Source: Roseofilum reptotaenium CS-1145
Lineage (GTDB): Bacteria > Cyanobacteriota > Cyanobacteriia > Cyanobacteriales > Desertifilaceae
DNA: 64,000 nt
Assembly: GCF_028330985.1 (NCBI RefSeq)
Contig: NZ_JAQMUE010000084.1
Coordinates: 1 to 64,000 of the forward strand
Direction: 5' to 3'
Shown: one piece after another, positions 1-64,000 of the stretch
How the letters are laid out: each line of letters begins with the position of its first letter
Numbering within the stretch: position 1 is the first letter of the stretch
Notes under the pieces: model-generated
Seen by the model: only the letters and a program-made list of their open reading frames with translations
What the model was told of the DNA's origin: nothing
Database searches by the model: none
Position numbers and translations under genes: made by a program

Positions 1-240
1 AAAAGCTTGCTTTTACCCTATTTTCCGAGATGCAGGAAAATGCGATAACTGAGGACAAGACGCTAGCATTTACCTCACTTCCCCAACCGCAACCGTTAGC
101 GGAAAATTCAGAAAAGCTTGCTTTTACCCCATTTTCCGAGATGCAGGAAAATGCGATAACTCAGGAGCAAACGTTAGCCTTTACCTCGCTCCCCCAACCG
201 CAACAGCTAGGGGAAAATTCAGAGAAGTTGGCTTTTACTC
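1..240 (+). repeat. 111-bp in-frame tandem repeat (37 aa) in the Omp85 N-terminus
   Basis: Two full units begin at 1 and 112, and a third partial unit begins at 223, a spacing of 111 bp. The repeats are close to identical in DNA, which suggests recent expansion. Each unit encodes [16 protein letters not shown], then an [10 protein letters not shown] segment and a GENSE-like end. The array begins before the window, so its copy number is unknown. It lies before the first POTRA domain, where cyanobacterial Omp85 proteins often have a proline-rich linker. Confidence 0.9.
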
Positions 241-2114
241 CTTTCTTAGGAATAAAAGAAGTAGAAACGGCTCCGGCAACCCCAGTTTTCCTAAACGCTC
301 AACTGAGTCAAAACGATTCATCGCCATCAGAACCCAGAGTATTAGTAGCAGAAATTGTTGTCAGTGGAGTCGATGGAGACTTAAGAAATCGGGTATTTGA
401 TGTGATTAGTACCCAAGCCGGGCGGACGACAACTCGGACTCGACTGCAAGAAGATATTGATGCAATTTTCGCCACGGGATTCTTTTCTAATGTGCGAGCA
501 ACGCCAGAAGATACCCCATTAGGTGTGCGTGTCACATTTGAGGTAACACCTAACCCAATTTTACGACAAGTTAATATTAATGCCAATCCAGGAACAGATA
601 TTCCTTCCGTTGTTCCCCAAGAAGTAATTGACGAAATTTTTGGCGATCAATATGGCAACATTCTTAATCTGCGCCGCTTTCAAGTCAGTATTCAAGATTT
701 GAATACTTGGTATCAAGAGAATGGGTATATTTTAGCTCAGGTGGTGGATGCGCCAGATGTGAGTGATGAGGGTACGGTTACCCTGATGATTCCCGAAGGG
801 GTGATTGAAGGTATTGATATTGTTTATCTGAATCGAGATGGACAGGATACAGAAGAAGATGGAACCCCTGTTAAGGGGAGAACGCGGGAGTTTATTGTTA
901 CTCGACAGCTCAGTTTGCAACCGGGGGATATTTTTAATCGCGATACGATTCAAGGGGATTTACAGCGAGTGTTTGGCTTGGGAATTTTCCAGGATGTAAA
1001 TGTGACGTTAAATCCAGGGACTGACCCCACAAAAGTGGTAGTAGTACTGAATGTACAGGAACAGAATACGGGTTCGATCGCCGCTGGAGGCGGTATTAGT
1101 TCTGCCAGTGGATTATTCGGTTCATTAAGTTATCAAGAAACGAACTTCGGCGGCAATAACCAGACCCTGCGTACAGAAGTGCAGCTTGGAACTCGTGATT
1201 TTCTCTTTGATGTCAGCTTCAGCGATCCGTGGATTGGTGGAGATCCTAAACGCACATCTTATACTACGAACGGATTTAGACGGCGTTCAATCTCCCTGGT
1301 TTACGATGGTGATGAAGACCCCATTCGCTTAGATAATGGCGATCGCCCCCGCGTGCTGCGTACGGGCGCAGGGATTCGCTTTTCGCGTCCCTTGGGAGAA
1401 AATCCCTTAAAACCCGATTGGTTAGCCTCCCTAGGTATACAATACCAGCGAGTTTCGATCCGCGATGCCGATAACGAACTGACGGCTAGAGACGAAGATG
1501 GGCAGCGTCTAGCCTTCCATAATACCGGTATTGACGACCTATTCATGCTCCAGTTTGGTATGGTTAGCGATCGCCGCAACAACCCAGCTCAACCCACCAC
1601 CGGCTCAGTCACCCGTTTTAGTATCGAGCAGTCTATCCCCGTCACAAGCGTCGTCATGAGTCGTCTGCGGGGAAGTTACACCTTCTTTGTCCCAGTCAAA
1701 TTTACAGATTTCACGGAAGGCCCCCAAGCCCTCGCCTTTCAAATTGAAGGCGGTGCAACCTTTGGAGACCTCCCCCCCTATGAAGCCTTCATTCTGGGCG
1801 GTCTAGAGTCTGTCAGAGGCTTTGCAGAAGGGGATGTGGGCAGTGGTCGATACTTCCTCGAAGGAACCGTAGAATATCGCTTCCCTGTAAGCCGACTGTT
1901 GGGAGGAGTATTATTTTTGGATGGAGCCACGAATCTCGGATCGGGTAATGCGGTGATTGGTAATCCCTCTGGACGGCGTGGATTGCCCGGTTCAGGAGCA
2001 TCCGCAGGGATTGGTGTGCGGGTGAATACCCCCCTAGGCCCCATCCGTATTGATTATGGATTTAATACCGATGGCGGGAGTCGAGTCCACTTTGGGATCG
2101 GAGAGAAATTTTAA
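3..2114 (+). CDS. omp85: Omp85/BamA-family outer-membrane assembly protein (5' end outside window)
   Basis: This outer-membrane beta-barrel protein inserts other barrel proteins into the outer membrane. The frame is open to the left edge, so the true start and any signal peptide lie outside the window. Numbering from the first visible Met at 30, residues 1-80 are low-complexity 37-residue repeats. POTRA-like modules follow at about 102-350, and then the barrel from about 350. The barrel includes the family's VRGF motif ([12 protein letters not shown], about residue 590) and ends in a terminal Phe, as expected for barrel recognition. Only 2 nt separate it from lpxC, so it probably heads an envelope operon. 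The family call is very sure; the N-terminal repeat is unusual. Confidence 0.93.
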
Positions 2115-2116
2115 TC

Positions 2117-2947
2117 ATGGCGATCGCAACTTCCCTAAACCAACCCTTTACCCAATCGGGTGTCGGTTTGCATAGCGGACTGGAAACCCAAGTCAACGTA
2201 CTGCCCGCAGAACCCGGAAGCGGACGCTATTTTGTGCGCGTCGATCTGCGAGATCAACCCACAATTCCCGCCAGTATCGAAACCGTCAAATCCACCGTAC
2301 TATCTACGGAACTAGCGATTGAGGAGACCAGCGTACGAACCGTAGAACACCTGCTCGCCTCCCTCCTCGCCCTCGGAATCACAGATGCCAGAATCGAGAT
2401 CAATGGCCCTGAAGTGCCCCTACTCGACGGTTCAGCCGCCCCTTGGGTTGAGGCCATTAGCGGTCATCAGCCGGCCCTTCCCGTCCAATTTCCAGTATCA
2501 GAAGTAACCTTAACTGAACCCATTTGGATCGCCGATAAAGATGCCTTTGTTGCCGCCATTCCTGCGCCCCAACTGCGCTTTACCTATGGCATTGAATTCG
2601 ACTTAGCGGCGATCGGTCAACAATGGCACAGTTGGCAACCCGATCGCGAATCCTTTAGCACCACCGTTGCTCCCGCTCGCACCTTTGGACTGGCTCACCA
2701 AATTGAAACCTTACGGGCGCAGGGGTTAATCAAAGGTGGTAGTCTGGATAATGCCCTCGTTTGCGGCCCTGAAGGTTGGCTCAATCCTCCCTTGCGATTT
2801 GCCAATGAACCTGCCCGCCATAAACTCTTAGACCTGGTGGGAGACCTGAGTTTATTGGGAGTTCCTCCTGTGGCTCACTATCTGGCATTTAAGGCCAGCC
2901 ATCACCTTCATGTGCAACTGGCGAGGAAAATTGCCCAACTGATCTAA
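2117..2947 (+). CDS. lpxC: UDP-3-O-acyl-N-acetylglucosamine deacetylase
   Basis: LpxC is a cytosolic zinc enzyme and catalyses the first committed step of lipid A synthesis, removing acetate from UDP-3-O-acyl-GlcNAc. The 276 residues carry the expected motifs: [11 protein letters not shown] with zinc ligand His78, LLDGSAAPW, the [10 protein letters not shown] segment, [10 protein letters not shown] (His235 and Asp239, the other zinc ligands) and KASHHLHVQ near the C-terminus with the catalytic His region. The protein is shorter than the E. coli enzyme but no motif is missing. The ATG lies 2 nt after the omp85 stop, so translation is probably coupled, and fabZ follows 24 nt later. Confidence 0.96.
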
Positions 2948-2971
2948 TCCCTGTTGTTTATCGTCTAACCC

Positions 2972-3481
2972 ATGTCCACAGAAACTGAGACTAGCCCAGA
3001 AACCCCTGCTCTTGATCCAACCAACATCGTTTTCAGTGTCGAAGAGATTCAGAAAATTATTCCCCATCGTTATCCCTTTGCTCTGGTAGACCGGATTATT
3101 GCCTATGAGCCAGGCAAATCAGCAGTAGGACTAAAAAACATCACGTTCAATGAACCCCAGTTTCAAGGGCATTTTCCGGGTCGTCCCATTATGCCAGGTG
3201 TACTAATGGTTGAAGCCATGGCTCAAGTGGGAGGCATTGTAGTCGTGCAAATGGACAACTTTCCCAGCGGATTATTTGCCTTTGCAGGTATCGATAAGGT
3301 TAAATTTCGCCGGCCTGTAGTGCCTGGAGATCAGTTAATTATTACCGCAGAAATTACCAAAGCTATGCCAAAACGCGGTTTTGTGATGATGAAAGGGACA
3401 ATAGAAGTTAATGGTCAAGAAGTCAATGGTAAACCAATTGTAGAAGGAGAGCTGAAGTTTGCAATTTTGAGTGAAGAGTAA
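2972..3481 (+). CDS. fabZ: 3-hydroxyacyl-[acyl-carrier-protein] dehydratase FabZ
   Basis: FabZ dehydrates 3-hydroxyacyl-ACP during fatty-acid elongation and competes with LpxA for 3-hydroxyacyl-ACP, which explains why the two genes cluster. The 169-residue protein has a single hot-dog fold. The signature [20 protein letters not shown] contains catalytic His67 and Glu81. [12 protein letters not shown] precedes it. The first 20 or so residues are a polar extension rich in Thr, Glu and Pro. It lies between lpxC (24 nt) and lpxA (48 nt) in the same direction. Confidence 0.96.
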
Positions 3482-3529
3482 GTAACGATTTGGTGTTAGC
3501 AAGATAAGAGAAATCAGAATGGGGGAGAT

Positions 3530-4330
3530 ATGACCACCCTAATTCATCCAACGGCAGTGATTCATAGTGGTGCAACGGTTCATCCAACGGTGAGCGTTGG
3601 CCCCTATGCCGTGATTGGGGAAAATGTGACCATAGGGGCAAATACGACCATTGGCTCCCATGTGGTGCTGGAAGGATGGACGGAAATTGGCGAGAGAAAT
3701 GAGATTTTTCCCGGAGCGGCAATTGGTTTGGCTCCCCAGGATCTTAAGTATGATGGGGGCCAAACTTGGGTCAGAATCGGTAATGATAATTGTATTCGTG
3801 AATATGTGACCATTAATCGCGCAACCGCGCCGGATGAAGCAACAGTAATTGGCGATCGCAATTTACTCATGGCTTATGTCCATGTGGCCCATAATTGCCT
3901 GCTCGAAAATGAGGTGATTGTAGCCAACTGCACCGCGTTTGCTGGTCATGTGCATGTGGAATCAAAGGCTAGAATTAGCGGTTTGTTAGGGGTTCACCAA
4001 TTTGTGCATATTGGCCAGATGGCGATGGTCGGTGGAATGAGTCGCATTGAGCGAGATGTTCCCCCGTATATGACTGTAGAGGGAAATCCGGCCCGGGTGC
4101 GATCGCTCAATGCGATCGGTTTAAAACGCTCTGGATTAACTCAAGAAAACTTTCGCATCCTCAAAGAAGCCTATCGAATGCTCTATCGGTCCGATCTGAC
4201 CTTTCAACAAGCCCTAGAGCAATTAAATACGCTACCGAAAACCGAGCAATTAACCCACCTACACCAGTTCCTGCACCTATCTGTCACAGAAAAAGGCCGC
4301 CGAGGCCCCATTCCAGGGAATAGGGACTAG
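3530..4330 (+). CDS. lpxA: Acyl-ACP--UDP-N-acetylglucosamine O-acyltransferase
   Basis: LpxA transfers a 3-hydroxyacyl chain from ACP to UDP-GlcNAc, the first step of lipid A synthesis, in the cytosol. The 266 residues show left-handed beta-helix hexapeptide repeats over roughly residues 1-190, then a helical C-terminal domain. Catalytic His121 sits in HVAHNCLLEN. GGMSRIERDVPPYMTVEGNP is the usual end of the helix. An ATG follows the purine-rich GGGGGAGAT at 3520-3528, a good ribosome site. The last residues (PGNRD) are encoded by a copy of the GGGAATAGG repeat, which also supplies the stop codon region. Confidence 0.96.
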   Translation: MTTLIHPTAVIHSGATVHPTVSVGPYAVIGENVTIGANTTIGSHVVLEGWTEIGERNEIFPGAAIGLAPQDLKYDGGQTWVRIGNDNCIREYVTINRATAPDEATVIGDRNLLMAYVHVAHNCLLENEVIVANCTAFAGHVHVESKARISGLLGVHQFVHIGQMAMVGGMSRIERDVPPYMTVEGNPARVRSLNAIGLKRSGLTQENFRILKEAYRMLYRSDLTFQQALEQLNTLPKTEQLTHLHQFLHLSVTEKGRRGPIPGNRD

Positions 4331-4494
4331 GTTGGAGTAGATGGGTGCATGAGCATTAGACGGTATTCCATAATCTCTAGTCCGGTTAATTGGCTATGCA
4401 CGTTAGGGAACAGGCAATCGGCAATCGGCAATCGGAATGAAAACGCACTGTAGATAGTTGAACCGATTACTCGGACATGATAGAACAGGCGAAA
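4331..4494. other. Intergenic with GGCAATC heptamer repeats
   Basis: No gene is seen here. Three perfect tandem GGCAATC heptamers occupy 4413-4433. These short tandem repeats are typical of filamentous cyanobacterial intergenic DNA. The stretch separates lpxA from the convergent Uma2 gene. Confidence 0.7.
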
Positions 4495-4529
4495 CCACAT
4501 AATCGTTAAACTTTTTAACGATTATGTGG
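4495..4529. repeat. Perfect 16-bp inverted repeat overlapping the Uma2 stop codon
   Basis: The arms 4495-4510 and 4514-4529 are exact reverse complements separated by the three bases CTT. The right arm encodes the last residues and stop codon of the Uma2 gene. On the minus strand no T-run follows, so it is not a standard rho-independent terminator. On the plus strand it could stop transcription coming from lpxA. It may be a transcription barrier between the convergent genes or the end of a mobile element. Confidence 0.85.
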
Positions 4530-5330
4530 CAGGTTATCCGGATCTAAACCCATAGCAATCAGGCGCTCTCTCAAGTCCTGCAATGCGGTTTGTGCTTGTT
4601 CTTTTTCCTGTCGTTCCCAATCTTTTTCCTGTCGTTCCCAATCTTTTTCCTCTGCTTCTGTAGGAATTAAATTCCCCGATTCGTCATAAAAACGTAGCCA
4701 TAACCGCTCGATTCCTTTATGACTACCTTGCCACAATCTCAAGCCCAACCCTAACTCTTCTAACCATAATTCCTTGTTCCCGATCTCTAGCTCTTGATAC
4801 CCACTTTCGTCTAATTGAAAAGCTCGAAAATAGTCCTGTTCTCGTTCATAAACGATATAGTATGGGACGCGTAGAAATTGTTCGTATACTTTCCATTTTG
4901 TTGGTGGTTTTGTCAGGTCTCTACGAGTCGTTTCTCCCAAGTCTTCCCGTTGCGTACTCGGTGACAACAGTTCCACCACGATAAACGGATTCACTTCTTC
5001 TTGCCAGACGACATAACTCATCCGTAATTCTTTCTGTTCATACAATCGAGATACTCCCACGACTCCAAACCAGTCCGGACGTTTGTATCTGTTGGTATTC
5101 TCTACATCGTAGTAGAGATTCAAATCCATGGCTGAAAATACCTGTTCTGGGGTATAGGTAGCCGGTTGAAAGGTTTGCTCTAACAGTTGAGATTGTATGG
5201 GATGATATTGGTCTGGCAAACCCGATTCTCCTACTTCTTCACTTGGTAAGTCGTACATGGTAGGCAGGTCTTCTCTTTTGGGGGTTCTTGAGATGTTATT
5301 CTGCCTTTGGGTTAAGTTAACCATAATCAC
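4515..5330 (-). CDS. Uma2-family (DUF820) endonuclease-fold protein
   Basis: Uma2 proteins are PD-(D/E)XK-fold proteins that are hugely expanded in cyanobacteria; their cellular role is not established. The core (about residues 30-200) shows YDVENTNRYKRPDWFGVVGV, then PFIVVELLSPST (the acidic core), and KWKVYEQFLRVPYYIVYE. The C-terminus (about 225-265) is a charged coiled coil containing two exact EKDWERQ repeats encoded by 21-bp direct repeats. The longest reading starts with GTG at 5330; ATG at 5324 or 5258 are alternatives. The gene is inverted between lpxA and lpxB, which are usually adjacent, so it looks inserted. Confidence 0.85.
   Translation of the reverse strand: MIMVNLTQRQNNISRTPKREDLPTMYDLPSEEVGESGLPDQYHPIQSQLLEQTFQPATYTPEQVFSAMDLNLYYDVENTNRYKRPDWFGVVGVSRLYEQKELRMSYVVWQEEVNPFIVVELLSPSTQREDLGETTRRDLTKPPTKWKVYEQFLRVPYYIVYEREQDYFRAFQLDESGYQELEIGNKELWLEELGLGLRLWQGSHKGIERLWLRFYDESGNLIPTEAEEKDWERQEKDWERQEKEQAQTALQDLRERLIAMGLDPDNLPHNR
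4600..4650 (-). repeat. 21-bp direct repeats in the Uma2 coiled-coil tail
   Basis: Copies at 4600-4620 and 4621-4641 are identical, and a 9-bp partial copy follows. Each encodes EKDWERQ. Such repeats change the length of the C-terminal helix in 7-residue steps, one heptad, which keeps coiled-coil register. Confidence 0.85.
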
Positions 5331-5412
5331 AGGAAAAAGTGCTTTTGTTCTATACTATCGCTTTAAGAAGCTTATTTATGGACTATTCAAGGAAAGGGTA
5401 GAATCCTGTTGT

Positions 5413-5478
5413 CCCCATTCCCCATTCCCCATTTCCTATTTCCTATTCCCCATTCCCCATTCCCCATTCCCCATTCCC
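5413..5478 (+). repeat. CCCCATT heptamer array directly before lpxB
   Basis: About nine degenerate copies of a CCCCATT/TCCTATT heptamer run into the lpxB start codon. They occupy the place where a ribosome site would be expected, so lpxB has no visible Shine-Dalgarno sequence. The class matches the short tandemly repeated repetitive (STRR) sequences known from filamentous cyanobacteria. Confidence 0.85.
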
Positions 5479-6651
5479 ATGACCACTATTTTTATCAGTA
5501 CCGGTGAAGTCTCAGGAGATTTGCAAGGCGCTCTGTTGGTAGAAGCGTTGCACCGTTATGGTTCTCAACACGGTTTGGATCTGGAGATTTTGGCTTTAGG
5601 GGGAGAGCGCATGGCTAAGGCTGGAGCAAAATTGTTGGGTCAAACGACAGGAATTGGTTCCGTGGGACTTTTGGAGGCATTGCCTTTTGTGATTCCCACA
5701 TTGAAGATTCAGGAGCAAGTGAAGCGCTATTTGCGCCAAAATCCTCCAGATGTAATTATTTTGATTGACTATATGGGGCCCAATTTGGGTATTGGCAGCT
5801 ATTTGCACCGCCATTTGCCCCAAGTGCCGATTGTGTACTATATTGCTCCCCAGGTCTGGGTTTGGTCTCAAAATAAACGCGATACCCAAAGAGTAGCTGA
5901 AATTACGGATTTGTTGTTGGCGATTTTCCCAGAAGAAGCACAATATTTTCAGGAACATAAGGTTAATGTCAATTGGGTTGGACATCCTTTAATTGACCGG
6001 ATGCAAACATTTCCCAACCGCGATCGCGCACGCACTACATTAGGCATCCGAGAAGATGAAATGGCGATCGCCTTAATACCAGCCTCGCGCCGTCAAGAGA
6101 TCACCTATTTAATGCCGGTGATGTTTGCAGCGGCACAACAGATTCAGCAAAAACTACCAGACGTTCAATTTTGGATTCCCTTGTCTCTGGCAGAGTTTCG
6201 AGAACCGATAGAAAGGGCGATCGCCGATTTTGGACTGCGAGCAACCCTCGTTGAGGAGGAAGCTCCCGCCGTTTTAGCCGGTGCAGACTTAGCTATTTGT
6301 AAATCGGGTACCGTCAATTTAGAGTTAGCCCTACTCGATGTCCCCCAAGTGGTCATGTATTGCTTAAGTCCCCTCACTGCTTGGATTGCTCGCCATATTC
6401 TCAAGCTCTCTTTACCCTATGTCTCCCCCGCCAATTTAGTGGAGATGAAACCCATTGTCCCAGAATTTCTTCAAGAGGCAGCCACTCCCGAAGCCATTAG
6501 TCAAACCGCTTTAGATTTATTATTGAATCCCCAGATTCGCCAAGAAACCCTAAAAGGCTATGCCCAAATGCGCCAAGCTTTAGGAGAACCGGAAGTGTGC
6601 GATCGCGCTGCTCAAGCCATTTTTGATTTTTGGCGATCAGGGAATAGGTAA
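5479..6651 (+). CDS. lpxB: Lipid-A-disaccharide synthase
   Basis: LpxB is a family-19 glycosyltransferase that joins UDP-2,3-diacylglucosamine to lipid X, forming the lipid A disaccharide at the inner face of the membrane. I chose ATG 5479 (390 aa), because homology begins at once with TTIFISTGEVSGDLQGALLV; the frame upstream is repeat DNA. Further motifs are IDYMGPNLGIGSYLH, YYIAPQVWVW, VNWVGHPLID, ALIPASRRQEI and CKSGTVNLELALLDVPQVVM. It is cut off from lpxC-fabZ-lpxA by the inverted Uma2 gene, so it needs its own promoter. The end GNR is encoded by a GGGAATAGG repeat. Confidence 0.95.
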   Translation: MTTIFISTGEVSGDLQGALLVEALHRYGSQHGLDLEILALGGERMAKAGAKLLGQTTGIGSVGLLEALPFVIPTLKIQEQVKRYLRQNPPDVIILIDYMGPNLGIGSYLHRHLPQVPIVYYIAPQVWVWSQNKRDTQRVAEITDLLLAIFPEEAQYFQEHKVNVNWVGHPLIDRMQTFPNRDRARTTLGIREDEMAIALIPASRRQEITYLMPVMFAAAQQIQQKLPDVQFWIPLSLAEFREPIERAIADFGLRATLVEEEAPAVLAGADLAICKSGTVNLELALLDVPQVVMYCLSPLTAWIARHILKLSLPYVSPANLVEMKPIVPEFLQEAATPEAISQTALDLLLNPQIRQETLKGYAQMRQALGEPEVCDRAAQAIFDFWRSGNR

Positions 6652-6682
6652 TGGTCATTTAACCAAGAACGCATACATAAAA

Positions 6683-7108
6683 ATGGAACATAAAGCTTAT
6701 TGCTGTGCAAGTTTTTGCATCTCTAGCAAGACAATAACAGCACAAGAAATAATGAATCATATTACTATTGAACCAACTGAAGTAGCTGAAAAAGGCACAC
6801 TTCTTAGTAAGAGAAATCCAAAATCTAAGCGGAGAGATACATCTTTTTGGACGCTGGATAGTCAATTAAGAGGTGAAGAGCCTTTGGATTTACAAATTGA
6901 AAACCTAATTTCCCTCATCGAAGTTGATATCGATGCTTTAAATAAAATAGCTTCTGATTGTCATTTTGAAATCTACTGTAGCTATTTTTTTGAATATCCT
7001 AATAGTAATGGGATGATTTCTTTTGACTCGAATTTGCTTAAGCGTCTTACTGCTATTCCAATAGATATTGCGATTAGTTTATATCCTGCCGAGCCTGATG
7101 AAGAGTAA
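6683..7108 (+). CDS. DUF4279 domain-containing protein
   Basis: This is a 141-residue cytosolic protein. It follows the DUF4279 pattern: a first strand (YCCASFCISSKTITAQEI), then IEPTEVAEKGT, FWTLDSQL, a helix (ENLISLIEVDIDALNKIA) and a C-terminal IDIAISLYPAEPDE strand. The family is of unknown function. I chose ATG 6683 because the longer reading from 6623 would run through the end of lpxB. It starts 31 nt after lpxB in the same direction. The codon use is more AT-rich than lpxB, which hints at separate acquisition. Confidence 0.75.
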   Translation: MEHKAYCCASFCISSKTITAQEIMNHITIEPTEVAEKGTLLSKRNPKSKRRDTSFWTLDSQLRGEEPLDLQIENLISLIEVDIDALNKIASDCHFEIYCSYFFEYPNSNGMISFDSNLLKRLTAIPIDIAISLYPAEPDEE

Positions 7109-7262
7109 CTGAGAAAAGAGTTGGTTAAGACAACTCAATGAAAGCTTCTATAAGAGAATACTGACACGATCTCCCTGCCACCTATCACTGTTTCATTAAA
7201 TCAGGATAACAGAGGTGATATCGCTTTCTCATTAAGTGGAGCAAAAATGCGATCGCATTTTG

Positions 7263-7399
7263 TTTTAGAGTAATATAGCTGAGAAAGGGATAGTTAGGAC
7301 ATTTTCTATTGCGATTCGTGCCTATTGCCTCTTGCCTCAAACCATAACCTCAGTGTCCTAATCAACTCTTTCACGGCTATATAACTGGTCCGATCGCTG
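7263..7399. repeat. Left direct repeat of the vapBC locus, split by a MITE
   Basis: TTTTAGAGTAA at 7263-7273 and TAACTGGTCCGATCGCTG at 7382-7399 together match the uninterrupted sequence at 8194-8223. The MITE-like element lies between the two halves. The two repeats flank the toxin-antitoxin pair. Confidence 0.75.
7274..7381 (+). mobile_element. MITE-like element, copy A
   Basis: The element is 104 bp (7276-7379) flanked by TA on both sides. Its ends are imperfect inverted repeats of about 26 bp: TAGCTGAGAAAGGGATAG at the left, and the complement of TAGCCGTGAAAGAGTTGA at the right, each followed inward by TTAGGACA. The core contains GCGATTCGTGCCT, shared with copies B and C. It has no coding capacity. 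TA duplication is the hallmark of IS630/Tc1-mariner-type elements; that a related transposase moves it is inference. Confidence 0.8.
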
Positions 7400-7402
7400 T
7401 AC

Positions 7403-7804
7403 TTAGTCAATATGGGTGTTAACTCGCTCAATATCAGTTTGGATAAAATCATTCCCTTTGAATAGTAAAGGCTGATTCATTGCCTTAACCAACCCAGAAG
7501 AAAAACAATCTCCCATATTCAACTTTGCTGGGTGACGACCTTTGCCAAATTTGAAGAAAGCCTCAGCCGCAAACCGAGCTTGCTCCGGACTAAAGGGTAC
7601 GATAGTTATCGATAATTCTTGGAGTAATTTGTCAAAAGATTCTCTACCTTCTTCACCATATCGCGTCCCTAAGACAATTGACAGCTCAACATATCCGGGA
7701 GCCGAAAGCAGACAAATTTCGTCACTGGCAATTAGGTCTAGGAATGTTGATTCTTCGGGTTCGGCATACATAATGGCTAAGATAGCAGAGGGATTGATAA
7801 CCAC
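7403..7804 (-). CDS. VapC-like PIN-domain toxin
   Basis: PIN-domain ribonucleases of VapC type cut RNA and are neutralised by a partner antitoxin. The 133-residue reading from GTG 7804 begins VVINPSAILAIMYAEPE, and its start overlaps the antitoxin stop by one base (TAGTG). Conserved elements include YVELSIV (Glu), NMGDCFSSGLVKA (Asp) and LLFKGNDFIQTDI (Asp). The first acidic residue, usually Asp in VIDTSA, is Asn here (INPSA), so activity could be reduced. An upstream in-frame start at 7852 is less likely, since it overlaps the antitoxin deeply. Confidence 0.85.
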   Translation of the reverse strand: MVINPSAILAIMYAEPEESTFLDLIASDEICLLSAPGYVELSIVLGTRYGEEGRESFDKLLQELSITIVPFSPEQARFAAEAFFKFGKGRHPAKLNMGDCFSSGLVKAMNQPLLFKGNDFIQTDIERVNTHID

Positions 7805-8061
7805 TAATCTAGTCCTCCCCACTGATTGTAGCCGACGATTTCCTCCGCCCATCGCCCATCGCGAACAGGCAAACTTCTGATGCGATCGCAGATTTGATGT
7901 ACGGCTGCCCGATTAATTTTTCTCTTCTGTTCTGGGGAATTACGATGTTCTTCTTGTGACAATTCAGTTAACCATTTTAGTGAATTTTGGCGATCGCCAA
8001 CAGGGAAGTATTGGATCTGCTGCTTGAGTTCTACTAGAGTAGGGTTAAGGTTTCCTGCCAT
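7804..8061 (-). CDS. VapB-like antitoxin
   Basis: This 85-residue protein precedes the PIN toxin and overlaps it by one base, the normal antitoxin-first order. The C-terminal segment IRSLPVRDGRWAEEIVGYN matches the toxin-binding tail common in cyanobacterial VapB proteins (LPVLD-R-adEIlGYde). The N-terminal half is helical and charged (SQEEHRNSPEQKRKINRAAV). I do not see a clear AbrB or ribbon-helix-helix fold, so DNA binding is uncertain. Autoregulation of the pair would be usual. Confidence 0.78.
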   Translation of the reverse strand: MAGNLNPTLVELKQQIQYFPVGDRQNSLKWLTELSQEEHRNSPEQKRKINRAAVHQICDRIRSLPVRDGRWAEEIVGYNQWGGLD

Positions 8062-8193
8062 ATACTCCCCTCAGTTCGTTTTCTCTGTTCATGATTGGCG
8101 TTTCTGCTAGAAGATAGAGATGGGTAGCTGCCCTATTACTCTACAAAAAGGCGATCACGCTCCAACTGATACCATTTCTCTTATCGCATCTTA

Positions 8194-8223
8194 TTTTAGA
8201 GTAGTATAACTGGTGCGATCGCC
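8194..8223. repeat. Right direct repeat of the vapBC locus (empty MITE site)
   Basis: This 30-bp sequence matches the two halves at 7263-7273 and 7382-7399 with few mismatches, but without the element. It therefore shows the state before insertion, and that one TA became two. Confidence 0.75.
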
Positions 8224-8336
8224 GAAACTAATGTCGATAGTATAGTGTTTGATGGAGGGTTTTGCGTAAGTCCGGTTCATTCTCTCCCAATTCTAAAAAT
8301 CATTCACTTGCAAGCACTCCTCCACTCCCCTACCTA

Positions 8337-9437
8337 TCAAGTAGATTCTAGGGTAGACCAGACCTCCAGCTTAGTCTTAACTTTGCGAATCACCTCATCC
8401 GTAAACTCAGATGTAGTCATTTGTCCGCCCAGATCCGGGGTGGCTTTCCCTTCATAAATGGCTTCAAAGACCGACTCATAAATCGAGCGTGAGGCGCGAT
8501 CTCCCGCTGGAGTTTTCACATAGGTCAATAGGGCAGCACCGGCTAAAATCATAGCCATGGGATTGGCAATATTTTTACCATAGAGAGCAGGAGCTGTGCC
8601 ATGGGGCGCTTCTGCCATCACCGTTTTGACCTGCAAGGTATCGGCATCAAAACCCATGACTAAACTCTCCGAACCGGCAATACTGCCATACATTTGCAAT
8701 ACCATATCGGAGAGTAAGTCCCCATCCCGGTTGAGAGCGGGGATAACCAACGCCTCGCCGCTATTTTGTAGCAAGAGCGCAAATGTAGCATCAATCAGCA
8801 GGGGTTGGTACGCGACATCCGGATAGCGCTGGGCTGCCTCATCGAGTTCTTCCTTAAACATGCCTTCATAGGTGGCACTGACTGTAAATTTTGGCCCGCC
8901 AAAAACTTTAGCCCCTGTCCGCTTGGCATGGGTAAATGTAAACTCGGCTACCGTTCGGCAAATGGAACGACTAATCTTGGAGGTGCGCCAAGCAATTTCA
9001 TCCCCGGTTTCCGTGGTTTCTCGCCATTCCTTCGCACCATAGGCATCATCTACGGCCATGCGGACGATGGTAATGGGGGAATAAACGCCACCTACCGGTC
9101 GAATCTGGGGAATGCGTCGCCCAGTTCGTAAAATAACCGAGGCTCCCAAGGCTTCTCGCAAGATAGCATTGGGGCTACCCACATCACCTGGCGTTTCTGG
9201 GGTAATGGTGGCAGCTTTCAAAGCCAGTCCCGTCTTACAGGCAACAGTGGCAGCATCCCAAACCACCTGATTGTTACTGGCTCGACGGTTGTCTAGACTC
9301 AAATCATAATCGATGAATTCCAGGGGTTGGCCAATTACCCCAGGTTGCAAGACCCGTAAAGCCTCAGCTAGAAGTTCCTCTCCGGTCTGATCGCCATGCA
9401 TGACAACGATCGCAGGTGTGGGTTGTTGAGTCGGCAT
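8337..9437 (-). CDS. Isocitrate/isopropylmalate dehydrogenase-family protein
   Basis: Members of this family oxidise and decarboxylate 2-hydroxy acids with NAD(P) and a divalent metal. The 366 residues show the substrate-arginine pattern ILRTGRRIPQIRP, the metal-binding NRDGDLLSDMVLQMYGSIAG, and the nucleotide-binding signature APHGTAPALYGKNIANPMA. The motif NRDGD..SD is nearer to isocitrate dehydrogenase than to LeuB. The protein is much shorter than the usual roughly 470-residue cyanobacterial Icd, so it is probably a paralogue with an unknown substrate. It is monocistronic and reads convergently with nothing. Family call sure, substrate open. Confidence 0.85.
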   Translation of the reverse strand: MPTQQPTPAIVVMHGDQTGEELLAEALRVLQPGVIGQPLEFIDYDLSLDNRRASNNQVVWDAATVACKTGLALKAATITPETPGDVGSPNAILREALGASVILRTGRRIPQIRPVGGVYSPITIVRMAVDDAYGAKEWRETTETGDEIAWRTSKISRSICRTVAEFTFTHAKRTGAKVFGGPKFTVSATYEGMFKEELDEAAQRYPDVAYQPLLIDATFALLLQNSGEALVIPALNRDGDLLSDMVLQMYGSIAGSESLVMGFDADTLQVKTVMAEAPHGTAPALYGKNIANPMAMILAGAALLTYVKTPAGDRASRSIYESVFEAIYEGKATPDLGGQMTTSEFTDEVIRKVKTKLEVWSTLEST

Positions 9438-9781
9438 AACAAGTAGTCAATCCTTGAACGGGTTTGCTTTGGTTATTGTCGTCGATGGCGATCGCAGACA
9501 CTGTAAACACAATTACCAATACCAATATAGATGTGCGTTCAATATCATTTTTTCCCTTGAAGAGAGGATAAGTCAAAGATGGCAGGAAATCGATCGGATC
9601 GCAGTAGAATACGGCTAGGATAAATGTAGTGAACCTCCTTATCAGCTTGTAATGGTGAAAAGACAATTGATTGTGCCAGGGGATCAACGATTATACAAAT
9701 AATGAAATCTTGAAGTTTGCATCAGACCCATCCCACTACAACTCTAGAGAGGAGCCGAGTAACTGCTAAGGAAACAGCAAA
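9438..9781. other. Divergent intergenic region, no gene seen
   Basis: These 344 bp separate two divergent genes and must hold both promoters. Small open frames here have no recognisable features. The purine-rich AAGGAAACAG just before 9782 is a plausible ribosome site for the downstream signalling gene. Confidence 0.6.
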
Positions 9782-12700
9782 ATGTTACAGCGCTTGTTAG
9801 CCAATACTCCATTAAGAATTATCCTGATTGTTCCTTTTGTTGTACAAATTACAGCAGCAGTTAGTCTAACGGCGTGGCTTTCAATTCGGAATGGACAAAA
9901 GGCGGTTGATAATGTTGCTGACGATCTTTGGCACGAGATCGCAGCTCGAACGGTAGAACATATTACTGAATATACCCAGATTCCTCAGGGGGTTATTGCC
10001 GATACCCTGGCCCATCAACAGTTGAACCTAACCGATCTAACCGACATAGACCTATTAACTCGGTATCTCTGGCACCAGATGCAGCATCATAAGGGGTTAT
10101 TTATCACTGCCGTTGGCTATGAAACCGGGGAAACTGTAGGGGTTGGAGTGACAAAAGAGGGGCAAGTGGTGATCCGAGCGATTGACCCTGGCCAAACCCA
10201 ACTCCATACCTATGCCGTTTCTGGACAAGGTGATCGCGGAGAACGAATAAGCGTCGATAACTTTGACCTCAAGAGTCGTCCCTGGTATCGGAATGCGGTG
10301 ATGGCTGGACAGTTGACCTGGACAGACATTTACCCAAACCACGATCCGCCCTTCAATATTCTCAGTGCGGTGAGTCCCTTATATGATACACAAACCAAGC
10401 AACTGATTGGAGTCACCAACGCCACACTTTCACTCTGGCAAATCAGTAACTTCTTAGAACAGCTCGAGATCGGGCGATCGGGTCAAATTTTTATCATGGA
10501 GCGTACAGGCGATTTGGTCGCCTCCTCTACGGGTGAGCCGCTTTCTCAACTCGACCTAACAGTTGAGCGCAAAACGTGGAAGCGATTGAATGCTCTGGAG
10601 AGCAGCAATATACAAGTTCGACAAACGGCAGAACATCTCATTGAGCAATTTGGCAGTCTCCGTCAGATTCAACAAGTCGAACGCACTGAATTCATCGCCA
10701 ATGGAACACGGGAAATTGTGAAGATTACCCCCTTTTCTGACGATTTGGGGTTGGACTGGTTGATTGTCATTGTTGTACCCGAATCTGACTTTATGGCGCA
10801 GATTCATGCCAACACCCGTAATACCCTTTCGCTGTGTCTAGGGGCACTAGCCCTAGCGACTGCCTCTAGCATTCTCACAGCTCGCTGGATTACAGAACCG
10901 TTGCTGCGGCTCAACCAGGTGGCAAAGGATATTACCCAGAAGTCCTTAAGGTCCACATCGTTCCCAGAAGAAATGGCTACTAGCCGTACCCGTGAAGTGA
11001 GTGAGCTAAGTCACTCCTTCAAACAGATGACCCAACAACTCCAGGAGTCCTTTACTGTGTTACAGGAGAGCGAGGCTAACTTCAAAAACCTGGCTGCTAA
11101 CGTGCCGGGAGCAATATTTCACTACATTTTGTATCCCGATGGCACGGATAAGGTTCTCTATATGAGTGCAGGTTGTTATCAGCTTTGGGAAATTGAAGCC
11201 CATATAGTTGAGGCCAACACCAGCATTCTCTGGGAGATGATTGACCCAGAAGATTTGCCTGAGATGCAAGCTTCGATCAGAAAATCTGCCCACACCCTGG
11301 ACAGGTGGAATTGGGAATGGCGCATTACCACCCCATCGGGTCGCTGCAAATGGCTACAGGGAATCGGTCAACCGACCCAGAATCCAGATGGTTCGGTACG
11401 TTGGCATACACTGATTCTGGATGTGAGCGATCGCAAAGCGGCTGAAATCCAACTTCAGGATTTAACCAATCGATTAGAGTTGGCGACTCGATCGGCAAAG
11501 ATCGGGATTTGGGATTGGGATGTGGTCAATAATCGCCTCCTTTGGGATGAACGTATGTATGAACTCTACGGCATCCCCTCTGGAGACTTCTGTCAAATCT
11601 ATGAAGCGTGGGAAACGGCACTGCATCCAGACGATTTGGAGACCTCTCGAGCTGCCCTACAACAAGCACTCAATGGGGAGAAAGATTTTAATTGTGAATT
11701 CCGAATCCGATGGCCGGATGGCACAGTTCGCCACATTGAAGCCCATGCCATTGTCCAGCGAGATGCTGAAGAGCAACCCCTACGAATGATTGGGGTGAAT
11801 TTCGATATCAGCGATCGCAAACAGGCAGAAGAACAGTTAATTTATAGTGCCCTTCACGATACCCTCACCGATTTACCCAATCGGGCACTGCTCACCAGTC
11901 GATTGGAGTTGGCGATTCAAAGAGCGCAGCGATCGCCCACCTATCATTTTGCCGTGCTGTTCCTCGACTTGGATCAATTCAAGGTGATTAATGACAGCTT
12001 GGGGCATCTGGTTGGAGATCAGTTGTTATTGATCGTCGCCCAAAAGCTGCAAAGCACCATTAGACTCACGGATGTAGCCGCTCGTTTGGGAGGAGATGAA
12101 TTCGTCCTTCTACTCGAACAAATTCCCGACATCTCAACCGTTATCCATATTGCTGAACGCCTATTAGCCGAGTTTAATCGCCCCACTCCCATCGACGGTC
12201 ATAACATCTTTGTGACGACTAGCATTGGTATTGTTTGGGGCACGAATGATTACACCCAAGCATCCGATCTGCTACGGGATGCTGATATCGCTCTCTATCG
12301 AGCCAAAGCTAAAGGTCGCAATCGATACGAAATTTTTGACGCTGAGATGCACGTCCAGGCGGTGAAACGTATGACCCTGGAGCATGACCTACGAATGGCG
12401 ATCGACCAGCGAGAATTGATCCCTTACTACCAGCCCATCGTCGATCTCAATACACGACGGCTCATTGGGTTTGAATGCCTCATCCGCTGGCAGCACCCCA
12501 TGCGAGGTTTTATTTCTCCTACCGACTTCATTGCCATTGCCGAAGAAACTGGGCTAATCAGCACCATTAGCCAGTGGATATTGCAGTCAGCCTGTGAGCA
12601 AGTGGTGACCTGGCAGCACCAATTCCCAGACCTGGAGGATCTCAGAATCAGTATTAATCTGTCGGGACAAGACTTAAGGCAACCCACTTTGGTAGAAATG

Positions 12701-13147
12701 ATTCGCCAAACACTCACGAATACTCAGTTACCAGCGACCTCATTAACGTTAGAAATTACGGAGAGCCTCTTGGTTGAAAATATCGAAACTACGATCAACC
12801 GGCTGGGACAATTAAGAGACTTAGGAATTCGCATCAGTATTGATGATTTTGGTACTGGGTATTCGTCCCTGAGCTATCTTTACAACTTGCCTGCCGACTA
12901 TCTCAAAATTGACCAATCTTTTGTCGGGAAAATGCACCCCGGGGATAAGAACTACAAGATTGTGCAAGCGGTGGTGAGTATGAGCGATCAGTTACAGTTA
13001 GGGGCGATCGCTGAAGGTATCGAAATGGAAGAACAGTTAGGGTGGCTCAAAGCACTCGGCTGCGAATTGGGCCAGGGGTACTTCTTCTCACGACCCCTAA
13101 CCCCAGTTGCCGCGACCGATCTTTTAGCCACCGGACGCACATTGTAA
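9782..13147 (+). CDS. Membrane-bound Cache-HAMP-PAS-PAS-GGDEF-EAL protein (cyclic di-GMP turnover)
   Basis: This 1121-residue sensor makes and/or degrades cyclic di-GMP. Order: membrane helix (about 13-35), extracytoplasmic Cache sensor, second helix (about 345-368), HAMP, two PAS domains (about 430-555 and 565-685), GGDEF (RLGGDEFVLLLE, about 768) and EAL. The GGDEF site is intact, so it is a likely diguanylate cyclase. In the EAL domain the signature reads ECL (GFECLIRWQHP, about 896) but EITESLLVEN, IDDFGTGYSSLSYL, KIDQSF and EGIE are kept, so phosphodiesterase activity is plausible. A second gene (55715) has a similar membrane sensor half. Confidence 0.93.
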   Translation: MLQRLLANTPLRIILIVPFVVQITAAVSLTAWLSIRNGQKAVDNVADDLWHEIAARTVEHITEYTQIPQGVIADTLAHQQLNLTDLTDIDLLTRYLWHQMQHHKGLFITAVGYETGETVGVGVTKEGQVVIRAIDPGQTQLHTYAVSGQGDRGERISVDNFDLKSRPWYRNAVMAGQLTWTDIYPNHDPPFNILSAVSPLYDTQTKQLIGVTNATLSLWQISNFLEQLEIGRSGQIFIMERTGDLVASSTGEPLSQLDLTVERKTWKRLNALESSNIQVRQTAEHLIEQFGSLRQIQQVERTEFIANGTREIVKITPFSDDLGLDWLIVIVVPESDFMAQIHANTRNTLSLCLGALALATASSILTARWITEPLLRLNQVAKDITQKSLRSTSFPEEMATSRTREVSELSHSFKQMTQQLQESFTVLQESEANFKNLAANVPGAIFHYILYPDGTDKVLYMSAGCYQLWEIEAHIVEANTSILWEMIDPEDLPEMQASIRKSAHTLDRWNWEWRITTPSGRCKWLQGIGQPTQNPDGSVRWHTLILDVSDRKAAEIQLQDLTNRLELATRSAKIGIWDWDVVNNRLLWDERMYELYGIPSGDFCQIYEAWETALHPDDLETSRAALQQALNGEKDFNCEFRIRWPDGTVRHIEAHAIVQRDAEEQPLRMIGVNFDISDRKQAEEQLIYSALHDTLTDLPNRALLTSRLELAIQRAQRSPTYHFAVLFLDLDQFKVINDSLGHLVGDQLLLIVAQKLQSTIRLTDVAARLGGDEFVLLLEQIPDISTVIHIAERLLAEFNRPTPIDGHNIFVTTSIGIVWGTNDYTQASDLLRDADIALYRAKAKGRNRYEIFDAEMHVQAVKRMTLEHDLRMAIDQRELIPYYQPIVDLNTRRLIGFECLIRWQHPMRGFISPTDFIAIAEETGLISTISQWILQSACEQVVTWQHQFPDLEDLRISINLSGQDLRQPTLVEMIRQTLTNTQLPATSLTLEITESLLVENIETTINRLGQLRDLGIRISIDDFGTGYSSLSYLYNLPADYLKIDQSFVGKMHPGDKNYKIVQAVVSMSDQLQLGAIAEGIEMEEQLGWLKALGCELGQGYFFSRPLTPVAATDLLATGRTL

Positions 13148-13167
13148 AGTAAAAGCGGGTTTTCCCT

Positions 13168-13197
13168 ATTGCCTGTTGCCCGTTGCCTATTGCCTCC
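13168..13197 (+). repeat. TTGCCTN heptamer array before groL
   Basis: Four tandem heptamers (TTGCCTG, TTGCCCG, TTGCCTA, TTGCCTC) lie between the signalling gene and the CIRCE operator. They are of the STRR class. No terminator was recognised beside them. Confidence 0.7.
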
Positions 13198-13262
13198 CCT
13201 CTTCCATGTGTGGATATCCCTACCTCGAAACCTGAGCTAAAACCTGATATATGTGGAAGAGG

Positions 13263-13289
13263 TTAGCACTCTCTTAGTTAGAGTGCTAA
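13263..13289 (+). promoter_or_regulatory. CIRCE operator (HrcA binding site)
   Basis: A perfect inverted repeat, TTAGCACTC, nine bases, GAGTGCTAA, lies 40 bp before the groL ATG. It matches the CIRCE consensus exactly. In cyanobacteria HrcA represses groESL and groL2 through this site, so groL is predicted to be heat-inducible and HrcA-controlled. Confidence 0.97.
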
Positions 13290-13323
13290 ATTGGCTGATG
13301 ATATCACGTAAACCTAACCCTAA

Positions 13324-14994
<1,671 letters not shown>

Positions 14995-15036
14995 TTACCC
15001 ATGGAAGGTTTTCCCCTCCATTTCACCTAACTTTTG

Positions 15037-15066
15037 GCAGCTTGCTCGTAAGAACAAGCTGCTTTC
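15037..15066 (+). terminator. Hairpin after groL
   Basis: GCAGCTTG at 15037-15044 pairs with CAAGCTGC at 15055-15062, with a 10-base loop and a short T-rich end (TTTC). It is a plausible intrinsic terminator for groL, though the T-run is short. Confidence 0.6.
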
Positions 15067-15111
15067 AGTATACAGCGCTTCATCCTAGGGAATAGGGAAT
15101 TGGAGAAATTT

Positions 15112-15762
15112 ATGCAAGTTCAAGTTCAACAAATTCGGGTTGCTCCTGGACAACAACTACTAATGACCGATATTAGTTGGTCAATGTACGAACAATTGCT
15201 AGAAGAATTGGGAGAAAAACGCAGTTCGCGAATTAATTACAGTCAGGGATTTTTAGAAATTATGGTTCCGTTACCCGAACATGAAGATAATAAAGTCATG
15301 ATTTCTGATTTTATTAAAGTTCTTCTAGAAGAACTTGATTTAGAATTTAGGAGTTTGGGATCAACCACCTTCAAAAGCACCTCCATGCAACAAGGAGTAG
15401 AAGCAGATGATTGTTTCTACATCGAACATGAAGCCGATATTCGCGGAAAAAAGCGGATAGATGTAACCGTTGATCCGCCTCCAGATTTGGCCATTGAAAT
15501 TGATATAACGTCCCGGACTCCCTTAAATAATTATGTCAATTTAGGGGTGCGTGAACTCTGGAGATTTAATGGGAAACGGTTAGAAATTAGTGTTTTGCAA
15601 GGGGGGAAATATGTTCAAGTTCAGCAGAGTTTTCATTTCCCTGATTTTGCGGTTGGGCAAGTGATTCCTGAATATCTGGAACGCAGTAAGATAGAGGGAC
15701 GTAATCGAGTGATAAAAGAATTTCGTGCTTGGGTTAGAAAGCAGACAGTTTATAGGGAATAG
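15112..15762 (+). CDS. Uma2-family (DUF820) endonuclease-fold protein
   Basis: This is a 216-residue PD-(D/E)XK-fold protein of the cyanobacterial Uma2 family, role unknown. ATG 15112 is preferred because GGAG stands 7 nt upstream; TTG at 15100 is in frame but would include that site. The core contains YSQGFLEIMVPLPEHE, then PPDLAIEIDITSRTP with the conserved acidic Asp/Glu pair, and LGVRELWRFNGKRLEI. The C-terminal YRE and the stop come from a TATAGGGAATAGG repeat. It is unrelated in sequence to the Uma2 protein at 4515 beyond the fold. Confidence 0.85.
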   Translation: MQVQVQQIRVAPGQQLLMTDISWSMYEQLLEELGEKRSSRINYSQGFLEIMVPLPEHEDNKVMISDFIKVLLEELDLEFRSLGSTTFKSTSMQQGVEADDCFYIEHEADIRGKKRIDVTVDPPPDLAIEIDITSRTPLNNYVNLGVRELWRFNGKRLEISVLQGGKYVQVQQSFHFPDFAVGQVIPEYLERSKIEGRNRVIKEFRAWVRKQTVYRE

Positions 15763-15839
15763 GAATAGGGCATGGGAAATACTAGACACACTAGCACCAA
15801 CCTCTCCCTATCTCCGCTTCCCAGAAGAGAAATAAAACC

Positions 15840-16370
15840 TTAGCTGAGATAACCCATTTCTACCAGTCTATTCCAAACTTTATCCACACTTTCAGATAAC
15901 TCTTCGAGATCCGTGCGGCATTCAATTTCTGGGTTTTCTGGGGGTTCATAGGGGTCAGAAATACCGGTGAATTGTTTAATTTCCCCAGCTCTGGCGCGTT
16001 TGTACAATCCTTTCACATCCCGTTCTTCACAAATAGCTAAGGGAGCATTAACAAACACTTCCACGAAATCGCCAATTCTCTGACGCACTTCTTCTCGAAT
16101 AGCTCGATAGGGAGAAATAGCAGAAACTAAAACAATCACCCCATTTCGGGTTAATAGATGGGAAACAAACCCAATACGGCGGATATTTTCATCTCGGTCT
16201 TCTTTGCTAAAGCCTAATCCTTTGGTGAGGTTTGTACGAACAATATCCCCATCTAGGACTTCTAATTTAACGTCAGCAGCGCGTAGTTTTTTTTCTAGGG
16301 CTTGGGTAATAGTGGTTTTACCAGCGCCACTGAGACCAGTAAACCAGATTGTAACACCACGGTGATTCAT
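15840..16370 (-). CDS. cysC: Adenylylsulfate kinase
   Basis: CysC phosphorylates adenosine 5'-phosphosulfate to PAPS in sulfate assimilation, in the cytosol. The 176-residue single-domain enzyme has the P-loop FTGLSGAGKTTI at 10-21, the DGD motif (VLDGDIVR), RRIGFVSHLL, and the substrate-binding FTGISDPYEPP. It stands alone with no sulfurylase domain, as in many cyanobacteria. It reads convergently with the Uma2 gene, and no terminator was recognised between them. Confidence 0.95.
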   Translation of the reverse strand: MNHRGVTIWFTGLSGAGKTTITQALEKKLRAADVKLEVLDGDIVRTNLTKGLGFSKEDRDENIRRIGFVSHLLTRNGVIVLVSAISPYRAIREEVRQRIGDFVEVFVNAPLAICEERDVKGLYKRARAGEIKQFTGISDPYEPPENPEIECRTDLEELSESVDKVWNRLVEMGYLS

Positions 16371-16540
16371 ATGAGCAAAAAGTTTTAAGATTTAGATCTA
16401 CTGTACTCTTTTCTGGTCAACTTGTGAAAGTCAGGAGCGCTACACGCTGGTAATGGGTAATAGGTAGGGGGCAAGGAGTAGAAGAATGGGTTAATCCTCA
16501 GTGCTGAAACTTATTCCCTATTCCCTAGTGCGTCGCACTC

Positions 16541-18064
16541 TTAGCGGCCATAGGATTGAGTTAAGTGTAGCAGGCGATCGCCTAATTCCTGACTCAACAT
16601 TCCTGGATCAGCATAGCGCCAACGCCAATTTCCAGCACTGACACTGGGATCGTTCATTCGTCCTTGGTTATCTAAACTGAATAAATCTTGTAGGGGGAGA
16701 ATTGCCCAAACGGCTACCGCGCTCAAGGCTATACGGATTAACAGCCAAGAAATCTCAGTAATTTCTTCCGGGGAACTATAACCGAGATATTCGGCTAAAT
16801 GCTGTTTTTCTTTTTGGCTCGCCTTTTCCCACCACCCCACTGCCGTATCATTATCGTGGGTTCCCGTATAGCAAATTGAATTTTGGGGATAATTATGGGG
16901 CAAATAAGCATTATCAGATCCCCCCCCAAAGGCAAATAGGAGAATTTTCATTCCTGGAAAGTTAAAATGATCCCGTAATTCTTCCACTTCTGGCGTAATA
17001 ATGCCCAAATCTTCCGCTAAAACGGGTAAACTGCCTAATTCCTCACCCAAGGTTTGGAAAAACTCAAATCCTGGAGCCTTTACCCATTCTCCATTCATCG
17101 CTGTTTCTTCACCCGCAGGTACTTGCCAATAGGCTTCAAAGCCTCGGAAATGGTCAATTCTGACGACATCTACATATTGCAGCGTGGCTCGGAAGCGTTC
17201 AATCCACCAAGCATAATTCGTTTCTTGCAATTTATTCCAATCATAAACTGGATTCCCCCACAATTGCCCTGTCGCACTAAAATAATCCGGAGGTACGCCT
17301 GCCATCCATGCCGGTTCCAAGGTTTGGGGATCTAACTTGAAAATTTCGGGATTTGCCCAGACATCGGCGCTGTTGTGGCAAACATAAATCGAAACATCAC
17401 CGATAATTTGAATGCCTTTTTCGTTGGTGTACTGGCGCAGGTTTCGCCACTGTTCAAAAAACTTGAATTGCAGAAATTGATGGTATAGGATGGAATCAAC
17501 AAGGGTTTCTTTTTTACGAGCTAGGCTCTGGGGTTCGCGACGAGCGAGCGATCTTTCCCAATGATTCCAAGCTTGTCCCCCATTCTCCTCCATCAGGGAC
17601 ATAAATAACACATAATCATCTAACCAACTGGCCTGTTCCTGACAAAATTGAGTAAAGTTAGTCAAGGCAGGATTTTCCTCTTCTGCTAACTGTTCCTTAA
17701 AGGTTTCATAGGCCTGTTTGAGGAACCCATATTTGTGGGGAATCACCCGATCAAAATTCACTCGGTTGGGGAGGATATCTTCTCCATTGAGAGGGATTAA
17801 TTCCTCAGAATTTAATAATCCCTCTGTGGCTAATTGCTCTAAGCTAATCATCAAGGGATTACCGGCAAAAGCACTGTAATTCATCGTGTAAGGAGAATGT
17901 TCATAACCCGTTGGTCCTAGGGGTAAAATTTGCCATATTTTTTGCCCACTCCGAGCGAGAAAATCAATAAATCGGTAAGCATTCTCTCCTAAATCGCCAA
18001 TTCCAAAGGAACTGGGCAAGGATGTTGGGTGTAATAAGATGCCACTTGCGCGTTCAAAAGCCAT
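16541..18064 (-). CDS. malQ: 4-alpha-glucanotransferase
   Basis: MalQ (family GH77) moves glucan segments between maltodextrins and recycles maltose and maltotriose released from glycogen. The 507-residue protein has all expected parts: ILLHPTSLPSSFGIGDLG at the start, SPYTMNYSAFAGNP, the nucleophile region VVRIDHFRGFEAYW, the acid/base region VLAEDLGIITPEVE and TGTHDNDTAVGWW. It is divergent from the treS fusion, with 154 bp between, which fits joint control of maltose and trehalose metabolism. Confidence 0.95.
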   Translation of the reverse strand: MAFERASGILLHPTSLPSSFGIGDLGENAYRFIDFLARSGQKIWQILPLGPTGYEHSPYTMNYSAFAGNPLMISLEQLATEGLLNSEELIPLNGEDILPNRVNFDRVIPHKYGFLKQAYETFKEQLAEEENPALTNFTQFCQEQASWLDDYVLFMSLMEENGGQAWNHWERSLARREPQSLARKKETLVDSILYHQFLQFKFFEQWRNLRQYTNEKGIQIIGDVSIYVCHNSADVWANPEIFKLDPQTLEPAWMAGVPPDYFSATGQLWGNPVYDWNKLQETNYAWWIERFRATLQYVDVVRIDHFRGFEAYWQVPAGEETAMNGEWVKAPGFEFFQTLGEELGSLPVLAEDLGIITPEVEELRDHFNFPGMKILLFAFGGGSDNAYLPHNYPQNSICYTGTHDNDTAVGWWEKASQKEKQHLAEYLGYSSPEEITEISWLLIRIALSAVAVWAILPLQDLFSLDNQGRMNDPSVSAGNWRWRYADPGMLSQELGDRLLHLTQSYGR

Positions 18065-18218
18065 AGGAATTACAAACTCTACAAGAGATACGGATGATCG
18101 GTCCTCTCCATAGAATAAGACAAAAAGTCCCTCGCGATCGCTGGGGCGGATTTGTTGTTGTTTTATTCATCTGCTCATTTTCTTGAGCGACTCCTATTTT
18201 TTTGCTTCAGGTATTAAA

Positions 18219-21200
18219 ATGAAAAATCAAGAACATTGGACAATAGAAGAAATGAGCCACTCCATCCTCAAAGACGATCCCCTTTGGTTTAAAGATGCGG
18301 TTATTTATGAAGTTCCTGTCCGGGCTTTTGCCGATAGTAACGGAGATGGTATCGGTGATTTCGGTGGACTCAAGGACAAACTAGACTACATCCAAGAATT
18401 AGGGGTCACTGCCCTGTGGATACTGCCCTTTTTCCCGTCTCCCCTCAAAGACGATGGCTATGATATTGCCGATTACAATAGCGTCAATCCCATTTATGGA
18501 AATTTAGAGGACTTCAAAGAATTCTTACGCGAGAGCCACAAACGAGGCATTCGAGTCATTATCGAATTAATCGTTAACCATACCTCTGATCAGCATCCTT
18601 GGTTTCAGCAAGCGAGAAAAGCGCCTCCAGGGTCACCAGAGCGAGACTTTTATGTATGGAATGACAACCCTAGTAAATATCAAGGTGCTCGGATTATTTT
18701 CCAAGACTTTGAACATTCTAACTGGTCTTGGGATTCTGTGGCGAATGCCTATTATTGGCATCGATTTTATTCCCATCAACCAGACCTAAACTATGAAAAT
18801 CTAGCAGTGCAGAAAGCTATTTTAGAAGTGGTGGATTTTTGGTTAGAGATGGGAGTTGATGGTCTGCGCTTAGATGCAGTTCCCTATCTATATGAGGAAG
18901 AAGGAACGAATTGCGAAAACTTACCCCAAACCCATACATTTTTGCAGGATCTGCGCAGCCATATTGATGAAAAATTTCCCAACCGCATGTTACTGGCTGA
19001 AGCGAATCAATGGCCTGAGGATGCGGCTGCCTATTTTGGCCGGGGTGATGAATGCCACATGAATTTCCATTTTCCGTTGATGCCGCGTCTGTTTATGGCA
19101 TTGAAAATGGAAGATAGTTTTCCAATCATAGATATCTTACAACAAACCCCCCAAATTCCGAATAACTGTCAATGGGCGCTATTTCTGCGAAATCATGATG
19201 AATTGACCTTAGAAATGGTCTCGGATGAAGACCGAGATTATATGTATCGGGTCTATGCCCAAGATCCGCAAGCGAGGATTAATTTAGGGATTCGTCGCCG
19301 CTTAAGTCCCTTAATGGAGAACGATCGCCGCCGCATAGAATTACTCAATAGTCTGCTCTTTTCCTTACCCGGAACCCCCGTCCTCTATTATGGGGATGAA
19401 ATTGGCATGGGGGATAATATTTATTTGGGCGATCGCAACGGAGTCCGTACCCCCATGCAATGGAGCGCTGACCGTAATGCTGGATTTAGCCGCACCAACC
19501 CCCAACGCCTCTACGCTCCTCCCATTCTCGACCCTGAATACCATTACGAAGCGATCAACGTCGAAGCTCAACGCAGCAACACCAACGCCCTCTGGTGGTC
19601 AATGAAACGGCTGATCGCCACCCGGAAACGCTTCCAAGCCTTCGGTCGAGGAAGCTTTGAATTTCTGTATCCCGACAACCGCAAAGTATTAGCCTTTACC
19701 CGCACCTATGCCGGCGAACATATCCTAGTGGTGGCTAACCTCTCCCGGTTTGTGCAAACTGTAGAGCTAGACCTATCCCCCTTCCAAGGGATGAAACCCG
19801 TAGAAATCTTTGGCCGTACTGAATTTCCGGCGATCGCCGAGGGTTCCTATTTTCTCAGCCTCAGTCCCTACGCTTTCTACTGGTTCACCCTACAAATCGA
19901 GGAAAATTTAACCCCAAGTCCGGTTCCTGTTACCCAACTTCCCACCCTAGAAGTCCCGACCGGCCCCTGGCCAAGCGCGTTTTATCAAAACGATCCCAAA
20001 ACCCGCTTTGAACTCCATCTACCCCACTATCTGATTACTCGCTCCTGGTTTACGGGTAAATCGCGCACCATTCAATCCACACAAATTGTGGATGTGATTC
20101 CCATTCCTTACCAAAACCGGGAAGCTCAGATTCTGCTCATTCAGGTCAACTATACCGAAGGTGCAGCCGAAACCTATGCTTTTTCTATTGCATACGAAGC
20201 CATTAGTGTTGAGGAAGACCTCATGTATAGCGATCGCATGGTTGCTAAAATCAACGTGCAAGAATTCGGCGAAACCGGTATTTTATACGAAGCCAGCGCC
20301 GATCCAGATTTCCTCAGATTCATGTTAGAGGCGATCGCCAACGGTTGGCAATATCAAGGGATTGCAGGCAAAATTGTTCCCTATCTGTTTAAAACCCCCG
20401 AACAATTGAGCCAAGGGATTGAATCCTTAGATCCCCAAGTCTTGCGAGGCGAACACAAACATACTTCGATTATCTATAGCGATCCTCAAGCTGAAGTCGA
20501 TCGCCATCATCTGGTTCTCAAACTCTTCCGGCAAATTGAAGAAGGAATCAATGCCGACCTGGAAATTGGGGAATTTCTCACCCGTAGAATTAGCTTAGAC
20601 TTGGAACCGAACCCCAAAACGTTCTCCCTGCGATCGGGCGAAATTACCCCCTTTTATGGTTCCCTAGAATATCGTCGCCCCGGTAAACCCTCCATGACTA
20701 TTGGCGTGTTGCGCGACTTTATTCCCGACATCCGCGACGGTTGGTCATATACCCTCGATAATTTGCGGGGTTATTTCGAGCAAGTCATGGCTACTCCCAT
20801 TGAAATTGCCGACCTACCCTTACCTAACCTCAAGGACTTTACCCTGGATGTCACCTCAAAATCGACCGACTTAGACTTAGAGAGCCATGATTCCATGGCT
20901 GAGATTCCTGAAGTCGTTTACTCCCTAATCGGATCTTACCTTAGCTCCGCTGAACGTCTGGGCCAATACATGGCTGAATTCCATCTAGCCCTAGCCTCCG
21001 ATCTCGACAATCGACACTTTGCCCCAGAACCCTTTTCATCTTTCTACCAACGGTCGATTTACCAATATATGCGGAATCTGAGCGGTAAAACCCTCCTATT
21101 TTTACAAAAGCGTCTCAACCGACTCCCCGAAGACTGGCAATCGATCGCGATGGACTTAATTAATCGCAAAGACCAATTATTAAAGCGCTTTGGCTCTGTC

Positions 21201-21749
21201 ATTGACTTGAAGATTACTGCCCTGAGAACCCGTTGTCATGGGGATTATCACTTAGAACAAGTCCTCTATACTGGTAAAGACTTTGTGATCACCAACTTTG
21301 AAGGGGAAACCAATCGACCCTTGAGCGAACGACGCATGAAGCGATCGCCCCTGCGAGATGTGGCCGGAATGCTACAATCCTTCCACTATGCTGCCAGCGT
21401 CGCCCTACAACAAGAAGTCGATAATGGCATGATTGACCCCGACAACCTGTCCGACATGGAGCAATGGTCAGACTTTTGGTGCAGTTGGGTTAACCTTGTC
21501 TTTGTCAAAGCCTATCTGCAAAACGCCAGCCAAGGCAACTTCCTCCCCGATACCCCACGGGAAATGCAAGTGCTACTCGACGCTTACATCCTGGAAAAAT
21601 CAGTCTACGCCATTTCCTACGAACTCACCCATCGTCCCACTTGGGTGAGAATCCCCCTATCGCGTACTTTAAAACTCTTGCAAGTTTCTGATATGTCCTA
21701 TCTGATTCCTCTTTTACAGTCCCGTAGCACTTCGGGCAGTCATGGGTAA
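18219..21749 (+). CDS. treS: Trehalose synthase (maltose glucosylmutase) fused to maltokinase
   Basis: The N-terminal GH13 domain (about 10-560) interconverts maltose and trehalose: DGYDIADYNSVNP, nucleophile DGLRLDAVPYLYE, acid/base LLAEANQWPED, and FLRNHDELTLE. The C-terminal half (about 600-1170) is a maltokinase, which makes maltose 1-phosphate from maltose and ATP; HGDYHLEQVL carries the catalytic Asp. Where the family usually has DFEGEP, this one has NFEGET, so a presumed metal ligand is changed. ATG 18219 is preferred; TTG 18183 and ATG 18252 are possible. No glgE is in the window. treZ and treY lie downstream, beyond the NACHT remnant. Confidence 0.93.
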   Translation: MKNQEHWTIEEMSHSILKDDPLWFKDAVIYEVPVRAFADSNGDGIGDFGGLKDKLDYIQELGVTALWILPFFPSPLKDDGYDIADYNSVNPIYGNLEDFKEFLRESHKRGIRVIIELIVNHTSDQHPWFQQARKAPPGSPERDFYVWNDNPSKYQGARIIFQDFEHSNWSWDSVANAYYWHRFYSHQPDLNYENLAVQKAILEVVDFWLEMGVDGLRLDAVPYLYEEEGTNCENLPQTHTFLQDLRSHIDEKFPNRMLLAEANQWPEDAAAYFGRGDECHMNFHFPLMPRLFMALKMEDSFPIIDILQQTPQIPNNCQWALFLRNHDELTLEMVSDEDRDYMYRVYAQDPQARINLGIRRRLSPLMENDRRRIELLNSLLFSLPGTPVLYYGDEIGMGDNIYLGDRNGVRTPMQWSADRNAGFSRTNPQRLYAPPILDPEYHYEAINVEAQRSNTNALWWSMKRLIATRKRFQAFGRGSFEFLYPDNRKVLAFTRTYAGEHILVVANLSRFVQTVELDLSPFQGMKPVEIFGRTEFPAIAEGSYFLSLSPYAFYWFTLQIEENLTPSPVPVTQLPTLEVPTGPWPSAFYQNDPKTRFELHLPHYLITRSWFTGKSRTIQSTQIVDVIPIPYQNREAQILLIQVNYTEGAAETYAFSIAYEAISVEEDLMYSDRMVAKINVQEFGETGILYEASADPDFLRFMLEAIANGWQYQGIAGKIVPYLFKTPEQLSQGIESLDPQVLRGEHKHTSIIYSDPQAEVDRHHLVLKLFRQIEEGINADLEIGEFLTRRISLDLEPNPKTFSLRSGEITPFYGSLEYRRPGKPSMTIGVLRDFIPDIRDGWSYTLDNLRGYFEQVMATPIEIADLPLPNLKDFTLDVTSKSTDLDLESHDSMAEIPEVVYSLIGSYLSSAERLGQYMAEFHLALASDLDNRHFAPEPFSSFYQRSIYQYMRNLSGKTLLFLQKRLNRLPEDWQSIAMDLINRKDQLLKRFGSVIDLKITALRTRCHGDYHLEQVLYTGKDFVITNFEGETNRPLSERRMKRSPLRDVAGMLQSFHYAASVALQQEVDNGMIDPDNLSDMEQWSDFWCSWVNLVFVKAYLQNASQGNFLPDTPREMQVLLDAYILEKSVYAISYELTHRPTWVRIPLSRTLKLLQVSDMSYLIPLLQSRSTSGSHG

Positions 21750-21789
21750 GGGATAATAGGTTTGTAGATGGGGTATAACTCGCCCCTAC

Positions 21790-21816
21790 TATAGCAGAGA
21801 AAGAGTTGGTGAGGAC
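21790..21816 (+). repeat. Solo end of the MITE-like element
   Basis: TATAGCAGAGAAAGAGTTGG followed by TGAGGAC matches the left terminal repeat of copies A-C, but no matching right end was seen nearby. It is probably a decayed copy or a recombination product. Confidence 0.6.
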
Positions 21817-21854
21817 TCCGGTTCAAGAGTGAAACTTAGCTACCATCACCTATT

Positions 21855-21881
21855 CCCTATTCCCTAGCGCGCAGCGCTATA
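21855..21881. repeat. REP-like palindrome with TATTCCC tandem
   Basis: TATTCCCTATTCCCTAGCGC then GCAGCGCTATA. The same unit, in either orientation and with variation, occurs near 15075, 16510, 41087 and 55632: a GC-rich AGCGC palindrome joined to GGGAATA heptamers. It is a dispersed repeat between genes. Confidence 0.65.
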
Positions 21882-21930
21882 GAATAAAACCGCCTTCTCC
21901 TGCCCAGCGTACAAATTCTGTGGGAGAGGG

Positions 21931-22173
21931 CTATTTTCCATCGATTTTCCGCTTCATCCAGCAATAGATAAACGTCACCAGCAACCAACCCGAAGCACAC
22001 CCGAACCCGACAACGGGATGAGCAGGAATAGGGGGTGTGTGACTGGGAATACTCGTCAGTTGTTGAATATGGGGGTCAACCAAAGTAGTTCCCAGGTTTT
22101 CCAGAACTTCCCGTTGTCGATTTTTAGCCAGTTTTTCGGGATTAATAAAGAAGTTTTCATATTGGCTTTCCAT
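21931..22173 (-). CDS. Small protein with one predicted membrane helix
   Basis: I do not recognise this 80-residue protein. The N-terminal half is polar and charged (PEKLAKNRQREVLENLG), the middle is Pro-rich (SIPSHTPPIPAHP), and residues about 53-74 form one hydrophobic stretch (VVGFGCASGWLLVTFIYCW) followed by KRK, a positive stop. Met at 22173 is chosen; an upstream Met at 22197 is possible. It is convergent with the treS fusion. The coherent layout supports a real gene, but there is no family evidence. Confidence 0.5.
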   Translation of the reverse strand: MESQYENFFINPEKLAKNRQREVLENLGTTLVDPHIQQLTSIPSHTPPIPAHPVVGFGCASGWLLVTFIYCWMKRKIDGK

Positions 22174-22309
22174 TGCATTTTTCTCCTGATTCTTCAACGT
22201 TTTTTGGGTATTGAAATCACGGTAGAAGAAGCTAAATAGGAATAAAATTAGACATAAGTAGAATTCAAATAGAATTTTTCTATTTAGGCTGAAACCTAGC
22301 CTAGGAACT

Positions 22310-22342
22310 AGAAACCCGGTTTCTTGAAGAAACCGGGTTTCT
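22310..22342. repeat. Perfect 16-bp inverted repeat with AGAAACCCGGTTTCTT arms
   Basis: Arms 22310-22325 and 22327-22342 are exact complements around a single G. Related half-sites lie at 24766 and 24813, just after the NACHT remnant, and a 16-bp palindrome at 25336. A strong hairpin is expected in RNA. Similar AGAAACCCGGTTTCT repeats are common in filamentous cyanobacteria (from memory). Confidence 0.8.
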
Positions 22343-22384
22343 GAGCCGAGTGGTATATAATGAAAAAAATAAACTGTTGGGAAA

Positions 22385-24763
22385 ATGAACAGAGAGCGTG
22401 AACGGCAGTTTCTTGAATATCTGGCGGATGAGTACGGGTTTTATCTCGATAGGCGCAAGGTCTTCTTGGCTCGTTTCGATCAAGCTAATGCCGATAAACC
22501 TCATAATCAGTTGCGGTTGTCTTTTGAGGATGGTTTGAACAAAAGACAGAAGATTCAAGATGAGTTGCAGAACATTGGTGAACGTTTAAAGCAAGATGGC
22601 TGTGAAATTGTCAGTAAGAAAGGACGCGCTAAAAAAGGTGAGAGTCCTTGGGAGCAGGCATATTACTGGTTATGGACAGTCAAGTTTCCGGAGTGGGAAA
22701 AAGACCATGAACCAGCAGAAAAGGGAATCGACTGGCAACAGCTCTGTACTGACGCATTTAACGAGGAGCAAGAACGGCGCAAGAGTGCCACAGAAATGGG
22801 GCATGAGGTCGAGGTTTATGTGCCCTTGGGATTGGTGAAGCGCAAGCAGCAACCGCGACGGACGGGGGAAGACATGCCCGGTGCGGAAGCGGGGATGCAG
22901 CAGTATGAACTGACGGAAAACGAGATCGAACAGCGCTACGAACACGAAGAATTTTTAGCGCAAGTGATTGGCAATGCGGGGAAAAATTGGGCGATTATTG
23001 GGGAGCCGGGAGCCGGAAAAACGACCTGGTTAGACCAGATTGGGCAGGAGTTGATTAAGAGAGAACGTTATCCGATTTGGATACCCTTGGCGCGGTTGCA
23101 GGGGATGACGCTGGAAGAGTTTTTACTGGAGAACAGGTGTTGGGGGAATGGTTTCAGTTAGCGGAAAATGTGGGATGGTTGAATGTTGTCTATCGGGATA
23201 CTCGCACCGATGAGCCGGTTTATGCCTTTTTCCATTTGACATTTCAGGAGTATTTTGCCGCTTGTGCAGTGGCAGATTGGCACTTTTTTCTACCGTCGGA
23301 TCATTCGCCAGAACAGCCTTCGAGCCAACCCTATCGGATTTTTGAATCTCGTTGGCGCGAGGTGATTTTATTGTGGTTGGGGCGTGGAGATGTGGAGGAT
23401 AAGAAGGAGGAGTTTATTCAGGCGTTGGTGAATTTTAAAGATGGAATGGATGCTCAGTTTTACAAGTTTTCTGCTTTATGGTTAGCTGCGGCTGGTATTA
23501 GTGAGTTTAAATCTCGTTCTCTTGCCGATAAAATTATCCCGCAGCTTGTGAAATGGGGGTTTGGATATTTCAATATCAAGAAACAGCAATGGCAAACATT
23601 TCTCGATCCGATTCAATACGGAGCTAGGGACATCCTACCCCAAACTGACCGACAACGGGCAATTAAAGAACTCTGCGATCTGCTCGAATGTCTCCAATGT
23701 CCTACAGATACCCGTAGACGGGTGGCTGTGAGTTTAGGAAGCATCAACCCAGGAAATGCTCAGGTGATCGCTGTTCTCGAAGAAATTTTTAGGGAGGCTG
23801 AGGATATACATCCCCGTATGTGGGTAGCTTATAGTTTAGGGAACACTGACCCAGGAAATGCTCAGGCGATCTCCGCTTTGCAGGAAATTCTCAAGGAGAC
23901 TCAGGATACATATACCCGTATGCAAGCAGCTTTGATTTTAAAGGAAATCGACCCAGAAAATGTTCGGGCGATCTCTGTTCTGAAGGAAACTAAGCATGGT
24001 AATACTGGTTGGCAGGTGGCTGAGAGTTCAGGGAAGAGAGACCCGGAACATCCCCAAGAGATCCCTGCTCTAGTTAAACTTCTCAAGGAGACTAACGATT
24101 ATAGTATCTGTTTGCAGGCGGTTTGGACTTTAGGGAAAATCGGACAAGGAAATGCTGAGGCGATCAATTCGCTGGTGCAACTTTTACACCAAACTGAGGA
24201 TGATACTACTTGTTGGCAAATAGTTGAGAGTCTAGGGGATATTCTCACTACCCATAAACAACGGCAAGAGATAGTCTTGGCTCTCCAACCTTACCTGAGC
24301 AATGAAAAAAACGAAAATAACTTGCACCTTTTTGATAATTGCTACGAACTCCTCTGGAAGATTGCCCAAGACCTCCCCTACACCGACTTCTACCGCGCTT
24401 GGCATCATCTCGACACTGCCCCCCATCCCGAAGTCGCAGACCAATGAGGATAAACTGGCCAAAGCCTTCAGTAACCGCATCTTTCCGCAACTCTTTCCTG
24501 GGGAAACCCTCCCCAAAATTAGCGACTCTTTCGACCTGGAAACCGAACTCACCAACGCCCAACTGCGCCACCCCCACATTGCCCTGATTCTGGACAACGG
24601 CGACCCGCAAGAGTGCCTCCTGCATCTGTGCCAGTTCCTCGCTCCCACCGTCTCCATTGCCTGGATTACCCCCACTCCCCTGGATGCTCCCCTGCGCGGC
24701 TTCCCCCCGGAGCAGGAGCATTTGGTCTCGGCGCTGCAATATTGGCTAGACTCCCTGGCGTGA
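22385..24763 (+). pseudogene. Decayed NACHT-HEAT STAND NTPase (internal deletion plus frameshift)
   Basis: Three pieces in different frames form one gene of a known cyanobacterial type. Piece 1 (22385-23161) has a charged N-terminal domain and the NACHT P-loop IIGEPGAGKTTWLDQIGQE, then breaks at about 23133 after TLEEFLLEN. Piece 2 continues near 23135 in another frame with VLGEWFQLAENVGWLN and FFHLTFQEYFAACAV, the end of the NACHT module, then HEAT repeats of about 33 residues up to 24447. Piece 3 (to 24763) is the C-terminal domain with WITPTPLDAPLRGFPPEQ. The Walker B and sensor region, some 200 residues in relatives, is missing. STAND NTPases act in signalling and phage defence; this copy should be dead. 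Confidence 0.85.
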
Positions 24764-24765
24764 AA

Positions 24766-24827
24766 AGAAACCCGGTTTTTCAGGACTTTCCTGGTGGAAT
24801 ACCAATGTAGCAAGAAACCCGGTTTCT
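24766..24827. repeat. Two AGAAACCCGGTTT repeats after the NACHT remnant
   Basis: AGAAACCCGGTTT at 24766-24778 and AGAAACCCGGTTTCT at 24813-24827 match the arms of the inverted repeat at 22310. The NACHT remnant is thus bordered on both sides by this repeat. Confidence 0.75.
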
Positions 24828-25086
24828 ATCCCTCATCCTCTCGTTCTCGTCGAGTCAGATAACGAACTTCTTCGAGTAAAACATTAAATCGTGCATCACT
24901 TTCCGCTTGTCGCTCCTTAATTAATTCCATATCTCGTTGATTTTGAGCCGCAACTTGTAAGAGCGCTTGACTGGTTACTCTCAACCCATCCACGCTATCT
25001 TTGATCTCACTAACACTATCTCTGAGTTCATCTACACTCGAAGCCAACTCATCGAGCATTTCATCCGTCCAACGTTGTCTAACCAT
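24826..25086 (-). CDS. Small coiled-coil protein
   Basis: This 86-residue protein starts MVRQRWTDEMLDELASSVDE. Heptad spacing of Leu, Val and Ile runs through most of its length (LRDSVSEIKDSVDGLRVTS and onward), so a long coiled coil is likely. The C-terminus is highly charged (YLTRREREDEG). Proteins of this plan are common in cyanobacteria but without known role. The longer reading from 25152 is less likely. Its 3' end abuts the AGAAACCCGGTTTCT repeat. Confidence 0.65.
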   Translation of the reverse strand: MVRQRWTDEMLDELASSVDELRDSVSEIKDSVDGLRVTSQALLQVAAQNQRDMELIKERQAESDARFNVLLEEVRYLTRREREDEG

Positions 25087-25405
25087 TTGTCCTCCTGATT
25101 CAGGGAAATGATCGCCGTCATCTAGCTCCAATCGTATTATCGCAAAAATCAAATAGGGTGTATGAATAACGCATCCTACTGGACTGTTTCATCTAATTTG
25201 ATGCATTAGATTTCCTTCGTAGTGAGGGCTTGAGCAATCTCCAGCTAGGCTTTTAAGCACTCTTCGTGCTTACACCAAACAAAGCCCTATTTTAGGTGAA
25301 ACAATCCACTACTGCTCTTCGTTGGGAGGTGCAAAAGAAAACCGGTTTTCTACCCCGGCCAATCCTGTACTAAGATCGGATGATGCAGTTAAGGGTCTTG
25401 AACAG
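25087..25405. other. Divergent intergenic region with a 16-bp palindrome
   Basis: About 320 bp separate the coiled-coil gene from treZ. The only structure seen is the perfect palindrome AGAAAACCGGTTTTCT at 25336-25351, a relative of the 22310 repeat. The treZ frame is open through it, but the homology starts only at 25406. Confidence 0.65.
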
Positions 25406-27229
25406 ATGAAAATTGGATCTCAATATTTGGGAAACAACCAGTGTGAATTTCGAGTTTGGGCCCCTCAACGGCAAGAAGTTGCTGTTCACCTGGTTTCTCC
25501 CCAAGAGCGGCTAATTCCCCTTTCACGAGACGAACAGGGGTATTGGTCGGCAACCATTAGTGATGTTCAACCTGGAAGCCTCTACTTTTATCAACTCGAC
25601 ACTACCCTAGACCGTCCTGACCCCGCTTCCTCCCTGCAACCGAAAGGGGTTCACGATGCCTCGCAAGTCGTGGATCATCAAGGGTTTGTCTGGCAAGATC
25701 GAGACTGGAACGGTCTGCCCTTAGAGCAATATGCGATCTACGAACTGCATGTGGGCACGTTTACGACTGAAGGAACTTTTACAGCGATTATTGACCGACT
25801 GCCAGATTTACTCGATTTAGGCATTAACGCCATTGAACTGATGCCGGTTGCCGCGTTTCCCGGTAGTCGCAACTGGGGATATGATGGGGTCTATCTCTAT
25901 GGGGTGCAATCCTCCTATGGAGGGCCGGATGGACTGAAAACCCTGGTGAATGCCTGTCATCAAGCGGGAATTGCCGTCATTCTGGATGTGGTTTACAACC
26001 ATTTTGGCCCGGAGGGCAATTATCTTTGGGATTATGGCCCCTATTTCACCAATAAATATCGCACCCCTTGGGGGGATGCGGTCAATTATGACGATGCAGC
26101 AAGTGACCAGGTACGCAATTTCTTTATCGAAAATGCCCTCTATTGGCTAGAAGAATATCATATCGATGCTCTGCGTTTGGATGCAGTTCATGCCATTTAT
26201 GATTTTAGCGCCCAGCCTTTTCTGCAACAGTTGGGGGCAGCCGTGGAAGCCTTGGATCAAAAGTTAGGATATACCCATTATTTAATTGCGGAAAGCGATC
26301 TAAATGACGTGCGAGTTCTCCAGTCCCGGGAGACGGGTGGGTGGGGACATCATAGTCAATGGTGTGATGATTTTCACCATGCTCTCCATAGCGTGTTAAC
26401 GGGAGAGACTTCAGGATATTACGAAGATTTCGGTCAGGTAAGCCACTTAGCGAAGGCTTATCGCGAAGGTTATGTGTATTCAGGTCAATATTCAGTCCAT
26501 CGTCAGCGCTCCCATGGCAATTCCTCGTTAAGCTACCCAGGGGAGTGTTTTGTGGTCTGTATCCAAAATCATGACCAAGTGGGAAATCGATTAGCTGGCG
26601 ATCGCCTCTCTACCCTAGTTGGATTCGATCAGTTAAAATTAGCAGCAGCCGCTGTATTGCTCTCTCCCTTTATCCCCATGTTATTCATGGGAGAAGAATA
26701 TGGAGAAACCGCGCCCTTTCAGTATTTTATCAGCCATGGCGACCCCGATTTAGTGGCAGCCGTACGTAAAGGAAGAGCCGAAGAATTTAAGTCATTTGGT
26801 TGGCAAAAAGAAGTCCCTGACCCCCAAAGTGTGGACGTATTTGAGGAATCGACCTTAAACTGGGAATTAGGACAACAAGGAAATCATAAAATTCTGCGAT
26901 CGCTCCATAAAACCCTCATCGAATTACGCAAAACTCATCCTGCTTTAGCCTCCCTTAAAACAGAGCATACAAAAGTGATACATCCCACGGATACCTCCGT
27001 GATTCTCCTCCATCGTCACGCTAACACTTCTCATGTCTATATCTGTCTAAATTTCAACTCCGATCCGATTACCTTCACCCCCTCCATTCCCCCTGGAGTT
27101 TGGACAAAAATCCTTGATTCTGCCGCTCCACAATGGAGCGGTTTCGGACAAACCAACCCCCAAGAACTGAGCGCAGGCAAAGAAATCACGCTCTCCGGTT
27201 GGGGATTTGTCTTGTATACTCAATCCTAG
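25406..27229 (+). CDS. treZ: Malto-oligosyltrehalose trehalohydrolase
   Basis: TreZ releases trehalose from maltooligosyl-trehalose made by TreY. The 607-residue enzyme has an N-terminal beta-sandwich (CBM48 type, FRVWAPQRQEVAVHLV), then a GH13 barrel: YELHVGTFTTEGTF, NWGYDGVYLYGVQSSYGGP, DVVYNHFGPEGNYL, nucleophile DALRLDAVHAIYD, acid/base LIAESDLND and CIQNHDQVGNR. ATG 25406 is preferred over the 25322 reading, which would translate a palindromic repeat. treY follows 161 bp downstream in the same direction, the usual pairing. Confidence 0.95.
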   Translation: MKIGSQYLGNNQCEFRVWAPQRQEVAVHLVSPQERLIPLSRDEQGYWSATISDVQPGSLYFYQLDTTLDRPDPASSLQPKGVHDASQVVDHQGFVWQDRDWNGLPLEQYAIYELHVGTFTTEGTFTAIIDRLPDLLDLGINAIELMPVAAFPGSRNWGYDGVYLYGVQSSYGGPDGLKTLVNACHQAGIAVILDVVYNHFGPEGNYLWDYGPYFTNKYRTPWGDAVNYDDAASDQVRNFFIENALYWLEEYHIDALRLDAVHAIYDFSAQPFLQQLGAAVEALDQKLGYTHYLIAESDLNDVRVLQSRETGGWGHHSQWCDDFHHALHSVLTGETSGYYEDFGQVSHLAKAYREGYVYSGQYSVHRQRSHGNSSLSYPGECFVVCIQNHDQVGNRLAGDRLSTLVGFDQLKLAAAAVLLSPFIPMLFMGEEYGETAPFQYFISHGDPDLVAAVRKGRAEEFKSFGWQKEVPDPQSVDVFEESTLNWELGQQGNHKILRSLHKTLIELRKTHPALASLKTEHTKVIHPTDTSVILLHRHANTSHVYICLNFNSDPITFTPSIPPGVWTKILDSAAPQWSGFGQTNPQELSAGKEITLSGWGFVLYTQS

Positions 27230-27390
27230 CGTTAAATTCCATTGATTGTGTACCCAATACCATTTCTATTAAGGCAAATTGCTCTCCGCCCTTTGTTAGC
27301 ACCTTTTTAAGCGCCACTTCAGAGCAAAATGCTATAACTCCTGGATTGACGCTATAATCAATCCGAACTGTTTTTCTGATATACTACTTT

Positions 27391-30234
27391 ATGAAAATTC
27401 CCACCGCGACCTATCGACTCCAATTTACCCCCCAATTTACCTTTGAAATAGCTCAGTCCATTCTTCGCTACTTATCTGAATTAGGGATTTCTGATATTTA
27501 CGCTTCTCCCATCTTGAAAGCTCAAAGTGGTAGCACCCATGGCTATGATGTAGTCGATCCCAATCAAATTAACCCCGAACTCGGTGGAGAAGAACAGTTT
27601 GAAAAGCTCATTGAAGGGGTGCAAAAACACAAACTTGGCTGGATACAAGATATTGTCCCTAACCATATGGCCTTTAGTAGCCAAAATCCCTTGTTAGTGG
27701 ATGTTCTAGAGAATGGCCCCAACTCTCAATACAAAGACTATTTTGATATTGATTGGGAACATCCCTATGAAGGCATTAGACACCGAGTTTTAGCCCCATT
27801 TTTAGGTAAATTTTATGGAGATTGTCTAGAAAGTGGTGAACTAAAAATCCAGTATAAAAAAAAAGGGTTTACGATTAACTATTGGGATTGGAATTTCCCC
27901 ATTCAGATTGAGTCTTATAGCAAAATATTAGACCATAATTCCGAGCGATTGCGAAACAAGCTAGGCAGAACTCATCCAGATTTTGTTAAATTCCTAGGTG
28001 TATTGTACGCAATTAATGCTATTCAATATATTCCCAGCAGTGCAGGTTACCGAGAACGGTACGAACAGATTAGTTTTATTAAAAGCATGATTTGGGAGTT
28101 GTGGAATGACAATCCTGAAATTAAAGTCTTTATAGAAGAGAATATTCAAGTCTTTAATGGAGAGGTCGGTAAACCTGAAAGTTTTGATCTACTGGATGAC
28201 TTACTCAATGAGCAGTTCTTTAGGCTCTCTTTCTGGAAAGTGGGAAATGAAGAACTCAATTACCGGCGTTTCTTTACCGTTAATGATTTAATTTGTGTGA
28301 GAGTGGAAGATAGAGCCGTTTTCGATCAAAGTCATAAGCTGATTTTGCAGTTGATAGAAGAAAACAAAATCACCGGATTAAGAATCGATCATATTGATGG
28401 CTTGTACGATCCCAAACAATATCTAATTCGATTGAGAAATCAGGCAGAAAATGCCTATATTATAGCAGAAAAAATTATCGAACCTCATGAGAAATTGAGA
28501 GTGAATTGGCCGATTGAAGGAACGACCGGCTATGATTTCTTGAACTATATCAATGGGATTTTTTGCTATCAAGACTCGGAAGCAGAATTCGATCAGTGCT
28601 ATAGCCAATTTATTGGTGATGTCTTGAAATGCGATAAGTTAATTGATGAGAATAAACGCAAAATCCTGGAAAAACATCTAGCAGGAGATATTGATAACTT
28701 AGCGCATTTGCTCAAACGGATTGCTGACCAGTATCGCTATTCGAGTGACTTTACCATTTATGGGTTGAAAGCGGCTTTGGTGGAAGTGATGGCAGCCTTC
28801 TCGGTCTATCGGACGTATATTAGCGGAGAAGTCAGTGGAGAGGAAGTCAATTATGAAGTGAGTACCCTAGACCAAGACTGTATTGCTCAAGTGATTGCCA
28901 AGACACAAGAAAATATTCCTAGCTTTTTGAATGAGCTAATTAACGAAATTAGTTTTATTAAAAAGTTCTTGTTGCTGCAATTTGATGACAATTTAACCCC
29001 AGAAGACAAAAAACAATGGCTGCATTTTGTCATGCGTCAACAGCAGTTCACGGGGCCGCTGATGGCCAAGTCGGTAGAGGATACGGTTTTATATATCTAT
29101 AACCGCTTGGTGTCTTTAAATGAGGTCGGTTCTACACCCGGTCAATTTGGGTTTTATCTAGAAGAGTTCCATGGGTTTAATCAAGAGCGGTGTTCAAATT
29201 GGCCCCATGCGATGAATGGCACATCTACCCATGATACAAAACGGGGGGAAGATATGCGCTCTAGAATTAATGTGCTGTCGGAAATCCCGGAGGAATGGAG
29301 TACCTATATAAAAGATTGGAAAAAGATGAATGCGGGGTATAAAGACACGGTGCGCGGTTTAGATGTGCCCACTCCCAATGATGAATATTTCCTCTATCAG
29401 ACTCTGTTGGGAATTTATCCTTTTGATGACCAAGATAAAGGGGAATTTGTACAACGGATTAAGGAGTATTTAATCAAGGCTATTCGGGAAGCGAAGGTCA
29501 ATACGGCATGGTTGCGTCCGGATACGGCCTATGAGGAAGGATTCCTGAAGTTTGTGGATAGTTTATTTAAGGAGACGAAGCAGAATAAGTTTTTACCCTC
29601 GTTCCGTCAATTCCAGCAGAAAATTCAACATTACGGTATTTTCAACTCCCTTTCACAAACGCTGCTAAAAATTACGGTTCCGGGTGTGCCTGATTTTTAT
29701 CAGGGAACGGAGTTATGGGATTTAACGTTGGTCGATCCAGATAACCGGCGGCCAGTAGACTTTAAGAAGCGATTAAAGTTGCTTAATGAAATTCGATCGC
29801 AGTGGAAAAAGAATAAGTCTGCTTTATTTACCGATCTTCTCCAGCACCCAAAAGAAGGTAAAATTAAGCTGTTTACTATTGTTCAATCCCTCAAGGCTCG
29901 TCAAGACTATCAAGAATTGTTTCAACGGGGAGATTACCAGAAGTTGCCGGTTAATGGGAGTTTAAAATCTCATATTGTAACGTTTATGAGGACTTGGAAT
30001 GAGCAAAGTGCAATTGTGATCGCTCCCCGGTTTTTAACTCAATTAATTAAGGAAGATGAATACCCCTTGGGGGAACAAGTTTGGCATGAAACTCGAATTT
30101 CTTTACCCACGGGGTCTTCTGCGGTGTGGAAAGATGCGATTACGGGGCAAGAAATCCAAGGTGAAAATACTCTGTGGATGCGGGAGATTCTCAACCAATT
30201 TCCCGTAGCCTTGCTGATTAAACAAACTTCATAA
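27391..30234 (+). CDS. treY: Malto-oligosyltrehalose synthase
   Basis: TreY turns the reducing-end alpha-1,4 bond of maltodextrins into alpha-1,1, making maltooligosyl-trehalose, the substrate of TreZ. The 947-residue GH13 protein is full length: TYRLQFTPQFTFEIAQ, YASPILKAQSGSTHGYDVVD, nucleophile GLRIDHIDGLYDP, the acid/base segment AEKIIEPHEKL, and GTSTHDTKRGEDMRSRI, a TreY hallmark. It is more AT-rich and lysine-rich than treZ, so the two may have different histories. It ends without a recognised terminator. Confidence 0.95.
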   Translation: MKIPTATYRLQFTPQFTFEIAQSILRYLSELGISDIYASPILKAQSGSTHGYDVVDPNQINPELGGEEQFEKLIEGVQKHKLGWIQDIVPNHMAFSSQNPLLVDVLENGPNSQYKDYFDIDWEHPYEGIRHRVLAPFLGKFYGDCLESGELKIQYKKKGFTINYWDWNFPIQIESYSKILDHNSERLRNKLGRTHPDFVKFLGVLYAINAIQYIPSSAGYRERYEQISFIKSMIWELWNDNPEIKVFIEENIQVFNGEVGKPESFDLLDDLLNEQFFRLSFWKVGNEELNYRRFFTVNDLICVRVEDRAVFDQSHKLILQLIEENKITGLRIDHIDGLYDPKQYLIRLRNQAENAYIIAEKIIEPHEKLRVNWPIEGTTGYDFLNYINGIFCYQDSEAEFDQCYSQFIGDVLKCDKLIDENKRKILEKHLAGDIDNLAHLLKRIADQYRYSSDFTIYGLKAALVEVMAAFSVYRTYISGEVSGEEVNYEVSTLDQDCIAQVIAKTQENIPSFLNELINEISFIKKFLLLQFDDNLTPEDKKQWLHFVMRQQQFTGPLMAKSVEDTVLYIYNRLVSLNEVGSTPGQFGFYLEEFHGFNQERCSNWPHAMNGTSTHDTKRGEDMRSRINVLSEIPEEWSTYIKDWKKMNAGYKDTVRGLDVPTPNDEYFLYQTLLGIYPFDDQDKGEFVQRIKEYLIKAIREAKVNTAWLRPDTAYEEGFLKFVDSLFKETKQNKFLPSFRQFQQKIQHYGIFNSLSQTLLKITVPGVPDFYQGTELWDLTLVDPDNRRPVDFKKRLKLLNEIRSQWKKNKSALFTDLLQHPKEGKIKLFTIVQSLKARQDYQELFQRGDYQKLPVNGSLKSHIVTFMRTWNEQSAIVIAPRFLTQLIKEDEYPLGEQVWHETRISLPTGSSAVWKDAITGQEIQGENTLWMREILNQFPVALLIKQTS

Positions 30235-30268
30235 ACCAAGTGGTCATCGGGACATTAGGCCAAATGAC

Positions 30269-30562
30269 TTAATGACTATGCCAAATTTGTTCTCGATAAA
30301 AAGCAAAGGCATCAAACATAGCCCCGACGAGACTACAGGTGACTCCAAGCACCAGTAATCCTTCTAGGGGTTCTCCATTGCCAAAAATGGCTAAGAAATG
30401 CCAAATGAGGCTTTCTCCGGTTTGGGATAGGGTTGTTAATCCAGGAATTCGAGTCCCTACATCCAAGCCAATCATAACTCCTCCAATCAGAATCCAAGGA
30501 GCAACAAAACTGAGTAAAATGGCTAAACACAGGGAACGGACAAAAATCAGTAAAAGGTTCAT
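30269..30562 (-). CDS. Small membrane protein
   Basis: This 97-residue protein has two or three hydrophobic segments: residues about 4-31 (LLLIFVRSLCLAILLSFVAP and beyond), and about 68-86 (LLVLGVTCSLVGAMFDAF). A short polar loop lies between. No family is recognised. It is convergent with treY with only 34 nt between. The regular alternation of hydrophobic helices and the conserved-looking reading suggest a real gene. Confidence 0.6.
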   Translation of the reverse strand: MNLLLIFVRSLCLAILLSFVAPWILIGGVMIGLDVGTRIPGLTTLSQTGESLIWHFLAIFGNGEPLEGLLVLGVTCSLVGAMFDAFAFYREQIWHSH

Positions 30563-31017
30563 ATGAGTTATATCCAGTAAACCTCACTTCATGGAGGACA
30601 ACTGGGTGTCATCCGTTTCTACAATAGGCGGAATTTTTCCATTTCGACCAAGAATACAAAAAACTTAAATTTTTCTTTTTAAATCTTTTTGAAGATATGT
30701 GGCAAAAAATGAGAGTAAGGTTGGGTGATTTTGGTGTTTTTGCTCTGGATTAAAATCAGAATGTTGAATTTTGTATCAGGGATGACGGATGAGAGTTTGA
30801 TCCCGAAGTGTTGAACAGTATCTATACCTATGCATTCAACTTTGAGATTTTAAGACGATCCTTTTATTAAGGACGTATTGAGTAAAAATCTTTACAAAAA
30901 TTCCTTGAAATCCCCTCAAAGATAGCAAGATTGTCACAAGTTTTTCACATCTCAATTATAAGATAGTTGTACTTCATACCGAAGGGGTTGAAGTGAGCGG
31001 TTGATGTGAGGTTCTCC
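30563..31017. other. AT-rich divergent intergenic region
   Basis: About 455 bp with no gene. It is very AT-rich between 30650 and 30960. It must hold the promoters of the small membrane protein and of the histidine kinase; I cannot place -10 boxes with confidence. Confidence 0.55.
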
Positions 31018-33090
31018 ATGGTTACTCTATCTGGTTCTTCATCTGCTAGAAAGATGACTCCTAGCCGTAGCTCTTCTTCAGGGCGTTGGATTGGGATCAA
31101 GCTAATGGGGAGTTTGCGATCGCGCATGACTCTCTTTATCCTGTTAGGGGTTGTCCCTATTGTCCTAGGCGCTCTGCAATTACAAGCTTTCGATGCGGGA
31201 CGGCTCATTAACCAGGAGAGTGGACAAATTCTTGACCTTCAAGCCCAACGATTAGCCGATCGCGTCACGCAATGGGATCGGATGAATACCTTACTGGTGC
31301 AAAACCTCAGCCGTGAACCTGGACTCTCTCAACTGACTCCCCAACAACTACGTCCCCTACTACAATCTACTCACCATACTTATCAAGAGCAGGTTTGGAG
31401 TATTGGAGCTGCAAACCAAGAGGGTAGATTTATCGCCCTGAGCGAACAAGAAACGATTAAACCGATCGATTTTAGCGATCGCAAATGGTTCCAAGGAGCC
31501 ATGAAAGGACAACCCATTACCCGTGAAACCCTTATCACTCGAGGGACGGGAGAACCCGCAGTGATTTTTTCCGCTCCCGTTTATGCAGAAACCGGCGATC
31601 GCTTCCATCCCCAAGGAGTGATCCGCATGGGTATGGTATTAACGGAACTTTCTAATGTGATTGGTGTAACCCACATTGGTAAAACGGGCTTTGCCTTTCT
31701 CGTTGATGAACAAGGTCAACTGTTAGCCCATCCAAACCGGCAATTACTACAAAATAAGCTTCAGGATTTTAGCTCCTATCCCCCAGTTCAACAGCTTTTA
31801 AAGGGTGAAGAAGGACTCTTAAAATTTGAAGATAGCGATCGCATCCATTGGTTATCCATATCTGTCAAATTAGCCAATGGTTGGGGAGTCGTTCTCATGC
31901 AGCAAGCATCTGAAGTCTCCGCTCCCCAGAACTATTATCATCGTTCAGCGGTTACCCTCAGTATACTCACCTTAATTGTTGTCGGTTCAATCACTTGGCA
32001 TTTTAGTCGTTGGGTGACTCAACCGTTAACCGATTTGACAGAAGCCGTATGGAACCTCTCTAAGGGACAGTGGACTCAACGAGTCTATCTCTCGCAAGAG
32101 GACGAATTGGGAACCCTCGCCAAAGCATTCAATCGGATGGCGGCTCAGTTACAGCTCACGTTTAAGGCATTAGAAGGAGCTAAAAAAGATTTAGAATTCA
32201 AAGTGGTAGAACGTACCCAGCAACTCAATACGACATTAGAAGAATTAAAACACACTCAAGCTCAGATGGTTCAAAGTGAAAAAATGTCTAGCTTGGGACA
32301 GATGGTGGCGGGAGTTGCCCATGAAATCAATAATCCAGTCAGTTTTATTCATGGAAATTTAACCCACGCCCAAACCTATACCAAAGACCTGTTATCCTTG
32401 GTGCAGCTCTATCAAGAGCATTATCCCCAACCTCCTGAAGCCATCCAACAAGAAATAGAGGCGATCGAACTTGATTTCCTCAGCGAAGATTTTCCTAAAA
32501 CCCTGCAATCCATGCAAGTAGGAACCGTCAGAATTCGGGAAATTGTCAAATCCTTGCGTAACTTTTCCCGTTTGGATGAATCAGAAGTTAAGGCAGTCGA
32601 TGTGCATGAAGGCATTGATAGCACCTTGATGATTTTACAAAATCGCCTTAAATGCTGTCAGAGTTGTGCGGCTATTGAAGTGACTAAAAATTATCAGGAA
32701 CTTCCCTTAATCAATTGCTATCCCGGACAACTCAATCAAGTCTTTATGAATTTGTTGAGTAATGCCATTGATGTTCTTGATGAACGACAGCAGCAATTAG
32801 ACCGCAAAACATTGAAAGATCATCCCAGCCGGATCGCGATTAAGACAGAAGCTCTAGGAGATGCATGGGTTGCTATTCGCATTCATGATAATGGCTCTGG
32901 AATTCCACAGTCAGTACAACCTCGTTTGTTTGATCCCTTTTTCACAACCAAACCTATCGGTAAAGGGACTGGTTTAGGACTATCCATTAGCTATCAAATT
33001 ATCACCCAAAGACATGGCGGACGTTTATGGTTTCAATCGAGTCCGGAACAGGGTACGGAATTTGTGGTGGAAATTCCAGTGATCAATTAA
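31018..33090 (+). CDS. Membrane sensor histidine kinase (Cache-HAMP-HisKA-HATPase)
   Basis: This kinase has no linked response regulator. Order: membrane helix (MTLFILLGVVPIVLGALQL, about 37-55), extracytoplasmic Cache domain, second helix (about 305-325), HAMP, a coiled coil (VERTQQLNTTLEELKHTQAQ), the phospho-acceptor box VAHEINNPVSFIHG with His near 435, and the ATPase boxes NQVFMNLLSNAIDVL, HDNGSGIP and GKGTGLGLSISYQI. The H-box type HEINNP is typical of cyanobacterial HPK4-like kinases. ATG 31018 is chosen; GTG 31006 is in frame. Signal unknown. Confidence 0.9.
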   Translation: MVTLSGSSSARKMTPSRSSSSGRWIGIKLMGSLRSRMTLFILLGVVPIVLGALQLQAFDAGRLINQESGQILDLQAQRLADRVTQWDRMNTLLVQNLSREPGLSQLTPQQLRPLLQSTHHTYQEQVWSIGAANQEGRFIALSEQETIKPIDFSDRKWFQGAMKGQPITRETLITRGTGEPAVIFSAPVYAETGDRFHPQGVIRMGMVLTELSNVIGVTHIGKTGFAFLVDEQGQLLAHPNRQLLQNKLQDFSSYPPVQQLLKGEEGLLKFEDSDRIHWLSISVKLANGWGVVLMQQASEVSAPQNYYHRSAVTLSILTLIVVGSITWHFSRWVTQPLTDLTEAVWNLSKGQWTQRVYLSQEDELGTLAKAFNRMAAQLQLTFKALEGAKKDLEFKVVERTQQLNTTLEELKHTQAQMVQSEKMSSLGQMVAGVAHEINNPVSFIHGNLTHAQTYTKDLLSLVQLYQEHYPQPPEAIQQEIEAIELDFLSEDFPKTLQSMQVGTVRIREIVKSLRNFSRLDESEVKAVDVHEGIDSTLMILQNRLKCCQSCAAIEVTKNYQELPLINCYPGQLNQVFMNLLSNAIDVLDERQQQLDRKTLKDHPSRIAIKTEALGDAWVAIRIHDNGSGIPQSVQPRLFDPFFTTKPIGKGTGLGLSISYQIITQRHGGRLWFQSSPEQGTEFVVEIPVIN

Positions 33091-33394
33091 TAATTAATAA
33101 TTAACAATTAGGGTTTTGCCCCATCTCCGTGTCCTGACAAGTGAATGATTTTCATGATTGTGCATCCATAGACCCTCAGAGCACCTTAAATTTCATAGAG
33201 TCATCTCATTATCCGTGTCCCCGTGTCCCGGTTTCTCTGTTTCTTCCTGACTCGAATCTTAAAATCATTCCCTTGAAAGATCTCCGTGTCCCCTTGTCTG
33301 GAGTGTCCCCGCGTCTCCCCCATCTTCCCTATCCCCCCATCCCCCGTGGTACAATGATTGCGATTAGGGATTCAAAGATTTAATTGCTGTTTCT
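33091..33394. other. Intergenic with CCGTGTCCC-like repeats
   Basis: About 300 bp without a convincing gene. It begins with TTAATAA-type heptamers after the kinase stop and holds scattered CCGTGTCCCC and CATCCCCC runs of the STRR class. The ORF at 33141-33383 reads through these repeats and is not supported. Confidence 0.55.
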
Positions 33395-34090
33395 GTGCCT
33401 GAACTTACCGATCTCGAACAACTCTCTACTGCCCTCTCGTCGCCGAACGGGAAAACCCAACTGAAAACCCTTGAGACTCTCAGCACTTTGGGGAGTTCAG
33501 GGGAACAGGTGCTGATGGATTTTTTGGCGAAGAGCGATCGCCACCATCCCACTTGGCCACAGGGAACGGCATTCCTAAAGCTCAGAGCATCTGATTCTTC
33601 TGTGGTACAAGAGTTTCTCAATCGTGAGTTTCCCCAAGGAATGGTTCCCTTAAATACCGATCGCGACATTGATTACAGCCCTCTACAAGACCTGTTAATC
33701 GAGCAGAAGTGGCAAGAGGCCGATCGCCTGACGCTCCTGAAAATGTGTGAACTCGCAGGAGAAAGTGCCATGACTCGGAAGTGGCTGTATTTCTCCGAAG
33801 TGAACCAATTTCCCCGAACCGATTTACACACGATTAATACCCTGTGGCTCGTGTATTCCGAAGGTAAATTTGGATTCTCCATTCAACGGGAGATCTGGTT
33901 ATCCTTGGGCAAAAACTGGGAAAAACTCTGGCCGAAAATTCAATGGCGTACGGGTAAAACTTGGACGCGGTATCCGGGTGGCTTTATCTGGGATTTGACC
34001 GCTCCCAAGGGACATTTACCCCTGACGAACCAACTGCGAGGGGTTCGGGTGATGGATTCACTCCTTTCCCATCCCGCTTGGACAGATTAA
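33395..34090 (+). CDS. gun4: Tetrapyrrole-binding protein Gun4
   Basis: Gun4 binds protoporphyrin IX and Mg-protoporphyrin and stimulates magnesium chelatase, the entry to chlorophyll synthesis. The 231 residues match the cyanobacterial layout: an N-terminal helical domain (about 1-80), then the GUN4 core (about 85-225) with DYSPLQDLLIEQKWQEADRL, WLVYSEGKFGFSIQ and YPGGFIWDLTAPKGHLPLTN. The start is GTG 33395, where homology begins. It is monocistronic. Confidence 0.93.
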   Translation: MPELTDLEQLSTALSSPNGKTQLKTLETLSTLGSSGEQVLMDFLAKSDRHHPTWPQGTAFLKLRASDSSVVQEFLNREFPQGMVPLNTDRDIDYSPLQDLLIEQKWQEADRLTLLKMCELAGESAMTRKWLYFSEVNQFPRTDLHTINTLWLVYSEGKFGFSIQREIWLSLGKNWEKLWPKIQWRTGKTWTRYPGGFIWDLTAPKGHLPLTNQLRGVRVMDSLLSHPAWTD

Positions 34091-34172
34091 CAGTAGGGAG
34101 AGGTGGATTCTTATGCTACCTTGATTGGTAAACAGATCAGAGATCTGATTGTTGTATTAGTGAAGTAAATCG

Positions 34173-35225
34173 ATGATCCAATTGAGAATAAAATCACTCG
34201 CCTTGGGTACAATGTTAGCAGGGTTGCTCTTGGGGGTAATGGCCTGTAACACCACTCCTACTAATGATACGACCGCAGAAGGCTCAGGTAACTTACCTGG
34301 AGAAGGTATAACCATAACCCCTGCCCATACTAGCTTGCTTGAAGAGCGCTTTCAAACTCTAATTATCAATAGAGCCTTAGAGGAATTGGGATATGAGACA
34401 GAAACAGCAAAAGAACTCACCTACCCCACCCTGTATACAGCGATCAGCAACGGAGATATACAGTACACCGCTGTGAACTGGGACAGATTACACAACGACT
34501 TTTACCAAAATAGTGGTGGAGATGAACAATTATCCCAAGTTGGAGTCCTAACCCCTACGGTGTTACAAGGATACCAAGTTGATAAGAAAACAGCTGATGA
34601 ATATAACATTACCAATTTAGAGCAGCTCAAAGACCCCGAAATTGCCCAACTCTTTGATACCGATGGTAATGGAAAAGCCAATTTGACTGGATGCGATCCC
34701 GGTTGGGGTTGCGAGTTGGTGATCGAACACCATTTAGATGCTTATGGTTTACGCGATACCGTTGAACACGATCAGGGTCAGTATTCGGCCTTGATTGCTG
34801 ATACCATGGTTCGCTATAAAGAAGAGAAACCTATTTTCTTCTATACTTGGACTCCCTATTGGGTGGGCGGTGTATTAAAACCCGGTGAAGAGACCATTTG
34901 GCTGGAAGTTCCTTATACCGATCTACCCGAAGCACAAGGGGAGGTGTCTGAAGCTGATACCACAGCCAATGGAAAAAATCTTGGTTTTGTAGTTGATCGC
35001 ATTATGGTTGCTGCTAATCAACAGTTTCTGGAGGACAATCCTGCTGCTAAAAAGCTCTTTGAAGTGGTGGAAATTCCCCTTGACGATATTAATGCTCAAA
35101 ACCTGCTAATGCAAGAGGGAGAAAATACCCCCGAAGATATCGATCGCCATGTGAATCAGTGGATTGCCGACAATCAAGAGTCATTTGATAGTTGGGTAGA
35201 ACAAGCGATGCAAGCTCAATCTTAA
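34173..35225 (+). CDS. Glycine betaine/proline-type ABC transporter substrate-binding lipoprotein, copy 1
   Basis: This 350-residue periplasmic binding lipoprotein of the ProX/OpuAC type probably binds a quaternary amine osmolyte. The signal peptide (TMLAGLLLGVMAC) ends in a lipobox Cys at about 25. Aromatic and acidic residues in VNWDRLHNDFYQ, FFYTWTPYWVGGVL and NLGFVVDR suit ligand binding. The segment LFDTDGNGKANLTGCDPGWG is EF-loop-like. No permease or ATPase gene is nearby, so it is an orphan component. It is followed by a terminator at 35264. Confidence 0.88.
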   Translation: MIQLRIKSLALGTMLAGLLLGVMACNTTPTNDTTAEGSGNLPGEGITITPAHTSLLEERFQTLIINRALEELGYETETAKELTYPTLYTAISNGDIQYTAVNWDRLHNDFYQNSGGDEQLSQVGVLTPTVLQGYQVDKKTADEYNITNLEQLKDPEIAQLFDTDGNGKANLTGCDPGWGCELVIEHHLDAYGLRDTVEHDQGQYSALIADTMVRYKEEKPIFFYTWTPYWVGGVLKPGEETIWLEVPYTDLPEAQGEVSEADTTANGKNLGFVVDRIMVAANQQFLEDNPAAKKLFEVVEIPLDDINAQNLLMQEGENTPEDIDRHVNQWIADNQESFDSWVEQAMQAQS

Positions 35226-35263
35226 TCCTATTTTCTTTCAGCTTGCCATCCATACTTTGGTAG

Positions 35264-35289
35264 ACAAGGGTCTAGCGACCCTTGTTTTA
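35264..35289 (+). terminator. Rho-independent terminator after copy 1
   Basis: ACAAGGGTC (35264-35272), loop TAGC, GACCCTTGT (35277-35285), then TTT. A perfect 9-bp stem 38 nt after the stop codon. Confidence 0.85.
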
Positions 35290-35450
35290 TCGAGAATTAT
35301 CAGCAAAAAGAAAAGGAATGAGTGTTGATTGTGCAGGTGACGAGGGTTGATGGTTTTACCAGAATTCATATCCTCTGGCCTGTTTTTTGAGTCTAGTCTT
35401 AATCGGTAAACAGAGCAGAGATCTGATTATTGTGTTAGTGAAGTAAATCG

Positions 35451-36524
35451 ATGATCCAATTGAGAATAAAATCGCTCACCTTCGGTACAATGTTAGCTGG
35501 CTTGCTCTTGGGGGCGATCGCCTGTAACAATACCTCTGGTGGCAATAATACTACAGAACCTTCTGGCGACTTACCTGGGGAAGGAGTAACAGTAATCTCC
35601 GCCCATAGTAACTTGCTAGAAGCGCGGTTTCATACTGAAATTGTCAACAAAGCCTTAGACCAATTGGGATACGAGACTGAAATTCCCAAAGAACTTACCT
35701 TTCCAACCCTCTATGTAGCGATCGGCAGCGGAGATATACAGTACACTGCTGTAAATTGGGAAAGGCTACACACTGAATTTTATGAAAATGGGGGTGGGGA
35801 TGAAAAATTAGCCCAAATTGGAGTCCTAACCCCTGCGGTATCACAAGGATACCAAATCGATAAGAAAACTGCCGATGAATATAACATTACCAGTTTAGAA
35901 CAGCTCAAAGACCCTAAAATTGCCCAACTCTTTGATACCGATGGTAATGGAAAAGCGAATTTAACGGGATGCGATCCCGGTTGGGGGTGTGAGTTGGTAA
36001 TCGAACATCATTTAGATGCTTATGGTTTGTGGGATACTATTGAACACAATCAGGGTCAGTATTCTGCCTTGATTGCCGATACTATAGTTCGCTACAAAGA
36101 AGGAGAACCCGTTCTCTTTTACACTTGGACTCCTCACTGGGTTGGTGGTGTATTGAAACCAGGTGAAGAAACCATTTGGATGGAAGTACCCTATACAGCT
36201 CTGCCAGAAGCACAAGGGGAGGCCTCCGAAGCTGATACCACAGCTCATGGAAAAAATCTCGGTTTTGTTGTCGATCGCATGAGGATTGCCGCAAACAAAG
36301 CGTTTGTGGAAGCCAATCCTGCTGCGAAAAAGCTCTTTGAAGTGGTGGAAATTCCCATTGACGATATTAATGCTCAAAACCTGCTCATGCAAGAGGGAGA
36401 AAATACACCCGAAGATATCGATCGCCACGTTAATCAGTGGATTGCCGACAATCAAGAGTTATTTGATAGTTGGGTAGAACAAGCGATGGACGTTGAATCT
36501 TATAGCAGTGAAAGACTTGATTAG
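35451..36524 (+). CDS. Glycine betaine/proline-type ABC transporter substrate-binding lipoprotein, copy 2
   Basis: This is the tandem paralogue of the gene at 34173, 357 residues, with the same lipobox (LLLGAIAC) and ligand motifs (FYTWTPHWVGGVL). Differences include Ser/Asn-rich residues after the lipid Cys and several changes near the pocket (DRLHNDFYQN against ERLHTEFYEN), so specificity may differ. Its C-terminus YSSERLD and its stop codon are encoded by MITE copy C, inserted at the TA of the ancestral TAA stop. The shared promoter-proximal sequence suggests similar control. Confidence 0.88.
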   Translation: MIQLRIKSLTFGTMLAGLLLGAIACNNTSGGNNTTEPSGDLPGEGVTVISAHSNLLEARFHTEIVNKALDQLGYETEIPKELTFPTLYVAIGSGDIQYTAVNWERLHTEFYENGGGDEKLAQIGVLTPAVSQGYQIDKKTADEYNITSLEQLKDPKIAQLFDTDGNGKANLTGCDPGWGCELVIEHHLDAYGLWDTIEHNQGQYSALIADTIVRYKEGEPVLFYTWTPHWVGGVLKPGEETIWMEVPYTALPEAQGEASEADTTAHGKNLGFVVDRMRIAANKAFVEANPAAKKLFEVVEIPIDDINAQNLLMQEGENTPEDIDRHVNQWIADNQELFDSWVEQAMDVESYSSERLD

Positions 36525-36604
36525 GACAGTGAGGTTATGGTTTGAGGCAAGAGGCACGAATCGCAAGAGAAAATGTCCTAACTCTCCCTTTCTCTGCTAT
36601 GATA
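36501..36604 (-). mobile_element. MITE-like element, copy C, inserted in a stop codon
   Basis: It lies in the opposite orientation to copies A and B; the core complement again contains GCGATTCGTGCCT. The left end TATAGCAGTGAAAGACTTGA is coding. The right end is TCTCTGCTATGATA, slightly altered. The matching position in copy 1 (TCTTAATCC at 35220) has no insert, which gives a direct empty-site comparison with TA as target. Confidence 0.82.
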
Positions 36605-36645
36605 CCCATTTTCTTTCAGCTTGCCATCGATCCATACTTGGGTAG

Positions 36646-36670
36646 ACAAGGGGCTGGAGACCCCTTGTTG
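36646..36670 (+). terminator. Terminator-like hairpin after copy 2
   Basis: ACAAGGGG (36646-36653), seven-base loop, CCCCTTGT (36661-36668). It corresponds to the hairpin at 35264, but the T-run after it is shorter, so termination may be weaker. MITE copy C now separates it from the gene by an extra 100 bp. Confidence 0.7.
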
Positions 36671-36701
36671 AGTCGAGCATTATCAACGAAAAGAAAGAGG
36701 A

Positions 36702-37772
36702 TTAGTGTTTATTGTGCAGGTGACGATGGTTGGTTGTTTTACCAGAATTCATCTCTTCTGGTAGGTCTTTTGAGTCCAGTGTATTGTTGTCCGTTACGGC
36801 GATCGCAATCAAGGGGCTGATCGCGGCTTGTCTTAGTCCTTGACGAACCAGTTCATTTAAATACCGCTGTTGCAACTTGTACCATTCTTTCCAGCATTCG
36901 TAACGCTGTTTAGTCAACAGCTTAGTCAATCCAGGCCCTTCCTGTCTCCAGTTAGAAGGTAGAACTTCATCCAAAAAAGCTTCCAATACCAAAGTATCTT
37001 GAATCGTGCCTAAGACTTCCTGAATTTGCTTAATCTCCTGCACATATTCTTGATAAACCGGCCCATAATGCTGTCTAAACAAGCTCATTTGATAGCGTAC
37101 CCGTTTCGCTTGTTTGCGCAGATCGTGTAATGCTTCGCCCTGTTCTGAAATCTGGGCTTCAGCCCCCTTGAGAGTTAACCGAGTTTGCCGCTTGATTTTC
37201 TCTCCATCTACAGTTACCCCAACCCACCAAGCTGGATGCAGCAATAATTGATTAATGTAAGGTAACAAGAGATCGGGTAATACACTATTAACCGGTAGTT
37301 CTGCCCAATTCTGATAGTGCGGCTCTTCCAACCATGTGTTTACCGACTGCTTAAAGTTCTTATACGTCTTACCCTTGAGGAAGTTTTTCACGGTTTTGAA
37401 AACTTTAGAGCGTCGTTTGGATAATTTTTGCAAGGCTTTCTCTAATAAGGGTTGCTCCTTAGCTTTTACTTGGGGTTGATACTCTTGCAGAGCTTCTTGC
37501 AGCACATCTAAATCTCGCAACTCTCCCAGGATTCTTGCCATTTTACCAATCCGCTTGTTACTCATCTGGGGGGGTAAGTCTAAAATGGGGGCAAAACCGG
37601 TAACTGCACTGCGTAACCGGCGCATTCCAACCCGCATCTGATGTAAATCTTCCGGATCTTGGTCAGCTAAAACCTTCTGTTCATAAGCAATCGCTTTGTG
37701 GAAATACTTTTCCATGCCCAGATAAGCCCAATCTCTTAACTGTTGCGTTTGAGAGTGTCGCTGTTGAATCAT
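36702..37772 (-). CDS. CHAD domain-containing protein
   Basis: CHAD domains are helical, positively charged modules that bind polyphosphate in characterised proteins. The 356 residues show the conserved-histidine repeats LHQMRVGMRRLRSAVTGF (about 44-60) and LHDLRKQAKRVRYQMSLF (about 217-234), with basic helices between. No CYTH triphosphatase domain is attached. The last 35 or so residues (LDSKDLPEEMNSGKTTN, then His-rich) are encoded inside the tandem duplication of the convergent lipoprotein genes. Confidence 0.9.
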   Translation of the reverse strand: MIQQRHSQTQQLRDWAYLGMEKYFHKAIAYEQKVLADQDPEDLHQMRVGMRRLRSAVTGFAPILDLPPQMSNKRIGKMARILGELRDLDVLQEALQEYQPQVKAKEQPLLEKALQKLSKRRSKVFKTVKNFLKGKTYKNFKQSVNTWLEEPHYQNWAELPVNSVLPDLLLPYINQLLLHPAWWVGVTVDGEKIKRQTRLTLKGAEAQISEQGEALHDLRKQAKRVRYQMSLFRQHYGPVYQEYVQEIKQIQEVLGTIQDTLVLEAFLDEVLPSNWRQEGPGLTKLLTKQRYECWKEWYKLQQRYLNELVRQGLRQAAISPLIAIAVTDNNTLDSKDLPEEMNSGKTTNHRHLHNKH

Positions 37773-38065
37773 CGTCTGTGCCCCTTACAATCAAATGAAT
37801 CGCTCTAGCTGTTTAGGATATTTAGCTAAGAAGATCTAGGATAACCGACTTACACTCTCCTAGTAATTTGAATTATCAAAACTTCACAACTCTAAACTGT
37901 ATCCGTTAGTACAGATCATTGCCTTCTGCTTTCAAACTGACTCACCCATGGCGATCGCCCAATTGATCGACACAAGCAAGCCTTGACCCATCCATCTATT
38001 GAAATTGGTCTCTAAGCCCTATATACTAAACTATAGATCAACCTTTTCTCAATTTACAGATTATT

Positions 38066-38395
38066 ATGCCTCTCTACGATTATTTCTGCCCTAGTAATAA
38101 TCGCCAGGTGGAAGTTTTTCATTCCCTCAATCAGACCATCGACACTTGGGGAAAACTGTGTGAATTAGCCCATATTGATCCTGAATGCACCCCCTTAGAT
38201 GCACCGGTGCGTCGTTTAGTGAGCGCGCCTATGCTCAGTATTCCCACAAGCAATAATGATTACAAAAATTTAGGGTTTAGTAAATTAGTCAAGCGGGATG
38301 ACGGCGTTTATGAAAACGTCACGGCAAAAGACGGAGAAGACCCCATTTACTATCGAAATCAAAGCTCTACCCATGGTGCTGACTCGAGTAGCTAA
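38066..38395 (+). CDS. FmdB-like zinc-ribbon-type small protein
   Basis: This 109-residue protein opens with MPLYDYFCPSNNRQVEVFHS, like FmdB-family regulators (MPLYEYRCxxC), and continues with a central segment DAPVRRLVSAPMLSIP that also fits. The CxxC pairs of a zinc ribbon are incomplete: Cys occurs at 8, 32 and 41 only. The C-terminal third is polar and probably disordered. Role unknown. A bidirectional hairpin follows at 38483. Confidence 0.65.
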   Translation: MPLYDYFCPSNNRQVEVFHSLNQTIDTWGKLCELAHIDPECTPLDAPVRRLVSAPMLSIPTSNNDYKNLGFSKLVKRDDGVYENVTAKDGEDPIYYRNQSSTHGADSSS

Positions 38396-38482
38396 TTCCC
38401 CTTCAGCTTAAACCATCCCTTCAATGAAGCCTTGATAGAATCACGCAAGTAACTTAACCCATTACCCAGAAAGAACCGTTAT

Positions 38483-38510
38483 TTAACAAGGGGCTTCAGC
38501 CCCTTGTTAA
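38483..38510. terminator. Bidirectional hairpin between convergent genes
   Basis: A perfect 12-bp stem (38483-38494 with 38499-38510), loop TTCA. The arms begin TTAACAAGGGGC. It lies between the FmdB-like gene and the convergent amidase gene and could stop transcription from both sides, though T-runs are short. Confidence 0.75.
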
Positions 38511-38537
38511 GCGGAGTGTCACCAAGACAAAAAGCAT

Positions 38538-39575
38538 TTACATGGGAGGGGCTGTTTTCGTGCCTAAATGGATAGACTTATCTGCACCCCGATAAGCATA
38601 ATCAATGCCTAATTCTTTACAGAAATCTGCCAAGATGACATAAGTAGAACGCTTTAATAAAACTCCTTGCACAAAGGGTTGCACAGGGAAATCTTGGTCA
38701 CCAATGGCATTTCCATTCACATCCAAGGGACGATTTAGGTAAATGTCAACATTGGGAAAATTGGGAATAATAGGAGCATCGGTCATATACTGAGGTTTGT
38801 ATTTATCCGAAAGTAGGTTAATAAACCGGATGTCCCCGCTTTGGACTGTACCAATTCTGATTTGGAAGGGTGAGGTTAAATCTAATAACCGAGCATAACA
38901 CCGGTTATCAGACAGGATATATCCTGTAGAAATTACTCGACCCCCAAAGAAGAGCCGACATTCTGTTTCTTGTTGATAATTTTCGATCTTTTGTAAGTCC
39001 GGATCGGCAGCAGCTTGCATGAAATTACGGATTTTATCTCGAAGGATATCACCCCCTACACCACCGCGATCGGAAGATTTCAGTTGCCACCAGTCCCAGC
39101 GCTCTGCTGTTCCTCCAGGCCATCCATCATGCCAACTAATGGGGCCATAATTATCATGGGGGAGACCATAATATCTAGCTGTACCAAAAGAAACTCCTGT
39201 ACCTCGCCAAGCTTGCCACTTGGAGAAATCCCGATTGGCGGCTGCTTCTGCATGAGTCATGACAGTAGAGATGGTAATATCGTTGGTACCCCAACCCAAA
39301 TCTAGGGCTAGGGATGCAACTTCTTTACACATATTGTCAATCTGAATATTAGTAGGAGGATAATCTCGCCAAGCCACTCCTCCCATACAAGAGCAACAGA
39401 TACTAACCGAATTAGCATTGCGGGCATAAGTATGAGTCCGCAACATTTGGTCATAGCCGGTGTGCCGTTTAACCGTGCCATCACTCATGACTATAGTATG
39501 GTAATGACCAGGAGTTGCCCAGTTATAGTGAGTTCCACTCCAGTGTAAATAGATTTTCCGAATGATTTGACCCAT
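38538..39575 (-). CDS. N-acetylmuramoyl-L-alanine amidase (Amidase_2/PGRP fold)
   Basis: The N-terminal domain (about 1-170) resembles zinc amidases of the Amidase_2 fold, which cut the peptide from muramic acid in peptidoglycan. Candidate zinc ligands are His11 (IYLHWSGT) and His in VMTHAEAA; NSVSICCSCMGG is the conserved strand after the first ligand. The C-terminal region (about 190-345) is unassigned and ends with LKRSTYVILADFCKELGIDY, similar to stalk or copper-amine-oxidase-N-like modules. There is no signal peptide, which is odd for a wall enzyme. Confidence 0.75.
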   Translation of the reverse strand: MGQIIRKIYLHWSGTHYNWATPGHYHTIVMSDGTVKRHTGYDQMLRTHTYARNANSVSICCSCMGGVAWRDYPPTNIQIDNMCKEVASLALDLGWGTNDITISTVMTHAEAAANRDFSKWQAWRGTGVSFGTARYYGLPHDNYGPISWHDGWPGGTAERWDWWQLKSSDRGGVGGDILRDKIRNFMQAAADPDLQKIENYQQETECRLFFGGRVISTGYILSDNRCYARLLDLTSPFQIRIGTVQSGDIRFINLLSDKYKPQYMTDAPIIPNFPNVDIYLNRPLDVNGNAIGDQDFPVQPFVQGVLLKRSTYVILADFCKELGIDYAYRGADKSIHLGTKTAPPM

Positions 39576-39858
39576 AAACTTGCCTGATCCTAAGATATCG
39601 ACCTCATTATATTTCAGGGATTTCGTCTAGAATATTAAAGTTGGGCAAAAAAGAAGCTTTCTTTAAAAAGAGCGATCGCCTCGATCCGCAATTTAACCTA
39701 GTTCGTGACCCCTCTCCCTGACCCACAAAATCCCCAAGATCGAGTAAAAGTCCTCTCCCCAAACCGGTTCAGAATGCACCATAATAGGAAACAGAACTGG
39801 CCAAGGTTTTGGCTAACTCCACCCTTCACCCTATAACTGAATAAAACCTCCTACCACC

Positions 39859-40428
39859 ATGACTGCCATCGTGCATTCCCTCTTTGATGCCCTCGCTCCT
39901 GAACCTTCTGAAGACTCCTTATCTGCCAGTACCCTAAAACTCGCTGTTGGAGATGCCCGTGAAGTCCTTGAACAACAACGACAGAAAAACCAAACCCTAA
40001 CCACTAAACTCAATATATTATTTGTAACGAATGGAGCCTTGCTAACCAGTTTAACCCTATCTCGGTTGGTGCTAGTACCTAACCTGATCACAGTTGCTGA
40101 GTTGCTGGGCTTTCTTGTAAACTTTACATTGCTGATTTCGGCATTTCTCCCTCGGCAAATGGCAGTCAGCCCCAATTTAGGCGATCGCAAATTCCTCGAA
40201 ACTTACCTCTCCCTCTCACCGGAGGAGTATCAACTCCAAATGTTGGTTAACTGGTCAGAAGCCTATAATGCCAATAAACAACGCCTTGATGATATCTCCC
40301 AATCCCTCTCCTATGCTGCTTATGCGACTTGGATGTTGGCGCTGGTGATTCTGACAGATATGGTAGTGGCTAACTTCTGTCCAGGGATGGCTTGTTTCCC
40401 TACTGTTTTGACTTACTTTGCCCTATGA
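39859..40428 (+). CDS. Membrane protein with coiled coil and about three helices
   Basis: I do not recognise a named family for this 189-residue protein. A helical, polar N-terminus (AVGDAREVLEQQRQKNQ) leads to membrane segments at about 52-75 (LNILFVTNGALLTSLTL) and 80-97, then a cytosolic segment with FLETYLSLSPEEYQLQMLVN and QRLDDISQSL, and a third segment at about 150-170 (WMLALVILTDMVVANF). This plan recalls small membrane effectors such as those in SLATT or Pycsar systems, but no nucleotide cyclase lies nearby. The stop overlaps the next gene's start (ATGA). Confidence 0.7.
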   Translation: MTAIVHSLFDALAPEPSEDSLSASTLKLAVGDAREVLEQQRQKNQTLTTKLNILFVTNGALLTSLTLSRLVLVPNLITVAELLGFLVNFTLLISAFLPRQMAVSPNLGDRKFLETYLSLSPEEYQLQMLVNWSEAYNANKQRLDDISQSLSYAAYATWMLALVILTDMVVANFCPGMACFPTVLTYFAL

Positions 40429-40700
40429 GTTCCACTGCGGACAATCCCAATCCTCCCAAAAAGAAAGTCAACCTGCCGGAACCGGATCAGGATAATATTA
40501 CGGTACTAACCAATAAGTTGCCCAAAAGGCCAATTTTGCCGTGGAACCGTTACGATTCTCCTTGGCACGATCCAGAAAAGAAAGGTTCTTTGAAAGAAGA
40601 AGAGTCTAAAATAGCACCGAATGTAGAATATGAAGAGGCTGAAACTCCAGAAGAAACGCAAAAAGGAAATACAATTCCCTTTAAGCGCCATCAAGGATAG
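40425..40700 (+). CDS. Small charged, proline-rich protein coupled to the membrane protein
   Basis: A 91-residue soluble protein whose ATG (40425) overlaps the TGA of the upstream gene, so translation is probably coupled. It is rich in Pro, Lys, Glu and Asp (NPPKKKVNLPEPDQDN), with a short conserved-looking middle (RPILPWNRYDSPWHDPEKK) and acidic tail. It is probably disordered. No family recognised. The overlap suggests that the two proteins act together. Confidence 0.65.
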   Translation: MSSTADNPNPPKKKVNLPEPDQDNITVLTNKLPKRPILPWNRYDSPWHDPEKKGSLKEEESKIAPNVEYEEAETPEETQKGNTIPFKRHQG

Positions 40701-40723
40701 GTGTACTGATTACCAATTGCCCG

Positions 40724-40855
40724 TTACCATAATTCTAATTGTCCTGGGGGAACATTCCCTCGGCGGTTTCGGTGGTATCCCAAGTGGCAACCGGTGCAGA
40801 CAGCGACTAGATTTTCTAATCGATTGTCTTCTGGCCGAAAATTACGATACTCAGG
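40724..40855 (-). pseudogene. HNH-endonuclease C-terminal remnant
   Basis: On the minus strand the frame reads PEYRNFRPEDNRLENLVAVC, then TGCHLGYHRNRRGNVPPGQL and ELW before a stop. The pattern NRxENLVAVCxxCHxxYH is the zinc-binding end of HNH endonucleases. A stop lies directly upstream in frame, and the N-terminal part is absent, so this is a fragment of about 43 residues. Confidence 0.6.
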
Positions 40856-40863
40856 CTAGCTTC

Positions 40864-41043
40864 CTACAATTCAACATTATTTAACTGTGCAGCAGCTAAG
40901 TTGGATTGCATTAAGTTAGCTTCCCTCAGTTTTGCTTCTTTGAAGTTCGCTCCGACTAAGTTGGCACCACTTAAGTCTGTTTCATATAACTCAGCTTCGC
41001 TCAAATTAATTCCCGGTAATTGTTGCCTTTCGCTCTCGCTCAT
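40864..41043 (-). CDS. Short pentapeptide-repeat protein
   Basis: This 59-residue frame begins MSESERQQLPGINLSEAELY and contains eight or so A(N/D/K)Lxx units, such as DLSGANLVGANFKEAKLREA, which fold as a right-handed square helix. The length is far below typical family members, and the frame upstream (LSDFQGT, stop, EELEQM) looks like a broken N-terminus, so it may be a remnant. The HNH fragment lies just downstream. Confidence 0.65.
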   Translation of the reverse strand: MSESERQQLPGINLSEAELYETDLSGANLVGANFKEAKLREANLMQSNLAAAQLNNVEL

Positions 41044-41086
41044 CTGTTCCAGCTCTTCCTAAGTCCCTTGAAAGTCGCTCAGATTA

Positions 41087-41132
41087 TATAGCGCTTCGCG
41101 CTAGGGAATAGGCAATAGGGAATAGGCAATAG
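41087..41132. repeat. REP-like AGCGC palindrome with GGGAATA/GGCAATA heptamers
   Basis: TATAGCGCTTCGCGCTAGGG followed by AATAGGCAATAGGG and one more heptamer pair. This is the best-preserved local copy of the dispersed unit also seen at 21855. Confidence 0.75.
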
Positions 41133-41202
41133 CTTGTATGGCTTAGGTTCTAAGGCTTCAAGCTGTACCTCATAGAAGAGAGAAACGCTATAGTCATTCC
41201 AA

Positions 41203-41316
41203 TTAAGTTCCGTACAGTTTAACGATCTCATCAAGAGTCGTACCAGGCTGGGCATAAATCCTCTGCTTTTTGAGAATGGCGAAATCTTCTTCTTCAGCAA
41301 AAGTAACTCTCTTCTG
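41203..41316 (-). pseudogene. Possible fragment of a small protein gene
   Basis: The minus strand reads QKRVTFAEEEDFAILKKQRI then YAQPGTTLDEIVKLYGT and stop, with a stop codon directly before it and no start. The composition is protein-like, with charged helix periodicity. No family is recognised. It may be what remains of an antitoxin-sized gene, but this is a guess. Confidence 0.3.
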
Positions 41317-41353
41317 TCAAACTGGGAAAACACTTGTCCTTAGTGAATTCTAG

Positions 41354-41607
41354 AACTCTTGCAGTATCGGCGATCGCGGAAGATGATAATTTTCCCTTAT
41401 CACTCCCACAGAGTTCTTTGTTTTTTTATGCACCAAGACTATTATTTTTTATTTTTCAAAACTGCTGATGGTGATAATCCTCCTGTTTATTCTTATCAAG
41501 AGCATCAATCACGTAATTCTTTTAAACTGGAATACTGGAGTTATACAAATTTCTTAATCGATTACCTAAAAAAAGAAGCAGCTTGGCGTAAGAAATGGAA
41601 AATTTAA
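41354..41607 (+). pseudogene. Remnant resembling SMI1/KNR4-family protein
   Basis: The end of the frame reads HQDYYFLFFKTADGDNPPVY followed by SYQEH and FLIDYLKKEAAWRK, as in the C-terminal part of SMI1/KNR4 (immunity-type) proteins. Upstream, AEDDNFPLSLPQSSL fits the same family but in another frame; the shift falls in the T-run near 41423. The N-terminal half is missing. Confidence 0.5.
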
Positions 41608-41694
41608 GGAAGGTGGGGTATAGGACTTTTAATGGGTTTGTGAACGATAAAGTTCGTTCTCTCCCTTAGTAAGTAGAAATGGATAGAATCGCAG

Positions 41695-42156
41695 ATGGAA
41701 GAACATTCTTTGGGCTTAAAGTTGGTGATTATGTATAAAGGGTTTCTCGCAGCAGTAATGGCTGTTTTAGCGATCGCCTCGGCTTGGAGTTGGAGAAATT
41801 ATGAGGCGATCCCACAGTGGGCAGAAGGCTACTTGGTTAATGGAGAATACAGCACCATTGAATGGATTGTTCATTACATCCTCCATCATCAAGTGTCCGA
41901 ACTGCAATTGATTGCCAGAATAGCTAGTGTTTATGCCCTAGGATTAGGAACAGCAACCCTAGGGTTATGGTATGGAAAATCCTGGGGAAATTTTCTTGTT
42001 ACCCTATTAGCTGGGTTACCTCTACCGGTGGAAGTTTGGCAATCGATTCACCATCCTTCAGCCAATCATGTCATCCTTTTAGGGTTGAATTTGTTGGTCT
42101 TTTTCTATTTGCTCAATCATCTCCAGCAGCAACAGAAAATGGCCAAATTGTCCTGA
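41695..42156 (+). CDS. DUF2127 membrane protein
   Basis: DUF2127 proteins are small four-helix membrane proteins of unknown function. The 153 residues start EEHSLGLKLVIMYKGFLAAV, with hydrophobic segments at about 10-30, 70-90, 95-110 and 120-142. The motif LGLWYGKSWGNFL and LPVEVWQSIHHPS agree with the family's GLWxxKxWAxxL and PxExxxxxxHPS. MITE copy B follows directly after the stop. Confidence 0.8.
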   Translation: MEEHSLGLKLVIMYKGFLAAVMAVLAIASAWSWRNYEAIPQWAEGYLVNGEYSTIEWIVHYILHHQVSELQLIARIASVYALGLGTATLGLWYGKSWGNFLVTLLAGLPLPVEVWQSIHHPSANHVILLGLNLLVFFYLLNHLQQQQKMAKLS

Positions 42157-42160
42157 TCTC

Positions 42161-42269
42161 TATAGCAGAGAAAGGGAGAGTTAGGACATTTTCTCTTGCG
42201 ATTCGTGCCTGTTGCTAGAGTGCCTTAAACCATCACCTAACTGTCCTAACCAACTCCTTTTCTGCTATA
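42161..42269 (+). mobile_element. MITE-like element, copy B
   Basis: The best-preserved copy: TATAGCAGAGAAAGGGAGAG followed by TTAGGACA at the left, and its near-complement TGTCCTAACCAACTCC then TTTTCTGCTATA at the right. The core has GCGATTCGTGCCT. It sits 4 nt after the DUF2127 stop. A further left end (42266-42290) overlaps its right end, so two elements may have inserted side by side and one then been lost. Confidence 0.82.
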
Positions 42270-42405
42270 GCAGAGAAGGAGTTGGTTATACCATTTCTCA
42301 TTACATCACAAACCGCTGTAAGCACTCTAGCAATAACTATTGTTCTATCGTGCCACCCTAGAAAAGGGTTCCCAGCCCCTCGCGTCTTTAAATATCAGTA
42401 GTGTG

Positions 42406-43665
42406 CTACAAAATACTTTTGAAAAACGCTAAGGTCTCTTTCAGAGCAACAATAAAGCGATCGATTTCTGCAAATGTATTGTAGAAATATAAACTCGCTC
42501 TAGCGCTGGAATTAATCCCTAAAATCCGGTGTAAGGGCTGGGTGCAATGGTGTCCGGTACGAATCGCTACACCCGATTGATCCAAGAGGGAGGAGATATC
42601 ATTGACGTGAATATCACCCGTGGTAAAAGTGGCGAGGGTGGCTCTAACAGTCTTCTGGCTGGGTCTTGGCCCGTAAATTCTCATGTCGGGAACTTGCAGG
42701 AGTTGCTCAAACAGATAGTCGGTTAGTTCCAATTCATAGGCGTGGATTTTGTCTAATCCAATACCGGTTAAATAATCGACGGCTGCACCCAGGGCGATCG
42801 CCTCGGCAATGGCAGGGGTTCCGGCTTCAAATTTATGGGGCAGTTCGGCATAGGTGGCGCGATCGAGAAATACTTCAGCAATCATTTCCCCACCCCCCAA
42901 AAAGGGTGGCATCGCTTCAAGTAATTCTAATTTGCCATACAAGAACCCAATGCCAGTAGGACCGCACATTTTATGACCAGAAGCCACTAACCAATCACAG
43001 TCAATGGCTTGAACATCTAACTTTAAATGGGGGGCACTTTGGCAGGCATCAATTAAAACTTTTGCGCCGACTTTATGGGCTTCCTGCACGATGTCTTCCA
43101 CTGGATTAATACAGCCCAATGTATTAGAACCATGGACAACTGTAACTAATTTGGTTTGGGGACTGAGCAAGGACTTAAACTGCTCAAAATTGAATTCTTC
43201 CGTGTCTGTTAGCTCGACAAACTTTAGGACTGCTCCGGTTTTCTGGGCAATCATTTGCCAAGGCACTAAATTACTATGATGCTCCATCACCGAAGTAATG
43301 ATTTCATCCCCCGGTTTTAAGGTATTTAATCCCCAAGCATAGGCAATGAGATTAACGGCTTCACTGGCATTCCGGGTAAAGACGATTTCATTACGCGATC
43401 GCGCATTCACAAACCCTGCAACCTTATCCCTAGCGCCTTCATAGGCTTCCGTAGCGCGACAACTGAGTAAATGCACGCCCCGATGCACATTGGCATTATC
43501 TCGCTGGTAATAGTGCTGTAAAGTCTCTAAAACAACCCTGGGTTTTTGGGAAGTTGCCGCATTATCCAAATACACTAAAGGATGTCCGTGAGCTTCCTGA
43601 TGAAGAATCGGAAAATCATCTCGGACAAGGGCAGCTAGGGGTTTGGGCTGGGTAAACGTCATCAT
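42406..43665 (-). CDS. sufS: Cysteine desulfurase SufS
   Basis: SufS takes sulfur from cysteine, using PLP, and passes it on for Fe-S cluster assembly. The 419-residue group II enzyme carries the PLP lysine Lys232 in [18 protein letters not shown] and the active-site Cys374 in [25 protein letters not shown] and [12 protein letters not shown] are also present. It is the last gene of the suf cluster, 110 bp after sufD. Confidence 0.97.
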
Positions 43666-43775
43666 AGGGTTATGAATAGAGAATGATTAGGGAAAGTTTG
43701 GGGGATGGGGAGATAGGGAGATGGGGGGATAGAGATGTTTTATTTCCCCCCTTTTTTTAGGTTGGCTCACACAGA

Positions 43776-45155
43776 TCAAAAATGAGTCCGGCACGAGAGA
43801 CACTGAGCCAGGGTAGTTTGCAAGGAAGTTAGGGGAATACGAGATAAAATATCATTGGCAAAGGCATCAATTAACAAATGACGACTCGCTTCTTGAGATA
43901 AGCCCCGACTTTGTAAATAAAAGACCTCTTCCTCTTCTAACTGACTTACCGTTGCCCCATGGGAGCATTTGACATTATCGGCGGTAATTTGCAGTTGAGG
44001 TTTGGTGTCTACTTTTGCTTTGTCTGACAAAATTAAATTGCGATTGAGCTGCTGGGCATGGGTTAACTGAGCAGCTTTAGGCACAAAAACTTTGCCATTG
44101 AAAATAGCATGGGCATTCCGATCCACAATACATTTATGCAGTTGGTTGCTGCTGCCATTGGGATACAAATGATTAATACTACTATGGGTATCAGAGCATT
44201 GTTTGCCGGTGATTTCAGTTAAGCCATTGAGAGTCGTTTGGGTTCCTTCTCCCTGCTGGATCGCATCAATGGTGTGACGGGATAAACCCGCTCCTAGACT
44301 AATGCCATTCAGGGTATATCGACTGTCGCGGTTTTGGCAAATTGCGGTTTTGCTGATGTGGATACTTTGCTGTCCTTCTTGCTGAATGCGAGTATGGTTA
44401 ACCTGGGCGTTATCCTCTAACCAAACTTCCGTAACTGCATTACTGAAATAGGGGGTAATTCCGGGAGCGGCGGGACAACTGCTAATGGTAACATACTGTT
44501 CAACTAAGGTAACAGAACTGTTCGCTCCAGCAACCACTAAAGTCCGAGGACTGGCAAGTGCCGGTTCCCCATTCTCCGCCGATAAAAACAGCACATGAAT
44601 CGGCGTTTCGACAACCTGATTGGCTGGTATCCAAACCAGCGCCCCATCCTGTAAGCTGGCGCTATTTAGGGCAGTAAACACCTCTTGAGTCCCCGGTTGT
44701 TTGCCTAAATAGGGATTGAGTTTAGCTTCCGGAACCACCCCTGATAAGAGATGGGTGACGGTTTCTAAATTCACGCCAGAGAGATCCGAGAGATCGGGAG
44801 AATACACCCCATTGACGAATACCAGACGACTGTTTGCTGCCTCGGGTAGGATAAAGGGCGTAATATCAATCTTGAGGGTTTCCTCCGGAAAAGTAGCGGG
44901 TTGGAAATTCACCCCCAAGAGGCGAGAAATATCTGTAAACCGCCATTCCTCATCCTGGGAGCTGGGGAACTGAAGTTCCGAGGCGATCGCCGCTCCATAT
45001 TCCCGTACTGCTTGAATTAAAGACACCAGAGCTGGATCGAGTTGCGGGCGATCGAACCCTAGACGAGTGTTCAGAAGCTGTTGTACGGCTTGAAACCGGG
45101 GACTTTCCCGATTCAGATCCATGGAGGCGATCGCCCCAACTGAAAGCGTATTCAT
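43776..45155 (-). CDS. sufD: Fe-S cluster assembly protein SufD
   Basis: SufD is a scaffold subunit of the SufBC2D complex. The 459 residues comprise an N-terminal helical part and the beta-helix core typical of SufB/SufD: NQVVETPIHVLFLSA, TLVVAGANSSVTLVEQYVTI, HSSINHLYPNGSSNQLHKCI, and the C-terminal DNVKCSHGATVSQLEEEEVF (conserved Cys and His), then YLQSRGLS. It lies 1 nt after sufC. Confidence 0.96.
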   Translation of the reverse strand: MNTLSVGAIASMDLNRESPRFQAVQQLLNTRLGFDRPQLDPALVSLIQAVREYGAAIASELQFPSSQDEEWRFTDISRLLGVNFQPATFPEETLKIDITPFILPEAANSRLVFVNGVYSPDLSDLSGVNLETVTHLLSGVVPEAKLNPYLGKQPGTQEVFTALNSASLQDGALVWIPANQVVETPIHVLFLSAENGEPALASPRTLVVAGANSSVTLVEQYVTISSCPAAPGITPYFSNAVTEVWLEDNAQVNHTRIQQEGQQSIHISKTAICQNRDSRYTLNGISLGAGLSRHTIDAIQQGEGTQTTLNGLTEITGKQCSDTHSSINHLYPNGSSNQLHKCIVDRNAHAIFNGKVFVPKAAQLTHAQQLNRNLILSDKAKVDTKPQLQITADNVKCSHGATVSQLEEEEVFYLQSRGLSQEASRHLLIDAFANDILSRIPLTSLQTTLAQCLSCRTHF

Positions 45156-45156
45156 C

Positions 45157-45924
45157 CTATTTCACCCCCTGTAATGCTTCCTCTAGAATCCAGTCATATC
45201 CCCTAGATTCAAGTTCTAAAGCCAACTCCTTATCCCCCGTGCGTAAAATTCGGCCATCTGCCATAACATGCACATAATCGGGGACAATATAATTCAACAA
45301 CCGTTGATAGTGGGTAATCATCAATACCGCATTATCCGGGCGCGTCAACTGATTTACCCCATTGGCGACAATTTTCAGCGCATCAATATCCAAGCCTGAA
45401 TCCGTTTCATCTAAAATCGACAATGTCGGTTCTAGAAGGGCCATTTGCAGAATTTCATTCCGCTTTTTCTCCCCTCCAGAAAACCCTTCATTCACACTGC
45501 GATCTAAAAATGCCGCATCCATTTTTACGACTTCTAACTTCTCTTCTACCAAATCTTGGAAGTCGAACGTATCCAACTCTTCCAAACCCTCTTGTTTGCG
45601 TTTGGAATTATAGGCAACGCGCAAAAAGTCTAAATTACTTACACCTGGAATTTCCAAGGGATACTGGAATGCCAGAAACACCCCAGAAGTTGCCCGGTCT
45701 TCTGGTTCCATTTCCAACAAATTCTCACCTTTATAAATTACCTCGCCACCCGTGACTTCATAGGCAGGATGACCGGCAAGAATCTTAGAAAACGTACTTT
45801 TCCCAGACCCATTGGGTCCCATAATCGCATGGATTTCTCCGGCATTAATTTCCAGATTTAACCCTTTGAGAATCGATTGTCCCGCCACGTTAGCGGTGAG
45901 GTTGCGTACTGATAAAATGCTCAT
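45157..45924 (-). CDS. sufC: Fe-S cluster assembly ATPase SufC
   Basis: SufC is the ABC-type ATPase of the SufBC2D scaffold and is cytosolic rather than a transporter. The 255 residues have Walker A ([14 protein letters not shown], about 36), the signature [20 protein letters not shown] and Walker [16 protein letters not shown], with Asp-Glu as catalytic base region, and the switch His in [11 protein letters not shown]. It lies 2 nt after sufB and 1 nt before sufD, a tight operon. Confidence 0.97.
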
Positions 45925-45926
45925 CT

Positions 45927-47363
45927 TTAACCCACTGTTCCTTCTAGTTTCAAACTCAATAACTTATCCGCTTCTACCGCAAATTCCATCGGCAGTTGAT
46001 TAAACACATCCTTACAGAAGCCACTAATCATCATCGAGACAGCATCTTCGGCAGAAATTCCCCGTTGGGCAAAATAAAAGAGTTGGTCTTCCCCAATTTT
46101 GGAAGTCGAGGCTTCATGCTCCACTTTTCCAGAATTATTCTGCACCTGGATATAGGGGAATGTATTGGCTTCGGCATTATCTCCAATTAGCATGGAATCA
46201 CATTGGGAATAGTTTCTCGCCCCTTCTGCCTTGGGGTTAACCTTGACCAAACCCCGATAACTGTTGGCAGAACCACCGGCAGAAATTCCTTTAGAAATAA
46301 TCCGGCTGCGAGTGTTTTTGCCCACATGAACCATCTTGGTTCCCGTATCTGCTTGCTGCTTATTGTTGGTGAGAGCAACCGAGTAAAATTCGCCCACGGA
46401 ATTATCGCCGACTAACACGCAACTGGGATATTTCCAGGTAATTGCAGAACCGGTTTCCACTTGAGTCCAGGAAATTTTAGAATTGACTCCTTTACAAATT
46501 CCTCGTTTGGTCACGAAGTTATAAATTCCACCTTTGCCATTTTCGTCTCCTGCATACCAGTTTTGTACGGTGGAATATTTAATATCGGCATTATCTAAAG
46601 CGACCAATTCCACAACTGCCGCGTGCAGTTGGTTCGTGTCGTACATCGGAGCTGTACAGCCTTCCAGGTAGGAGACCTGAGACCCTTCATCAGCTACAAT
46701 TAAGGTGCGCTCAAATTGTCCGGTATCTCCACTGTTAATCCGGAAATAGGTGGACAGTTCCATAGGGCATTGGGTGTTTTTGGGAATATACACAAAGGAA
46801 CCGTCACTAAATACGGCACTGTTGAGAGCCGCAAAGTAATTGTCTCCGACAGGAACTACACTACCGAGATATTTTTCTACCAGTTCGGGATAGTCATGAA
46901 CGGCTTCGGAAATGGAGCAGAAAATCACGCCTTCTTGGGCGAGTTTTTCCCGGAAAGTTGTAGCAATAGAAACGCTATCAAAAACGGCATCAACGGCAAC
47001 GTTAGAGAGTCGTTTTTGTTCGGACAAGGGAATACCGAGTTTCTCGAAGGTTTCTAGGAGAGCGGGGTCAACTTCATCGAGACTTTTCTTTTTATCTTGC
47101 TGTTTCGGAGCCGAATAATAGCTAATATTTTGGTAGTCGATGGGGGGATATTGAAGATGGGGCCATGTGGGTTCCTTCATCTCTAACCATCGACGGTAGG
47201 CTTTGAGACGGAAGTTGAGCATGAATTCCGGTTCATTTTTCTTGGCGGAAATCAGGCGGACTACGTCTTCGTTTAAGCCGTTGGGGATTTTGTCGGTTTC
47301 AATGTCGGTGATGAAACCATATTTGTAGGGTTGGTTGACTAGAGTTTTAACGCTAGTGGACAT
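45927..47363 (-). CDS. sufB: Fe-S cluster assembly protein SufB
   Basis: SufB is the scaffold on which the nascent Fe-S cluster is built. The 478-residue protein is full length: [20 protein letters not shown] at the start, [60 protein letters not shown] with a conserved Cys, and [18 protein letters not shown] near the end. It is the first suf structural gene, 147 bp after ftrC in the same direction. Confidence 0.97.
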
Positions 47364-47510
47364 GGTGGGTGTTCTCTACTGACTGGTGGGACAAGGCTGG
47401 GTCTATTAGACTTCTTGCAGAAGGTGAGGGAATAGGAATAAAAATGCAAGATTACTCCATTACTATTTATTTTCTACCCACTTATGCAAGAGGTCTATTC
47501 CTTGATGAGC

Positions 47511-47882
47511 TTAGGATGTGGTGACGGTGTTGGTCGTACCGCGAATTTGATCGATGCTGATATTTCTTTCTGTGCCAACAAAGGGATTATCTTCGGTGAG
47601 GAAAAGCATACAGTGGCATTCTTTGCGCTCGCGCATGGGGACGCAAGGGCAGTTCCAGTAAGCAGCTTTGGCTTCGGCTTCTTTGTCTTCATAGTGACGA
47701 CAGGGGCATAGGGGAGCGCCAAGTTCGTCTTTGTGTTTGGCGAGTCCTTCGATGACGACGGCTGTGATGCTCAGATCGGAACAAAAGTAAGTGCCGGTAT
47801 TGTCCGCATATTTTTCGGAAAATTTCCGCATCGCTTCTAGACTATGCTCTGTGGCTTGTTGGGGTTGGGATGATAGGGTCAT
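47511..47882 (-). CDS. ftrC: Ferredoxin-thioredoxin reductase catalytic chain
   Basis: FtrC holds a 4Fe-4S cluster and a redox disulfide and passes electrons from photosynthetic ferredoxin to thioredoxin, so that light controls enzymes. The 123 residues contain all seven conserved cysteines: TYFCSDLSIT, LCPCRHY, YWNCPCVPM and ECHCMLF. ATG 47882 is chosen over TTG 47888. It lies between sufR (divergent) and sufB (same direction), and the two SufR-type operators precede it, so this Fe-S client gene may share suf control. Confidence 0.96.
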   Translation of the reverse strand: MTLSSQPQQATEHSLEAMRKFSEKYADNTGTYFCSDLSITAVVIEGLAKHKDELGAPLCPCRHYEDKEAEAKAAYWNCPCVPMRERKECHCMLFLTEDNPFVGTERNISIDQIRGTTNTVTTS

Positions 47883-47934
47883 GGGCAAATTTTTAATGAA
47901 CGAACAGAATTAAACTGAGTATAATGGGTTTAAA

Positions 47935-47948
47935 CAACTTGATTGTTG
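47935..47948. promoter_or_regulatory. SufR operator-type palindrome 1 (CAAC-N6-GTTG)
   Basis: CAAC TTGATT GTTG. This matches the perfect palindrome reported for SufR binding in cyanobacteria. It lies 53 bp before the ftrC start. Confidence 0.85.
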
Positions 47949-47976
47949 CTTTACTTATGAGTTTAGCGTAGTTTAG

Positions 47977-47990
47977 CAACAAGTTTGTTG
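47977..47990. promoter_or_regulatory. SufR operator-type palindrome 2 (CAAC-N6-GTTG)
   Basis: CAAC AAGTTT GTTG, 42 bp from site 1, that is four helical turns, so two dimers would sit on one face. On the minus strand a TTGACA box (47994-47989) overlaps it, so bound SufR would block a promoter for ftrC/suf. Confidence 0.85.
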
Positions 47991-48044
47991 TCAAATTCTA
48001 ATTTTGGCATCATGTGTACGCTGTAGTGGTGATTAAGTTTTGTG

Positions 48045-48746
48045 ATGATCATGGGAATCGCTCACCAAATCTCGACGAAACGGACCATTCTGGAGTACCT
48101 ACTCAAGGATGGTCGAGCAACAGCTTTGGGCTTGGCCGAGGCTTTGGGGGTTAGTCCCCAAGCGATTCGGCGACACCTGAAGGACTTGGAAGGGGAGGAG
48201 TTGATTGAGTATGAGGTTGTGCATGGGGATAAGGAGGGACATTCTTCGATGGGACGGCCCCAACATTGGTATTCCTTGAGTCGAAAGGGTCGCGATCGCT
48301 TCCCCAATAATCACGGTGAGTTTGCTGTGGCTCTTCTGGATACTTTAGCGGAAACGGTGGGCAAAGACCAAGTGGGGTCTATTTTGCAGAAACAATGGCA
48401 ACGTAAAGCGCAAGTTTACCGCGATCGCCTCAGAAATGGCACGATCGCCGAACGAGTGGAGAAGTTGGTGGAACTCCGACAGCAAGAAGGCTATATGGCC
48501 CAATGGTATGCTGTAGAACCGGATGCCCAGAATCCGAATGGGGCGACTCGATTTATGTTAACTGAACATCATTGTGCCATTGCGGATGTAGCAGAATCGT
48601 TTCCGACGGTCTGTGGCCATGAATTGGAGATGTTTTCGGATCTGTTTCCTGATTGTGAGGTGGAACGCACCCATTGGATTATTGATGGAGAACATCGCTG
48701 TGGTTATTTAATTGCACCGTTGATGAATACGGCTGAATCAGCTTAA
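48045..48746 (+). CDS. sufR: Iron-sulfur cluster biosynthesis transcriptional regulator SufR
   Basis: SufR is a DeoR/ArsR-like winged-helix repressor that binds a 4Fe-4S cluster and represses suf genes when clusters are plentiful. The N-terminus has the helix-turn-helix (ILEYLLKDGRATALGLAEAL, then GVSPQAIRRHLKDLE). The conserved C-terminal cysteines are present: EHHCAIADVAESFPTVCGHE, FPDCEVERTHWI and EHRCGYLI. ATG 48045 is chosen; GTG 48042 and ATG 48051 are near alternatives. It is divergent from ftrC-sufBCDS. Confidence 0.95.
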   Translation: MIMGIAHQISTKRTILEYLLKDGRATALGLAEALGVSPQAIRRHLKDLEGEELIEYEVVHGDKEGHSSMGRPQHWYSLSRKGRDRFPNNHGEFAVALLDTLAETVGKDQVGSILQKQWQRKAQVYRDRLRNGTIAERVEKLVELRQQEGYMAQWYAVEPDAQNPNGATRFMLTEHHCAIADVAESFPTVCGHELEMFSDLFPDCEVERTHWIIDGEHRCGYLIAPLMNTAESA

Positions 48747-48860
48747 GTTTGGGCGATCGTTCCAGAAAATTCAATTAAATAAACCTTACGTTTCTCAAGC
48801 TTCTGGGTTGGGTGGGAAAGAATAGTGTTGAATGCAAGCCTTTTTGATTTTTAATCGATT

Positions 48861-49241
48861 ATGAATTCCCGCTTACCAGTCGAATTTCTCACTGAAGAAG
48901 AAGCGATGATGGTCGATTCAGCCTTATTATCGTCGGCTGATAAGTTTTCTACTCGACTAGCGATTTACGCCTGTCGCGCTCTGAGAGAGATTAGTCTACA
49001 GACTCATCAACCCGCAGAGTCGATTTCTGAGGAGGCGATCGCCGATTGGGTGAAACACGACCCCCATATTCAGAAGATTATCGATCTTGATGAGAGCTTT
49101 ATCAATTTTTTTGCACGTTTGGTGAGTTCAGCACGGGTTCCCTTGAATGAAATTGCCCAGGAAATCCAAGTGAAGGTAACCGATTTAAAGGTGATCGATA
49201 TTGTTTTCTGGTTTGAAAAAGACCGCCGCATTGAAGTCTAA
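48861..49241 (+). CDS. Small soluble protein, cyanobacterial, function unknown
   Basis: A 126-residue helical acidic protein: LPVEFLTEEEAMMVDSALLS, then KFSTRLAIYACRALREISLQ, and a C-terminal half with ARVPLNEIAQEIQVKVTDLK followed by IDIVFWFEKDRRIEV. I know of no named domain in it; it looks like a conserved cyanobacterial protein. The helix-rich end could suit protein binding. It is convergent with the cNMP-EAL gene across a GC-rich hairpin. Confidence 0.7.
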   Translation: MNSRLPVEFLTEEEAMMVDSALLSSADKFSTRLAIYACRALREISLQTHQPAESISEEAIADWVKHDPHIQKIIDLDESFINFFARLVSSARVPLNEIAQEIQVKVTDLKVIDIVFWFEKDRRIEV

Positions 49242-49242
49242 C

Positions 49243-49295
49243 CGCTCCCTGAGCGGAGCGCCGCACTGAGCGAAGCCGAAGTGTCGAAGGGAGCG
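49243..49295. repeat. Branched GC-rich palindrome between convergent genes
   Basis: CGCTCCCT at 49243-49250 pairs with AGGGAGCG at 49288-49295; an inner pair CACT/AGTG and a GAGCGGAGCGC segment suggest a branched fold. It begins 2 nt after the stop of the 48861 gene. It could act as a terminator, and belongs to a GAGCGAAGCCGAAGTGTCG-type dispersed repeat seen in many cyanobacteria (from memory). Confidence 0.6.
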
Positions 49296-49306
49296 CCTGC
49301 GTCTTC

Positions 49307-50578
49307 CTATTTCCTATCCCCTATTGCCCTAAACCGAGGGTCTTCAAAGAGGGCGATCGCCTGCTCTAAAGGAAGAGGTCGCGAAAAGAAATACCCTTGA
49401 CCGTAAGTACAGCCAAAGGATTTTAGCGCTTGCAAATGCTCATCAGTCTCGATCCCTTCACCGACTACGGTCATGCCCAAGGTTTTGGATAAATCGACCA
49501 TTGCTTGACAAATACTGCAACTTTTATTCTGCTCTTTCACATTCATTCCCTGGACAAATGACTTATCAATTTTTAGGCTATCGAGATGGTATTCATTCAG
49601 ATATTGCAAACTAGAATATCCTGTGCCGAAATCATCTAAAACCAACGGAAATCCTAAAGCCTGGCATTGCTGCACCCAGGCAATTGCCCGTTCGCTATCA
49701 AATAAAGTCCGCTCTAAAATCTCTAGCTTCACTTGCTGATAATTGAGTCCATGTCTATCGGTACAATTGAGTAAAAACTCTAGAAAATTAGGTTCTTCAA
49801 TTTGGCAATTGGCAATATTAAAACTCATGCTCACGGGATAGTTGACCCGTTTTTGAAGAGTCTTGAGTGCTTCTAATCCGGTTTCTATTACCCATTGACC
49901 AATGGGCACAATTAAAGAAGTCGATTCTGCCAACGGAATGAATTCATCTGGAGAAACAAATCCTCGGTTGGGACTCTGCCAGCGAATTAAGGCTTCAAAG
50001 CCGGTGATGGTGTGGGTTTCTAAATTAATGATGGGTTGATAAACTAGCTTAAATTGTTCTTCATCCAAGGCGGTTCGTAACTCATTTTCCATGCGGATTA
50101 AATCCACCGCTTCTGTGAGTCGAAAGGAGAGACCTTTTTGGGGATTGATGTTAGGGTAGAGTTGCTCTAGGAAAAATTTAGGTGCTAAAGCGTTAGTGCG
50201 CGATCGGAAATTTTGAGTTTCTGAGCGAAAATAGCGCATCACCATCAGCAGTAACATTCGCAACAAAGGATCGGCTTCTTGAATGCGTCGGTTAACCTGT
50301 TCCTTGGTGACGACTGTGAGAATGACATCGGTTAAAGCAGTAGCGGAAGCAGAGCGGGGTTGACCATCAATTAGGGCAATTTCACCAAACATGGAGCCGG
50401 GATTAAGATGATTGAGAACCCGACGTTTTTCTTCTACCTGAGTCCAGATTTCTACCTCTCCTTCTTCGATAATATAAGCGAAGTCTCCGCGATCGCCTTC
50501 ATAAAAGATCGAGTCTCCGGACTGAATCCGGCGAGTTTGAAGCCGTTCGTAGAGTTTGGACTTCACGCTAAAGATCAT
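49307..50578 (-). CDS. Cyclic-nucleotide-binding domain plus EAL phosphodiesterase
   Basis: This soluble protein probably degrades cyclic di-GMP under the control of a bound cyclic nucleotide. Residues about 10-125 form a cNMP domain (GDSIFYEGDRGDFAYIIEEG, FGEIALIDGQPRSASATAL). Residues about 180-415 form an EAL domain with intact motifs: GFEALIRWQSPNRGF, LEILERTLFDSE, LDDFGTGYSSLQYL, KIDKSFVQG and VGEGIET. There is no GGDEF domain. ATG 50578 is used; TTG 50614 is in frame. Confidence 0.92.
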   Translation of the reverse strand: MIFSVKSKLYERLQTRRIQSGDSIFYEGDRGDFAYIIEEGEVEIWTQVEEKRRVLNHLNPGSMFGEIALIDGQPRSASATALTDVILTVVTKEQVNRRIQEADPLLRMLLLMVMRYFRSETQNFRSRTNALAPKFFLEQLYPNINPQKGLSFRLTEAVDLIRMENELRTALDEEQFKLVYQPIINLETHTITGFEALIRWQSPNRGFVSPDEFIPLAESTSLIVPIGQWVIETGLEALKTLQKRVNYPVSMSFNIANCQIEEPNFLEFLLNCTDRHGLNYQQVKLEILERTLFDSERAIAWVQQCQALGFPLVLDDFGTGYSSLQYLNEYHLDSLKIDKSFVQGMNVKEQNKSCSICQAMVDLSKTLGMTVVGEGIETDEHLQALKSFGCTYGQGYFFSRPLPLEQAIALFEDPRFRAIGDRK

Positions 50579-50701
50579 GATGCTTCCCAAATATCGATCT
50601 GAGTTGGCTGGCAACTACTTCATAGATTATAACTACTCTCCTACTGTCTACAGAAATGTAGCAGGTCACTGGGTATGTATGCACAACAATCTGTAGGAAT
50701 C

Positions 50702-51109
50702 TTATCCGTTTAATTTCCAGTTTTCTATATATCTCTGAATTTGACTGACAAAAAAACGCGATTGCTCTAATAAACTTGTGGCCAACGTTTGATCGGGTGC
50801 TAACATTTTTCCATAATCACTCGCTTGTCGTTCATCAAATGCCCGATGCAAACTTCGGGATAATTCACGGGTAAAAATGCCTGTCTTGACAAACTCACGG
50901 TCAAAAAGACTAATTCCCCCACTATGCTTAGATGTCCCTAATCCCTGAATGGCTAACAAACCCATAACCGCATAAAACATCGCATAGTATGACCGATTAA
51001 TACAACCCCGAACGGCTGATTGTTCCCATAATATCTCAGCTTCTCGTAAAGTTTCCTGGGCTTGGGAGAGTCTATATTCAACTAATAACTGTAACTGAGG
51101 ATTAATCAT
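50702..51109 (-). CDS. HEPN-domain protein (toxin-type partner)
   Basis: HEPN proteins paired with small nucleotidyltransferases form toxin-antitoxin modules in which the HEPN partner is often an RNase. The 135 residues are helical with the motif RGCINRSYYAMFYAVMGLL. RNase-active HEPN proteins carry R-x(4-6)-H; here the His position is Tyr (RSYYAMFY), as in the UPF0332-like subgroup, so RNase activity is doubtful. It overlaps the upstream nucleotidyltransferase gene by 4 nt (ATGA). Confidence 0.85.
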   Translation of the reverse strand: MINPQLQLLVEYRLSQAQETLREAEILWEQSAVRGCINRSYYAMFYAVMGLLAIQGLGTSKHSGGISLFDREFVKTGIFTRELSRSLHRAFDERQASDYGKMLAPDQTLATSLLEQSRFFVSQIQRYIENWKLNG

Positions 51110-51423
51110 ACCGCAATGCCTTCATTGAAGACCTTGAATAACAACGGACTCGCCCCCACAGCCCCATGGTTTATTTCTGTCTGTGTCACGACAAATGTAG
51201 AAATCACTCGCTCAAATTCAAAACCAACCTCCCAGGCCACATCATAAATTTGTTCGCGCTTGACTCGATCCAACTCTGCTACTTTAATAAACACATCTAG
51301 ATCCGATTCTTCCGTCGCATCTCCCCGTGCCCTGGAACCAAATACTCGTAACTCCAAAATTGGCATGATTTCGGTTAAGCGTTTAGAAAACGCTAAGGCG
51401 ACTTGACGATCTTCTTCTTTCAT
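51106..51423 (-). CDS. Minimal nucleotidyltransferase (MNT-type antitoxin candidate)
   Basis: A 105-residue single-domain nucleotidyltransferase. The active site GSRARGDATEESDLD gives the exact GS-x10-DxD pattern. MntA-type enzymes AMPylate their HEPN partner. The ATG at 51423 is preferred over TTG 51432. It overlaps the HEPN gene by 4 nt, so the two are translated together. It is divergent from the SNF2 gene, with 168 bp between. Confidence 0.88.
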   Translation of the reverse strand: MKEEDRQVALAFSKRLTEIMPILELRVFGSRARGDATEESDLDVFIKVAELDRVKREQIYDVAWEVGFEFERVISTFVVTQTEINHGAVGASPLLFKVFNEGIAV

Positions 51424-51591
51424 GGTAGACAATATCCTAACACTAACTCTAATTTAACTCACTCCCGACTCCTTAGCGATCCATTGGGTCATTGTCGTGA
51501 TATGGTTACTGAAATTAGGTGGCTATGAGAAATTGAGTGTAGTCGCCCCTAAAGTATCCTCACTTTGACTCAACTTTAAAAATACGATCGC

Positions 51592-54500
51592 ATGGCAATT
51601 TTACACGGGAGTTGGTTAACTCAACATCAATTTGTGATTTGGGCAGAAACTTGGCGCAGAGTTTCCCCTGAAGAATGCACTCCCTCACCCTTTGCCATTT
51701 CGCCCCATCCTTTTGCCCTGAGTGTGACAGAACTGCAATCCTGGTTACAGTCAAGTCAGATCCCAGAGTCGGTGCAAAGGGCTTTACCAGATTTGGAGAC
51801 AGTAGCGATCGCCCCCCTGCAACTGGCTTTACCTACCCTGCTTCAGTTTCCAGCATCTGCACCGAAATCGAAACGTAAGAAAACCCCGGGGGTTATCTGT
51901 ACTCCTCTATACTCGATCGCCTCCGGGGAAGACGAAGAAAATCCAGATATTACCCTTCACCCTTGGCAGATTGAATCGCTCTGTCTGACTCCCCAGCAAA
52001 CCCTGCCCTTTCTGCAAAGTCTGCCCCTAGGGTTATTAGAGTCTAGCCCAGCTTGGTTGGGCGCGGATCTGCGATTTTGGTCTCATATTAGCCGGTGGAG
52101 TCTGGACTTGCTGGCGCGGTGTAAGTTTTTGCCTGTCCTCACAGTTGAGGAGGAGGGGTCTTTGATCGCCCAATGGCAACCGTTACTCGATAGTCAGAGC
52201 GATCGCCACCGTTTTAGCCAGTTGAGCAGCCTCATGCCGGGAAGTTGCCACACCTATCAACCGGCTGAAGAGGGTCTTAAACTGGATTTTCCTACTGCGC
52301 CCAAACCTTTGCTGTGGGACTTTTTGAGCCAAACTTTAAATGCCCAGATCCAGAAACAGGAGACTCCCTTACCGAATGTGAAAGGGGCGATCGGCCAATG
52401 GCTGCAAAGCTTAAATGGTAGCAGTAAACCCCTCTCCCCCACCCCAGAACTTGAAAAGTTCAAAACCACCCTCACGAAGTGGATAGCTCCTATCGAACAC
52501 TTGGATCAGGAGAGCGCTTTTAGCACTGTCTTAAAACTCCATCCTCCCCAAGGAAAAAGTCAGGATTGGTTACTAGAATATGGATTACAATCAGTCGAAA
52601 ATCCCGATTGTATTGTCGATGCCAATACGATTTGGAGCAATCCTGTAGAATCTCTACTCTATGAAGGCTATACCATTCATTATCCTCAAGAAACTTTTTT
52701 AGCTGGATTAGGATTAGCCTCGCGCATTTTTCCTTCTTTAGAAGACAGTTTAAATACGTCCCAACCCCTATTTTGTCGGCTTAATCCCCAACAGGCCTAT
52801 GAATTCCTTAAATCCATCGTGGGACGATTGAGAGAAAGTGGATTAGGCGTAATTTTGCCCCCTTCTCTCGCACCGGAACAGGGATTTTCTAATCGCTTAG
52901 GATTAAGCTTGGTGGCTGACACGCCCAAACGGAAGAAAACCGATCGCTTAAGTTTACAAAGTTTATTGCAATTTAAGTGGGAATTAACCCTAGGGGGACA
53001 GCGAGTTTCTAAGAAAGAATTTGACCAATTGGTAGCCTTAGAGTCTCCTTTGGTGCAAATTAATGGGGAGTGGGTGGAGTTGCGTCCCCAAGATGTGCGC
53101 GTCGCTCAGGAGTTTTTCACCAAGCGTAAAGACCAAATGAGTTTATCCCTCGAAGATGCTCTGCGCATCAGTACCGGGGATACACAGATGGTGGAAAAGC
53201 TGCCAGTGGTGGACTTTCAGGCTTCCGATCAATTAGGGGAGTTACTGACTCGTTTGATGGAGCCACGCACGATTGAGGCGATCGCCCCTCCAGAGACGTT
53301 TAACGGACAGTTGCGCCCCTATCAATCCAGGGGTGTGGGGTGGTTGGCGTTTTTAGAGCAATGGGGCTTAGGGGCGTGTTTAGCCGACGATATGGGACTG
53401 GGGAAAACCATTCAGTTTTTGGCATTTTTGTTGGTTTTGAAACAACAGAAAAAGCTCAAAAAACCAACATTATTGGTTTGTCCCACGTCCGTTTTAGGTA
53501 ATTGGCAACGGGAAGTTAAACGATTTGCACCCAGTTTAAAAATAGTGCTTCATCATGGAATGAAGCGATTTAAAAATAAGGAGTTTGTCAAAGCCGTTGA
53601 GAGTAAAGAGCTGGTGATTACCAGCTATCCCTTAGTCTTTCGAGACCAAAAAGAATTGCAAGCGGTAGAATGGCAAGGGATAGTTTTAGATGAGGCTCAG
53701 AACATCAAAAATCCAGAGTCTAAACAGTCCCAATCCGTGCGCGAGTTAACCTCAGAGTTTCGCATTGCCCTGACCGGAACACCGGTAGAAAATCGTTTGC
53801 AAGAACTCTGGTCAATTATGGACTTTCTCAATCCCGGTTATTTGGGCAATCGGCAGTTCTTCCAACGCCGGTTTACGATTCCGATTGAGAAATACGGCGA
53901 TCGCGAATCCTTGCAAACCTTGCGATCGCTCTCCCAACCCTTTATCCTGCGGCGATTGAAAACCGATCGCACGATTATCCAAGATTTGCCAGAAAAACAG
54001 GAAATGACCGTGTTCTGTCCTCTCTCGGATGAGCAAAAGCAGCTCTATCAAGAAGCGGTCGAAAAAGCCTTAGCCGAAATTGAGCAAGCGCAAGGAATTC
54101 AACGCCATGGCGAAGTCTTAGCACTGCTCACCAAATTAAAGCAAATTTGCAATCATCCCGAACAGTTCTTGAAGAAGCGCAAGCTGAAACAGCCGGAAAA
54201 CTCCGGGAAACTGATGCGCTTGCGGGATATGCTCGATGAAGTGGTTGATGTCGGCGATCGGGCCTTGATTTTCACCCAGTTTTCCGAATGGGGCAAATTG
54301 CTCAAACCTTATTTAGAACAAGAATTTCAATCCGAAGTCTTTTTCCTATACGGCAATACCAAAAGAGCGCAACGAGAAGAAATGATTGACCGCTTTCAAC
54401 ACGATCCTCAAGGGCCAAAACTGTTTATTTTATCCCTAAAAGCAGGCGGTGTCGGCTTGAATTTAACCCGTGCCAATCATGTTTTTCACTTTGACCGATG

Positions 54501-54738
54501 GTGGAATCCAGCCGTGGAAAATCAAGCCACAGACCGAGTATTTCGCATTGGTCAAACTCGGAATGTGCAAGTGCATAAATTTGTCTGCGAAGGCACATTA
54601 GAAGAAAAGATTAACGATCTCATTGCCAGCAAGCAGGAACTCGCAGAACAAGTGGTGGGTTCAGGAGAAAATTGGCTAGCTAGTTTAGACTCCAATCAAC
54701 TGCGCGATTTATTATTATTAGAACAGTCGGAAGACTAG
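51592..54738 (+). CDS. SNF2-family DEAD/DEAH-box ATPase/helicase
   Basis: A 1048-residue Swi2/Snf2-type ATPase that probably moves along double-stranded DNA and remodels protein-DNA complexes. An N-terminal region of about 560 residues is family-specific. The ATPase follows: Walker A ACLADDMGLGKTIQFLAF (about 600), Walker B VLDEAQNIKNPES, TGTPVENRLQELWSIMDFL, and the second lobe with LSLKAGGVGLNLTRANHVFH and WWNPAVENQATDRVFRIGQT. The SWIM protein starts 9 nt after its stop. Confidence 0.94.
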   Translation: MAILHGSWLTQHQFVIWAETWRRVSPEECTPSPFAISPHPFALSVTELQSWLQSSQIPESVQRALPDLETVAIAPLQLALPTLLQFPASAPKSKRKKTPGVICTPLYSIASGEDEENPDITLHPWQIESLCLTPQQTLPFLQSLPLGLLESSPAWLGADLRFWSHISRWSLDLLARCKFLPVLTVEEEGSLIAQWQPLLDSQSDRHRFSQLSSLMPGSCHTYQPAEEGLKLDFPTAPKPLLWDFLSQTLNAQIQKQETPLPNVKGAIGQWLQSLNGSSKPLSPTPELEKFKTTLTKWIAPIEHLDQESAFSTVLKLHPPQGKSQDWLLEYGLQSVENPDCIVDANTIWSNPVESLLYEGYTIHYPQETFLAGLGLASRIFPSLEDSLNTSQPLFCRLNPQQAYEFLKSIVGRLRESGLGVILPPSLAPEQGFSNRLGLSLVADTPKRKKTDRLSLQSLLQFKWELTLGGQRVSKKEFDQLVALESPLVQINGEWVELRPQDVRVAQEFFTKRKDQMSLSLEDALRISTGDTQMVEKLPVVDFQASDQLGELLTRLMEPRTIEAIAPPETFNGQLRPYQSRGVGWLAFLEQWGLGACLADDMGLGKTIQFLAFLLVLKQQKKLKKPTLLVCPTSVLGNWQREVKRFAPSLKIVLHHGMKRFKNKEFVKAVESKELVITSYPLVFRDQKELQAVEWQGIVLDEAQNIKNPESKQSQSVRELTSEFRIALTGTPVENRLQELWSIMDFLNPGYLGNRQFFQRRFTIPIEKYGDRESLQTLRSLSQPFILRRLKTDRTIIQDLPEKQEMTVFCPLSDEQKQLYQEAVEKALAEIEQAQGIQRHGEVLALLTKLKQICNHPEQFLKKRKLKQPENSGKLMRLRDMLDEVVDVGDRALIFTQFSEWGKLLKPYLEQEFQSEVFFLYGNTKRAQREEMIDRFQHDPQGPKLFILSLKAGGVGLNLTRANHVFHFDRWWNPAVENQATDRVFRIGQTRNVQVHKFVCEGTLEEKINDLIASKQELAEQVVGSGENWLASLDSNQLRDLLLLEQSED

Positions 54739-54747
54739 GAGGGAAAG

Positions 54748-55542
54748 ATGAATTCCTATGGCATCGAGCGAGAATGGTGGACGCAGCAATGGTTAGACTT
54801 GCTCAATTCTTATCGGTTTAAGAAACGACTGGAGCGGGGGCGAAATTATGCGCGGGAAGGCCATGTATTATCGATTCAGTTTCAAGAGCAAAAAGTGGTG
54901 GCAGAGGTGCAAGGAACCGATCCTGAACCCTATCGCCTTTCTATTTGGTTAGATGCCTTTACCTCGGAAGATTGGGATAATGTGATTGAGACTTTATCGG
55001 AAAAAGCGATTTATGTGGCGAAATTGTTAGCTGGAGAAATGCCGGATAATATCGAATCGGTATTTGCTGCCAATGGGTTAAGCTTATTTCCGTTTACGCT
55101 GGGTGAAGTTCATTCACGATGTAGTTGTCCTGATCCCGCAAATCCCTGTAAACATATCGCTGCCGTGTATTATTTATTAGGCGATCGCTTCAGTGCCGAT
55201 CCCTTTGTACTGTTTCAATTGCGCGGAAAGAGTAAGGATAATATTATCTCTGCTCTGCGCGAAAAGCGCGGAATGGGGCCAGAAGGTGCCAGCACCGAAC
55301 CCCCACCCCTGACCTATCCCCAGGTTGCTCTAGACCAGTTTTGGCGCTACGATCGCGAGTTAGAGTCATCCCTCGTGGTCATTGCCCCGCCAGTGAATCC
55401 AGAAACCGTGTTAGATGTGCTAGGGCCAATTGTAACCGAACGCACTAAAGCCCCGGAGTCTAAATCGTTAATGGCTTATTTAAAAACCTTATATCAGGAT
55501 GTGAGCCAAAGTGCCACCAGATCAGCCTTACGAGGAGATTAG
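54748..55542 (+). CDS. SWIM zinc-finger protein, partner of the SNF2 ATPase
   Basis: This 264-residue protein carries the SWIM finger CxCx(n)CxH at about 129-145 (SRCSCPDPANPCKHIAAVYY), a DNA- or protein-binding motif. The N-terminus (FKKRLERGRNYAREGHVLSI) is the usual lead-in of bacterial SWIM proteins. It is 9 nt after the SNF2 gene, with GGAGGGAAAG as ribosome site, so they form an operon. SWIM and SNF2 proteins are paired widely in bacteria, which supports joint action on DNA. Confidence 0.92.
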   Translation: MNSYGIEREWWTQQWLDLLNSYRFKKRLERGRNYAREGHVLSIQFQEQKVVAEVQGTDPEPYRLSIWLDAFTSEDWDNVIETLSEKAIYVAKLLAGEMPDNIESVFAANGLSLFPFTLGEVHSRCSCPDPANPCKHIAAVYYLLGDRFSADPFVLFQLRGKSKDNIISALREKRGMGPEGASTEPPPLTYPQVALDQFWRYDRELESSLVVIAPPVNPETVLDVLGPIVTERTKAPESKSLMAYLKTLYQDVSQSATRSALRGD

Positions 55543-55631
55543 TGTAATCAAGATTTGATCGACAAAACCGTTTACCATTGTCATCCTCGAGCATGAAGAT
55601 CAAGGCATAATGGGCATTTTAGGGATTGCTT

Positions 55632-55672
55632 AGAGCGCTTCGGGCTAAGGAATAGGAAATAGAGAAAATTAA
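55632..55672. repeat. REP-like AGCGCTTCGGGCTA unit with GGAATAG heptamers
   Basis: TAGAGCGCTTCGGGCTAAGG followed by AATAGGAAATAG: a diverged copy of the dispersed unit at 41087 and 21855. It lies before the hybrid kinase gene. Confidence 0.65.
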
Positions 55673-55714
55673 GATACCATCTAAAGTAGCGCACACCCAA
55701 TCGATCTCCGTCCC

Positions 55715-58700
55715 ATGAAATCCTTCCCCTTGAAACTCCACTTTCCTCTTCAAGTGGTATTAATCGTGCCTTTTCTCCTACAAATCATGGTAGCCGTGGG
55801 TTTAGTCAGTTGGCTCTCCTTTCGCAATGCCCACGAAATGTTAGAAACGATGGTAGAACGATTAACCACTGAAATTGGTTCCGAAGTGGAACAGCGTTTA
55901 TCTTCCTATTTGGAACTTCCTCATCGGGTGAATCGCTCCCATCTGGGGGCGATCAAGTCAGGATTGCTAGAGGTGGAAAACCTGGAGGGATGGGATTATT
56001 ATCTATGGGAAAAAATCCAACAAGTCCCAGAGTTAAGTTTTACTGCTATCGCCAATAATCAAGGAGAACAACGAACAGGAGAACGTCTAGCGGATGGTAC
56101 TTTGGTGATTAATACCGTTACTCCTAGCGATCGCCACACTTTCCGCTCCTACAACACCGATGACCAAGGCAATCGTACCACTCTAGCTACTCAATTAAGC
56201 GATCGCGATCCGCGCAAACGACCATGGTATTTAACTGCCGTCGAGACCGGAAAACCAACCTGGAGCAATCCAGATATTTCCTATCTCGAACCTGTCCTCT
56301 TAATTTCTGCCTTACAACCCCTTGATATTGATACTGATGGTAGAGTGGAAGGCGTTATCAACACTACCCTCAAACTCGATCAGCTAGGTCAATTTCTGAG
56401 CCAAATTAACCTAGGAGAAACCGGAAAAATCCTTATTCTCGATCGCCAAAACAACCTTATTGCCAGTTCCACCCAAGAAACCCCCTTTAATCCAGACACC
56501 CAAACTCTCCTACCCATTACCCAGAGTCAAGATCTCCTCACCCGTCAACTGATCGATCTTCTACACACTCACCAACTTCTACACACTCACCAAACCTCCC
56601 TAAAAACCCCCACCTTAACCACACTGTCCTTAGATGGTGAGCATTACTTTGCCCATATTATTCCCTATGCTGACCCCTATGGCTTAGAGTGGAAAATTGT
56701 GCTTTTTATCTCCGAATCTAAATTTAACGCCACTCTTGAGAGCCATAAACAGCACATCCTTGTCATCTGCATTGGTGCATTGATTTTTGCTGTGGGATTA
56801 GGACTCTTGACCTCTCGGTGGATTGCTTACCCCATATTACAACTCCGGGATGCCAGTGCTGCCTTTGCCTCTGGGAAACGCCGAAATTCCGTACAAGTTC
56901 AAGGCATACAAGAATTAGATATTCTTGCCCAAACCTTTAATGAGATGGCAGCTCAAATTGGCAATCAGCTTGAGATACTCGAACAACAAGTTACCGAACG
57001 TACTCATCTGCTCACTCAACACAACCAGGTTTTATCTGAACTCGCTGGCGATTCTCAATTACACCAAGGGGACTTAAACCAGAGTTTACCAAAATTAACT
57101 GAGGCGATCGCCCAAATCCTCAAAGTTGACCGTACCAGTATTTGGCTCATTGAACCCGAAAGTACCCTATGGTACTGTGCTGACTTATTCATCCCGGCTC
57201 TAGGAAGTCACACCCAAGGAGATCTTCTCCCCATCCAAGATTATCCCCGCTATGCCCAAGCCCTCAAAACCCAAAATGTAATTTCTGTCAACGATGCTTG
57301 CAATGATGAGCGTACCTCGGAACTCAAAGAGACCTATCTGGCTCCTCTAGGAATCCATTCCATGCTGGAAATTCCCATTCGCCGGCAGCAAACGCTCCTG
57401 GGCGTAATGTGCATTGAAACCACCCAACCTCACCATTGGACTCAAGAAGAACAAAATGTCGCCCGTTCTATAGGCGATCTCGTTAACCTTGCCATTGAAT
57501 CATACCATCGTCAACAAGCCGAAATTGCCCTAAAAGCTGCCAAAGAAGCGGCTGATAAAGCTAACCAAGCAAAAAGTGAATTTTTGGCCAATATGAGCCA
57601 TGAATTACGAACCCCCCTGAACGGTATCCTGGGTTATACCCAAATCTTGAAACGGATGAGTGACCTCAAACCCAAACAACGTGAAGGAATTATGGTTATT
57701 GAAGAAGCTGGTTCCCATCTCCTAACCCTGATTAACGATGTCCTAGATTTGGCCAAAATCGAAGCCAGAAAAATGGAACTACTCCCTAGAGAAATTCATT
57801 TTCCCTCCTTCATTAGTGGTGTAGCTGAAGTCATCCGTATCCAAGCTGAAGAAAAAGGACTAGCATTTTGCTGTCTCATCGATCCCAATTTACCCCAGGG
57901 AATTGATATTGATGATAAACGCTTACGCCAAGTCCTCCTCAATTTATTAGGGAATGCTACCAAATTTACCCATCAAGGAGAAATTGTATTTTCTGTTATT
58001 CATCTGAGTGAAATTTCTCCTGCATCTACCGCCACCTTACGCTTTGAAATTGGGGATACAGGTGTAGGTATGACCCCTGAGCAAATCCAGAAAATTTTCT
58101 TACCTTTTGAACAAGTAGGAGCCAGTTCCCGTAAACATGACGGCACGGGTTTGGGATTGGCCATTACTCGTCAAATTGTACAAATGATGGGAGGACAAAT
58201 TGAAGTTGAAAGTCAGCTTGATGTCGGCAGTCAATTTAGCTTTGAAATCAATGTCCCAGTGGCCGAAAATTGGGCGCTATCTTCCACTCAAACCGAACAA
58301 GGAAAAATCATTGGTTATGTTGGTCAACCCCAAAAAATCCTCGTGGTTGATGATAAAATTGTCAATCGTAAAGTAATTCTCGAAGTTTTATCTCCACTCG
58401 GATTTGAAGTGGCACAAGCAGAGAATGGCCAATTGGGTTTAGAACACTGTCATCAATGGGAACCTGATTTTATCATTACTGATTTAGTCATGCCAGAGTT
58501 AGATGGATTTGAAATGGTACGTCAACTTCGTCAGAGTGGTGAGGATCGAGTGATTATTCTGGCTTCTTCAGCGAGTGTATTAAAGCAAGATCAGGAAAAT
58601 AGTTTAGTGGCGGGTTGCAATGATTTTCTCCCCAAACCTGTCGATATAGAGTTACTATTACATAAATTGAAACAGTATTTAAATCTGACCTGGATTTATG

Positions 58701-58960
58701 AAGAAGTTCCAGAGGTCAATTCGCCTCCCTCCTTGGAGTCTTCAGTGGAGTTTGTTTACCCTCCCCAGGAAGAATTGCAAGGGTTAGTAAAAACTGCGGC
58801 TGTGGGATATATTGATGGGATTGAAGCAGAAGTGGCTAGACTGCGAGCATTAGATCCCACCTACTACCCATTTTGCGATCGCATTATGGAGTTTGTCTTT
58901 GAATTTGATGACCAAGGCATTATTGCTTTAATTACCCAAGAATATCCTCTATCCATTTAA
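55715..58960 (+). CDS. Hybrid sensor histidine kinase (Cache-HAMP-GAF-HisKA-HATPase-REC)
   Basis: A 1081-residue membrane kinase. Order: membrane helix (about 11-35), extracytoplasmic Cache domain, second helix (about 349-370), HAMP, GAF (about 450-600), HisKA with the H-box [20 protein letters not shown] (His about 630), HATPase ([39 protein letters not shown]) and a C-terminal receiver ([13 protein letters not shown], phospho-acceptor Asp about 923 in [12 protein letters not shown], Lys in FLPKPVD). The last 80 residues form an extra helical tail. The sensor half resembles that of the GGDEF-EAL protein at 9782. Confidence 0.93.
56558..56593 (+). repeat. 18-bp in-frame direct repeat in the Cache domain
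   Basis: CTTCTACACACTCACCAA occurs twice in direct tandem, encoding two LLHTHQ units. It adds six residues to the extracytoplasmic domain near its membrane-proximal end, so it is probably tolerated in a loop. Confidence 0.85.
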
Positions 58961-58970
58961 CCCGCAGATC

Positions 58971-59204
58971 ATGGCTAAAAAACAAAAATTTCCTTTCCTA
59001 GTTGGCTCGAAATGGACCGCCCAACAAACGACTTGGGGATGGCGACATTTTCAAGTGACCAACCGCAAAAATCAAGGAAAGTTTATTTTTGCGGAAATGG
59101 TAGCTTCTTGTGACCCGAATGTTCGCTTTTGGTTAAATGCCGCCCAACTTAAAGACCGTTCCTTATGGCAACCGGGATGGAAAACGCTTCAGGAAATGGA
59201 GTAG
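58971..59204 (+). CDS. TIGR02450-family Trp-rich protein
   Basis: A 77-residue protein with six Trp: KFPFLVGSKWTAQQTTWGWR, HFQVTNRKNQGKFIFAEMVA, and RFWLNAAQLKDRSLWQPGW. This pattern agrees with the TIGR02450 tryptophan-rich family, of unknown function and common in cyanobacteria and marine bacteria. It starts 10 nt after the hybrid kinase gene, so it may be co-transcribed with it. Confidence 0.88.
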   Translation: MAKKQKFPFLVGSKWTAQQTTWGWRHFQVTNRKNQGKFIFAEMVASCDPNVRFWLNAAQLKDRSLWQPGWKTLQEME

Positions 59205-59233
59205 GGAAGAGAGGGATGATTCCTCAATGATTT

Positions 59234-59887
59234 TTAAGGATTAATTTTTAATTGACACTGTAAGTCTGCTGGGCGATCAATGTCGGAGAGAACTGGTAAA
59301 AGAACATAGGATAATTCGAGAGCATGGGCAATCTTGAGAGTTTGGGAAAAAACTTCTGAGGTTCCCCAATGAATATTTTGAAATAATTCAGAGATAGGGC
59401 GCGATAGACCGATTAAATAATAACCCCCATCAGCGGCTGGGCCGAGGACTAAATCGTGGGAATCTAAAGCATGAAAGGCTTGGGTAAAAAGTTCTGGGGT
59501 GAGACTCGGGCAGTCTGTTCCGATAACAACGATATGCTCCATTCCTTCAGCAAAACTCTGCTCAATTGCCCTGTAGAGTTTTTCCCCTAGATCCCCTTGT
59601 CCCTGACTGCGATAAACTAGATCAGCACCTAACCAGGTCTGCATGGCCTGAACGGTTGAGCCTGTAAAATAAACCACGAGCTGTATTGCCCCTTTATGGC
59701 GATCTTGTAGCTGCCGTGCTTGGGCGATCGCCCATTCGGCCAGTTGACGATGTAATTCCGTCGCTCCCTGCACCCCTAATGCAGGAATTAAGCGGGTTTT
59801 GGCCTTACCCAATTCTGGATATCGAGTAAAGACTAGGAGTTGGCATAGGCTAGATAATGGGGAAGATAAATCGGGAAAATCGCTCAC
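59234..59887 (-). CDS. TIGR04282/DUF2064 glycosyltransferase-like protein
   Basis: A GT-A-type nucleotidyl/glycosyltransferase relative, annotated in some bacteria as an arsenosugar biosynthesis enzyme. Motifs: LLVFTRYPELGKAKTRLIPA, VVIGTDCPSLTPELFTQA and LVLGPAADGGYYLIGL. I chose GTG 59887 since AGAGG stands five bases before it; the ATG at 59914 or 59926 would overlap the divergent pgl start. No arsenic genes are nearby, so the substrate is open. Confidence 0.85.
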   Translation of the reverse strand: MSDFPDLSSPLSSLCQLLVFTRYPELGKAKTRLIPALGVQGATELHRQLAEWAIAQARQLQDRHKGAIQLVVYFTGSTVQAMQTWLGADLVYRSQGQGDLGEKLYRAIEQSFAEGMEHIVVIGTDCPSLTPELFTQAFHALDSHDLVLGPAADGGYYLIGLSRPISELFQNIHWGTSEVFSQTLKIAHALELSYVLLPVLSDIDRPADLQCQLKINP

Positions 59888-59912
59888 GCTTACCTCTTTT
59901 ATTGTTGGGAAC

Positions 59913-60635
59913 ATGACTAAAATCATAGAAGTTTTACCGGATAAAGGCGCTCTCGTCAGCCGCGCCCTCGCCTTAGTGAAAGAAAAAATAGAAACGGCGA
60001 TCGCCTCCCATGGCTACAGTACCATTGCCCTCGCTGGAGGCAGTACCCCTAAGCCACTCTATGAAGCTCTGAGTAAAGAAACTCTTCCCTGGGACAAAAT
60101 TCATGTTTTTTGGGGAGACGAGCGCTACGTCCCCTGCGATCATCCGGATAGTAATGAAAACATGGCTCGCCAAGCCTGGCTTAATCAGGTTCCTATTCCC
60201 CCACAGAATATCCATGCCATGCCCACCAGAGCGCAAGACCCCCAGCAGGATGCCGAAACCCATGATACTCACTTACGGCAGTTTTTTGGTGAGTCGTCTG
60301 GTGAGTTTCCCGCCTTCGACATTATTTTGTTAGGGATGGGGGATGATGGGCATACGGCTTCCCTATTTCCCCATACTGAAGCTTTAGCAGTTGGCGATCG
60401 CCGGGTTACCGTGGGTAATAAAGATGGCCAACCCCGTCTTACTTTTACGGTTCCTCTGATTAATGAGGCTCGCTGTGTCATTTTTCTAGTCGCTGGAGCC
60501 AATAAAATCAACGCTTTAACCCAAGTCTTTGCCCCGGAAGGAGACAGCAAAGCCTATCCCTCTCGTTTAATTGCCCCTAAAGGAGAGCTGTGGTGGCTTT
60601 TAGATGAAGCAGCAGGGGGATCAATTAACACTTAA
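59913..60635 (+). CDS. pgl: 6-phosphogluconolactonase
   Basis: Pgl hydrolyses 6-phosphogluconolactone, the second step of the oxidative pentose phosphate pathway, which feeds NADPH in the dark. The 240-residue DevB/SOL-type enzyme has LAGGSTPKPLYEALS, HVFWGDERYVPCDHPDSN and LLGMGDDGHTASLFPHT. ATG 59913 is where homology begins. It is divergent from the glycosyltransferase-like gene, with only about 25 bp between, so one promoter must lie inside the other gene. Confidence 0.95.
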   Translation: MTKIIEVLPDKGALVSRALALVKEKIETAIASHGYSTIALAGGSTPKPLYEALSKETLPWDKIHVFWGDERYVPCDHPDSNENMARQAWLNQVPIPPQNIHAMPTRAQDPQQDAETHDTHLRQFFGESSGEFPAFDIILLGMGDDGHTASLFPHTEALAVGDRRVTVGNKDGQPRLTFTVPLINEARCVIFLVAGANKINALTQVFAPEGDSKAYPSRLIAPKGELWWLLDEAAGGSINT

Positions 60636-60665
60636 ATCATTACATCGAATTCAATTTTTTTCCTA

Positions 60666-60687
60666 TTGCCTCTTGCCTCTTGCCTTT
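60666..60687 (+). repeat. TTGCCTC heptamer array before the zinc-ribbon FHA gene
   Basis: Three tandem TTGCCTC/TTGCCTT heptamers, an STRR-type array, lie 11 nt before the ATG at 60699, occupying the place of a leader. Confidence 0.75.
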
Positions 60688-60698
60688 CCATTGATCCT

Positions 60699-61373
60699 AT
60701 GATTGTTTGTCCAAATTGTACTCACCAAAACCCTGATGGCGCTCAAGTGTGCGAAGCTTGTTATACTGAGCTTCCTGCTCTAACGACTTGTCCTAACTGT
60801 GGAGCAGCCGTTCAGCAAGATGCCACGTTTTGTGGTCAATGTGGAACCGCCTTAAAAATCACGCCTGTTTCCACTGCCGATCTTGATGCAGAGGAAGAAG
60901 TCTTAGAAATTCCTCCCTTAGTCGAACCCGATCCTCTGGTGACTCCGGAACCCCTTGCCAGCTCTAGCTCTGAATCATCCATAATCACAGAAGTGGAAGC
61001 CGAACCCTCCACTCGAGTCAAAATCAACCGGTTAACTGAACTGCAATCAGCCAGTGCCTCTCTGGTTCATGTCTCTACCAAGGATCGACTCGAGTTATCC
61101 AATCATCTTTCGGTCTTGCATATCGGGAAACCCAATGACCGTATTCCCCCAGATATAGATGTTTCTGGGTTTGCCCATGCAGATGTAATCTCGCGAGTTC
61201 ATGCTGCTATTCGCATCGAAAATGGCGAGTATTATATCGAAGATCTCGCAAGTTCCAATGGAACCTATATTAATCACTTACCCCTAAGTCCAGGCAATCG
61301 CTATCGCTTAAAAACAGGCGATCGCATTACATTAGGTAAAAATGATCTGGTAAGCTTTGTATTTGAACTGTGA
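60699..61373 (+). CDS. Double zinc ribbon plus FHA-domain protein
   Basis: A 224-residue cytosolic protein. Residues 1-50 hold two zinc ribbons (CPNCTHQNPDGAQVCEAC and CPNCGAAVQQDATFCGQC). An acidic Pro/Ser-rich linker follows to about 110. The C-terminal FHA domain (about 130-224) binds phosphothreonine peptides: HIGKPNDRIPPDIDV, ISRVHAAIRIENGEYYIEDL, SSNGTYINHLPL and GDRITLG. ATG 60699 is chosen. Two more FHA genes follow. Confidence 0.92.
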   Translation: MIVCPNCTHQNPDGAQVCEACYTELPALTTCPNCGAAVQQDATFCGQCGTALKITPVSTADLDAEEEVLEIPPLVEPDPLVTPEPLASSSSESSIITEVEAEPSTRVKINRLTELQSASASLVHVSTKDRLELSNHLSVLHIGKPNDRIPPDIDVSGFAHADVISRVHAAIRIENGEYYIEDLASSNGTYINHLPLSPGNRYRLKTGDRITLGKNDLVSFVFEL

Positions 61374-61449
61374 TTATCTCCAGATTATTCCTTAACTCAA
61401 CGAAAACAAACAGCAGACCCCTACTCCTCGTTATTTACCTGTTACTGAT

Positions 61450-61857
61450 GTGATTACCCTAACCTTGTTACATCCTCTCAAAGATACCCCCATTCAGCAT
61501 TGGCAATTTACACAAGAATCCCTTGTGCGAATTGGACGCTCTACAGATAATCATGTCGTTCTCTATAGTGCGGTGGTTTCCCGTCACCATGTGGAACTCC
61601 GTCTTGGAGAGGAATCTTGGGATGTAGTGAACCTGGGAACTAATGGTACATATCTCGACGATCAGCGGATTGAACAAATGCCGATTACTGGTGAAGTGGT
61701 GATTCGACTGGCTCGTTCTGGGCCGAAGATTCAGATTAAAACCGATTTTGACCAGGAGCAATCGTCTTCTTCTCCTCTGGATCGAAAATCTATCGATCCA
61801 TCTATACCGGCAATTAAGGAGAAAGTTAATAAAATGACGACAGCGATCGATCCCTAG
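61450..61857 (+). CDS. Single FHA-domain protein
   Basis: A 135-residue protein with one FHA domain (about 5-98): VRIGRSTDNHVVLYSAVVSR, HHVEL, LGTNGTYLDDQRI. The pS/T-binding Arg, Ser and Asn positions are kept. The tail is Ser- and Lys-rich, probably disordered. The start is GTG 61450. It is a paralogue of the protein at 62506. Separated from the preceding FHA gene by 76 bp, so co-transcription is possible. Confidence 0.88.
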   Translation: MITLTLLHPLKDTPIQHWQFTQESLVRIGRSTDNHVVLYSAVVSRHHVELRLGEESWDVVNLGTNGTYLDDQRIEQMPITGEVVIRLARSGPKIQIKTDFDQEQSSSSPLDRKSIDPSIPAIKEKVNKMTTAIDP

Positions 61858-62505
61858 GGATCGTAGGAATGAAAATAATAAAAAAATAACGAGTTTTTGA
61901 ACATCTTACTCAAAGAAAAATTCTACTTAAGGAAAAATATAGAATTTAAAAACTTGCACTATTTAGTTCAACGGCTAGGAACACTACAACGGAAAAAAGT
62001 GATTGGGATATTTTGATTCGCTTTGAGTTATTCTAGCAACCTTTAAAAACTGCTCTTGATGTACTCTATAGGCGAGCAAACTACTCGATCGAGGCAACAA
62101 CATATAGTGTAAAGCGTCTAGGCAATAGGGAATGGGATTGTGGTACATGGCTTTAGGAATTCAACAGTTTACTCCATAACGGTACAAAGTGCGGTATGTC
62201 TAATCTTCTCTCTGAGAGAGTAATGCTTTTATATCGAGATTCAATCCTGAATACAGCAGCTTCTGCTGTTTACCCATTATCCATTATCCATTACCCGTAC
62301 GAAGCTCTATTTTTCTTCAGAAACAAACTTTCAAAATGGGTTGGAATACAGGGGTGAGAAGCAGAGTATTTATTATTTGAATAAATAGAAACCGATCGCC
62401 TGAGTCAGTCGAGTCGAGTTATAATGATGATCTATAATGAGTCCCTGTATTTTTCCTATTGTTGACTATAGTTTTGCTTAATTTAAACTCTATCAGGATA
62501 ATTTT
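61858..62505. other. Long AT-rich intergenic region, no gene supported
   Basis: About 650 bp between the two paralogous FHA genes. Seen in it: a small hairpin ACAGCAG-CTT-CTGCTGT at 62254-62270 and TATCCAT heptamers at about 62275-62297. A 53-codon frame (MSNLLSERVMLL) crosses these repeats and is not supported. Confidence 0.6.
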
Positions 62506-62934
62506 ATGCCAGCGCTTACAATATCTTTGATGCATCCAACTCAACCCGTAGCGATGCATAGTTGGACGTTTGAACCCGATCGAGACGAACCCATTCGTAT
62601 TGGTCGTTCTCACGATAACGACATTGTAGTGTATAGTTCTGTGGTCTCCCGCCATCACGCAGAGCTATGGCCAAGTGAAGAGGGTTGGAATCTCAAGGGA
62701 TTTGGTTCAAATGGTACGTTTGTTAACCAACAGTTGGTCACACAGGATGTCTTAGAGGATGGCTCGATCGTCCGTTTAGGCAATTCTGGGCCCAGATTGC
62801 GAATTCGTCTAGGGGTTAGCGATCCGAAGGCGAAGCTGGTGAGAAAATGCGATCGCAAACTGAATACGGAACTGAGTGAAGCTGATAAACATAGTACGTT
62901 TATCAATACCCCTCAAATGCAATCGGATGATTAA
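62506..62934 (+). CDS. Single FHA-domain protein (paralogue)
   Basis: A 142-residue FHA protein: IRIGRSHDNDIVVYSSVVSR, HHAEL, FGSNGTFVNQQLV. The N-terminal lead ISLMHPTQPVAMHSWTFEPD matches LTLLHPLKDTPIQHWQFTQE of the protein at 61450 in length and pattern, so the two are duplicates. The tail is charged. It is followed by a strong hairpin before convergent pgeF. Confidence 0.9.
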   Translation: MPALTISLMHPTQPVAMHSWTFEPDRDEPIRIGRSHDNDIVVYSSVVSRHHAELWPSEEGWNLKGFGSNGTFVNQQLVTQDVLEDGSIVRLGNSGPRLRIRLGVSDPKAKLVRKCDRKLNTELSEADKHSTFINTPQMQSDD

Positions 62935-62949
62935 GGAATGACTCAGAGC

Positions 62950-62983
62950 CACTTGCCTTTCAAGACTCCCTTGAGGGCAAGTG
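62950..62983. terminator. Hairpin between FHA gene and pgeF
   Basis: CACTTGCC (62950-62957) pairs with GGCAAGTG (62976-62983), and an inner CAAG/CTTG extends it. It lies between convergent genes and could end transcription from both sides; T-runs are short. Confidence 0.7.
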
Positions 62984-62989
62984 TAATGT

Positions 62990-63766
62990 TTAATGTTTCA
63001 TTGAATTCACGATACCTGACCACTGAACTGATTTGAGTCGATCGCGCCGATAAGAAAAGAACAAATCCTGATTTTGATAGGTACAATAGGGAGCGATCGC
63101 TACTTGTTCTGCATGGACTCCCAATTGTCGCAGTTGCCTGAGATTAACCTGGCGTACATCTAAGCGGATGCGATCGGGTTCAGAGTCGGGCAACAAGACT
63201 GGATGTTTCCCTCCTGATAACTGCTCGATCCAATCTGGGGCACTCTCGCCTTGAATCAGAGTTTTTCCTACCTGTTGAGCCACATCTAATCCCACCTGAT
63301 ACTCTCCTCCAGAAATCGCCGGCCCTAGGGCGATCCGTAGATCTTCGAGCCGCGTTCCTAATGCTTGAAAACGGGCGATCGCCTCCGGGACAATTTCCGC
63401 TGCCGTCCCGCGCCAGCCTGCATGAAGAGCTGCCACCTGTCCCGTACCTAAATCGCCCATTAACACCGGCACACAATCAGCCGAACACACCCAAACCGAA
63501 TCATGGGCATTTTCCGATAACAAACCATCGGCTTCTGGACGCTCAACCCCCAAACTTTCCACTTCTGAAGGGGTCAAAATCCGTTGACCGTGGACTTGTT
63601 TCACCCGATATACTCGCACCTGCTCATCTAGAAGATGCGCTAAAGATTCAGGCGTTTGGGGCGCAAACTGGCGGGTAAAAAAACCATGCTTCCAAGGGTC
63701 GAGTAAGCTACAGGTCAGATAGGTCAACCCTTGAGCCATCTGCCAATGCCAAAGTGAACTCATCAA
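62990..63766 (-). CDS. pgeF: Peptidoglycan editing factor PgeF (laccase-domain protein)
   Basis: The YfiH/PgeF family is a zinc/copper-binding cytosolic group linked to peptidoglycan precursor editing and to purine nucleoside phosphorolysis. The 258 residues show CSADCVPVLMGD, AALHAGWRGTAAEIVPEAIA, ALGPAISGGEYQVG and APYCTYQNQDLFFSYRRD, with the metal-binding Cys and His residues kept. It reads convergently with the FHA gene at 62506. Confidence 0.92.
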   Translation of the reverse strand: MMSSLWHWQMAQGLTYLTCSLLDPWKHGFFTRQFAPQTPESLAHLLDEQVRVYRVKQVHGQRILTPSEVESLGVERPEADGLLSENAHDSVWVCSADCVPVLMGDLGTGQVAALHAGWRGTAAEIVPEAIARFQALGTRLEDLRIALGPAISGGEYQVGLDVAQQVGKTLIQGESAPDWIEQLSGGKHPVLLPDSEPDRIRLDVRQVNLRQLRQLGVHAEQVAIAPYCTYQNQDLFFSYRRDRLKSVQWSGIVNSMKH

Positions 63767-64000
63767 AAATTTGGAGTCTGAAACCCCATCCTTCTAGGAG
63801 GGCTTTACTCTCCTATTTTACCACGATCACAAACCATATGCTATTCTGGAAACATTTCTAGTTGATCAAGAATTGAACAATTTATAAATAAAATATTATG
63901 GCAAAAAACTTAATTTAAAGCTAGGGGATGTGTTAGCTCTTTCCCCCCTGTTGATTATATTATTTTTCTTGTATTTGCAACTTCCGTTCCTTCCTGCGCC
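63767..64000. other. Window end, no gene seen
   Basis: The last 234 bp are AT-rich, especially from 63840 on. This contains the upstream region of pgeF. No open frame with recognisable features begins here. Confidence 0.5.

Follow-up and report, generated by a model that had tools for sequence, protein, structure and literature searches.

A MITE at the stop codon of a tandemly duplicated glycine-betaine-binding protein gene in Roseofilum reptotaenium, with a predicted seven-codon read-through

RUP (repeat unit of pneumococcus) is a 107 bp element with a TA target, about 108 copies, and ends like those of IS630-Spn1 (PMC2229807). As described there, it resembles the MITE reported here in size, TA target, and IS630-family ends; it belongs to another host, and the two are set side by side by description only. 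By the same account all six frames of RUP contain stops; the consensus of the present family, by contrast, is open throughout in one frame. ISY100 of Synechocystis is an IS630/Tc1-type element described as inserting nearly always at TA, with duplication of the TA (PMC2170065). Nezha and other cyanobacterial MITEs (cited in PMC10969869) are likewise short and non-autonomous, a likeness that also rests on description.

RU-1/ERIC of enterobacteria is a TA-duplicating, MITE-like element that, like the present one, sits where a conserved gene ends; according to Delihas (2007), the normal stop of the amidase ECA3499 seems to have been lost through it, and it supplies the C-terminus (PMC2759123). It is a different element that adds about 35 residues rather than seven, and the case as presented comes with no paired unoccupied paralogue. 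In Coxiella burnetii, all functional annotated genes affected by QMITE1 and QMITE2 are reported to carry the MITE at the 3′ side, with altered C-terminal residues, and C-termini are suggested to tolerate change (PMC5896051). These are again other elements, and IS630 is not named in the main text of that paper. MITEs that alter gene 3′ ends have been published before (PMC2759123, PMC5896051), and the present case is a well-polarised one.

The present MITE lies in a 64,000-nucleotide stretch of R. reptotaenium CS-1145 (contig NZ_JAQMUE010000084.1, positions 1 to 64,000), here called the window, which contains two tandem opuAC genes. In what follows, the genome of the window is G000, its sister genome is G001, and further Roseofilum genomes are G002 to G005. 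The features of the locus and the other full family copies of the window are as follows.

34173..35225, + strand: opuAC copy 1, OpuAC/ProX-like glycine betaine binding protein, 350 aa; unoccupied paralogous site
35451..36524, + strand: opuAC copy 2 of the tandem pair, 357 aa including YSSERLD; ancestral coding part up to 36500
36501..36502, no strand: left TA target, the TA of the ancestral TAA stop (sequence, orthologue alignment)
36501..36524, + strand: tail codons YSSERLD plus TAG, from the target TA plus the element (reading frame)
36503..36599, + strand: MITE, 97 bp, TAGCAGTGAAAG...CTTTCTCTGCTA (own-genome search; TIRs)
36600..36601, no strand: right target copy, TG instead of the expected TA (compared with TCTTAATCCC in G001, locus L010, and TCTTAATACCCATT in G004, locus L011)
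7274..7381, − strand: second full family copy in the window (own-genome search, nhmmer)
42161..42269, − strand: third full family copy in the window, 4 bases from the TGA stop of ORF 41695-42156

Copy 1 ends TCT TAA, with its stop at 35223-35225, as a first-pass annotation of the window had read it. At 36498-36524 copy 2 reads TCT TAT AGC AGT GAA AGA CTT GAT TAG and so runs through to a TAG of the element, which bears out that annotation's claim that the MITE entered after the TA of this stop. The interval it gave, 36501-36604, is right to within a few bases; the element proper occupies 36503-36599, the right duplicate is TG, and the A at 36602 was the last base of the original stop. The TIRs (36503-36514 and 36588-36599) match at 11 of 12 bases, and the new TAG sits in the left arm of the MITE, within its subterminal repeat. 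In the G001 orthologue (L010), TAA directly follows the codon equivalent to 36498-36500. The supply of coding sequence by the MITE is a prediction from the reading frame.

The proteins of both copies match PF04069 in Pfam (E 1.3e-44 for copy 1 and 6.2e-43 for copy 2), and E. coli ProX (1r9l) matches residues 40-347 of copy 2 (E 1.8e-109). The protein has both the PF04069 domain and a match to a solved ProX structure, as expected of the OpuAC/ProX group, and its tail falls outside the ProX-matching part. An AlphaFold model of copy 2, built with 32 aligned sequences, has a mean pLDDT of 85; the C-terminal helix is placed at 335-354 and so takes in the first four residues of the tail, but pLDDT is below 50 at residues 353-357. 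The gene has been under constraint, since copy 2 and its orthologue in G001 give a dN/dS of 0.22. Nothing suggests a role for the YSSERLD tail.

The MITE is one member of a large family. A search of its own genome with 36480-36640 gave at least 41 matches, window copy included, when 40 of 124 candidates were scored. A covariance model gave at least 62, which is a lower bound because 150 of 3331 first-look candidates were scored. In the loci examined (all 62 covariance-model places and nine more), nhmmer returned 73 hits at 70 distinct places, of which 55 are full-length copies of 80-121 bp, TA included. TA is present at the left of 46 of these, at the right of 48, and on both sides of 40. The elements are short, carry TIRs, contain no transposase gene, and occur in many dispersed copies, as bacterial MITEs do; they also show a target duplication and an empty site (L010), the window copy differing in its right duplicate. 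Their inner part varies in the number of short AGGCAAT-like units. With up to two mismatches, the TIR pattern matches the genome 104 times forward and 89 times in reverse, versus 26 and 28 for a reversed control pattern, and the repeat itself is far beyond chance. G001 holds at least 30 family matches (30 of 65 candidates scored), G005 three, G002 and G004 one each, and G003 none; outside the genus, 1 of 23 genomes has a match, 32 bases long. Rfam at gathering scores gave no match in the window, and no paper describing this family was found in the open-licence literature.

Ends of the same kind flank an IS630-type element in the sister genome. This TA-flanked element (L251, 1130-1982; 853 bp including both TA) lies at one of the 12 DDE_3 loci examined from G001 and G005; it contains HTH_Tnp_IS630 and DDE_3 matches and is interrupted by a single in-frame TAG and by 66 N. 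Counting the TA, the outermost 29 bp at the right end of the MITE consensus equal one end of this element at 29 of 29 positions, and the window copy does so at 28 of 28. The same outer right end agrees with the other L251 end at 26 of 28 positions, and the MITE left end agrees at 13 of 14. Ends common to the MITE and to an element with an IS630-type transposase, the latter found in G001 and not in G000, are good evidence for an IS630/Tc1-type ancestry of the family. No autonomous partner was found in G000, where no family end pair surrounds any of the 12 of 15 DDE_3 matches examined; this assembly is a draft of 113 contigs and may miss repeated IS. One G000 DDE_3 locus (L069) was rejected as a partner, its two weak end-like matches being unlike the family beyond the tip.

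The insertion can be polarised by comparison with relatives. Ten other Roseofilum rows were compared, namely six close copies from G001 to G005 and four more distant ones (L026, L027, L028, and L034, one of them from G000 itself), and further, more distant paralogues were set aside. The tail is absent from window copy 1 and from 10 of 10 of these rows. The same TAA serves as the stop in 7 of 7 genes, namely window copy 1, the two G001 copies, and those of G002 to G005, and each gene reads straight into it with no insertion footprint. Orthologues carrying the tail would have pointed to loss, as the first-pass annotation had proposed for a refutation; the reading as a gain holds. G001 carries both copies on one contig (C95), in tandem and in the same order as in the window, and its copy 2 is an empty site, GACGTTGAATCTTAATCCC, ending TCT TAA. 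The sequence to the right of the MITE, ATACCCATT, matches the empty-site flank of G004. Most likely the right target TA has become TG in the window copy, because the window flank TGATACCCATT agrees with the right part of the G004 row.

The tandem copies had been proposed as the occupied and empty sites of one locus, with the insertion placed after their duplication. Copy 1 is indeed unoccupied, but it is a paralogue at dS 0.52 from copy 2, and the G001 orthologue at dS 0.21 is the better empty site. The date after the duplication holds and can be refined: since L010 is empty and the dS values are 0.21 versus 0.52, the insertion is more recent than the G000/G001 split and much more recent than the duplication. 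By these alignments the tail was gained, not lost, after that split. The window MITE differs from the consensus by 5.1%, versus a median of 8.2% over 67 copies (55 of G000 and 12 of G001), and it is 97% identical to the nearest copies of its genome, which is in keeping with a recent move.

Copy 1 has a history of its own. Its distance to G001 copy 1 (dS 0.61) is no smaller than that to copy 2, and the tree that pairs copy 2 with L010 leaves the placement of copy 1 open. In alignment columns 900-1050 it is 91% identical to window copy 2 and G001 copy 2 and 76% identical to G001 copy 1, suggesting gene conversion or replacement in the last 150 bp of its coding part (34173-35222). Exchange there leaves copy 2 unaffected; tree support for pairing copy 2 with L010 is 100/99.

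Very probably, then, an IS630/Tc1-type MITE mobilised in trans entered the TAA of copy 2 after the split from G001, with a predicted read-through of seven codons. A non-autonomous MITE would have been moved by an IS630-type transposase into the TA of the copy 2 stop, in the Roseofilum lineage that followed this split. Duplication of the TA turned TCT TAA into TCT TAT AGC..., and translation would continue for seven codons to the TAG in the subterminal repeat, adding a presumably neutral tail. The TG at the right flank, where the target duplication is not intact, counts against this account, as do the failure to find an autonomous partner among the 12 DDE_3 matches examined in G000 and the interrupted state of the matching element, which belongs to G001.

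Among the alternatives, the insertion may act chiefly as RNA, through a hairpin at the stop that affects how the opuAC mRNA is terminated, degraded, or translated. The MITE folds as RNA into a long hairpin (−33.8 kcal/mol, z −3.4, with 2 of 200 shuffles as good), whose left arm holds the new stop, and an effect of this hairpin on the mRNA end is possible. However, long inverted repeats are a usual feature of MITEs, and a simple scan of 34000-37000 placed no terminator-like site in the MITE and one downstream of it, at 36738-36765. A chiefly RNA-level action is accordingly rated unlikely. Retention of the tail for a function in the binding protein, such as localisation, stability, or interaction, is very unlikely: the gene is constrained overall, and an RsuA-like protein (L130, below) has a tail from the same MITE family in both G000 and G001, but the opuAC tail occurs in a single genome, consists of seven residues of plain TIR sequence, and falls in a low-confidence C-terminus of the model. 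Least credible of all, and highly improbable, is an element older than the duplication or the G000/G001 split that was precisely excised from copy 1 and the G001 copies: the exchange signs at the 3′ end of copy 1 mean that its tract could have been replaced, but independent clean losses would be needed from seven copies that all lack a footprint, and the window MITE is near the least diverged copies of its own genome.

Under the insertion after the G001 split, the tail follows directly from the TIR sequence, because an element that hits a TAA or TAG stop must be read in the TAx frame. When an element with the consensus sequence enters at a TAx codon, it yields YSSERVD and then TAG if read from the left, or YSRERES and then TAG if read from the right; the window tail YSSERLD has L where the consensus has V, owing to a base difference. 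At an nTA codon, a TAG follows immediately. Entry at nnT leaves the frame open from left to right and gives 21 residues from right to left. Two of the three frames stop after zero or seven residues, because TAG stands at the tip and again eight codons in. Of the left ends of the 55 full copies, 46 carry TAG at the tip and 45 close the TAx frame within seven residues; for the right ends the figures are 49 and 47. Read from left to right, the nnT frame stays open in 21 copies. It is conceivable, though doubtful, that the family ends act as a portable soft stop from either end, with an immediate TAG in one frame and a seven-residue tail in another. If so, the family could colonise gene ends with little harm, and the element-made ends of the RsuA-like protein, a histidine kinase, and the L134 protein would have been kept since the ancestor of the two species.

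ORFs of 80 aa or more terminate inside a full copy in 7 of 55 cases. This count covers the 55 full copies, with the 15 partial places of the 70 left out, and concerns ORFs that run into an element, leaving aside genes that start in one. Relatives were compared for opuAC, L113, L125, L130, and L134, with L079 and L119 left out; the Pfam scan excluded L134 and gave no match for the candidate ORFs L079 and L119. At least four genes besides opuAC end within copies.

L113, CPBP/Rce1-type protein: ends HSRERVSYDS; G001 is without the element there and ends PIYKV
L125, GAF histidine kinase: insertion common to G000 and G001; only the left end remains in G001
L130, RsuA-type pseudouridine synthase: tail NIARSWLS, in G001 NIARNSLS; insertion common to G000 and G001
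L134 protein: ends EL; insertion common to G000 and G001

The insertions at L125, L130, and L134, three of these genes, are absent from the G002-G005 orthologues found. Element-made gene ends can persist past a species split, because these three are common to G000 and G001.

A preference of the family for stop codons is unsupported. With the 48 ORFs of 100 aa or more taken as genes, the window has 41 stop-codon TAs, 684 intergenic ones, and 2845 within genes, so that about 3.1 stop-codon hits would be expected if all 55 full copies avoided gene interiors. With one proven hit there is no excess, and the simplest reading is that the family targets TA and is observed where harm was small. The insertion is real but an ordinary kind of accident, and the case alone alters no general view. 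It offers a clean, dated natural experiment in which one locus can be seen occupied in copy 2, empty in the orthologue, and unoccupied in the paralogue. Further genes are ended by the family, some in common between two species and some not, and with these one could trace over time what MITE-made C-termini cost.

Several other arrangements were seen in these genomes. In G001, at L251:847-1134, the IS630-type element cuts off the frame of an ABC-type ATPase, and the resulting stop, GTA TAG, consists of the target TA plus TIR. At 42161-42281 a second left end comes after the third window copy and overlaps it at 42266, and at L137 (G000:C79:192257-192312) two family left ends lie head to head, 2 bases apart. 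Of nine extra places with a single TIR end, several (L138, L139, L141, and L143) were set apart as a second element type with another right end. A related element of this kind occupies 21790-21881 of the window; its left end, TATAGCAGAGAAAGAG, is that of the family, its right end, TAGCGCGCAGCGCTATA, is not, and it carries heptamer repeats of the CTATTCC type.
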